Source: Campylobacterota bacterium (GTDB taxonomy: Bacteria; Campylobacterota; Campylobacteria; Campylobacterales; JAADDX01). From it: a DNA stretch of 39,181 nucleotides. The position numbers and the translations under genes were made by a program. Below are positions 1 through 39,181 of the stretch, in pieces (the first letter of the stretch is position 1; each line of letters opens with the position of its first letter). Location: assembly GCA_013153685.1 (NCBI GenBank), contig JAADDX010000087.1:1-39181 (forward strand), read 5' to 3'. Below the pieces are notes generated by a model. That model had not been told where the DNA came from and searched no databases. It was given only the letters and a program-made list of their open reading frames with translations.

Positions 1-542
1 TCAAATCTGCTATTGCTCATTTATGGTTTGTAATCATTCATCCTTATGATGATGGAAATGGAAGAATTGCAAGAGCTATTACTGACTATATTCTTTCACA
101 AAATAAAAATACAGATTTTAAACTATATTCTATATCAACTGCTATAAAACAAAATAGAAAAGAGTATTATGATATTTTAGATAAAACAACTAATCTTTTT
201 AGAAATAGAGAATTTGATATTACTCCTTGGATAGAATGGCACTTAAATATATTAAATCAAGCTATCGATTTAGCTATTTGCAATATCCAATTTATAGTCA
301 AAAAAACTAAGTTTTGGGATAAGTGTAGAATGTATCCATTAAATGAAAGACAACTAAAAGTTTTAAATAAGATTGTAGATATAAATTTTGAAGGATATCT
401 AACTACAAAAAAATATATCTCTATGACAAAAACAAGCAAAGCCACAGCCGTAAGAGATATAAAACAACTCCTTGAATATGGGTGTATTAAACAAGTGGAA
501 AATAGTAGTGGTAGGAATGTGAGGTATGAGGTTAATTATTAA
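1..542 (+). CDS. Fic-domain protein, C-terminal part
   Basis: The 5' part lies outside the window; the visible reading frame starts with the codon at position 3 and ends at TAA 540-542. Near its start it has the Fic core motif HPYDDGNGRIAR (Fic consensus HPFxxGNGR), with the catalytic His and the phosphate-binding GNGR loop intact. Fic enzymes usually transfer AMP, or another nucleotide-phosphate group, to a hydroxyl on a target protein. The last ~70 residues (from about 330) look like a winged-helix domain (NERQLKVLNKIV, then TSKATAVRDIKQLLEYGCI), the common Fic-plus-wHTH layout in which the tail may bind DNA or regulate the enzyme. It lies among mobile-element debris, so it is probably accessory. 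Any inhibitory (S/T)xxxE(G/N) motif would be in the missing N-terminus. The family call is firm; the target is unknown. Confidence 0.85.
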   Translation, partial: KSAIAHLWFVIIHPYDDGNGRIARAITDYILSQNKNTDFKLYSISTAIKQNRKEYYDILDKTTNLFRNREFDITPWIEWHLNILNQAIDLAICNIQFIVKKTKFWDKCRMYPLNERQLKVLNKIVDINFEGYLTTKKYISMTKTSKATAVRDIKQLLEYGCIKQVENSSGRNVRYEVNY

Positions 543-550
543 AAAAGGAG

Positions 551-640
551 ATGATAGCTAAAACACCAAATAAAAAAACTCAAAAAGTTATAAAAGACGC
601 AAGAAAAAATAAAAATATGACTAAAACTTCATTAGCTATG
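551..640 (+). pseudogene. possible RelB/DinJ-like antitoxin remnant
   Basis: A short frame follows directly on the Fic stop codon. It reads MIAKTPNKKTQKVIKDARKN and a few more residues, then stops at TGA about 30 codons in. The pattern N-K-x-T-x-x-x-I-x-x-A-R-K-x-K-x-x-T-K-T resembles the N-terminal dimerisation segment of small RelB/DinJ-type antitoxins, which normally run to 70-90 residues. The purine-rich AAGGAG abuts the ATG with no spacing, so translation is doubtful. The homology breaks off where a reverse-strand IS256 remnant begins (about 620-640), which suggests truncation by that insertion or by a later deletion. No toxin gene is visible. The call rests on a short match and is tentative. 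Confidence 0.35.
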
Positions 641-774
641 TGACTCTCTACTTCTACTTCAAGAGCTGCTTCTACTAATTCTTTTATCAATGGAGCTAAC
701 ACTCCATCTTTTCCATCTATTTGCTTTCATGCTAATAATTCTTGCACTGCATTGTCAAAATTAAATCCCATGTC
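620..774 (-). pseudogene. IS256-family transposase N-terminal remnant
   Basis: Read on the reverse strand, an ATG at 771-769 opens MGFNFDNAVQELLA, then an in-frame TGA (729-727), then KQIDGKDGVLAPLIKELVEA and ALEVEVESHIANE. The G-K-D-G-V-L-x-P-L-I-K-x-L-x-E-A-A-L-E-x-E block is typical of the N-terminus of IS256/mutator-type transposases. Only about 50 codons remain; the DDE catalytic region is absent and the frame carries a stop, so this is dead DNA. Its downstream edge merges with the antitoxin scrap near 620-640. Its upstream edge is about 15 bases from an IS21 remnant. Confidence 0.65.
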
Positions 775-785
775 TGTCTTCTTAA

Positions 786-962
786 TTATTTCTTATATCG
801 AAACTGATATGGAATTTTTACACTCCCAATTTCTTCTCTTAATCTATAAGATTCACCTTGAAATTTATAATATAGCTATGGTGAGAGTCTATCTAATATA
901 GCAGTAGTTAGTGCACTAGGACCTAATAGTAATATATTTTGAGTCTCATCTATAGTTATCAT
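786..962 (-). pseudogene. IS21-family istB remnant with internal deletion
   Basis: The reverse-strand frame from ATG 962-960 to TAA 788-786 reads MITIDETQNILLLGPSALTT, AILDRLSP, a TAG, then LYYKFQGESYRLREEIG. NILLLGPS is the start of the IstB Walker A loop (normally continued as GxGKTH). ALTTAILDRL and FQGESYRLRE match the C-terminal end of IstB helper ATPases. The two are joined directly, so more than 100 residues of the ATPase core have been lost, and there is also a nonsense codon. IstB normally helps the IstA transposase in IS21 elements; no istA is present here. Function is lost. Confidence 0.65.
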
Positions 963-1193
963 TTCGCTATTCTTTTTATTTTTTCATTATTCTATAAAAA
1001 AGATAGCTTTTTATTTTAACTTAGTGGTGCACTTTTCTTTGTATTTACTCACTTTTTCTGGTGTATTTTACCATTGCAGTTGACAAAACCTATCCAGCGG
1101 ACGAGCAGTCACAAAAAACAAAAATTACTTTTTAGGGGGTATTTTTCTAACTTAAGCAAAATACCTTAATTTAGGAGTTTAATCTATAAAGTA
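963..1193. other. non-coding, mostly decayed mobile DNA
   Basis: Apart from the repeats at 1024-1085 and an 8 bp inverted repeat at 1138-1145/1158-1165 (GGTATTTT with AAAATACC, 12-base loop), this stretch has no convincing gene on either strand. The inverted repeat lies just beyond the tRNA-Leu 3' end and could end its transcript, but no U-run follows the stem on that strand, so a terminator role is weakly supported. Confidence 0.4.
1024..1085. repeat. probable IS21-type terminal repeats
   Basis: Two related direct repeats, TGGTGCACTTTTC (1025-1037) and TGGTGTATTTTAC (1059-1071), agree at 10 of 13 positions and are spaced 34 bases apart. They are followed by GCAGTTGACA, which on the reverse strand begins TGTCAA. 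Multiple copies of a TGGTGTACTTTT-like word close to a TG...CA terminus are typical of IS21-family ends. They lie just upstream of the istB remnant, where the left end of the element should be, so the whole istA gene appears deleted between here and 962. The exact terminus is inferred. Confidence 0.4.
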
Positions 1194-1280
1194 TGGTGCG
1201 GTGGGCGGGACTTGAACCCGCACGAGATAATTCTCACAAGGCCCTCAACCTTGCGTGTCTACCAATTCCACCACCACCGC
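1194..1280 (-). tRNA. tRNA-Leu (anticodon GAG)
   Basis: An 87-base reverse-strand tRNA. The acceptor strand GCGGTGG (from 1280) pairs with CCACCGC, followed by discriminator A and an encoded CCA (1196-1194). The anticodon arm is CAAGG-TTGAGGG-CCTTG, giving GAG. A long variable arm (class II) lies between it and the T arm GCGGG-TTCAAGT-CCCGC. The D arm carries AATTGGTAGAC. All fit leucine. It lies 32 bases beyond atpE on the same strand and may be co-transcribed with it. Its 3' end faces the island-like debris at 1-1193. Confidence 0.95.
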
Positions 1281-1312
1281 ATTAGAGTTATCACCCTCAA
1301 AGGGAGAGGTGA

Positions 1313-1609
1313 TTAACCGATGAATGGGTTAGAGTAAAGAGCAATTAAAGCTAATACAAGTGTATAGATAACTTGTGCTTCAATCATCGCTAATGCGATG
1401 AACATTGTCCCCATAAGTTTACCACCCATTCCTGGATTTCTAGCTGTCCCAGCGATTGTAGCTGCTGCAGTGTGCCCCATACCGATAGCACCACCAAGTG
1501 CCGCAATACCTAATCCAACTACTGCCGCTAATACAGAGTAAGCTTGTAAAGTTTCACCTGCAAATGCAACAGATGCTAAAGCGAATAATAAAAATAATGC
1601 TTTTTTCAT
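1313..1609 (-). CDS. atpE: F0F1 ATP synthase subunit c
   Basis: A 98-residue membrane protein forming the rotating c-ring of ATP synthase. Two hairpin helices are visible: a Gly-rich helix with GLGIAALGGAIGMG (about 33-46), a polar loop ARNPG (56-60), and a second helix with the ion-carrying Glu77 in AMIEAQVIYTL. Glu77 is followed by Ala, not Ser/Thr, and the Na+-type Gln of helix 1 is Met here, so the ring should carry protons. It is longer than the usual ~75-85 residues because of an N-terminal MKKALFLLFALASVAFA stretch that looks like a signal peptide, as in other Campylobacterota. The start is set by AAGGAGAC five bases upstream of ATG 1609-1607. Other atp genes are not nearby, which is usual for this phylum. 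Confidence 0.96.
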   Translation of the reverse strand: MKKALFLLFALASVAFAGETLQAYSVLAAVVGLGIAALGGAIGMGHTAAATIAGTARNPGMGGKLMGTMFIALAMIEAQVIYTLVLALIALYSNPFIG

Positions 1610-1628
1610 GTTGTCTCCTTAATTTTTA

Positions 1629-1675
1629 TACCAAAGTCCGTTCGGCTTGCGTATCCCTACTTAACACTTTTGGTA
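1629..1675 (-). promoter_or_regulatory. atpE leader stem-loop
   Basis: In the atpE 5' untranslated region (reverse strand), TACCAAAAGT (1675-1666) pairs with ACTTTGGTA (1637-1629), giving nine pairs with one bulged A. It encloses about 28 bases. The stem ends about 20 bases before the start codon and leaves the ribosome site free. A leader fold that stabilises or boosts this highly translated mRNA is an inference. Confidence 0.4.
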
Positions 1676-1680
1676 AGGCA

Positions 1681-1686
1681 ATTATA
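1681..1686 (-). promoter_or_regulatory. atpE -10 box
   Basis: A perfect TATAAT on the reverse strand, preceded by an A/T-rich tract and placed to give a leader of about 65 bases before atpE. A vegetative sigma70 promoter is inferred from the match and position. Confidence 0.6.
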
Positions 1687-1697
1687 GCAAAAAAAAA

Positions 1698-2486
1698 TTA
1701 ATTTTTGGTATGAATTTGCTTTTTTTTCATTTTTTTATTCTTAATACTCTTGCTTCCTTTAGCAAAAGTGATTAAGTCATTGGTGTTTTGTATCTCTTGA
1801 GGTAGATGTTTGAATCCTTCTAGCATAATTTCACTTGTAGCTTTAGCATCATACAATGCTCTGTGCAAATCACCTTTTGGCAAGTTCAATTCTTCTATTA
1901 GATACTTTAGTCCATAACGGCTAGCATCGATTGTTTTTTTAGAGAGAGTTAATGTACAGATTTCCGGATTGAGCAGATCTCCCAGCCCCTCTTTTTTGAG
2001 TTGCGATTTGATGTAATTAAAGTCAAAATAACTATCATGTGCTACAAAAATCGCATCACCTAAAAATTCTTTGAATTTCCTCAAGACCTCTTTTTGAGTT
2101 TTTGCGTTTTTTAGCATTTTTTCATTAATACCGGTTAATTCCCGAATTGCTTCTGGGATATAATCAGCCTTGACAAATTCATTAAACGTATCGATAACTT
2201 CACCGTTTTTGACTTTGATAGCACCTATTTCTATGATTTGTGAATTTTCCGGTTTGCTACCGTTTGTTTCGATATCCACGATACAAAAGACTTCATCTTG
2301 TATCTGGCTAAGTGAGGTACTAAGATAATAAAGTCCATCTTTTTGAGTGATAGAAAGCCCCTGAGCTTTTAAAAATTCCATAGCCGTAAAGAAGTCCAAA
2401 TCCGGATATATTTTGTGTAATTTCTTCTTGAGTTTGTCTTTTTTGATACCTTTTTTTAACGCTTCTATAAGTTGTTGTAATTGCAC
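1698..2486 (-). CDS. DEDDh 3'-5' exonuclease, DnaQ-like
   Basis: Encodes about 262 residues when started at GTG 2486-2484, which has a purine-rich AAAGAGA a few bases upstream. A longer in-frame start at 2672 would run back through the divergent aroF promoter and coding start, so it is unlikely. The first ~60 residues form a Lys-rich helical region. The exonuclease domain follows: Exo I IVDIETNGS (Asp71, Glu73), Exo II VAHDSYFDFNYI, Exo III HRALYDAKAT. All four acidic metal ligands and the general-base His are present. This matches the DNA polymerase III epsilon-type proofreading/exonuclease fold. It may serve as epsilon subunit or as a stand-alone repair exonuclease; sequence alone does not decide. 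The tail is very Lys-rich. Confidence 0.85.
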   Translation of the reverse strand: MQLQQLIEALKKGIKKDKLKKKLHKIYPDLDFFTAMEFLKAQGLSITQKDGLYYLSTSLSQIQDEVFCIVDIETNGSKPENSQIIEIGAIKVKNGEVIDTFNEFVKADYIPEAIRELTGINEKMLKNAKTQKEVLRKFKEFLGDAIFVAHDSYFDFNYIKSQLKKEGLGDLLNPEICTLTLSKKTIDASRYGLKYLIEELNLPKGDLHRALYDAKATSEIMLEGFKHLPQEIQNTNDLITFAKGSKSIKNKKMKKKQIHTKN

Positions 2487-2519
2487 TTTTGTCTCTTTTT
2501 TTGGAAATTTTGTTTCAAA

Positions 2520-2525
2520 ATTATA
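2520..2525 (-). promoter_or_regulatory. exonuclease gene extended -10 box
   Basis: Reverse-strand TTTGGTATAAT, an extended -10 motif seen also before panC, lutA and glmS. It places the transcript start about 27 bases before GTG 2486 and lies 11 bases from the divergent aroF -10 box. Confidence 0.6.
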
Positions 2526-2536
2526 CCAAATTTTGT

Positions 2537-2542
2537 TATAAT
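2537..2542 (+). promoter_or_regulatory. aroF -10 box
   Basis: TATAAT on the forward strand, 22 bases before the ATG at 2565, giving a very short leader that holds AAAGGAA as ribosome site. The -35 side overlaps the promoter of the divergent exonuclease gene. Confidence 0.6.
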
Positions 2543-2564
2543 TATGCAAAAAAAAGGAATATTT

Positions 2565-3620
2565 ATGATTTTGGTAATGAAGGTTGGTGCAAAAGAGGAA
2601 GATATTAATGCTACGATAAATCAGATTAAAGAATGGGGACATGATGTAAGCTTGGCTCCTGGTGAGAAACAAACCGTAATTGGTATTATAGGTGATAAAT
2701 CGGATTTGACTGGTAGACCATTATCGACTTTACCAGGAGTTTCAAAAGTTTTAGAAGTATCTGCACCGTATAAAAGAGCAAGTAGAGAATTCCATCCAGA
2801 AGATACCGTAATCGATGTAGATGGTGTGAAAATCGGTGGCGGAGAGAGATGTGTTATTGCTGGACCTTGTAGTGTAGATACGCTTGAGAATGTAATTTAT
2901 CTTGCAAAAGTAGCCAAAGAAAACGGTGCGAAAATGTTAAGAGGGGGAGCATACAAACCAAGAACGTCTCCATATACGTTCCAAGGACATGAAGAAGAGG
3001 GTCTTAAAATGATGTTAGAAGCCAAAAAAGAAACAGGCCTTCCTATCGTAACTGAACTTATGAGTATCAAAGATATCGACGTTGTATACAAATATGCGGA
3101 TGTGATTCAAATTGGTGCTAGAAATTCACAAAACTTTCCGCTACTAAAAGAGATCGGAAAGCTTGATAAGCCGGTAATCTTAAAAAACGGAATTGCTGGA
3201 ACAATGAAAGAGCACTTAATGAGTGCGGAATATATCATGAGCGAGGGAAATGATAATGTAATTCTTTGTTTAAGAGGAACTAGAACATTTGAAAGTGCTG
3301 TTAGAAATACTATCGATCTTACACTTGTGCCTATTATGCAGCAACTTACGCATTTACCTATCATTGTAGATCCTTCACATGCTGCTGGAAAGAGGGAATT
3401 TGTAAGTAGCTTGGCTTATGCTGGTATGGCTGTGGGGGCTGATGGGCTTATTATAGAAGTGCACAATTGTCCAAAAGAAGCTCTCTCAGACGGAGATCAA
3501 GCATTGCTCCCAAGGGATTTTGAGTATTTAATGCAAAAATTACAAGCCCTAACACCTTGGAGCCAAAAAGAATGGGTGGAGTTTGATAAACAAAAACAAA
3601 CCGATTGTATCAAACCATAA
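2565..3620 (+). CDS. aroF: DAHP synthase (type I-beta, regulatory FL domain)
   Basis: 3-deoxy-7-phosphoheptulonate synthase condenses phosphoenolpyruvate and erythrose-4-phosphate, the first step of the shikimate/aromatic amino acid pathway. The start is ATG 2565 (MILVMKVG), seven bases after AAAGGAA; an upstream in-frame ATG at 2481 precedes the promoter. The 351-residue product has an N-terminal ferredoxin-like domain (about 1-75), the arrangement seen in Thermotoga-type enzymes where this domain mediates Phe/Tyr feedback. The TIM-barrel catalytic domain shows AGPCS, KPRTSPY, IGARNSQN, LKNG and the metal-site DPSHAAG. The next gene follows after 18 bases. Confidence 0.95.
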   Translation: MILVMKVGAKEEDINATINQIKEWGHDVSLAPGEKQTVIGIIGDKSDLTGRPLSTLPGVSKVLEVSAPYKRASREFHPEDTVIDVDGVKIGGGERCVIAGPCSVDTLENVIYLAKVAKENGAKMLRGGAYKPRTSPYTFQGHEEEGLKMMLEAKKETGLPIVTELMSIKDIDVVYKYADVIQIGARNSQNFPLLKEIGKLDKPVILKNGIAGTMKEHLMSAEYIMSEGNDNVILCLRGTRTFESAVRNTIDLTLVPIMQQLTHLPIIVDPSHAAGKREFVSSLAYAGMAVGADGLIIEVHNCPKEALSDGDQALLPRDFEYLMQKLQALTPWSQKEWVEFDKQKQTDCIKP

Positions 3621-3638
3621 AGGTTTAAGGTGATATAA

Positions 3639-4616
3639 TTGGATTTTTATCGAGTAATTGATGCCGATACTATCGAGTGTTTGTTGTGTCGGCATCATTG
3701 TAAACTACCTCAAGATAGATTCGGTATCTGCAATATCAACAAAAACCAAAATAATTCCCTTCATACGATTGTAACTAATCATCCAAGTGCCATACATATC
3801 GATCCTATAGAAAAAAAGCCGTTGTTTCATTTCCACCCCACAACCCAAACATTATCCATAGGGACTATTGGCTGTAATTTTAGATGCCCATTTTGTCAAA
3901 ATTGGCAACTTTCCTTCGGGTCGGAAATCGGTCAGATGGAAATTACACCGTTTGATATGCTAAATATCGCTTCTAAATATCAAGTCAAAAGCATATCTTA
4001 TACCTATAACGAACCATCTGTATTTTATCCTTATGCCAAGGAAATAGGGGAGTTGGTGTCACTTAAGGGTATCAAAAATATTTTTGTAACAAACGGATAT
4101 GAGAGTATCGAAGAGATAGAGGATATGCAATGGGTTGATGCAGCAAATATTGACCTAAAAAGTTTTGATAGCAAATATTACAAACAAGTACTAAAAGGCA
4201 ATCTAGATTATGTGCTAGATACGATTGAGAGGATGTATAAAAAAGGGATATGGATAGAAATTACTACTTTGGTAATACCTAGTATTGATGAGACTCAAAT
4301 CAGACAGATGGCTCAATTTATCGCATCTTTGAGTAGTGATATTCCATGGCACTTGAGTGCTTTTTATCCAAATTACAAAATGTCTACAGCCTCACCTACT
4401 ACATTAGATACGCTATTTGCGTATCAACAAATTGCCTCTGAGTATTTGAAATATGTGTATTTAGGAAATGTTGCCTTGCCGGCTATTACGTATTGCCCTA
4501 CATGTAATAAAGAGCTTATCATAAGGGAGGGATTTGATGTAGTATCAAATATCTTGGATGTAGATAAATGCCCAAATTGTCACACCACAATCGCTGGAGT
4601 GTTTGGTGATAATTAG
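3639..4616 (+). CDS. AmmeMemoRadiSam-type radical SAM enzyme
   Basis: A 325-residue radical SAM protein. The cluster-binding CxxxCxxC motif is CNFRCPFC (Cys79, 83, 86). The N-terminal Cys-rich segment (CLLCRHHC, then C31) and a C-terminal zinc-ribbon-like pair (CPTC near 287, CPNCH near 313) are typical of the family annotated as the AmmeMemoRadiSam system radical SAM enzyme, related to pyruvate-formate-lyase activases. Its substrate is not established. The start appears to be TTG at 3639, with AAGG about eight bases upstream; the product reads [17 protein letters not shown]. It is likely co-transcribed with aroF. It ends in a 4-base convergent overlap with panC. The usual Memo and AMMECR1 partners are not in the window. 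Confidence 0.85.
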
Positions 4617-5428
4617 TTGATTGTCATATTATCAATCAATCTCGTAGTCCCTACGTATCCAGCAATCAGCACGGTTGTTTTGTGTTGAACGGTATCAAGG
4701 GGATTAAACTCTTCATCCACAAATGCTATATATTGCACATCTATTTGCAATACCTTTAACATCTCTTCTTTGATTTTGTTTACATCTTTGATTGTGGTGC
4801 TTAGCTGCAAGGCAAGCTTGAGTGCTTTTGAGATACTTAGGGCTTGTTGTATCTCTTGAGCCGATAAATAACTATTTCTACTACTTAACGCAAGCCCATT
4901 CTTATCTCGCACGATATCACATGCTACAATCTCGATATCCAAAAATAAATCTTTTACCATCTGTTTGATTAGATACAATTGTTGAGCGTCTTTTTTGCCA
5001 AAATATGCTCTTTGTGGCTTGACAATATTAAACAACTTCAAAACTATTTGCAATACTCCATCAAAATGCCCTGGTCGAAAATGTCCTTCTAGTATGTATC
5101 CTTTGACTTTTGGGGCTTTAATTAGTACTTCATCTAGAGTTGTATACATATCCGAAATATTTGGCACAAAAATATAATCTACATTTGCTACTTTGCATAT
5201 TTTTATATCTGCTTCTAATTTTTTGGGGTATTTATCAAAGTCCTCCCCTTCTAGAAATTGTGTGGGATTGACAAAAATTGAAACCACTACGATATCGTTT
5301 TGTGCTCTTGCTTTTTGGATGAGAGATAAATGTCCTTGGTGTAGTGCCCCCATTGTAGGAACAAATCCGATATTAGAATGCCCTTTTAGAGCTTCTCGCA
5401 CTTCTTGTGGAGTGTGTAAAATAGTCAT
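4613..5428 (-). CDS. panC: pantothenate synthetase
   Basis: Joins pantoate and beta-alanine using ATP, the last step of vitamin B5 synthesis for coenzyme A. The 271-residue protein is full length. It shows the nucleotide-binding signature [11 protein letters not shown] (about 24-34, the HxGH class), [30 protein letters not shown] and [10 protein letters not shown] (KMSKS-like loop). The start is ATG 5428-5426. It overlaps the radical SAM gene by four bases at the 3' ends, and panB/panD are not adjacent. Confidence 0.97.
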
Positions 5429-5459
5429 CAGTCCAACCTTTGTGTGATATATTTTGGAA

Positions 5460-5465
5460 ATTATA
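5460..5465 (-). promoter_or_regulatory. panC extended -10 box
   Basis: Reverse-strand TTTGTGGTATAAT, positioned about 32 bases before the panC start codon. It shares the GGTATAAT core with the promoters of the exonuclease gene, lutA and glmS. Confidence 0.6.
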
Positions 5466-5494
5466 CCACAAAGTTATAAAAAAGCTTATAAATC

Positions 5495-5524
5495 TTGACT
5501 TTTAGGCGTTTTTTATTATATAAT
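5495..5524 (+). promoter_or_regulatory. sigma70-type promoter of the PAS gene
   Basis: TTGACT (5495-5500) and TATAAT (5519-5524) are spaced by 18 bases, close to the bacterial consensus. The predicted transcript starts near 5531, about 30 bases before the ATG at 5560, with AAAGGA as ribosome site. It probably drives the long forward run through lspA. Confidence 0.6.
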
Positions 5525-5559
5525 TTGCCGATTCTACGGATAAGCAAAAGGATGTATTA

Positions 5560-6141
5560 ATGAATCAAAAAAGAATTGAAGAAAAATTAAAAAGCGGTAA
5601 GAGATTATCAAAATTAGACGCACCTACAAATATACGAAATGACGAAAAAATCATGAAAGAGGATGATTTTATTGTATCAAAAACAGATACCAAAGGCTTC
5701 ATTACATATTGTAATAGAATTTTTGTAGATATGGCGGGGTGGAGTAGACATGAGCTAATTGGTGCTAATCACAACATAATCAGGCATCCGGATATGCCAA
5801 AAATTGCCTTTAAGGTGGCGTGGGATCTTATTTCGTCAAAACAAGAATTTTTCGGTTTTGTAAAAAACCTTAGAAAAGATGGAGGATTTTATTGGGTATT
5901 AGCATACATCACTGCTGATGTTGATACAAAGGGTAATATTGTAGGATATACTTCATTTAGAAAAAAACCTTCAAGGACGGCTATTGAGACATTAAGCCCG
6001 ATTTATAAGGCGTTGGTTGATGCTGAGAGAAGCGGTGGGATGCAAGCGAGCTATCAGCTTTTAAAAGATACGCTAAAAGCTACGGATGAAAACATAGTAG
6101 AAAAATATCATGAGTTAGTATTTACTTTACAAAAAGGGTAA
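5560..6141 (+). CDS. soluble PAS-domain sensor protein
   Basis: A 193-residue protein without membrane segments. A PAS fold covers about residues 35-135: DTKGFITYCNRIFVDMAGWS, ELIGANHNIIRHPDMPKIAF, FVKNLRKDGGFYWV, then an exit beta-strand GNIVGYTSFRKK. The RHPDMP..AF signature is the Aer/CetB subtype, which commonly binds FAD. A helical tail follows. The next gene, three bases away, is a membrane chemoreceptor. A split energy-taxis pair like Campylobacter CetB (PAS) and CetA (signalling) is therefore likely, with this protein as redox sensor. There is no kinase, HAMP or signalling domain of its own. FAD binding is inferred, not seen. Confidence 0.8.
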   Translation: MNQKRIEEKLKSGKRLSKLDAPTNIRNDEKIMKEDDFIVSKTDTKGFITYCNRIFVDMAGWSRHELIGANHNIIRHPDMPKIAFKVAWDLISSKQEFFGFVKNLRKDGGFYWVLAYITADVDTKGNIVGYTSFRKKPSRTAIETLSPIYKALVDAERSGGMQASYQLLKDTLKATDENIVEKYHELVFTLQKG

Positions 6142-6144
6142 GAA

Positions 6145-7608
6145 ATGAGTAAACTAAAAAGTAAAAATTTTTTAATTGTTGGCGGATTGTTTTTGATAAT
6201 AGCGTTGTATGGAATGTACATTAAAGACTGGGTAGTAGGTATATTGCCGCTTGTTGGTATTGTTGTGGCGTATTTATTGCCTCAATCTTCTTCAAGCAAT
6301 CAAACAATTTTGCGTCAAATTAATGATCTGGTTCAAAAAGCTTATAACGGGGAGATTCACCATAGGCTTATTATCGATGGAGAAGATACGTTAGAGGAGC
6401 AAATTGCATGGAATATTAATGAAATGTTAGATCAGGTAGAGGATTTGTTAAGAGAAAATAAAAACGCAATTACGGATATTACCAACGGCCACATGTATAG
6501 ATATATCATGCCACAAGGATTGCATGGGGAGTTTGGAGCGGCAGCTAAGGAAGCGGAATCAGCAATTGAGAGTTTGAAAATATCTAAAAAAGTAGAGCTT
6601 ATTGGTAGTCTCTCAAAACAATTTGCCAACATAGATGGAGGGGTTACAGCTAATTTCCAAAGAGTTGGTGAAGATATCAAGGAGATGGATAAAGCATTTA
6701 AGGAAATTGCTATTAAAGTGCAAGAAAGTTCCAAACAAGCAACCGATACGTTTCAAGTAATGGAGAAGACCAAATCTGACTTTGAGACATTGTCGCATAA
6801 ATTGCATGATACGTCAAATGAAATATTCCAAATGGCGGAAAATATTACAGCGATTTCCAACGTAATAGAACTTATCAAAGATATTGCCGATCAGACGAAT
6901 TTACTTGCTTTAAATGCGGCTATTGAGGCTGTAAGAGCTGGAAATGCTGGTAGAGGATTTGCGGTAGTAGCAGATAATGTAAGAGGGCTTGCCGAGAGAA
7001 CACAAAAGGCAACTAATGAGATTTCGCTCACTATCCAAACTCTCCAACAACAATTCACAAGTGTAAACGAAAACACCAAAGAGGTAGTGCAAATCGGGGA
7101 GCAATCAAGCCAAGCGTTGGATACGTTTGAGAATGCACTAAGTAAATTGCAGTTTAATCTCTCTGATGTGACAAACATTTCTGATAAAAACACACTAGTG
7201 GTAATATTCTTGATCTTCAAAATTCATCACGTAACATACAAAGCAAGCATTTACTCATCTATTACCAACGAGATGGTAAATGAGAGAGTCAAAAATACAA
7301 CCGCTTCGAATTGTGTATTGGGGCAATGGTTGAATAACCCACAAATCAAAGGGATGTTAATTGAGACACCATATTACAAAAAAATGGTGAAAAATCACGA
7401 AAAAATCCATGAAATTGGATATAGCGTGTGTGAAAGAATAGAACAAGAGGGTGTAACCAAAGACAATAGAGAATGGTATTATCACCAAATGGAACAATTA
7501 GAACATGAAGCAAATGAGCTATTTAATAATCTACAAGAAATTTTATCTTTTGCATCACAAAAAAACATGATAGCCGACTTATTAAAAGTAAGTCATGATA
7601 TGGTATAA
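6145..7608 (+). CDS. methyl-accepting chemotaxis protein with CZB domain
   Basis: A 487-residue chemoreceptor. The N-terminus has a short membrane hairpin (about 9-27 and 31-47) with almost no periplasmic loop, so it must sense something inside the cell or a partner. A linker (about 50-145) leads to the helical signalling domain, whose tip reads [20 protein letters not shown] and [20 protein letters not shown]. The last ~130 residues are a chemoreceptor zinc-binding (CZB) domain: HHVTYK, NCVLGQW and NHEKIHEIG supply the His/Cys ligands. This domain type senses zinc or oxidants such as hypochlorite in TlpD-like receptors. It follows the PAS gene by three bases and ends in a one-base TAATG overlap with the next gene. 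Confidence 0.9.
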
Positions 7609-8810
7609 TGAGATTCATTCTTTTTATACCTGTTTTTATTTTCGCGAATTTTTTTGATTTAGCAAAGCATATCGTAAGCTCATATGAATACAAGCTATCC
7701 ACTACAGATACACAGATTGCTCATGCAAACGCATCCCTTGCACAGATGAAGAAATATGGGCAGATTACTTTGGAGTATCAATATGCACGCAATCTTAAAA
7801 CACCATATGTAGTGATATACGATACCAACTTTCCATCATCACCCAAACATTTTAGGTTTGATATATCATATTCTTATCCAATCTTTGGATATCATATCAG
7901 TGATATGATACAAATTGCCAACTTACAACTCATCCAATCCCAACTCAAACAACAAAATCTCAAGCAAGTTTTGAGCTTGAAGCTTGCTAAGTTGTATGCA
8001 AATTTATATGCGATCAATAAACAAATTGCGGCATTAAATACCGCTAAAGAGAGCTTGTGGACGCTAAGAGAGAAATTGCAGATATTTTATCAAAATAAAC
8101 TAATTACTCATTCAAGACTTGATAAGATTGTGGCTAAATATTATGATACTCTCTCTGAGATTTCCAAAGCTAAAGCCCAAAAAGAGGCTTTACTTAATCA
8201 AATTTTTCTACTTACATCCATAAGGGTAAAAGAATGCAAATTGGATAACATCCAACTCCATGCCCCCAAATTTACCCAACGCAACGACGTAAAGGCGATT
8301 CGAACTACGCTAAATATAGACAAATATCGCATCCAACTACACAAGAATTACCCCAAATTATCGCTATTAGCACGTTATGCGAAGGATGGAAATAATTATA
8401 CAGCTACTACCAATGATTTTCAAAATCCTAATCAATCCATAATAGCGTTATCGATGCAATGGGATTTTGATATGACTAAAACTTACCAAACTCAAATTGC
8501 CAAATTACAAAAGAGGAGAGATATGCTATTTTACAAACAATACCTACAACAAATCAAAATTCAATACCAAAACGACTTTGCGTTTTTGCATGCTTTATAC
8601 GATAGATTGCGTTCTGCTAAAAAAGCGTATCGTGCAAATGCAAGTTATTATGATGACATCAAAGCAAAATTTCTACAAAATCTAGTAGATAGCGTGAAAT
8701 TAAATGAAGCTTTATCTAAGCTTACGTATTCCAAATCCAACGTAGATATGATAAAATCTCAAATATTTTTCTACAAAATAAAATTATTATTTGATGGAGG
8801 CACATTATGA
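7608..8810 (+). CDS. TolC-like outer membrane efflux protein
   Basis: A 400-residue protein with an N-terminal signal peptide ([13 protein letters not shown]), then mostly long amphipathic helices with two repeats of the kind expected for the TolC barrel-plus-helical-tunnel fold. Helical segments are visible at about 105-215 and 300-395. It would be the outer-membrane exit duct of an efflux or type I secretion system, but no RND, ABC or adaptor gene is adjacent. The start overlaps the chemoreceptor stop by one base (TAATG). Its stop overlaps the glmM start by four bases (ATGA), so translation is probably coupled. Confidence 0.75.
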
Positions 8811-10135
8811 AATTATTCGGAACTGATGGAGTTAGAGGACATGCAGGAGAGTTTATTACCCCTTTTTTGGCGTTAAAATTAGCAATGGCTCTAGGGACAT
8901 ACTTTCGTAAACATGCCGTAACCAATAAAATATTAGTGGGTAAAGATACAAGAAGAAGCGGTTATATGATAGAAAATGCTATTGTATCTGGACTTACTGC
9001 TGTAGGATATGATGTGATACAAATAGGCCCGATGCCTACTCCGGCTGTGGCTTTTTTGACTCAAGATCTTAGATGTGATGCTGGGATTATGATTAGTGCT
9101 AGTCATAACCCTTATTATGATAATGGGATTAAGTTGTTTGATGGAAATGGGGATAAGCTTGATGGTATGATAGAACATGAGATAGAGGAAATTTATGCAC
9201 GAGAAGATTTTATTTTGGCTACTGATAAAAAAATCGGTAAAAGCAAAAGAATTGATGATGTAATTGGTAGATATATTGTGCATATCAAAGACTCCTTTCC
9301 TAAAGATAAAAACTTAAATCACCTTAGGATTATCTTGGATACAGCAAATGGTGCGGCGTATAAAGTAGCACAAATTGTGTTTGAGGAGTTGGGTGCTGAT
9401 GTTATTACTCTAAATAATACGCCAAACGGATATAATATTAACGACAATTGCGGTGCTATGTATCCGGCACAATTAGCCGCTAAAGTTAGGGAATACAGAG
9501 CGGATATCGGTTTTGCTTTTGATGGGGATGCTGACCGATTAGTAGTGGTGGATCAAAACGGTGAAATTATCCATGGAGATAAGTTAATTGGTGCGTTGGC
9601 TTTATATCTCAAATCTCAAAATAAACTCAAAAATGATGCCATTGCAGTTACTATTATGAGTAATAGAGCACTTGATGAATTTTTGGCTACGCACGGTATT
9701 AAGGTATATCGCTCACCAGTGGGTGATAAGCACGTACTAGAAGTGCTCAAACAAAAAGGACTTAATTTCGGTGCGGAACAATCAGGTCATATTATTTTTA
9801 GCGATTTTGCCAAAACGGGTGATGGTTTGGTCTCTGCTTTGCAAGCTGCGGCATATTTGTTAGATAGTAACCAGCCAGCAAGTCAGGCATTTGATAAATT
9901 CCAGCTATATCCCCAAGTCCAAGACAATATCAATGTATTAAAAAAGATTCCGTTAGAGGAAATTGAAGGTTCAAAAGAGATTTTGGATGAGGTAAAAAAA
10001 GCAGGATACAATTACATAGTTAGATATTCAGGAACCGAGAATAAATTGCGTCTGCTAGTAGAAGGTGCCAATAAAACAAAAGCTAAAGAATTACTTGAGA
10101 AGTTAGTGGAATTTTTTAAGGTAAAATTATCGTGA
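8807..10135 (+). CDS. glmM: phosphoglucosamine mutase
   Basis: Converts glucosamine-6-phosphate to glucosamine-1-phosphate on the way to UDP-GlcNAc for peptidoglycan and LPS. The 442-residue protein has all mutase landmarks: N-terminal [10 protein letters not shown], the phospho-serine loop [14 protein letters not shown] (near 98), the Mg2+ loop FAFDGDADR (near 243), the sugar loop GAEQSGH and the phosphate-binding tail [11 protein letters not shown] strong GGAGG precedes the ATG, which overlaps the tolC-like stop. glmS, the preceding step, lies at 23660-25432 on the other strand. lspA follows with a 4-base overlap. Confidence 0.98.
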
Positions 10136-10569
10136 GGAAATTTGTAATAGCGTTTTTGACGGTATTTGCCCTTGATCAATTGATTAAGTATATATTTTTA
10201 AGTGGATTTAGATATGAGGGTGATAGTATTAGTTTGGTGTTGGTTTTTAATCAAGGGGTGGCTTTTAGTATGCTTGCATTTTTGCAAGGTGCTTTGAAAT
10301 ATATTCAAGTTGGTATACTTCTTGTGTTGATGTTTTATTTTTACAAAGAGAAGTTTTTGCAGAAATATCCTATTCTAAGCGGTATTTTATTGGGGGCTGG
10401 TAGTAGTAATGTCTTTGATAGATTTGTCCATGGTGGGGTTGTGGATTATGTGTATTATCACGGGTTATTTAATTTTGCGATTTTTAACTTTGCTGATGTG
10501 ATGATTGATGTGAGTATAGCGTTGTTTGGGTATTTGTTATTTAAACAAAGGCGTAGTACCTATAATTAA
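10132..10569 (+). CDS. lspA: lipoprotein signal peptidase
   Basis: Signal peptidase II cuts the signal peptide off diacylated prolipoproteins in the inner membrane. The 145-residue protein has four membrane helices. The catalytic aspartates lie in the conserved segments [15 protein letters not shown] (Asp105) and FNFADVMID (Asp122). The start is GTG at 10132 in GTGA, overlapping the glmM stop. Its last 29 bases overlap the 3' end of the convergent flippase gene. Confidence 0.96.
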
Positions 10570-11744
10570 GCATCGCTTGAAAAAGCTGTGTTAGGATCAA
10601 TAAAACACCAAGCCCAATAGCACCGTATACATATATCAACCACATAAAACAAACATTAAATACCATAGTATAAAACGTAATCCTCAATATAAGTTTGTGC
10701 TGATTAGTGAGGATGAAATAATTGGTAAATAATCCACCAAACGGACTAAAAACCAAGACAATACAAAGCAACTTCAACAACACAACCGCTTGTGGATATT
10801 CACCAAAAAGCGTGAAAATAATATATTTAGCACTCACAAACACCATACTTGCAATAATAATTAAAACTATCAAATAATATTTTAAGATTCTTTGCATTAT
10901 AGATTTGAGGTGGGATTTTGGTATGGTAGATAGGTGTGGAAATAAGACAGTATTTCCAAGTCCTATGATTTTCATAATAGCTTCAAATATTTTATGTGCG
11001 ATACTAAATATACCCACGGCTTCATATCCGCTAACAAATCCTAAAAACAAAATATTGAGATTAGAATACAAATTGACACTAATATTTGAGATAAAAAGAT
11101 AATATCCTTTTAAAAAATCTAACTATACTGCGGGTTTTTGGTAGGATAAACCTAAGATTATATTTGTGCCATATAAAAATATTTGCCCCAATTGCTACAA
11201 TAAAAATAGCTATTGCGTTTAAGAGGGGAATATACACATAATCTTGAGGAGCTTTAATATATGTAAAAATAGCTACAAGATACAATATCCTAATACTCAC
11301 ATCAAAAATAACGATAAATTTCATCTTCTCAATCGCTTGAAAAAACCATGTCGGAAAGAACATTTGAGCAAAGATCATCAGATATGAAAAAATAAAAACC
11401 TCTTTATGGATATAAAATTTGGGATACAACAATAAAATAGCAAATATGCCGCTAGCAACTACAAACAATAATAATTTGCTAATATACATTTTGCTAAATA
11501 AAAGACTGACTTTTTGGGTGGAATTGCGATAAAAAGAGATATCTTTGATAATTATCATCTTAAATCCATAATCAATAAATAACCCAAAATACGAGATGAC
11601 TACATAACTAAAATTAATTAGCCCATAATTATCCACACCAATTATTCTAATAATATATGTCATAGCCACAAACGGGATGATATAATTGGCTATTTCCAAG
11701 ATTAACAAATAAGAAAAATTACTAATTAACTTTTTGTGTATCAT
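10541..11744 (-). pseudogene. polysaccharide flippase (Wzx/MATE-like), frameshifted
   Basis: A membrane exporter of the MOP/Wzx O-antigen flippase type, split into two frames. The first part (11744 to TAG 11081-11079) starts MIHKKLISNFSYLL and has the N-terminal helices, with IRIIGVDNYGLINF typical of the family. The second (downstream to TAA 10541) begins in a shifted frame as GYYLFISNISVNLYSNLNIL and continues with the remaining helices. One surplus base in the run T6A4 at 11108-11117 (reverse strand reading TTTTTTAAAAGG) explains the break: removing one A restores an about 400-residue protein. A promoter-like TATAAT and a start codon are intact and the rest is well conserved, so the mutation is recent, a sequencing error, or a slippage site. 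It lies alone, away from polysaccharide gene clusters. Confidence 0.75.
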
Positions 11745-11768
11745 TGATGTAATTTCCGTTTTTGTGAA

Positions 11769-11774
11769 ATTATA
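11769..11774 (-). promoter_or_regulatory. flippase gene -10 box
   Basis: Reverse-strand TATAAT, about 25 bases before the flippase ATG. It suggests that the broken gene is still transcribed. Confidence 0.45.
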
Positions 11775-11832
11775 GCATACAAATTGTCGTATTTGCACAC
11801 ATCCCCAACAATAGATAAGTTGCGAATTATGA

Positions 11833-11838
11833 TATAAT
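11833..11838 (+). promoter_or_regulatory. dnaJ -10 box
   Basis: TATAAT in GATATAATTGC on the forward strand, 25 bases before the proposed dnaJ start. No CIRCE-type inverted repeat is apparent next to it. Confidence 0.55.
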
Positions 11839-11862
11839 TGCAAAAAAATATAAGGAGTGGAT

Positions 11863-12948
11863 GTGGATTTTGAATATTATGAGATATTACAAGTGAGTAA
11901 AACTGCTTCAAAGGCGGAAATAAAAAAAGCATATAGAAAGCTTGCTATGAAATACCATCCGGATAAAAATCCAGGGGATAAAGAAGCAGAAGAGATGTTT
12001 AAGAAAATCAACGAAGCTTATGAAGTGTTAAGTGATGACAAAAAAAGAGCTCTTTATGATAAATATGGAAAGGAAGGGTTGGATACAGGTTCGTCAAGAG
12101 GTGGATTTGATTTTGGCTTTGAAGATATTTTTGAAGAATTTTTCGGATTTTCCAAAAGAAAAAAACGCAAAACAACTCCTTATGATTTAGATATTTTAGT
12201 AAAAGTAGAATTAGAATTTAAAGAAGCCGTATTTGGGACTAAAAAAGAGATTGAGTTTGAATACTATAGCATTTGTCCAGAATGTAATGCCACAGGAGCC
12301 AAAAAACACCACCAATGTCCTACATGTCATGGAGAGGGGAGTATTTTTGTAAGACAAGGTTTTATGAGCATAGGACAAACTTGTCCAGAATGTAAAGGTA
12401 AAGGGATTATTATCGATCAAAAATGCGATAAATGTAACGCAAAAGGATTTATTGTTAATAAACAAACCATCACGGTAGATATCCCAGCTGGGATTGATAC
12501 TGGTATGAGAATGAGGGTGAGTGGGAAAGGAAATGAAGATTTTGACAAAACAAGAGGTGATTTGTATTTGCAAATTTATGTCAAAGAAGATCCGATTTTC
12601 AAAAGACGCGACAATGATGTGATAGTAGAGGTGCCTATATTCTTTACTAGTGCAATACTTGGAGATACTATCAAAATCCCGACATTAGAAGGACAAAAGG
12701 AAATTACTATCAAACCACACACAGAAGATGGTGAGAGTTTCATATTCCATAATGAAGGAATTCAAGATGTGAATAGTCATTACAAAGGGGATTTGATTGT
12801 GATTTTGAGAATTGTATACCCAAAAAAGCTTACCAAAGAACAACAAGACCTACTAGAAAAACTGCATGAGTCGTTTGGCAAAGAGGTACATCATCACAAA
12901 TCTATCTTTGAAGAAGCGATAGAAAAAGTTAAAGGGTGGTTTAAGTAA
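11863..12948 (+). CDS. dnaJ: chaperone DnaJ
   Basis: A type I Hsp40 co-chaperone that delivers unfolded clients to DnaK and stimulates its ATPase. From GTG 11863, five bases after AAGGAG, the product is 361 residues; an in-frame GTG at 11857 overlaps the ribosome site. The J domain has the HPD triad at 32-34 ([10 protein letters not shown]). The G/F linker is short (RGGFDFGF). The zinc domain carries four CxxCxxxG-type repeats: [24 protein letters not shown] and CDKCNAKG. The substrate-binding domains and dimerisation tail follow. dnaK and grpE are not nearby. The 3' end overlaps the ABC ATPase gene by eight bases. Confidence 0.96.
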
Positions 12949-13639
12949 CCACCTTATACAACTGCCCGTTGCATTTGATAGTAAGTGTATTTTTATCTTG
13001 GGCGATAATCTGTGCGATTGGCAGTTCATCTAGCGTGAAGTGTCGCATAACCTTGCCGTATGATATCTCGATAACTTCATCAGCCAATTGATATACCTCC
13101 CCAATATCGTGTGATATGAGTATAATTTGTGTATCGAAGTGTTGTTTGATGAGGTTTATTTCGTTATAAAGTTTTTGTTTGAGCTCGTGATTAAGAGCAC
13201 TAAAAGCTTCATCTAAGAGTAAAATAGACGGATTATTGAGTAATGCTCGTGCTAAGGCGACTCGTTGTTTCTCTCCTCCACTAATGTTTGAGGGGTATTT
13301 ATCTTGAATATGTGTAATTTCCATCAATTCCAATAACTCATGAATTTTAGATATATCATCGCTAGCAAATTTTAGATTTTGCAATACCGTCATATTGGGA
13401 AATAGGGCGTAATTTTGAAATACGATTCCAAAATTCCTTTGTTGAATTGGCATGTGAATCCAGTTTTGATTGTTGATATTAATATATCCATCACACTGCT
13501 CAAATCCAGCTATACATCGTATCAATGTGGTCTTTCCGCTACCGCTTTTACCAACAACGGCTATGACTTTGGCATTGGAGCTAAATGCGATATCAAGCAT
13601 AAATGTATTGAGTGGTTTGGTGATATGAATATCTATCAT
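12941..13639 (-). CDS. ModC-like ABC transporter ATPase
   Basis: A 232-residue ABC nucleotide-binding protein: Walker [11 protein letters not shown] (about 29-38), Q-loop [12 protein letters not shown], signature [16 protein letters not shown], Walker [13 protein letters not shown] and H-loop ILISHD. The pattern is closest to importer ATPases of the molybdate/sulfate type (ModC), but it is short, lacking most of the C-terminal regulatory (TOBE) region. No permease or binding protein is next to it. Its ATG overlaps the end of lutB by four bases, so it is co-translated with the lactate-oxidation genes. The substrate is unassigned; it may pair with a ModB-type permease elsewhere. Confidence 0.8.
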
Positions 13640-14889
13640 CTAGGAATCCTTGGTATGCTTTTGTATTTGCTCCACTCATTTGGGATTGCATCAAATATCC
13701 ATTGTGGCGTAAGATGTAAAATTTTGCTAAAAAGCTTATAATAGCTTGGATTATTTAGTATATTTTCGGCTACTTTTGATATAGGATTTGGCTTGGTTAC
13801 ATATTTTCTCATATTGATTAGTTGTTTTGAAAAAGGGATTTTTACCGGACATACCATTTCACAACTATTACATAAAGTGCAAGCAAACGGCAAATCTTTG
13901 TATTCTTCTTTATCTTTTAGAGGTGCGAGCAAACTACCTATTGGCCCAGGGATTATATATCGGTAACTATGTCCTCCTCCTCGTCTAAATACCGGACAAG
14001 TAGTAAGGCACGCACTACATCTTATACATTTTAAAGTATCACGAAATTCACTATTTATTCTATCAAGCCTTCCGTTATCTACTAAAATTATTACTCTTTT
14101 TTTCTCGCTTTTACCAAAAATAGAAGTATAAGTAGTGATTTTCTGTCCGGTAGCATTTCTTGCAAGCATTCTTAAAAACACCCCCAAATCTTGCATATTC
14201 GGCACTATTTTATCTACACCTACGCTAATAATATGAAGTGGTGGCACACTCGCACCCAAATCCGCATTTCCTTCATTAGTGCAAACTACGGCATATCCTT
14301 TGTTAGCTACTAGGAAATTTGCACCGCTAATTCCCGCATCCGCACTTAAAAATTCACCTCTTAAAATTTCTCTCATCTTATGTGTAAGATAAGTTGGATC
14401 GGTATTTGTTTCATTGAGAATTTCAGCGACGTCTTCTTTTGTAGTGTGAATTGCAGGCAAAACTATATGACTTGGTTTTTCACCTCTTAATTGCACTATT
14501 CTCTCTCCCAAATCAGTATCAATAACTTCAATTCCTTTGGTGTATAAATATTCATTAAGCCCACATTCTTCGGTAAGCATTGATTTTGATTTTACTACCT
14601 TTTTAGCGTTTTTTAGATATGAATAAACTATCTTGTTATGGTCTTTGTCAGTTTTAGCAAAATGCACTTCGATATTATTATTTTTCGCATTCTCAATAAA
14701 TTCATCTATATATTTTTGCAAATTATTTATTACGTTATCTTTTATATCGCTAGCTTTTTGTCGTAATTCTTCCCATTCATCTACCTCTTTTATCGCTTTA
14801 TCCCTTTTTTGTCTAATAGCCCACAAAGATTCGTTGTGTTTTTGCCCTTTTTGCTTGTAAAATTCGCTAGCTAACTTGTAATGTTTCAT
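13636..14889 (-). CDS. lutB: LutB-like lactate oxidation iron-sulfur protein
   Basis: A 417-residue subunit of the LutABC-type L-lactate oxidase, which feeds lactate electrons to the respiratory chain. It has an LUD domain (about 60-290, with GISGANFLVA and VVCTNEGNADLG). Two [4Fe-4S] motifs follow: CIRCSACLTTCPV near 300 and CTLCNSCEMVCPV near 350. The C-terminal LutB tail appears short, ending IPRIPR. It overlaps lutA by 23 bases upstream and the ABC ATPase by four bases downstream. The LutC gene usually found after lutB is not present in this window. Confidence 0.88.
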   Translation of the reverse strand: MKHYKLASEFYKQKGQKHNESLWAIRQKRDKAIKEVDEWEELRQKASDIKDNVINNLQKYIDEFIENAKNNNIEVHFAKTDKDHNKIVYSYLKNAKKVVKSKSMLTEECGLNEYLYTKGIEVIDTDLGERIVQLRGEKPSHIVLPAIHTTKEDVAEILNETNTDPTYLTHKMREILRGEFLSADAGISGANFLVANKGYAVVCTNEGNADLGASVPPLHIISVGVDKIVPNMQDLGVFLRMLARNATGQKITTYTSIFGKSEKKRVIILVDNGRLDRINSEFRDTLKCIRCSACLTTCPVFRRGGGHSYRYIIPGPIGSLLAPLKDKEEYKDLPFACTLCNSCEMVCPVKIPFSKQLINMRKYVTKPNPISKVAENILNNPSYYKLFSKILHLTPQWIFDAIPNEWSKYKSIPRIPR

Positions 14890-15571
14890 CTAAACTCTCC
14901 AAAATAATTTCACTGATATGTTTGAATTGTATATTATCGTTATCTTTTTGTGCTATTGATTGCAAATGCATAAGACAACTCATATCAACACCGCTAATCA
15001 CATCTGGGTTAGATAAAAGCAAATCATCAAGCTTGCTTCTTCCCATTACATAGCTTAAAAATCCTTCTTTTAGAGAATACACTCCTCCAAATCCACAACA
15101 TTCATCTTTGCTTGCTTGCATTATTTCCACTCCCAAAAGATCTTTTACTTTGTCATAAAAAGGGATATTTAATTCACTCGGAGTTTTCAAAGCAAGATGT
15201 CTAATCGAATGACAAGAGTGGTGAAAAGCTATCTTTTTAGGATAGTTAGTAGCTAAATTTCTATGCCCTTTTTGATAGAGGAAATCTGTAAGTTCGTATA
15301 TTTTATTTGCGATAGAGTATCCTTGTGATTTGGTAAATGATACACAACTACTCCCAATCCCTATTACTTCATCATATTCGTGAAAAATGTTATCCATTCT
15401 TTTAGCTAAATTTGTAGATTGTCCACTATTTACAAACGCTTGTCCGCAACAAGTTTGAGACTTTGGTATATCCACCTTATAACCTAATCTATCTAAAAGT
15501 AAAATTGTGCTTTTTACTACGTTTGGATAAAGTTCTTTTACATAACAAGGGATAAAAAGGGCCAATTTCAT
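14867..15571 (-). CDS. lutA: LutA-like lactate oxidation CCG-domain protein
   Basis: A 234-residue protein with two cysteine-rich CCG domains (TCCGQAFVNSG near 41 and ECCGFGGVYS near 158), the signature of LutA and the heterodisulfide-reductase/glycolate-oxidase iron-sulfur subunits. FHHSCHSIRH (about 115-124) supplies further Cys/His residues. It is the first gene of the lut unit, with GAGGAG ahead of ATG 15571-15569 and an extended -10 promoter just upstream. It acts with LutB at the inner face of the membrane. No lactate permease (lldP/lctP) is visible. Confidence 0.88.
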   Translation of the reverse strand: MKLALFIPCYVKELYPNVVKSTILLLDRLGYKVDIPKSQTCCGQAFVNSGQSTNLAKRMDNIFHEYDEVIGIGSSCVSFTKSQGYSIANKIYELTDFLYQKGHRNLATNYPKKIAFHHSCHSIRHLALKTPSELNIPFYDKVKDLLGVEIMQASKDECCGFGGVYSLKEGFLSYVMGRSKLDDLLLSNPDVISGVDMSCLMHLQSIAQKDNDNIQFKHISEIILESLDETLQVS

Positions 15572-15593
15572 ATCTTCTCCTCATGTTTTTGTG

Positions 15594-15599
15594 ATTATA
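15594..15599 (-). promoter_or_regulatory. lutA extended -10 box
   Basis: Reverse-strand TTTTGGTATAAT, about 23 bases before the lutA ATG. It sits in the 36-base gap between lutA and the PabC-like gene. Confidence 0.6.
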
Positions 15600-15607
15600 C
15601 CAAAATT

Positions 15608-16165
15608 TCATCTATTTAGAATAATTGGATGTTCAATTATATAAAAACCTAAAATAGCGTTGATGAGGGCTAATTTTGAATATTTGTGGATTTGTGTGTA
15701 TGGAATATCGCGTTTGATAAGTAAACCTTTATTAATCAACTCCTCTCTTTTTGTCCCTTTTAGGAGTGGTTGTTTGGGTGTAATCCATTGCGTGTTATCA
15801 AAAAATGCGATATTTGAGATAGTCGTATCGGTTACTAAGCCATTTTTGATAATAATTACTTCATCGGCGTTTTTGGATTTGAGAGCGTTTAGTTCATCTC
15901 TATTTTGGTATTTGAAATCATATATGATGTTGCTGTGAGCGAGTGTAAATGTCTGGAAATATCTTTGTTGTAATGGGAAATATTCGACGTGACGTATGTG
16001 CTTATCGTAAGTGACTCTTACTCGAGTGTTGGGTATTACTTGAAGATGGTCTTTTAGATTGATATATTTGGCATTGTAGAAATGCTTACGCGTTTTGTTA
16101 AGACGTTTGTTGTGTAAAGCGAGATTTTGTATCTTATCCGTAATAAGTAGAGTTTCTATAAACAT
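15608..16165 (-). CDS. class IV aminotransferase, PabC-like
   Basis: A 185-residue PLP enzyme of fold type IV. The likely PLP lysine is in DFKYQNRDEL (near residue 85). The phosphate-binding and dimer segments ADEVIIIKNGLVTDTTISNI and PLLKGTKREELI are typical of 4-amino-4-deoxychorismate lyase (PabC), which makes p-aminobenzoate for folate. The protein is shorter than many PabC proteins (about 270 residues) because the N-terminal domain is compact, as in other Campylobacterota. A D-amino-acid transaminase cannot be excluded. It lies 24 bases after the porin gene on the same strand. Confidence 0.7.
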   Translation of the reverse strand: MFIETLLITDKIQNLALHNKRLNKTRKHFYNAKYINLKDHLQVIPNTRVRVTYDKHIRHVEYFPLQQRYFQTFTLAHSNIIYDFKYQNRDELNALKSKNADEVIIIKNGLVTDTTISNIAFFDNTQWITPKQPLLKGTKREELINKGLLIKRDIPYTQIHKYSKLALINAILGFYIIEHPIILNR

Positions 16166-16189
16166 AATCCCAAAAAGGGAGAAGAAAAA

Positions 16190-17329
16190 TTAGAATTTGT
16201 ATTTAGCTTCGAATCTGAATTCGTTGTTATCTTCGTTTGCAGCTTTGAAGTTACTTACATCATAGTAAGCGTGGAATCCTAATTTTTTGTTGTATTTATA
16301 TTTTGCACCTACAGTGTATTCATCTAAGTCATCGTTAGCTGCAGTTTTATCATTTGCATGTTGATAAGCAACATATACGTTTGTTTTAGCGTCTACATTG
16401 TATCCTAATTTACAGTAGATTGAGCTCATATCTGTTTCATTAGCGATGTTGTAGTTGTTAGCTGTTGGGATAACTGCACCGATTGGAGCGTCATCAGATA
16501 ATTCAACTACACCTGCATCTTTATCAGTTTTAGCATAACCAACTAATGCATCAATTCCGCTTGCATTGAAAGCAGCTGATACGTTGAAGTAAGATTTAGT
16601 TTTAGCGTTTGCTAAAAGATTTTCAGATAATTTTCCTGCTGCATAGTCACCATGCACTTTTACACCATCTATAGGTTTTACGTCTAAACTTACAGTGTAT
16701 AAGCTTTTGATTGCATTTGTTGCATGGTAGTACCATACGTTACCGCTTACCATATCAGCATTGAATACTGCTACAGCTGCATAGATAGCGTTTGGAATTT
16801 TTGAACCTAATCCAGTGTTGTCTTGTGGATTTACTAAAGCGTCAATATATGCCGCTCCAACTGTTAAGTTTTCGTTTACTGCGTAAGTAGCGATAGCACC
16901 TGCACCATGTCCTGGTTTTGCTGGGTCTGCACTTGTTACAGAAGTAGCTACTGGAATTTTACCTAAGATTACATTTAATCCATCTTTTGAATATTTAGCG
17001 AATAATAGGTTGTTTACGATGCTATCATCAACGTTACTTGAAGATGTTCCGTTTGGATTGATTGTATCGTCGTCAGTATACACGTTTGTTTCTACTGAGT
17101 TTCTCATTACTAAGCTGATTTCGTCGCTTACAGGAACTTTGAAGATTAATACTGCATTTGTTCTCCATCTGTTGTAAGAGTTATCATTTTCTGGAGATTC
17201 ATTGTAATATCTAATTCTTAAAAATCCACTTAAATCTACCCCTTGAATCGCTTGGCTTAGATCTGTAGCACTCGCTACACTCATACTTCCCATTGCAACT
17301 AATGCTGCTAAACTTAATTTTTTTAACAT
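16190..17329 (-). CDS. major outer membrane porin
   Basis: A 379-residue outer membrane beta-barrel. The signal peptide MLKKLSLAALVAMGSMSVASA is probably cut before TDLSQ. Alternating-residue strands with aromatic girdles run throughout, and the protein ends FRFEAKYKF, with the terminal Phe needed for barrel insertion. The layout matches the Campylobacterota major outer membrane protein/OprD-like porin families. It has AAGGAGA before the ATG and its own TATAAT promoter, and is probably strongly expressed. The solute is unknown. Loop regions rich in Asn/Asp/Thr (around 85-100 and 270-290) are likely the variable surface loops. Confidence 0.85.
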   Translation of the reverse strand: MLKKLSLAALVAMGSMSVASATDLSQAIQGVDLSGFLRIRYYNESPENDNSYNRWRTNAVLIFKVPVSDEISLVMRNSVETNVYTDDDTINPNGTSSSNVDDSIVNNLLFAKYSKDGLNVILGKIPVATSVTSADPAKPGHGAGAIATYAVNENLTVGAAYIDALVNPQDNTGLGSKIPNAIYAAVAVFNADMVSGNVWYYHATNAIKSLYTVSLDVKPIDGVKVHGDYAAGKLSENLLANAKTKSYFNVSAAFNASGIDALVGYAKTDKDAGVVELSDDAPIGAVIPTANNYNIANETDMSSIYCKLGYNVDAKTNVYVAYQHANDKTAANDDLDEYTVGAKYKYNKKLGFHAYYDVSNFKAANEDNNEFRFEAKYKF

Positions 17330-17371
17330 TTACATGTCTCCTTTTTTTTTATTTTCTAAAACTGTATCGTC

Positions 17372-17377
17372 ATTATA
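17372..17377 (-). promoter_or_regulatory. porin gene -10 box
   Basis: Reverse-strand GTATAAT about 43 bases before the porin start codon, followed by a leader carrying a long A-rich run (reverse strand) and AAGGAGA. It fits a strong vegetative promoter. Confidence 0.5.
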
Positions 17378-17576
17378 CTAAATTTTTTATGCATTTATCA
17401 ACAATTTTTTCAAATTTTTCTGAAATTTTTACTAAAACGGCACTTTTTTTTACATTTTTACTCAGTTTATCTAATGATTGTGTCAAAAACTATCACTATG
17501 ACGCCTAATTTTAGTATTTACGGTAGTAGATGGAAATGTTTGTGTGAGATTTGTATTAAAGTATGATGATTTTTGC

Positions 17577-17582
17577 TATAAT
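17577..17582 (+). promoter_or_regulatory. LapB-like gene -10 box
   Basis: TATAAT in TTGCTATAATTG, 20 bases before the ATG at 17603. The expected leader is only about 14 bases long. The 240 bases between this and the porin gene hold no recognisable gene. Confidence 0.5.
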
Positions 17583-17602
17583 TGTTTAAAAAAAGAGAGT
17601 TA

Positions 17603-18538
17603 ATGGATTATCGTGACCCTTTGGTAAGTATTGTTATATTTTTGAGTTTGATTGTAATTAGTGTAGTTGTTACACATTTTGTGGCTGTATTTAATGAAAG
17701 ACGCAAGTCGCGAAATCTCCAAGAGTTCTTGGATAAATTCGAATTTGATAAAGATGTGGAGACTTTGTTTACGCAAAATGCTTCTAAAAATGCTCTTTTG
17801 TTGCTTGCGATTGCGTTTGAAAAAGAGGGAGATTATGAAAAAAGCCTAAACATCTATCAAGCATTACTCAAACATTCCAACAAAGAATTAGCCATCTTGG
17901 AGAAAATGGCACAAGTATATCTAAAAGCGGGGTTTTTGCATAAAGCAAAAGAGAGTTTATTAGAGATACTAAAAGCTACTCCTACGGATATTACTGCCTT
18001 AAATATGCTATTTATTGTGGATGATAGGCTCAAAGACTTTGATGAGATGGAGAATGTGCTAGAGATTTTGCAACAGCTCAATCAAGATATTACTAAACAA
18101 AAAGCTTATTTAGAATTTCTAAAAGCTAAATTTTACAACGACAAAGCACAGCTTGCATCGCTTTGTGGCAGATATGATGTATTAAAGCGAGATTGTATTG
18201 AATATTTTTTACACTCAAATCCGCAAAAAGTATTTGAAGAGGTAACCGCTCAAGAAGTGTATGAAAATTTGGATTTGTTTTATCCGTGTGAGAATTTGCC
18301 ACTTACTAACCAAGCTTTTGTGGATATTATGGTAGCCAAAAAGGCTGTGGATATGCCTACAAGCGGATATGTTTTTGAATTGGAAGTATTAAAACATCTC
18401 CCTTGCGATATGGCGACGTTGGAGTTTGAGTATATCTGCCACAAATGCAAACATATATTTCCAATTTACGACCAAAGATGTCCGCATTGCAAGGAGTTAT
18501 TTATCTTCAAACCACTCATAAATATCACAAAGTCTTAG
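17603..18538 (+). CDS. LapB/YciM-like TPR and zinc-ribbon membrane protein
   Basis: A 311-residue protein (ATG 17603, after AAAGAGAG). One N-terminal membrane helix (about residues 8-29) is followed by basic residues, so the bulk is cytoplasmic. TPR-type helix pairs occupy about 50-170, for example AKYLLAIAFEKEGDYEKSL-like spacing and KMAQVYLKAGFLHKAKESLL. The C-terminus is a rubredoxin-like metal knuckle, CHKCKHIF...RCPHCKELFIFKP. This order (TM anchor, TPRs, CxxC...CxxC, then a KP end) is that of E. coli LapB, which controls LPS synthesis by guiding FtsH to LpxC. E. coli LapB is about 389 residues, so this one is shorter. Function as LapB is inferred from architecture. It overlaps queF convergently by 14 bases. 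Confidence 0.65.
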   Translation: MDYRDPLVSIVIFLSLIVISVVVTHFVAVFNERRKSRNLQEFLDKFEFDKDVETLFTQNASKNALLLLAIAFEKEGDYEKSLNIYQALLKHSNKELAILEKMAQVYLKAGFLHKAKESLLEILKATPTDITALNMLFIVDDRLKDFDEMENVLEILQQLNQDITKQKAYLEFLKAKFYNDKAQLASLCGRYDVLKRDCIEYFLHSNPQKVFEEVTAQEVYENLDLFYPCENLPLTNQAFVDIMVAKKAVDMPTSGYVFELEVLKHLPCDMATLEFEYICHKCKHIFPIYDQRCPHCKELFIFKPLINITKS

Positions 18539-18914
18539 CGTTTACTATCTCACTATCGATCTCTATTACCGTATGTACATTTCCGCGAGGATTAAAATCT
18601 GCTATTACTTTGAGTTTTTTGGGTTTGATTTTGTTATAAATGGTATCGTAGATTTCGTTGGCACTATCTTCGTGCGAAATATATCTATTCATAAATGAAT
18701 TGATGTATAACTTAAGGGCTTTTAGTTCTACTACATATTCGTTTGGTATGTATTCTATATAAATTGTAGCAAAATCTGGATAACCGCTTCTTGGGCATTT
18801 GGCCATAAATTCCGGTAGAGTGATTTTGATGAGATAATCCTTTTTATGAGTATTTGGCCATATTTCCATCTGATTAATATCAAATTCTACTATTTCTTTT
18901 TCTCCGTATTTCAT
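18525..18914 (-). CDS. queF: 7-cyano-7-deazaguanine (preQ0) reductase
   Basis: Reduces preQ0 to preQ1 with NADPH in queuosine tRNA modification. It is the short unimodular form (129 residues). The thioimide-forming Cys40 and Asp47 lie in AKCPRSGYPDFA, and the QueF/substrate motif is VVELKALKLYINSFMNR. The start is ATG 18914-18912. It is the last gene of a reverse unit with the amidase and nitronate-monooxygenase-like genes (nine-base gap). The other que genes are elsewhere. Confidence 0.95.
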   Translation of the reverse strand: MKYGEKEIVEFDINQMEIWPNTHKKDYLIKITLPEFMAKCPRSGYPDFATIYIEYIPNEYVVELKALKLYINSFMNRYISHEDSANEIYDTIYNKIKPKKLKVIADFNPRGNVHTVIEIDSEIVNAKTL

Positions 18915-18923
18915 ATCTATCCT

Positions 18924-20183
18924 TTATGGGTTTTTTCTAAAATAATTATCTATGCCATCGGCAATATATTTGGCATAGCGTTTTTGGTATTTGTAAGAAT
19001 CTAAACGTCTAGCTTCTAGTTTGTTGCTAATAAAGCCAGTTTCGATTAAGATTGCTGGCATATTTGTTCCTACTAGTACCCAAAACGGTGCTGGTCTAAC
19101 TCCGCCGTCTTTGATGTATTTATAATGTTTTTTGAGATTGTAAATGAGGCTTTTTTGGATATCTATTGCTAGCTTGGTAGAATCTATGATTCTGTTTTTA
19201 TTGAGGAAATTTAAGACAATATTTTGTGTAGTGCTACGCAAATTTCCAATCGCACTGTTTTCTAATTTGGCTACTCGTTTTGCTCTTGCACTTCTAGCAG
19301 GCGAGAGGAAATAGGTCTCTATACCGTATACACGCGGATGGTGAGGTGCGATATTACAATGCAAGGAAATAAACAAATCGGCATGTTTTTTGTTGGCAAA
19401 TTTGGTTCTGTTACGCAATGTGATAAATCTATCAGTATTGCGTGTTAGATATACTTTGTATCCTCTTTTGAGAAGTTCATATTTGAGATATTTAGCCATT
19501 GGCAATACGATATCTTTTTCTTTGATATGATATTGCCCTATAGCACCGGGGTCTTTTCCCCCATGCCCTGGGTCTATGACAATAATCCTATGTCTGTTGA
19601 TTTTGTAGGGTTTGTAGTATGTTATTTTTTTGATTTGTGAATTGATGTGATATGTTACTTCTAGTGAAGGTTTCCTTACGAAGGATACTGTGAAATTTTT
19701 GTGATAGATTAATACCACTCTTACTTTATGTTTATTGTTTTGTGCTATCTTGAGCAAGATTTTATTGGGCAATGTTTTGATGAGTGGTTTGTGGACTTTG
19801 GCGTTGTAAATATCAAATATTTTGTAATATTTGTTTTTTTTGTGTAGTGTAAAAAAAACTACTTTAGCTTTGTTAGGTAGTGAAATCTTAAGCTTAGGGT
19901 AGGTAGAGAGCACCTTGATAAAACCATCGGAAATATCCGGTAGGTATACGTTGTTTTTGCGTAGTTTGGTAAGTTGGGTTTGGTATTTTGATACATCAAA
20001 CCCCAAAAATTTCCCACATTCTATAATTTCTTTAAGAGAGGAAATTTTCTTTGGTTTATTGCTATCAAGGATAGCCTTGATATAGTTTTGTTTGGCTTGT
20101 ATGTAGTCCTCGTAAGCTTGCGTATTGCTTGATTTGTTGCACGCAAATAAAGTTACGAATATGAATAATAAAAATATTCTCAT
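18924..20183 (-). CDS. N-acetylmuramoyl-L-alanine amidase
   Basis: A zinc amidase (Amidase_3) that splits the bond between muramic acid and the stem peptide, used in daughter-cell separation. The 419-residue protein starts with an export signal ending LFAC at Cys15, which could be a lipobox although Phe at -2 is unusual. The linker (about 20-200) is Lys-rich, without a clear AMIN domain. The catalytic domain shows VIDPGHGGKDPG (zinc His), the Glu in HIKEKDIVL, ISLHCN (zinc His) and ILIETGFISN (catalytic Glu). It abuts the upstream gene with no gap. H. pylori AmiA and Campylobacter AmiA are the likely equivalents. Confidence 0.9.
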   Translation of the reverse strand: MRIFLLFIFVTLFACNKSSNTQAYEDYIQAKQNYIKAILDSNKPKKISSLKEIIECGKFLGFDVSKYQTQLTKLRKNNVYLPDISDGFIKVLSTYPKLKISLPNKAKVVFFTLHKKNKYYKIFDIYNAKVHKPLIKTLPNKILLKIAQNNKHKVRVVLIYHKNFTVSFVRKPSLEVTYHINSQIKKITYYKPYKINRHRIIVIDPGHGGKDPGAIGQYHIKEKDIVLPMAKYLKYELLKRGYKVYLTRNTDRFITLRNRTKFANKKHADLFISLHCNIAPHHPRVYGIETYFLSPARSARAKRVAKLENSAIGNLRSTTQNIVLNFLNKNRIIDSTKLAIDIQKSLIYNLKKHYKYIKDGGVRPAPFWVLVGTNMPAILIETGFISNKLEARRLDSYKYQKRYAKYIADGIDNYFRKNP

Positions 20184-21248
20184 CTATTTTGTTAGTTCAT
20201 CCATAAGTTCTTTTACCGATACAAGTGTATCTATTTTGTATCCGTTGCTTCCGGTAAAAAACAATCCTAATTCTTTATTTCCCATATAAGCATCACTCAA
20301 TCTATCCGCGATACAATATCCCACTGCCTTTGCTTCTACGCCTCTATGGCACGGTTGGACGCAGTTTGAGATACATTTGATTTTGGGTGCTTTGCCTTGC
20401 ATGATTAGGTCTTGTAAATTGGTATGCACACCTCTTGCTGGATAACCTACTGGTGATTTGAGTAATTCAATGTCGTCTTTTTGGGCGTTTATTAATACTT
20501 GCTTAAACTCCTCGCTCGCATCACATTCATGAGTGCCGATAAATCTAGTACCCATTTGCACTCCGGCACATCCTAATGCTAGAAATTTATCAATATCTGA
20601 CTTATCCCAAATTCCACCTGCCGCAATTACCGGAATGTCGTATTGATTTGCTAATTCTACAATAGGGGGGATTAGATTTTCAAGTTGATTTTCTTCTTTT
20701 AAGCAATCTTCATAGCTAAATCCCTGATGCCCGCCACTTAATGGTCCTTCTACAATCACCGCATCTGGGACTTTGTTGTATCTTGCCCATCTTTTGATAA
20801 TAATTTTCAACGCACGTGCGGTAGATACGATAGGCACTAACGCTACATCCGGATAATCTTGAGTGAATTCTGGCATATTTGTAGGTAACCCAGCTCCAGT
20901 GATAATAATATCAGCACCAGCCTCGCAAGCATCCCTTACCACTCTTGCATAATCATTTATCGCATATAAAATGTTGCATCCAAGAGGGGCATCGTTGCAG
21001 ATTTTTCTAGCATTATCAAATATAGCTTTTAAGGCATCTTTGTTGTAAAACTCTTCTTGGGTTAATGGTCTGTTGTCTGCTTGTTTTTTTACATATTTTT
21101 GATTTTGATAATATCCAGTTCCAATGGCACTAATCACACCAAGTCCACCTTCTTTGCTCACATTTCCAGCTAACCGATCCCAGCTAATCCCAACACCCAT
21201 ACCCCCTTGAATAATGGGATGTTTGATTGTATGTTTGCCTATTTTCAT
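20184..21248 (-). CDS. nitronate monooxygenase-like flavoprotein
   Basis: A 354-residue FMN TIM-barrel of the nitronate monooxygenase / 2-nitropropane dioxygenase / FabK superfamily. It shows HPIIQGGMGVGIS at the N-terminus, ITGAGLPTNMP, VEGPLSGGHQG (the active-site His of NMO-like members), PVIAAGGIW and GVQMGTRFIGT (FMN phosphate site). A Cys-rich segment CISNCVQPC...GYC (about 303-323) is typical of the anaerobe/Campylobacterota subgroup. The reaction in vivo is uncertain: nitronate detoxification or an enoyl-ACP-reductase-like activity. It is the first gene of the unit with the amidase and queF. Confidence 0.82.
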   Translation of the reverse strand: MKIGKHTIKHPIIQGGMGVGISWDRLAGNVSKEGGLGVISAIGTGYYQNQKYVKKQADNRPLTQEEFYNKDALKAIFDNARKICNDAPLGCNILYAINDYARVVRDACEAGADIIITGAGLPTNMPEFTQDYPDVALVPIVSTARALKIIIKRWARYNKVPDAVIVEGPLSGGHQGFSYEDCLKEENQLENLIPPIVELANQYDIPVIAAGGIWDKSDIDKFLALGCAGVQMGTRFIGTHECDASEEFKQVLINAQKDDIELLKSPVGYPARGVHTNLQDLIMQGKAPKIKCISNCVQPCHRGVEAKAVGYCIADRLSDAYMGNKELGLFFTGSNGYKIDTLVSVKELMDELTK

Positions 21249-21295
21249 ACATAAGTCCTTTAATCTAAGTCCGTAATTTTAAAAAGTATGAAAAA

Positions 21296-21301
21296 ATTAT
21301 A
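21296..21301 (-). promoter_or_regulatory. -10 box of the NMO-amidase-queF unit
   Basis: Reverse-strand TGATATAAT about 48 bases before the first gene of the unit, preceded by an A/T tract. Confidence 0.5.
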
Positions 21302-21434
21302 TCAAAAAAAACCAAATATTACTCCAAATCATCACTTTTTATAGGTAATTTTGCACATGATGTAGCAATTTGTGATATTTAGATTCAAAAATCATTCTTA
21401 CAACCGATATTTGCATAAATTACAAAGGAATTAT

Positions 21435-22088
21435 ATGGCAAATTTTAATACACATTTTAACGTAGCTTCTTTTACTAGTGCCGTTGTGGCAAGCAGTATG
21501 TATTATCATGGTGATATTACGAAATTGGATGCTGTTTTGTATTTTAGTATGGGAATACTTGGCGGTGTATTGCCCGATATCGATAGCAATAATTCCAAGC
21601 CCACACGCGTAATGCAGACTATTTTTGCTAATTTAGCAGCATTTTTTGTATTACTCAAATACATCAACGTATATCCTATTTTGAATCTAGCTTTGATTTG
21701 GGTAGGTAGCTTATTGGGCGTGATGGCTTTGTTTTATATTTTTTCTAAGTTTACCACTCATCGCGGTATGTTTCATTCGATTATTGCTGGAGTATTGTTT
21801 TGGTTTATTTTTACTTTGTTGTTTTATTATGTGTTTGGATTTGGTGTGCTTAAGAGTTGGTATGTGGGGATGTTTGTGTTTATTGGATATTTAACCCACT
21901 TGATATTAGATGAAATTTATAGCGTTGATTTGGCTGGGGCGAGAATCAAAAGTAGTTTTGGGAGTGCTTTTAAGCTATTTAACGACGATATTGTTAGTGT
22001 GGTGGGATTTTATATGAGCGTGATTATATTGTATTTTTTCTTGCCGCAAAAAGAGGTGTTTTTTAGGCATGTAATGCATCTATTTTAA
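21435..22088 (+). CDS. YdjM-like membrane-bound metal-dependent hydrolase
   Basis: A 217-residue integral membrane protein starting at ATG 21435 (MANFNTHF), with AAAGGA five bases upstream; an earlier in-frame start at 21372 lacks this. Conserved His/Asp residues of the YdjM/LexA-regulated hydrolase family (DUF457) are visible: FNTHF, LPDIDSNNSKP, TTHRGMFHS and YLTHLILDEI. Four to five membrane helices lie between. Members are annotated as metal-dependent hydrolases; the substrate is unknown. The 3' end overlaps the AEC transporter gene by four bases. Confidence 0.8.
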   Translation: MANFNTHFNVASFTSAVVASSMYYHGDITKLDAVLYFSMGILGGVLPDIDSNNSKPTRVMQTIFANLAAFFVLLKYINVYPILNLALIWVGSLLGVMALFYIFSKFTTHRGMFHSIIAGVLFWFIFTLLFYYVFGFGVLKSWYVGMFVFIGYLTHLILDEIYSVDLAGARIKSSFGSAFKLFNDDIVSVVGFYMSVIILYFFLPQKEVFFRHVMHLF

Positions 22089-22945
22089 AATACTATTAAA
22101 AAATACGGGATAAATAGCACGCTACTTAGGATAATTAGCCATGCTACAATTTCCGGTGCGTTATCAAACAATGCAGCTAGATTGACGTTGTTAACTGCAA
22201 TTGGCATACTAACTTCCAATAAGATAACTTTGGATAAAAATGGAGGAATATGTAAAAGCTTGAGTATCACAAACCCTACTACGGGCACTAAGATAAACTT
22301 CTCAAAAGAGACAACGATAGATAGTTTAATAGGAATTGTTTTGATACTTATATTGGCTGTATACATTCCAAATATCATCAATTGCAAGACCATCGATGAG
22401 TATGCCCCCATTTGCAACATTTGAGATATTTTAGATACGTCGATACCTATGGTATTGATAATAATAGCGAATAATCCGGCATAAATAATTGGGATTTTGA
22501 ATATTTTTTTGATATTTTGGATGTTAAATTTCCCAGCATAAAAAAATATCCCAAATAGATAAATAAAAAATACATTTGTTAAATTGATAATTGTTGCATA
22601 AAACGCCCCACTATCTTGCCATAAAGCATAGCTTAGAGGTATTCCCAAATTTCCCGTATTTCCAATGAGTGCGGTGATAATTGCAATATTTCGTTCTTTT
22701 GTATCTAATCCTCGAGCAATAATAATAGTGAAGATTAAACTTACAAATATAATCAACAAATATATCAATGAAACATACGACGAAGTGATATCGATAGGTT
22801 TGAGAGTAAGTCCCCAAAACGTCAAGAAAGGTTGCAAGAAATATACAGATACGATAACAAAGCTTTTTTCATCTATTGTATGAAATTTCCGCTTGGCAAT
22901 AAATCCTAGAATGATAAATAAGTAGATACTAATAACAGATATCAT
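22085..22945 (-). CDS. AEC-family (auxin efflux carrier-like) transporter
   Basis: A 286-residue protein of about ten hydrophobic helices. ALIGNTGNLGIPLSYAL in the middle is the signature of the AEC/MleP-type secondary carriers, which move malate, malonate or similar carboxylates in bacteria. No adjacent enzyme gene hints at the substrate. It lies 27 bases after rpmA on the same strand and could be read through from rplU-rpmA. The start codon (22945-22943) sits inside a perfect 8-1-8 palindrome. Confidence 0.8.
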   Translation of the reverse strand: MISVISIYLFIILGFIAKRKFHTIDEKSFVIVSVYFLQPFLTFWGLTLKPIDITSSYVSLIYLLIIFVSLIFTIIIARGLDTKERNIAIITALIGNTGNLGIPLSYALWQDSGAFYATIINLTNVFFIYLFGIFFYAGKFNIQNIKKIFKIPIIYAGLFAIIINTIGIDVSKISQMLQMGAYSSMVLQLMIFGMYTANISIKTIPIKLSIVVSFEKFILVPVVGFVILKLLHIPPFLSKVILLEVSMPIAVNNVNLAALFDNAPEIVAWLIILSSVLFIPYFLIVF

Positions 22946-22954
22946 AATGATATC
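22938..22954. promoter_or_regulatory. palindrome over the AEC gene start
   Basis: GATATCAT-A-ATGATATC is a perfect inverted repeat of eight bases with a single central base, covering the AEC transporter start codon. It could be an operator or a hairpin limiting ribosome access; chance in A/T-rich DNA is also possible. Confidence 0.3.
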
Positions 22955-22972
22955 GCAGGAAAGAAAAAAAGA

Positions 22973-23230
22973 TTATCTCTCAGCGTATACTGAAACTTTT
23001 TTTCTTTTTTTGTCTTTGATTTCGAATTTTACATATCCATCCACTAAAGCATAAATAGTATGATCTTTCCCAAGACCTACGTTATTTCCTGGATGAACTT
23101 TTGTTCCTCTTTGTCTGATAATAATATTTCCAGCTCTTACAAATTCACCACCAAACTTTTTTACACCTAATCTTCTACCAGCTGAGTCTCTATTATTTTG
23201 AGTAGACCCTTGTCCTTTTTTGTGAGCCAT
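22973..23230 (-). CDS. rpmA: 50S ribosomal protein L27
   Basis: An 85-residue ribosomal protein whose N-terminal tail reaches the peptidyl-transferase centre. It starts [16 protein letters not shown] and contains [24 protein letters not shown] and [11 protein letters not shown], all standard L27. It follows rplU by ten bases, the conserved L21-L27 pair. There is no Firmicutes-like N-terminal cleaved extension. Confidence 0.98.
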
Positions 23231-23240
23231 CTAAATCTCC

Positions 23241-23549
23241 TTATGCTTCGATTTTAGTGATTCTAACTCTTGTGAAGTCTCTTCTAAAACCTCTTTTTCT
23301 TTTAGAATCTTTTCTTCTTCTTTTTTTGAAGATGATTACTTTTTGACCTCTTCCGTGATTGATTACTTCCGCTTTTACTTTCGCACCCTCTACAGTAGGA
23401 GTCCCGATTTTTACATCTGTGTCGTTATCAATTAATAGCACATCCAATTCAATTTCAGATTTTGGTTCTGCATCTAATCTATCAAAAAGTAAAATATCAC
23501 CTTCTTGAACTTTGTATTGTTTTCCACCATTTTTTACAATAGCATACAT
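23241..23549 (-). CDS. rplU: 50S ribosomal protein L21
   Basis: A 102-residue 23S rRNA-binding protein ([19 protein letters not shown]-terminal [19 protein letters not shown]-like basic tail). ATG 23549-23547 is eight bases after AAAAGG; an in-frame GTG nine bases earlier is too close to that site. A possible reverse -10 (GATAAAAT, about 23585-23590) lies upstream. It is transcribed with rpmA. Confidence 0.97.
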
Positions 23550-23659
23550 TATTAACACCTTTTAATGGTTTTTTTGAGTGCGGTATTTTATCAAAAATTC
23601 CTTTAAATTAACCTTAAAATAAACTTTTTTTGACGAATTTACCACTTTTTGTCGATTTT

Positions 23660-25432
23660 CTACTCCACTGTCACCGATTTTGCCAAATTTCTTGGCATAT
23701 CTACATCATTTCCAAGTCTTATACTAATTTCCATTGCTAAAAGTTGGGTAATCACCATCATTTCATAAAATTCAAGCATATAATGATTTGTAGAGTTTAT
23801 TTTGATAAAATCATCAGTCGTTTCAATCTCTTGGCTTGAAATAGTTAAAATAGTGCTATCTCTACTTGATAACTCTTCAATATTTGATTTTGTTTTTTCA
23901 AAAAGTAGATTTTTACTCAAAAGTGCAATAGTATAAAGCTCTGGATCAGCTAGTGCAATAGGACCATGCTTCATCTCACCTGCTGGATAACCTTCTGCAT
24001 GCAGATAGCTTATCTCTTTTAGTTTTAATGCACCTTCAAGTGCAAGAGGATAAAACACATCTCTACCGATAAAGAAAAATCCGTGTCCGTGTAGGTATCT
24101 TTTTGATAATCTTTTAATTTTTTCGTGTAATTTGTCATTTACTTTGCAAACTTTACTTACTTGCATAATAATATTATTTTCATTTTTGTTGCCTAAATAA
24201 TTAGCAAGTAACCATAATACCATAACTTGTGTAGCAAATGCTTTGGTTGAGGCTACCCCTTTTTCTATTCCTGCACGAGTAAGAAGAGTTTTATTAGCAA
24301 GTCTTACTATTGATGAATTATCTACATTGCAAATAGCTAGTGTTTTTAATCCGGCATTCTTTGCCATTTTTAAGGCTTCTAATGTATCAGCAGTTTCTCC
24401 ACTTTGTGAGATTACGATAAAAAGCGTATCTTTATTTAGGATAGGATTTTTATATCTAAATTCACTTCCAATTTCTACGTTTGTTTTTATTCTAGCATTT
24501 CTTTGGATAAGATAGCTTCCTACCATTCCTGCATGATAGCTTGTCCCACACGCACAAATGGTAATATCTCTAATTCCTTCAAAAAAATCTTTATCAATTT
24601 CCTCAAAATATATCCCATTTTCATCTATTCTTCCCATTAGAGTCTCTTGCAATACACTTGATTGTTCATAAATCTCTTTTTCCATAAAAAATCTAAATCC
24701 CTCTTTTTTGGCGAATTCTTTGTTTTGAGGTAATGTAGTCCAAGAGAGATTAATCTCTTTATTATCTCTAAATAGGTGGATTTTTTTATCTTTGATATAT
24801 CCATAATCTCCATCTTCAAGATAAATCACCTCTTTTGCTTTGCCAATTACCGGTGCATCACTACTTGCAAAGAAAATTTCATCATCGTTTTTTGCTATCA
24901 AAAGAGGACTTCCCATTTTTGCAAAAAACATCGTATCTGGCTCTTTTTTGGTAAGTAATAAAATAGCATAAGCCCCATGTAACTCATTTATAGTTTGTTT
25001 AAATGCTTCAAAGGAATCGTTTTTTAAATGATATTCAAAAAGTTTTACAATAGTTTCAGTATCAGTTTGAGATAAAAATTCAATTCCTTCTTTTTGGAGT
25101 TTTTGTTTGATTGATTGATAATTTTCTATAATTCCATTATGCACTACTGCACTAAATTCGGCAAAATGTGGATGGGCGTTGATTTCTGTGGGCTTTCCGT
25201 GTGTTGCCCATCTTGTGTGTGCTATACCCAAGGCTTCACCATCAATTTCAAAATCTTTTGCTTTTTGAGCTAAATTTGTTATTTTCCCAACTGCTTTGTA
25301 TGAATAAATCTCCCCATCTTTTAAAATTGAAAACCCTGCACTATCATATCCTCTATATTCAAGCTCTTTTAATCCATCAAGTAATTGTTTTTTTATATTG
25401 TTATTTCCGATATACCCTACGATTCCACACAT
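23660..25432 (-). CDS. glmS: glucosamine-fructose-6-phosphate aminotransferase
   Basis: Makes glucosamine-6-phosphate from fructose-6-phosphate and glutamine, the entry into amino sugar synthesis. The 590-residue protein has the Ntn glutaminase half (nucleophile Cys2 in MCGIVGYIG; THTRWATHGKP region) and two SIS isomerase domains (FIVISQSGETADTL, GIEKGVASTKAFATQ, LKLKEISYLHAEGYPAGEMK). It ends MPRNLAKSVTVE, the conserved tail. The leader is too short for a glmS ribozyme. glmM in the same window does the next step. Confidence 0.98.
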   Translation of the reverse strand: MCGIVGYIGNNNIKKQLLDGLKELEYRGYDSAGFSILKDGEIYSYKAVGKITNLAQKAKDFEIDGEALGIAHTRWATHGKPTEINAHPHFAEFSAVVHNGIIENYQSIKQKLQKEGIEFLSQTDTETIVKLFEYHLKNDSFEAFKQTINELHGAYAILLLTKKEPDTMFFAKMGSPLLIAKNDDEIFFASSDAPVIGKAKEVIYLEDGDYGYIKDKKIHLFRDNKEINLSWTTLPQNKEFAKKEGFRFFMEKEIYEQSSVLQETLMGRIDENGIYFEEIDKDFFEGIRDITICACGTSYHAGMVGSYLIQRNARIKTNVEIGSEFRYKNPILNKDTLFIVISQSGETADTLEALKMAKNAGLKTLAICNVDNSSIVRLANKTLLTRAGIEKGVASTKAFATQVMVLWLLANYLGNKNENNIIMQVSKVCKVNDKLHEKIKRLSKRYLHGHGFFFIGRDVFYPLALEGALKLKEISYLHAEGYPAGEMKHGPIALADPELYTIALLSKNLLFEKTKSNIEELSSRDSTILTISSQEIETTDDFIKINSTNHYMLEFYEMMVITQLLAMEISIRLGNDVDMPRNLAKSVTVE

Positions 25433-25455
25433 ATAAGACCTTTGTATTTTTTGGA

Positions 25456-25461
25456 ATTATA
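25456..25461 (-). promoter_or_regulatory. glmS extended -10 box
   Basis: Reverse-strand TTTGGTATAAT, about 24 bases before the glmS ATG. It is back to back with the forward promoter at 25498-25503. Confidence 0.6.
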
Positions 25462-25497
25462 CCAAATTTTATCTTTTGGTGATTTGAAAAATTGTGA

Positions 25498-25503
25498 TAT
25501 AAT
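25498..25503 (+). promoter_or_regulatory. -10 box of the GspE-containing unit
   Basis: TATAAT in GTGATATAATTTC, 23 bases before the ATG at 25526, with GAAGGAGAGG as ribosome site between them. Confidence 0.6.
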
Positions 25504-25525
25504 TTCACTTTATGAAGGAGAGGAA

Positions 25526-26035
25526 ATGAGAATTTTATTAGTTGCTTTATTGTTTTCATCATTGTTTGCAGATGTGTATACGCTATATAAAAACAAAAAT
25601 TACCCAAAAGCGTGTAAGGTTGGCTCTTATATGTTGTATAAAAAGCCTGCTTTAAAAAAGGATGATAATTATCAGTCGGTAGTGGCACTTGCATGTGTAA
25701 AGGCTGATATGTTAAATGCCGCAATCAAGATTGCTAAGACTCTAACACATACAAAAATCGGTCGAAATAACGCATCTTATGTTGCTTCTTTGTTTTTGAT
25801 TAAAAAATTACTCTTACAACTTGTGCACGATAAGATTGACATTGCTAATTTATCGCTTCCTAAAAGCCCTCATTTTCTCTCAATTGTCTTTGAGAATATT
25901 TCGCATGGAAATTTCACCAAACAAGGCGATACTTATGTTGTGGATAAAAAATACTTTCTAAAACCATATCAACAAGATAAGTTTATGATTACGATTAGAG
26001 ATAATAACTCTTCACAAACTCACATTTTTTGGTAA
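25526..26035 (+). CDS. small exported protein of unknown function
   Basis: Not recognised. The 169-residue product starts at ATG 25526 after GAAGGAGAGGAA. MRILLVALLFSSLFA is a good signal peptide with likely cleavage before DVYTLYKN. The mature part is helical at first, with tandem short helices (KNKNYPKACKVGSYML, SVVALACVKADMLNAAIKIA) reminiscent of TPR/Sel1 pairs. It ends in a beta-rich segment (GDTYVVDKKYFL, DKFMITIRDNN). It is nine bases from the GspE-type ATPase gene, so an accessory periplasmic role in the same type II/transformation-like machine is a fair guess. Confidence 0.65.
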   Translation: MRILLVALLFSSLFADVYTLYKNKNYPKACKVGSYMLYKKPALKKDDNYQSVVALACVKADMLNAAIKIAKTLTHTKIGRNNASYVASLFLIKKLLLQLVHDKIDIANLSLPKSPHFLSIVFENISHGNFTKQGDTYVVDKKYFLKPYQQDKFMITIRDNNSSQTHIFW

Positions 26036-26044
26036 AGGAACGTT

Positions 26045-27679
26045 ATGGATTTGATACACATATTACAAAAACACCATTTCCCGCATGATGTAATACACAA
26101 AATCGAGCTTCTCTCTCAAAGTAATGAATCGTTATATGAGATAGTTGTCAAAGAAAAATTAGTCGATGAGGAGAAATTACTACAAATCCTCCATGAAGAA
26201 TTTAGATACGAAATTGTTTTTGCAGAAGATTTGGAGGTAAATTTCGATATTTTATTAAAAATTCCATTTGATGTTGTAATGAAGCATAAGTTTGTGCCTA
26301 TTAGACAAACACAAGATGAGATTGTGATTGTGATATCAGACCCGTTTAATAAACATGCAATTGAAGAGATTAAAAACTTATTTCCCAAAAAGCAAATCAC
26401 AGTTGCACTAACATACCTCAATCCGCTTGAAAAGCTTCTTTTCAAACTCAAAAACCGAGAAAAAATATCTGATATTATCACCAATATGAAAAGAGAATTA
26501 GCAGGTGGAGATACGGAGACATCATCAGCACTTGATTTTATTATGTATATTTTTGAGATTGCTATTGAGAAACAATCAAGCGATATTCATATCGAGACCG
26601 AGCAGAGTGCTGTGCAAATTAGATTTAGGATTGATGGTATTTTGCATGAAATGATGGTGATAGAAAAAGAGCTATTTAATATTATTGCAACGAAGATTAA
26701 ATTACTAGCCAATCTTAATATCACAGAAAAAAGAAAACCGCAAGATGGTAGATTTAGTATCTATATCCAAAAAAACTCATTTGATTGTAGGATCTCTACA
26801 TTGCCAATTGCTACTGGGGAGAGTATTGTTATTAGGATTTTGGATAAAAGAAATGTTACAAGAAGTCTGGAAGATACCGGAATATCAACAAGAAATTTGA
26901 ATATTTTTAGAAAAGCTTTACAAAGCCCAAATGGAATTATCCTAGTAACAGGGCCTACTGGAAGTGGGAAGACTACTACTTTGTATGCTGCTTTGAATGA
27001 GATTAAAGATTCTTCAACCAAAATCATCACAGTAGAAGATCCTGTGGAATATCAATTAAAAATGATCCAACAAGTTCAAGTAAACGAAGCAATCGGTCTT
27101 AGTTTTGCTAATGCTTTACGAAGTATTTTAAGACAAGATCCGGATATTATTATGGTGGGGGAAATTAGAGATACCCAAACACTAGAAATTGCTATTAAAG
27201 CGGCATTAACCGGACATTTAGTAATTTCCACTCTACACACCAACGACGCTATTAGCTCTATTGATAGAATGATAGATATGGGTGCTGATCCTTTTATGGT
27301 AGCCGCTGCTGTAGAGGCTGTAGAAGCTCAAAGACTAGTTAGGAAAATTTGCCCTTATTGCAAGGTAGAATACAAGCCGAGTGATGTTTTGCTAGAGCCG
27401 ATTAGACATTTGATCAATGAATCTACGACCTTTTATCGAGGTAGAGGATGTGAGCATTGTCATCTAACCGGATACAAAGGTAGGACAATGATTAATGAAG
27501 TGATGATATTGGATGATGAAATAAAAAGCGTTATTGCCAAAAGCAAAGATTCTTCACAAATTGAACCTCTTGCCAAACAAAAAGGATTTGAGAGTATGTT
27601 TATTGATGGATTGATCAAAGTCTTTCAAGGTGAGACGACGTTAGAAGAAGTGTATAAAGCCGCAAGAGTTAGAATATAA
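26045..27679 (+). CDS. GspE/PilB-type assembly ATPase (CtsE-like)
   Basis: A 544-residue hexameric ATPase that powers type II secretion, type IV pilus or DNA-uptake machines. The N-terminal MshEN-like domain (about 1-140) is followed by the ATPase core: Walker A GPTGSGKTTT (about 303-312), Asp box ITVEDPVEY, Walker B IIMVGEIRD, His box GHLVISTLHTND. The zinc tetracysteine loop is CPYC...CEHC (near 440-470). In Campylobacter the matching protein is CtsE of the natural transformation system. Its usual GspF/CtsF partner is not adjacent; small exported proteins flank it instead. The ribosome site AAAGGA precedes the ATG. Confidence 0.9.
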   Translation: MDLIHILQKHHFPHDVIHKIELLSQSNESLYEIVVKEKLVDEEKLLQILHEEFRYEIVFAEDLEVNFDILLKIPFDVVMKHKFVPIRQTQDEIVIVISDPFNKHAIEEIKNLFPKKQITVALTYLNPLEKLLFKLKNREKISDIITNMKRELAGGDTETSSALDFIMYIFEIAIEKQSSDIHIETEQSAVQIRFRIDGILHEMMVIEKELFNIIATKIKLLANLNITEKRKPQDGRFSIYIQKNSFDCRISTLPIATGESIVIRILDKRNVTRSLEDTGISTRNLNIFRKALQSPNGIILVTGPTGSGKTTTLYAALNEIKDSSTKIITVEDPVEYQLKMIQQVQVNEAIGLSFANALRSILRQDPDIIMVGEIRDTQTLEIAIKAALTGHLVISTLHTNDAISSIDRMIDMGADPFMVAAAVEAVEAQRLVRKICPYCKVEYKPSDVLLEPIRHLINESTTFYRGRGCEHCHLTGYKGRTMINEVMILDDEIKSVIAKSKDSSQIEPLAKQKGFESMFIDGLIKVFQGETTLEEVYKAARVRI

Positions 27680-27688
27680 AGGAATAAT

Positions 27689-28177
27689 ATGAGATGGTTA
27701 ATATTGTTAATTGGGGGTTTGTTGTGGGCGGATAATTTGTCATTGGCACTAAGGTATGGGTGCAATCCTTATTATAATGAACAAATTTTGCAATTAAAAA
27801 AAGAGATTAAGAGATTAAACGCAATTATCTATTTGCATAACAAAACACTAAAATATATCCTCAAAAAAGACAAAGCTCCTACCAAAACATCTCATATTAC
27901 GCATACTCCCCCAATCACTCATTCTACACCCCATAAATCTAAGAAATTATACCAATTTGAGGTGATTAAACCTATTGATGTATATCGCGATAAGGCTCTC
28001 AAACACAAGGTATTTACTTTGCCTAAACATTACGTATTTAAAGCAGAAGTTGTTGATGATGGATTGCTTAAGATGAGGTTTTATTATCAACATTACAAAA
28101 ACACTAGCAGATGGCATTATGTAAAACGTGATAGATTTTTACGTTTCGATAAAAATTCGCTTATATTTACGGAATAA
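27689..28177 (+). CDS. small exported coiled-coil protein, unknown
   Basis: Not recognised. It has 162 residues. A signal-like start MRWLILLIGGLLWA is followed by a short mature region with a lone Cys (YGCNPYYN), then a coiled coil (QILQLKKEIKRLNAIIYLH), a Thr/His/Pro-rich linker (about 68-90) and a compact basic C-terminal domain (YQFEVIKPIDVYRDKALKHK, resembling an SH3-like fold). The layout suggests a periplasmic linker protein. It is nine bases after the ATPase gene and ends inside a perfect hairpin before fliW. Confidence 0.6.
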   Translation: MRWLILLIGGLLWADNLSLALRYGCNPYYNEQILQLKKEIKRLNAIIYLHNKTLKYILKKDKAPTKTSHITHTPPITHSTPHKSKKLYQFEVIKPIDVYRDKALKHKVFTLPKHYVFKAEVVDDGLLKMRFYYQHYKNTSRWHYVKRDRFLRFDKNSLIFTE

Positions 28178-28191
28178 GATTTGCTTATTCC
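28171..28191 (+). other. perfect hairpin before fliW
   Basis: GGAATAAG-ATTTG-CTTATTCC, an 8 bp stem with a 5-base loop, spans the preceding stop codon and ends 20 bases before the fliW ATG. No T-run follows, so it is not a classical terminator. It could be an mRNA-processing or translation-control element. Confidence 0.4.
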
Positions 28192-28211
28192 CTAATAAAA
28201 AAGGACTTGTC

Positions 28212-28598
28212 ATGGTATATGATGTAAAAAAGCCAATTTTGGGATTTGAAGATGTGCTAAAAGTAGAATTAAATGAGATTGATGGATTGTTTTCTACTGT
28301 AAAAGCTGTTGATAAAGAAGTGCCTAATTTTACGGTAGTGAACCCTTATCAATTAAGAGAATATTCGTTTGATATTCCAAAAGATGTGCAAGTGTTGTTG
28401 GATATCAAAGAGGATTCTAAATTGTTGGTATACAATATTGTAGTATTGCACAATCCTATAACTGAGTCTGTGGTAAATTTCAAAGCTCCTTTGATTTTTA
28501 ATCAAGATAATCATACAATGGCTCAATTTGTAATTGAGGATGAAGTATTATTAACTATTGGTGAATTGCTCAAAAATAGAACTGATGCCTCTAACTAA
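28212..28598 (+). CDS. fliW: flagellar assembly factor FliW
   Basis: FliW binds the RNA-binding protein CsrA and relieves its repression of flagellin translation, coupling flagellin level to assembly. The 128-residue protein starts at ATG 28212 after AAAAAAGGA. It shows the family pattern: MVYDVKKPILGFEDV, NFTVVNPYQLREYSFDIP, LLVYNIVVLHNPITES and VNFKAPLIFNQDNHTMAQFV. It overlaps the helicase gene by 14 bases. csrA is not adjacent, as is common in Campylobacterota. Confidence 0.93.
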   Translation: MVYDVKKPILGFEDVLKVELNEIDGLFSTVKAVDKEVPNFTVVNPYQLREYSFDIPKDVQVLLDIKEDSKLLVYNIVVLHNPITESVVNFKAPLIFNQDNHTMAQFVIEDEVLLTIGELLKNRTDASN

Positions 28599-30603
28599 AT
28601 TAAACCAAGAGCAGTTATCTTCTGCAACTGCTCCTTTGGGGTACAATCTCGTAATTGCGTCTGCTGGGACTGGCAAAACTTCTACAATCGTGGGTAGGAT
28701 AGCCCATCTGCTAAATTCAGGTATCAAGCCGGAGGAAATTTTGTTGTTAACGTTTACTAATAAGGCCTCTGAGGAAATGATAAAAAGAGCTAGCGTGTTT
28801 TTTGATAATGCCAATAAAATTGCTGCAGGAACGTTTCATTCGGTATGTTACAAATGGCTTAGGAGGCTAAACAAAAATATTACGTTAAAATCCCCTACGG
28901 ATTTGAAGATTTTGTTTAAGTCGATTTATGATAAACGCAGCTTCCATCATCTCGCAACTACCCCTTATCAAAGCTCATATTTGTATGATTTGTATTCGTT
29001 GTTTTTGAATTCTGATGCATCTAATTTTCGCGAATGGCTCATACAAAAAAATCCACCTCAAGAAGAGTGTGTGTTGATATATGAGGGCATAATAGAAGAG
29101 TATGAAGAGAAAAAATCTCAATATAATTTGGTGGATTTTAATTCATTGATCAAGATGATGATAGACCAATTACAACAAGGCATCCCCAATCCTTATAAGG
29201 AAATTTTGGTAGATGAGTATCAAGATACTAATCCTTTGCAAAACAAATTTATCAATAGTGTCCAAAGAGGTAGTTTGTTTTGTGTAGGGGATTATGACCA
29301 AAGTATATACGCATTCAATGGGGCTGATATTTCTATCATTTCCTCATTTCAAGATCGCTACCCTAACGCCAACGTATACACCCTAACCAAAAATTACCGC
29401 AGCTATGCACAAATCCTTGATATTGCCAATAAAGTCATTCAAAATAATCCTCGAATTTACCCAAAAACACTAGAAGTAGTAAGAGGTAAAGCCCCACAAA
29501 ACCCCAAAGTATTAGGTTATAGCGATACTACTTCTCAATACAAAGATATAGCACACCTCATTGCACAATTGCCAGTTGCGTATGAGGAAATTGCTGTGCT
29601 ATTTAGAAATAATTCCAGTGCAGATAGCATCGAAGCGTATTTAAGAGAGTTAAATATTCCCACACAACGCAAAGGAGGGATTAGTTTCTTTGATACAAAA
29701 GAGATAAAAATCACTCTTGATTTGCTTACATTTATTACAAATCCGCATGATGTGATGAGTTTTATTCATATATTTGAGTATGCACGAGGAGTGGGTAGTG
29801 CTATTGCACACGATATTTACGAAGCATTGAAAATATTGGGAGATAATGACGCTATCAAGGGCTTTCTTGCACCAAACAACAAAAAACACGTTTTTCAAAA
29901 TAGACAAAAAGCAACCCAGCTAGGATTATTTGATGATTTTATGGTACTTGGAAGCGTATCGAAATTTCGAGATTTACATTTACCAGAAGAGTTTTTGAAA
30001 AATCCTATTTTAAAGCACCCTAAATTAACCAAAGAAGGGGGGGCGTTTTTGTATGATTTTTATTTGTTTTTAAAACATATTCGCAATTTCAAAAATCCAT
30101 CTTCGATATTTGATGAGACCATCAAAAGTAACGTATTTAATCACATTATAGACAATTTGTGTATAGCCAGAAGCAAAAACAAACTATCACAGGTGAATAA
30201 AGAAAAGTATGATCAAGCCAAATCAAAAATTCTAAATAAGCTTGCAATTTTAAAAAATCTACTTCGAAATTATGCATCATTGGAGAGTTTCTTAAATGCG
30301 ATGATTCTGGGAAGTAATGAATTTACACCATCTAAAGGAGTAAATTTACTTACAGTGCATGCTTCAAAGGGATTGGAGTTTAAGGAGGTGTTTGTTGTGG
30401 ATTTGATGCAAAAAAGATTTCCCAATGAAAAGCTCTCCGCATCAGCTGGCGGTATCGAAGAAGAGAGGCGGTTGTTTTATGTAGCCACTACGCGGGCTAA
30501 AGATATGCTATATCTTACGTTTGCCAAGAGAGATAATATCAAAAATATCGATTACCAACCAAGTATGTTTCTCAAAGAAGCCGGTTTTAAAATCAAGATT
30601 TAG
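28585..30603 (+). CDS. UvrD/PcrA-type DNA helicase
   Basis: An SF1A 3'-5' helicase of 672 residues, started at ATG 28585 (MPLTKLNQEQ). The upstream in-frame TTG at 28558 lies deep in fliW. Motifs are in order: Q-motif LNQEQLSSA, Walker A ASAGTGKTSTI (25-35), Ia LTFTNKAS, Walker B/II VDEYQDTN, III VGDYDQSIYAFNGA, IV LTKNYRS, V LLTVHASKGLEF, VI RRLFYVATTRAKD. It likely serves in repair or as a UvrD/PcrA/Rep equivalent. No clear ribosome site is seen, so translational coupling to fliW is likely. Confidence 0.92.
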   Translation: MPLTKLNQEQLSSATAPLGYNLVIASAGTGKTSTIVGRIAHLLNSGIKPEEILLLTFTNKASEEMIKRASVFFDNANKIAAGTFHSVCYKWLRRLNKNITLKSPTDLKILFKSIYDKRSFHHLATTPYQSSYLYDLYSLFLNSDASNFREWLIQKNPPQEECVLIYEGIIEEYEEKKSQYNLVDFNSLIKMMIDQLQQGIPNPYKEILVDEYQDTNPLQNKFINSVQRGSLFCVGDYDQSIYAFNGADISIISSFQDRYPNANVYTLTKNYRSYAQILDIANKVIQNNPRIYPKTLEVVRGKAPQNPKVLGYSDTTSQYKDIAHLIAQLPVAYEEIAVLFRNNSSADSIEAYLRELNIPTQRKGGISFFDTKEIKITLDLLTFITNPHDVMSFIHIFEYARGVGSAIAHDIYEALKILGDNDAIKGFLAPNNKKHVFQNRQKATQLGLFDDFMVLGSVSKFRDLHLPEEFLKNPILKHPKLTKEGGAFLYDFYLFLKHIRNFKNPSSIFDETIKSNVFNHIIDNLCIARSKNKLSQVNKEKYDQAKSKILNKLAILKNLLRNYASLESFLNAMILGSNEFTPSKGVNLLTVHASKGLEFKEVFVVDLMQKRFPNEKLSASAGGIEEERRLFYVATTRAKDMLYLTFAKRDNIKNIDYQPSMFLKEAGFKIKI

Positions 30604-30637
30604 GGCTTAAACTATTTGCTTATATTCTATTTTTTGT

Positions 30638-30643
30638 TATAAT
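30638..30643 (+). promoter_or_regulatory. ridA leader -10 box
   Basis: TATAAT in TTTTGTTATAATAC after a T-rich tract. The transcript would start near 30650 and carry a leader of about 110 bases before ridA. Confidence 0.55.
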
Positions 30644-30665
30644 ACAGAAAATTTATAAGAAACTT

Positions 30666-30745
30666 GAATTGTTGGTTTGAAATAGCGATGAAGCCCCAAA
30701 AAGGCGAGTGTAAAACGCTTCAATAGGGCTTTTAACTAGCAATTT
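30666..30745 (+). ncRNA. structured leader RNA upstream of ridA
   Basis: A long imperfect hairpin. P1: GAATTGTTGGTT (30666-30677) pairs over all 12 positions with AACTAGCAATTT (30734-30745), three of them G-U. P2: AAGCCC (30691-30696) with GGGCTT (30726-30731). P3: AGGCG (30702-30706) with CGCTT (30716-30720), with an A-rich 9-base loop. Asymmetric internal loops (13 and 2 bases; 5 and 5) separate the stems. It ends about seven bases before the TAAGGAG ribosome site of ridA. It matches no riboswitch class I recognise. A cis-regulatory element or a small RNA are both possible. Confidence 0.5.
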
Positions 30746-30762
30746 AGATATAAGGAGATTTT

Positions 30763-31137
30763 ATGGAAAAAATCAAAATCAACACTGCAAAAGCTCCTCA
30801 AGCAATAGGACCTTATTCGCAAGCGATCAAAGTAGGTAATTTTATCTATACATCAGGGCAGATTGCTTTACTTCCAGATGGTGAATTTTTAAATGAGGAT
30901 ATCAAGCTTCAAACAGAACAAGTGTGTATCAACCTTGAAGCGGTATTAAAAGCAGCTGGAGCAGAGCTAAAAGATGTGGTAAAAACAACTATCTTTTTGG
31001 CTAATATGGATGATTTTTTAGTAGTCAATGAAATATACGGTAAATACTTCACTCACGAACCGGCAAGAAGCACTGTAGCTGTGAAAACCTTACCTAAAAA
31101 TGCATTAATTGAAATTGAGTGTGTAGCAGTGGTGTAA
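30763..31137 (+). CDS. ridA: RidA reactive enamine/imine deaminase
   Basis: Hydrolyses reactive 2-aminoacrylate and related imines formed by PLP enzymes. The 124-residue protein is full length and typical: KAPQAIGPYSQAIKVGNFIY (Tyr18), TSGQIAL, EPARSTVAVKTLPKNALIEI with the carboxylate-binding Arg102, and ECVAV. TAAGGAG lies five bases before the ATG. It follows the structured leader and begins a run of overlapping genes (TAATG with the next). Confidence 0.96.
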   Translation: MEKIKINTAKAPQAIGPYSQAIKVGNFIYTSGQIALLPDGEFLNEDIKLQTEQVCINLEAVLKAAGAELKDVVKTTIFLANMDDFLVVNEIYGKYFTHEPARSTVAVKTLPKNALIEIECVAVV

Positions 31138-31646
31138 TGAATATTCGTTTGATTCCCGCACCTTTATTTATCGAATTTGAGGAATATGATAGTAAGTTTG
31201 ATGAAGAATACGCTAAATTGGGTGCGGAAATAGATGATCCGGTAGGACAGTATTTGAAAATGGCAAAGGCTAAGGGTGAAACCAAAGATAGCGATAAAGT
31301 GGTATTGGAGTTGATAGTCGCTTTGCATAGGAAAGTGGATGAGCTAAAATCTCTTATTATCAACGAACCAAAAGAGCTAATGCCACTTAAATATACAGCT
31401 AAGATTTTGGCGATTGGGTATGAATATTTTAAAATTAAAGAAAAATTATTTATCCCCAATCAAAAATATTACGGTAGAATCGATATCCCGTTCTTTCCGC
31501 AAAGAGAAGTGCCTTTGCAATTTGTAGCAATTGATGAACAGGTAGCGGAAATTATGGTAATGCACGAGCGTGATTTAAAAGATTATAATGCTTTTGTAGC
31601 AGCAAGAGAGAGAGCTATTATTAGACAGAAGAAGGGTATCAAATGA
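31137..31646 (+). CDS. conserved protein, possibly atypical PilZ-like
   Basis: The 169-residue product starts at ATG 31137 in TAATG, overlapping the ridA stop. There is no membrane segment. The N-terminal half is acidic and helical and includes LELIVALHRKVDELKSLII. The second half is beta-rich (LKYTAKILAIGYEYFKIKEK, YYGRIDIPFFPQREVPLQFV). A helical segment of the type 'L..l..Kld.ll.ll' followed by such a barrel recalls the atypical PilZ proteins that act in c-di-GMP or motility control, but the RxxxR / DxSxxG binding residues are not evident. Assignment is uncertain. It overlaps the next gene by four bases. Confidence 0.5.
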   Translation: MNIRLIPAPLFIEFEEYDSKFDEEYAKLGAEIDDPVGQYLKMAKAKGETKDSDKVVLELIVALHRKVDELKSLIINEPKELMPLKYTAKILAIGYEYFKIKEKLFIPNQKYYGRIDIPFFPQREVPLQFVAIDEQVAEIMVMHERDLKDYNAFVAARERAIIRQKKGIK

Positions 31647-32152
31647 GTATGATTTATATGATTTTTGCGGGGATGAGTTTGGCGATTTTGTTTATATTTT
31701 TTTATATGTTCGCAAGAGATAAGGAAATAGATAAGAAGTTTGGATTGATTAGTGCGAGCTTGGAGAATATTAATGAGGAGATATACAAACTCCAAAAACA
31801 GCTCAAACAAGTCCAAGCCCAACCGCAAACTCAGGATCTTGATAAGATGATGCAAGCCACTCTAACCAATCAAATCGATCCTATCGTAGATAATTTGATA
31901 CAAACTATCAAACAAATTGAGCAAAAAAACAACAACGAAATAGCAAAGTTATTTGATAAAATCTCATCAATAGAAGCAAGCGTGAAATCAGTATCCATCC
32001 CAAATCTCGAAACTATGAAAAAAAAGGATGACAAAGAGAGAATTTATGAGCTTTTTGAGATAGGTTATTCGATAGAGGAGATAGCAAAAGAGGTCGGTAT
32101 GAATGCGGGAGAGGTGAAGCTGATACTCAATTTAGGGCATAAAAAAATATAA
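31643..32152 (+). CDS. membrane-anchored coiled-coil HTH protein (DUF6115-like)
   Basis: 169 residues: one N-terminal membrane helix (about 4-24), a long coiled coil (about 30-125, with a Gln-rich stretch KLQKQLKQVQAQPQTQ), and a C-terminal helix-turn-helix (ERIYELFEIGYSIEEIAKEV, then GMNAGEVKLILNL). The order resembles the SwrB/DUF6115 type found near flagellar genes in several phyla. The HTH at the end of a membrane protein suggests a protein contact or a membrane-tethered regulator. The role is unknown. It is coupled to the previous gene by a 4-base ATGA overlap. Confidence 0.6.
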   Translation: MSMIYMIFAGMSLAILFIFFYMFARDKEIDKKFGLISASLENINEEIYKLQKQLKQVQAQPQTQDLDKMMQATLTNQIDPIVDNLIQTIKQIEQKNNNEIAKLFDKISSIEASVKSVSIPNLETMKKKDDKERIYELFEIGYSIEEIAKEVGMNAGEVKLILNLGHKKI

Positions 32153-32179
32153 TTAGCGATTTTAGATTAAAGGATTAAG

Positions 32180-33376
32180 ATGATACAAGAAGCATTAAGA
32201 GAAATAAAAAGAGGATGTAGTGAGCTAATCGATGAAGAGAGAATAGTAGGTTTATTAAAAGATTATTTTGATAATGGACGACACTATTATGTAAAAGCGG
32301 GATTTGATCCGACTGCACCGGATTTGCACTTGGGGCATACAGTGTTACTTCAAAAGCTTAAAATATTCCAAAAATACGGAGCTATTATCCAGTTTTTAAT
32401 AGGTGATTTTACGGCACAAATTGGAGATCCGACAGGAAAGAGTGCTACAAGAAAAGTTCTCACTCCAGAAGAAGTTAAATCAAACGCCCAAACATACAAA
32501 GAACAAGTATTTAAGATATTAGACCCGCAAAAGACAGAGGTGGTGTTTAATTCTAAATGGCTTGATGAGCTTGGGAGTAGGGGACTATTGGCACTTACGA
32601 CTACGTTTAATGTAGCAAGAATGCTTGAGCGTGATGATTTTGAGAAGAGATACAAATCAAATCAACCAATCGCAATTAGTGAGTTTATTTATCCGTTACT
32701 TCAAGGGTATGATAGCGTAGCACTAAAAAGTGATGTAGAAATAGGTGGAACAGATCAGAAGTTTAATCTTTTAATGGGTAGAACACTACAACGAACGTAT
32801 AATATAGGAAAAGAGCAGGCGGTGTTGATGATGCCTTTGCTTGTAGGACTTGATGGTGTTAATAAAATGAGTAAATCATTGGGGAATTATATCGGTATTA
32901 CAGAAGATGCCAATACAATTTTTGCAAAAGTTTTATCAATTTCGGATGAATTGATGTGGAATTGGTATGAATTACTAAGTGATAAGAGTTTGGATGAGAT
33001 TGAAGAGCTTAGAAGGGGTGTGCAAGAGGGTAGACTTCATCCAAAAAAAGTCAAAGAAGATTTGGCGATGGAAATTACCGATAGGTTCCATGGCAAAGGT
33101 GCCGGACTCAAAGCCAAAGAGGAGTTTGATAAAGTTCACAAACAAAACGATATCCCAAGTGATATAGCTGAATTTAGATTTGATGCACCAATAGGGGTGA
33201 TTGATGCATTGTTTGAATGTAAATTGGCAAATACTAAAAGTGAAGCAAGAAGACATATAAAAGGTGGAGCGGTTAGAGTCGATGGAGAGAAGATTGATAC
33301 GTTTGAGATGATGTTGGATAAAGGGGAGTATATTTTGCAAATAGGTAAGAGAAAATTTGCCAAAGTTATTGTATGA
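32180..33376 (+). CDS. tyrS: tyrosyl-tRNA synthetase
   Basis: A class I synthetase charging tRNA-Tyr. The 398-residue protein shows the HIGH motif as HLGH (50-53, in [11 protein letters not shown]), [14 protein letters not shown], the tyrosine pocket [15 protein letters not shown], the KMSKS loop NKMSKSLG (near 232) and a C-terminal S4 RNA-binding domain (about 335-395, [20 protein letters not shown]). It is of the TyrZ-like subgroup. ATG 32180 lies after AAAGGATTAAG. It overlaps the following methyltransferase by four bases. Confidence 0.98.
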
Positions 33377-34029
33377 AAAATGTAGATATTTATGAGAAAC
33401 TTGCACCCAAGTACGATCAAGCTACTACGATCGTATCTTTTGGGATAGAAGAAGCATGGAGAGAGATGTTTGTAAAGGAGATTAAGAAACATATCGATAA
33501 TGGAGTTTTGCTGGATGTAGCCAGTGCCACTGGAAAGATGGCAAGTAAGATGGATTTCGATAAAATGTATTTGCTTGAGCCTAGTAGGCAGATGAATCAG
33601 ATAGCTAAAAAGAGATTAGAAGGTAAAAACGTCATTTTTATCGAAGATTTTGCCGAAGAGGCACAGATCCCAGAACAAGTGGATATCATTACGTCTTTTA
33701 TGGGTGTTAGAAATTTTGATGATATGGATAAAGGGATACGAAATCTGGATAAATATTTAAAAGATGGAGGATACTTTGCAATTGTGGAACTTACTAAGAG
33801 TGATAGTGTGATGTTTGGGTTGAGTATGTTTTATATCTCAAAAATAGTTCCGTTACTTGGTGGATTGATTACTGGTGAATATGAGAGCTATAAAAAATTC
33901 AATCAAACGATAAAACATGTCACTGATGAAGATATTTTGCAAAATTATCCCAATTATCACATCATCACACACAAACGGTTATTTCCGCCAATTGCTAGTA
34001 TGATGATTTTGAAAAAGGATGAGTGTTGA
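33373..34029 (+). CDS. UbiE/Coq5-like methyltransferase
   Basis: A 218-residue class I SAM methyltransferase. Motif I is [12 protein letters not shown] (about 43-54), motif II-like [18 protein letters not shown], and post-motifs [13 protein letters not shown]. The quinone methyltransferase pattern ([20 protein letters not shown] at the start; [13 protein letters not shown]) suggests menaquinone/ubiquinone C-methylation or a paralogue. The acidic D/E-x-G-x-G-x-G is degenerate (DVASATGK), so SAM binding may be modified. It is translationally coupled to tyrS by the ATGA overlap. Confidence 0.75.
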
Positions 34030-34055
34030 GCAATAAAATCAAGGTGTATTGTTAG

Positions 34056-34865
34056 ATGGATAAAGTCTTTGAGATAGAAATAAAAGATAATATCGAAGTT
34101 GTTATTGATTCAAGATTTAAACTCAAAGGGTTTATAGAGTTTATTAGACTTTCTTTTAATCGTCTTGAGATTAGAGATAATGAATATCATATTTATTTTG
34201 ACAAAGACAATATCAAAAAGCACAAATTGCTCTTGCAAACCCTTATTAATATGCACAAAAAAGTGCACAAAGATGATACGATTGCCAAAAGAATCGCCTT
34301 GAATTATCGTAAGGATGTGGTAATCAAAATCAAAAAATATTTCGTATCCGCTTCTAACGTTTTGCGTATTACGATTAGAAAAATTTCCTCAAAAGAATTT
34401 AGTATCGAATTCTCCAAAGAAGTAAAGTCTGTATATAACTATATTAAGGGATTGTTTTTGTTTCATATCCTAGAGATGTATAATGACAAATTAATCATCT
34501 CTTTTAATGAATCTTCCAAAGAGACGGTTTATGAAATTAGTAAGAAAAATTCAATTATGGGATATAAAGTAGAGTTTGTTATCGATGAAGAAGAATTTAA
34601 AATGTCGCATAGAAATTACTCTGTAGAGGGTAGCATCAAAGAATACTTAGCCAAAATTAGAAATGCACTTGAGTTATTTAGAGCCAATAGTATTTATGAA
34701 TTTGATATGATTAAAAAAGAATACAAAAGACTTGCGAAGAAGTATCATCCGGACTTACATCGCGATAAGCCGGAATTGATCAAAAAAATCTACGAGAAGA
34801 AATTTATGAAAATCAAAGAAAGTTACGAACTCCTAGAAGAATACTACAAAACCAAAAATGACTAA
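34056..34865 (+). CDS. protein with C-terminal J domain
   Basis: 269 residues. The first ~190 are not recognised; they are Lys/Ile-rich and mixed alpha/beta, and no membrane helix is seen. The last ~65 form a J domain: FDMIKKEYKRLAKKYHPDLH with the HPD triad at 231-233, then FMKIKESYELLEEYY. The HPD implies that it can engage DnaK, so the unknown N-terminal part probably selects a client or site. In Campylobacterota such J proteins sit in motility or envelope operons. The 3' end overlaps the glycosyltransferase by eight bases. Confidence 0.75.
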   Translation: MDKVFEIEIKDNIEVVIDSRFKLKGFIEFIRLSFNRLEIRDNEYHIYFDKDNIKKHKLLLQTLINMHKKVHKDDTIAKRIALNYRKDVVIKIKKYFVSASNVLRITIRKISSKEFSIEFSKEVKSVYNYIKGLFLFHILEMYNDKLIISFNESSKETVYEISKKNSIMGYKVEFVIDEEEFKMSHRNYSVEGSIKEYLAKIRNALELFRANSIYEFDMIKKEYKRLAKKYHPDLHRDKPELIKKIYEKKFMKIKESYELLEEYYKTKND

Positions 34866-35919
34866 GCCCAAACTTGTTATTTTAATCTATTCGTTAGGTA
34901 GCGGCGGAGCAGAACGGGTCGTTGCTACTTTGATCCCTTATTTGAAGCGATATTACGATATTGAGCTTGTTTTGATGAATGATACTGTTTTTTATGATGT
35001 TGATGTGAAAATCACTTGGCTGGAGCATTCATCACCTACTGAGCATCCTCTTATCAAACTGCTTAAGTTACCTATATTGGCGTGGAAATACAAAAAACTT
35101 CTCACTACTAAAGATATAAGTTTAAGTTTTATGAATCGTCCAAATTATATCAATGTTCTTGCTAAATTGCTGGGTGCCAAAGCCAAAATCATCGTCTCAG
35201 AACGTAATATGCCATCGTTGCAGCATAATTATCGTTTTGGTTTTATTAGCAAATGGTTAATTAGATTATACAATAAAGCGGATATTGTATTAGCCAATGC
35301 CAAAGAGATTAGTTATGATTTACAGCGAAATTTTGCTGTGCGGCATGTGAATGTGATTTATAATCCGCTCATTCCCAAAACCTGCAATAAACTTCCTAGG
35401 AGGAAATTTACATTTATCAATATTGGTAGGATGGATAAAGGCAAAAATCAAGAATTGCTTATCAAAGCATTCAACCAACTTACGTTTGATGCACGACTTG
35501 TTATTGTAGGAGATGGTGTGTTAAGAGAGTATTTGATGAGTATTGCTAGTGATAATGTAGAGTTTGTAGGCACTACAAAAGATATATATCACTACTTACG
35601 GCAGAGTGATTGTTTTGTGTTTACAAGTCAACATGAAGGATTTCCTAATGTATTATTAGAAGCTCTCTCGTGTAAACTGCCTGTTATTTCCACAGATTGC
35701 AGTAGTGGACCTAGAGAAATCTTAGCACCCAACACACCGTTTTTGCCTAAAACCACATCCCTTGAAAAGACTCCATACGGTATCTTAATCAAGCCCAATT
35801 CACTCCCTCATCTTATACAAGCCATGAATGAAATATATCACAATTATTTCACTCCATCTCCTCCTAAGGAGTTTGATATTGAAACTATCGTGCAACAATA
35901 CAGAGAGATTATTGGGTAA
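34858..35919 (+). CDS. glycosyltransferase family 4
   Basis: A 353-residue GT-B glycosyltransferase. The N-terminal donor/acceptor loop is YSLGSGGAERVVATLIPYL. The C-terminal GT4 domain shows FINIGRMDKGKNQELLIKAF, IVGDGVLREYL, DCFVFTSQHEGFPNVLLEAL (the EX7E motif) and DCSSGPREIL. It is closest in pattern to the Pgl (N-glycan) and LPS-type hexosaminyl transferases of the phylum (PglA/PglH/PglJ-like), but no pgl cluster surrounds it. Sugar and acceptor are unknown. Its end overlaps the convergent PBP gene by 11 bases. Confidence 0.85.
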   Translation: MTKPKLVILIYSLGSGGAERVVATLIPYLKRYYDIELVLMNDTVFYDVDVKITWLEHSSPTEHPLIKLLKLPILAWKYKKLLTTKDISLSFMNRPNYINVLAKLLGAKAKIIVSERNMPSLQHNYRFGFISKWLIRLYNKADIVLANAKEISYDLQRNFAVRHVNVIYNPLIPKTCNKLPRRKFTFINIGRMDKGKNQELLIKAFNQLTFDARLVIVGDGVLREYLMSIASDNVEFVGTTKDIYHYLRQSDCFVFTSQHEGFPNVLLEALSCKLPVISTDCSSGPREILAPNTPFLPKTTSLEKTPYGILIKPNSLPHLIQAMNEIYHNYFTPSPPKEFDIETIVQQYREIIG

Positions 35920-37624
35920 GATGTCGTTTGAGTAACCCCATATCCAGCATAATATTAACAATATTTCGAAATCCTACAACCGCAGTTTGAGAAGCGAAGA
36001 AGTGTTTTTTATCTGGTTGGATAACCAAAGTAGCAATTGTGTATTTGTGAGTATCATCATTTGCAAAACCGATAAAGCTGGAATTATACAATCCTTTGAT
36101 ATATTTACCGTTTTTGCTGATTTTAGCTGTTCCAGTCTTTCCTGCGATAAATAACCCATCAATATTAGCCGCAACTCCCGTTCCTTTGAGAACTACTTGT
36201 CTTAGGATATTAAGCACCGTTTGTGCATTTGCGGCAGATAAAATCCGTTTGGTAGTATGCATCAATGGAGTATTTGCGTATTTGGATACGATTTTGGGAT
36301 CAATCATAATGCCGTTGTTGTTAAAAACATTATACGCTTTTAATAGCTGTATAAGATTGACTCTAAGCCCATAACCAAATGAATTACTAGCTCTATGTAT
36401 TTCACTTAAAAATTCTTTGGGTGAAAAAATCAAACCTTTGTATTCATACGGCAGATCGATTTGTGATTTTTGATTAAAACCAAACTCCAAAAGCCCCTCG
36501 CGAAACTCTTTTGGTGTGAGTCTAAGCCCTAATTGTGCAAAGACAATATTACTTGAATGAATCATTGCGTTAATTACGTTTAGCCACTTAAACGAATCGT
36601 CATCATAGATTGTAAAACGTGGCTTAAAATAAAATACCCCATTGTGTGCATTGAGTACCTCGTATATGTTGACTTTGTGGTGTTTAAGTAGCAATGAGAG
36701 CGTAATTGGTTTCATTACGCTTCCTGGTTCGTAGGTGTATTGGATGTGGGAAATTTTTAGATGTGAGATATCTTTTTGAGTAATATGCATGGGATTGTAG
36801 CGATTTGATGAAGCCATGGCAATTACTTCACCTGTCTCGCTTTTCATAACTACCGTTAAGACCTCTTTGGCTTTGAGTTGCGTTTTGAGTGTATCTAGCA
36901 TATTTTCTATCTTTCCTTGTAATAAAAGATTGATATTAAGCCTCAAATCATCACCGTCAATACGCGGCTTAATTACAACCGTATTGTCATAAATGATATG
37001 ATTGCGAACATCTCTATATCCGCGTATAAAGCCGTTTTGTTTAGGTTTGAGTATTTCATTGTAATATCTCTCTAGACCCATCCCTTGGTTGTTTCTCATA
37101 TAGCCTAGAATCGGTTCTAATCTATCTTTAAAAGGTGTAACTCTTTTGGAATTTTCTTCAAAGATATCCAGCCCGTAAATAATTCCTTTGGATGTGGGTA
37201 GGAATACCTTTTTAATAGCAAATACACTTGAGAGGTATACTAGGTTTTTTTGGATTTCATAAGGGATGTGTTTTAGGAGAATGACTCTATTTTTGGATGT
37301 GTTAATGAGGTGTTTGATGGTGCTTCTTGGGGTGTTGGAATATATAGACAAAAGATTAATAAATAACTCTTTTTTATCAGGATTAATGTATCGTGGATAT
37401 ACCGCTACGCTATACATTTTTTCATTTTTGGCTATTACAAAATTGTCATGTGAGATAATTTTGCCTCTGATTGCTAAGTTGGTATGGCTAATGATAGTAG
37501 ATGTGAAGTAGTTTGGTTTGTGAAGGCTGATATAAAGTACTCTAATTAGAAATATTAAAATCACAAATAAAAATAGGGCATACAAAATACCTATTTTTAA
37601 AGTATGAGTTTGATTATCCGACAT
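35909..37624 (-). CDS. class B penicillin-binding protein (FtsI/PBP2-like)
   Basis: A 571-residue peptidoglycan transpeptidase. It has a short cytoplasmic N-terminus, one membrane helix (about 10-32), a class B dimerisation/pedestal domain, and the transpeptidase domain with SxxK (Ser302-Lys305 in EPGSVMKP), SxN (357-359, SSN) and KTGTA (496-500). GMGLERYYNE (181-190) is the FtsI/PBP2 box. It makes septal or lateral wall cross-links; placement next to fliE is the usual Campylobacterota arrangement (pbp after flgBC-fliE). It follows fliE after two bases. Confidence 0.93.
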   Translation of the reverse strand: MSDNQTHTLKIGILYALFLFVILIFLIRVLYISLHKPNYFTSTIISHTNLAIRGKIISHDNFVIAKNEKMYSVAVYPRYINPDKKELFINLLSIYSNTPRSTIKHLINTSKNRVILLKHIPYEIQKNLVYLSSVFAIKKVFLPTSKGIIYGLDIFEENSKRVTPFKDRLEPILGYMRNNQGMGLERYYNEILKPKQNGFIRGYRDVRNHIIYDNTVVIKPRIDGDDLRLNINLLLQGKIENMLDTLKTQLKAKEVLTVVMKSETGEVIAMASSNRYNPMHITQKDISHLKISHIQYTYEPGSVMKPITLSLLLKHHKVNIYEVLNAHNGVFYFKPRFTIYDDDSFKWLNVINAMIHSSNIVFAQLGLRLTPKEFREGLLEFGFNQKSQIDLPYEYKGLIFSPKEFLSEIHRASNSFGYGLRVNLIQLLKAYNVFNNNGIMIDPKIVSKYANTPLMHTTKRILSAANAQTVLNILRQVVLKGTGVAANIDGLFIAGKTGTAKISKNGKYIKGLYNSSFIGFANDDTHKYTIATLVIQPDKKHFFASQTAVVGFRNIVNIMLDMGLLKRHLTQ

Positions 37625-37626
37625 TA

Positions 37627-37932
37627 CTACATTTGTGTTTTTGATAATTCTTTGTATGCATTTAGTGCTTTGTTACGCACTTCAAGCATCATTTGCATTT
37701 TTAAATCAGCTTTTTCGATAGCTATAGTTGCTTTAGCAAGGTCTTTTACCGTACCTGTGGCTATCTCTAGATTCGCCTCTTGCCCTTCTTGCATGATTTT
37801 ATTGGTATTATCAAGCTCATTTTTTAACATGTCGGCAAAATTAACATCACCGGTGGTATTATTTGTAGTTTGTTTGTTTAGATCTTTTGAAAAAATTTCC
37901 CCGATATTTTTATTGATTCCATTGATTGCCAT
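37627..37932 (-). CDS. fliE: flagellar hook-basal body protein FliE
   Basis: A 101-residue adapter between the MS ring and the rod; exported early by the flagellar type III system. Typical C-terminus: LAKATIAIEKADLKMQMMLE then VRNKALNAYKELSKTQM. It is the third gene of flgB-flgC-fliE, three bases after flgC. Confidence 0.95.
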   Translation of the reverse strand: MAINGINKNIGEIFSKDLNKQTTNNTTGDVNFADMLKNELDNTNKIMQEGQEANLEIATGTVKDLAKATIAIEKADLKMQMMLEVRNKALNAYKELSKTQM

Positions 37933-37935
37933 CTA

Positions 37936-38427
37936 TTATCCTTTTAATATTCCTATTGCACTTTGAGCCATCGTTTTTGCACTTTGAAAAGCTGCTACAT
38001 TTGCTTGATAACTACGTGTCGCTTCTACTAAATCGGACATTTCTACGACTGGATTAATATTTGGATATGCCACATACCCGTTTTTATCCGCATCTGGATT
38101 GTTTGGTTCGTATTTAAGGATCGGTTTTGAATCATCTCTTACTATCTTATCCACTGTAACGGTAGTTAGAGGCGGTTTTGGTTGGGCATAATCTTCCCCT
38201 TCTTCATCTAGCGGATTTGAGTATTTGAGATAATTAGTATCCAACTGTTCGTTGAGTTGCTTATCAAAGTCTACAGCTTTGAATATTACCTCTTTACGTC
38301 TATAAGGACCACCTTCATCCGTTCTAGTGGTATTGGCGTTTGCGATATTGCTTGATATTACGTTAATTCTAAATCGTTGTGCTGATAAACCGTATCCGCT
38401 AATATCAAAGCTACTTAAAAAACTCAT
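37936..38427 (-). CDS. flgC: flagellar basal-body rod protein FlgC
   Basis: A 163-residue proximal rod protein. The N-terminal SGYGLSAQRFRINVISSNIA (conserved rod/hook ANANTT segment follows), the RKEVIFKA region, YVAYPNINPVVEMSDLVEAT and the C-terminal rod-helix ending are all present. It follows flgB after nine bases. Confidence 0.97.
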   Translation of the reverse strand: MSFLSSFDISGYGLSAQRFRINVISSNIANANTTRTDEGGPYRRKEVIFKAVDFDKQLNEQLDTNYLKYSNPLDEEGEDYAQPKPPLTTVTVDKIVRDDSKPILKYEPNNPDADKNGYVAYPNINPVVEMSDLVEATRSYQANVAAFQSAKTMAQSAIGILKG

Positions 38428-38436
38428 AATTTATCC

Positions 38437-38862
38437 TTAAATATTTTTGCTTGCTGTTAACACAGCTCTAAAAATAGCAACATCCTTTTTTAAAGCTTCC
38501 ATTGTTGCGTTATACATGACGTTGTTTTTTGATAACTCAGTCATTTCCACATCCAAATCAACACTATTTCCATCATTTCTTGCCAAATGTCCATCACGAA
38601 AAAATATAGTTGGTTTTAATGGATCATCCCCCATAGGATCTAGCATTTTTGGATCTGTCTTGGCTAATTCTAATTTTGGCGTATGATGTGAAAATTCTTT
38701 GTTAATTTCTTTTACTAGTGCGTCTTCAAAATTGATATCTCTTGGTCTATAATAAGGAGTGTCGGCATTTGCGATATTTCCACTAATCAAATCCTGTCTG
38801 ATACTTCTTGCATAAATCGCACTCTCTAAGTATTTTTCCGATTTTGATACCGCAAAGCTCAT
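38437..38862 (-). CDS. flgB: flagellar basal-body rod protein FlgB
   Basis: A 141-residue proximal rod protein. LISGNIANADTPYYRPRDIN is the family signature, followed by NDGNSVDLDVEMTELSKNNV and the C-terminal helix. AAGGAGGAAT ends next to ATG 38862-38860. It is the first gene of the rod cluster and sits behind a sigma54-type promoter. Confidence 0.97.
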   Translation of the reverse strand: MSFAVSKSEKYLESAIYARSIRQDLISGNIANADTPYYRPRDINFEDALVKEINKEFSHHTPKLELAKTDPKMLDPMGDDPLKPTIFFRDGHLARNDGNSVDLDVEMTELSKNNVMYNATMEALKKDVAIFRAVLTASKNI

Positions 38863-38889
38863 AATTCCTCCTTGATTTTTAATGAAACA

Positions 38890-38905
38890 AGCAAATATTG
38901 TTCCC
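38890..38905 (-). promoter_or_regulatory. sigma54 promoter of flgB-flgC-fliE-pbp
   Basis: The reverse strand reads GGGAACAATATTTGCT, with the invariant GG (38904-38903) and GC (38892-38891) exactly ten bases apart. TTTGCT matches the -12 element and GGGAAC approximates GGCAC of the -24 element. The expected transcript start is near 38879, about 17 bases before the flgB ATG and just ahead of AAGGAGG. In Campylobacter the rod genes are RpoN/FlgR-controlled, which agrees. Confidence 0.75.
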
Positions 38906-38983
38906 TAAGATACTCGCTCTTTCGCTACCGAATTATATCATAATTTTGGTAATTTCATAAATATATTCACATCAATGCAACAC

Positions 38984-39181
38984 TTAAGGCATTGCGAATT
39001 TAATCTGCCCCAAGCTAATCCCACCATCGTTTATTGGGGTAGATTGGTTAAAATAGATTTTTTTATTTAGTTTGAGAATCTGCATAAGCAGAGTTTTGTT
39101 TTGAAATACCCCTCCGCTTAAAATAATAGGCAAATCAAACTCATCGCTAATTCTATCAATTACATCAACTAATGAGTTGAT
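38984..39181 (-). CDS. hypF: HypF C-terminal part
   Basis: Carbamoyltransferase that supplies the CN ligands of NiFe hydrogenase. Only the last 65 residues are in the window, running off its right edge in frame. PIILSGGVFQNKTLL and INDGGISLGQIKFAMP are the C-terminal HypF signatures (SGGVFQN; NDGGISLGQ). The stop is TAA 38986-38984. Transcription is convergent to nothing here: flgB lies downstream on the same strand with its own promoter in the 120-base gap. Its presence implies a NiFe hydrogenase in the genome. Confidence 0.93.
   Translation of the reverse strand: MNSLVDVIDRISDEFDLPIILSGGVFQNKTLLMQILKLNKKIYFNQSTPINDGGISLGQIKFAMP

Follow-up and report, generated by a model that had tools for sequence, protein, structure and literature searches.

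A candidate lineage-specific structured 5' leader upstream of ridA in a Campylobacterota draft genome

In the window, a 39,181-nt contig of a Campylobacterota draft assembly, a 159-nt gap separates uvrD (end 30603) from ridA (start 30763). With a probability of about 0.55, we read this gap as holding a passive, lineage-specific structured 5' untranslated region (UTR) of a rearranged ridA operon. A sigma-70 promoter at 30630-30643 would drive the message of this operon, and the leader would fold into a single long, imperfect hairpin ending shortly before the ribosome site. The hairpin, if it acts at all, would do so passively, as a stable structure at the 5' end by which the start of the mRNA is spaced and protected, with no ligand and no on/off switch in the leader, which would have arisen in this lineage when ridA was placed between uvrD and ORF169. 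Sequence statistics establish the predicted promoter and the length of the leader; the hairpin fold is a prediction with modest support, and we infer that the role is passive and when the leader arose.

Promoter and leader length

The gene ridA is the first of the run ridA-ORF169-DUF6115-tyrS-ubiE. The features discussed below all lie on the plus strand:

30630..30643, + strand: promoter, a T-run plus extended -10 box, TTTTTTGTTATAAT, very likely from genome-wide motif counts
30650..30762, + strand: predicted ridA 5' untranslated leader, ~113 nt, with the longest -10-to-start distance of 60
30664..30747, + strand: predicted long hairpin with helices P1/P2/P3 (14, 7 and 5 pairs), from the minimum free energy (MFE) fold, pair probabilities and shuffles
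30668..30689, + strand: predicted alternative early hairpin, 7 pairs (30668-30674/30683-30689), from prefix folds
30752..30757, + strand: ridA ribosome site AAGGAG, from the sequence
30763..31137, + strand: ridA (RidA / Ribonuc_L-PSP, PF01042; Pfam E 9e-42)

The TATAAT box named in the original prediction is present at 30638-30643, within TTTTTTGTTATAAT, and its motif is supported by genome-wide counts. On both strands of 1.07 Mb (all genome-wide counts cover 1.07 of 1.30 Mb), TTTTG.TATAAT occurs at 77 sites, with 65/77 intergenic and 60 upstream of a gene on the same strand. Motif counts of this kind are far from chance. Because of them, and because the motif matches the -10-type sigma-70 motif known from Epsilonproteobacteria (PMC3847290), TTTTTTGTTATAAT is very likely a sigma-70-type promoter, judged from sequence, and transcription would start near 30650. 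The form with one more T, TTTTTG.TATAAT, marks promoters very cleanly (52 sites in the 1.07 Mb, 45/52 intergenic and 42 upstream of a same-strand gene).

The distance from the -10 box to the ridA start codon, 119 nt, is the maximum among the 60 motif-bearing promoters of the genome, for which it is mostly 15-40 nt. In C. jejuni, 5' UTRs have a mean length of 30.6 nt and a range of 0-158 (PMC3847290). By both comparisons, the ridA leader is unusually long.

The few leaders of at least 70 nt among the 60 motif-bearing promoters include those of tryptophanyl-tRNA synthetase- and tryptophan synthase beta-like genes. On the minus strand in this genome (L231, C40), a 104-nt leader lies upstream of the trpS-like gene; a 70-nt leader, also on the minus strand (L229, C38), precedes the trpB-like gene and contains a long A/T-rich inverted repeat. 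Neither of these two leaders matched an RNA family.

The predicted hairpin

The MFE of 30638-30762 is -25.6 kcal/mol. The three nested stems of 12, 6 and 5 pairs proposed originally are recovered in essence as P1 (30664-30677/30734-30747, 14 pairs, four of them G-U), P2 (30690-30696/30726-30732, 7 pairs) and P3 (30702-30706/30716-30720, 5 pairs). The 12-pair P1 with three G-U pairs corresponds to the inner 12 pairs of the full helix. A highly asymmetric internal loop, with 12 nt on the 5' side and 1 nt on the 3' side, separates P1 from P2, and a 5/5 loop joins P2 to P3. Pair probabilities are ~0.95 for most of P1, 0.9-0.99 for the P2 core and ~0.9 for P3. The stem had rightly been placed just upstream of the ribosome site; the gap between the base of P1 and AAGGAG is 4 nt (6 nt counting 12 pairs) rather than 7.

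Comparison with shuffled controls, which had been put forward as a check, went modestly in favour of the fold. For 30638-30762, z was -2.8 and 2/200 shuffles were equally stable; with 2000 dinucleotide shuffles, p was 0.0195 for 30650-30762 and 0.004 for 30658-30752, so that the value (0.004-0.02) varies with the chosen ends. Among the 167 intergenic regions of at least 80 nt, the leader ranked 24th by z-score and 32nd by energy, and a tRNA region and likely terminators are among those above it. By GC-corrected energy, it was 36th of all 100-nt windows in the 39 kb. The hairpin is a plausible prediction, above chance but modest and not striking, and its rank of 24th suggests that it may lack any role. 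With a promoter upstream and above-chance structure inside the predicted leader, the region has the make-up of a structured 5' UTR. Read as antisense, it gave a weaker fold (z -1.7) with no T-rich -10 box nearby on the minus strand, and this candidate was rejected.

The most stable GC-corrected 100-nt window of the contig lies elsewhere, at 3601-3700 on the plus strand (-35.3 kcal/mol at 36% GC). It straddles two successive ORFs, taking in the end of the first and the start of the second, and contains the inverted repeat GATGCCGATACTATCGAG/...TGTCGGCATC.

Switching, termination and translation of the leader

In folds of successive prefixes, the early hairpin, which shares its 5' strand with P1, is displaced once 30734-30747 has been transcribed. 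With the 3' strand of P1 complete, P1 beats it by ~6.5 kcal/mol, and its occupancy in the full leader is 0; shuffle tests gave p ~0.06 for the prefix fold and p ~0.02 for the early hairpin. In these models, the exchange from early hairpin to P1 is the sole switch-like feature of the leader. AAGGAG is predicted to pair with the beginning of the coding region rather than with the hairpin, and deleting the hairpin in silico hardly alters the accessibility of AAGGAG. In the predicted folds, neither conformer touches the ribosome site or forms a strong terminator. The expression platform of a riboswitch, whether a terminator/antiterminator pair or a ribosome site masked in one of two conformations, was therefore absent from the leader as modeled. 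A thermosensor was rejected on an identical predicted fold from 25 to 70 C.

A terminator scan of the leader found none. P2, the one terminator-like element, is followed by UUUUAAC, a weak arrangement in which the U tract has only 4 residues and is partly paired. A free small RNA of ~85 nt could use these elements, starting near 30650 and ending in the UUUU that follows P2 (~30735), with some transcripts reading through into ridA. It would have its own promoter and, in P2, a terminator-like end, and the early hairpin folds without the 3' strand of P1. We nevertheless regard such an RNA as improbable, given the short, partly paired U tract, the negative scan and the lack of a homologue in the genomes of the order and class that we searched. 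No second promoter motif was seen between P2 and ridA either, so expression of ridA would need the read-through.

The leader also contains a small ORF of 12 codons, MKPQKGECKTLQ (30688-30726), with no ribosome site, no Tyr codon and no run of codons for a single amino acid. It could in principle belong to an attenuator of ridA-tyrS that senses a ligand or acts through a leader peptide, by the early hairpin/P1 exchange or by translation of MKPQKGECKTLQ. This idea draws on the long leader upstream of an operon that encodes RidA and an aminoacyl-tRNA synthetase, on the 12-nt asymmetric internal loop and the alternative hairpin, and on the leader peptides proposed upstream of amino-acid genes in C. 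jejuni (PMC3847290). Like the LeuL/TrpL/MetL attenuators of that species (PMC3847290), the ridA leader is long and has a short ORF whose stop codon adjoins a terminator-like stem; unlike them, its ORF is without ribosome site and regulatory codons, and the U tract is weak. We did not find in the leader a translated ORF that carries regulatory codons, has a ribosome site and lies ahead of a terminator. Since, in addition, neither conformer contacts the ribosome site or gives a strong terminator and the leader has no Rfam match and no conservation, we consider an attenuator highly improbable.

Homologues, gene order and origin

No Rfam family matched the leader at the gathering threshold, and permissive matches were at chance level and of unrelated kinds; a match to a described riboswitch aptamer was thus not among the results. 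As an unassigned structured leader before ridA, with a real promoter motif, the longest of 60 leaders and no Rfam class, the element stands as first described. BLAST found no paralogue in the 1.07 Mb of its own genome, and a DNA search of ~400 genomes of the order gave only short, mostly A/T-rich matches. A covariance model (R1), built from the single ridA leader sequence, was searched with Infernal's stricter filters in 399 genomes of the order and 397 of the class, two draws that overlap. R1 found itself at 120 bits, while all other matches in both draws were weak (<=27 bits) and fewer than their E-values predict. Of the seven weak matches inspected, five were in coding sequence: three shared one position in a single ABC-type ATPase gene, and the others fell in a synthetase-like gene and inside a long ORF. 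Of the remaining two, one was a terminator between convergent genes and one (L144) was placed in neither class. The one other genome of the family in the set gave no match. No similar element was seen in relatives upstream of ridA, downstream of uvrD or around ORF169, and there was no match in phages and plasmids (blastn) or in viral contigs (one exact 20-base pattern). As far as these data go, the leader appears restricted to the lineage of this bacterium. At title and abstract level, we found no relevant literature joining RidA and riboswitches.

Gene order around ridA is different in the relatives, whose gene product names we read from translations and in a few of which (e.g. L033) the ridA start is uncertain. 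In many of them, either ridA abuts or overlaps the preceding gene, or a -10-like box stands 15-40 nt upstream of its start, and where a ridA promoter is visible the leader is mostly short. In the family member, a glutamine-synthetase-like gene lies 48 nt ahead of ridA, and a short phosphatase- or reductase-like gene follows uvrD. A polyprenyltransferase-like gene, not ridA, precedes ORF169-DUF6115 in the relatives examined. Because these contexts differ, a ridA-linked RNA class is, on sequence comparison, not a feature of the phylum, and the leader most likely arrived with a local rearrangement of the operon. The group is known to lose synteny, leaders and ncRNAs rapidly from one species to the next (PMC3847290). 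The uvrD-ridA locus is known from a single draft assembly, with a possible chimeric junction as a caveat.

At 31137-32152 and 32180-33376 of the window, ORF169 and DUF6115, which form a conserved pair in relatives, stand with ridA before and tyrS and ubiE after them. ORF169 has homologues in 32/40 relatives, yet matches no Pfam family.

These comparisons also bear on the suggestion that the leader is a sensor, suited to RidA, of an amino acid or of a PLP-enzyme stress signal. The suggestion finds no support: no homologue, and so no conserved aptamer, was found in the genomes searched, nor was any fold-dependent terminator or ribosome-site pairing, and in relatives ridA mostly has a short leader or none of its own. 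The riboswitches of the Rfam 15 classes resemble the ridA leader in being structured leaders upstream of metabolic genes, whereas the ridA leader differs from them in having no family match, conservation or expression platform. A lineage-restricted class of cis-regulatory RNA, controlling ridA-tyrS by the early hairpin/P1 exchange in response to a metabolite or protein cue, is the least probable proposal we considered, and very unlikely.

The region may instead have no function, as intergenic DNA that the rearrangement left behind (such as an old promoter and a decayed terminator stem, P2) and that folds by chance. The modest edge over shuffles and over other intergenic regions would suit this explanation, as would the lack of conservation and the absence of the gene junction from relatives, and in a relative (L145), a terminator between convergent genes looks similar to P2 (AAGCCC...GGGCTTTT). 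Against it stand the gap itself, 159 nt long where intergenic DNA makes up only 4.7% of the genome (simple ORF caller, 1.07 Mb), and the co-occurrence of a promoter, a long leader and a hairpin that ends just before the ribosome site. We therefore think a chance fold possible, though on balance unlikely.

The passive structured 5' UTR is favored by the motif statistics, the leader length, the p-values of the fold and pair probabilities near 0.95, together with the unchanged accessibility of AAGGAG, the absence of a terminator and, in the order and class draws, of homologues, and a gene order that relatives do not share. It recalls the lineage-specific 5' UTRs and ncRNAs of Epsilonproteobacteria (PMC3847290), which are likewise species-restricted, set in unconserved gene order and preceded by a -10-type sigma-70 promoter; the ridA leader differs from them in being longer than usual and in its predicted long hairpin.

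A fold from a single genome, with neither homologues nor an expression platform, is no evidence for a riboswitch. Sequence statistics alone nonetheless suffice to recognize a promoter and a structured leader of unusual length in a draft Campylobacterota genome and, if congeners appear, the ridA locus would offer a clean test of the way in which operon rearrangement gives rise to leaders.
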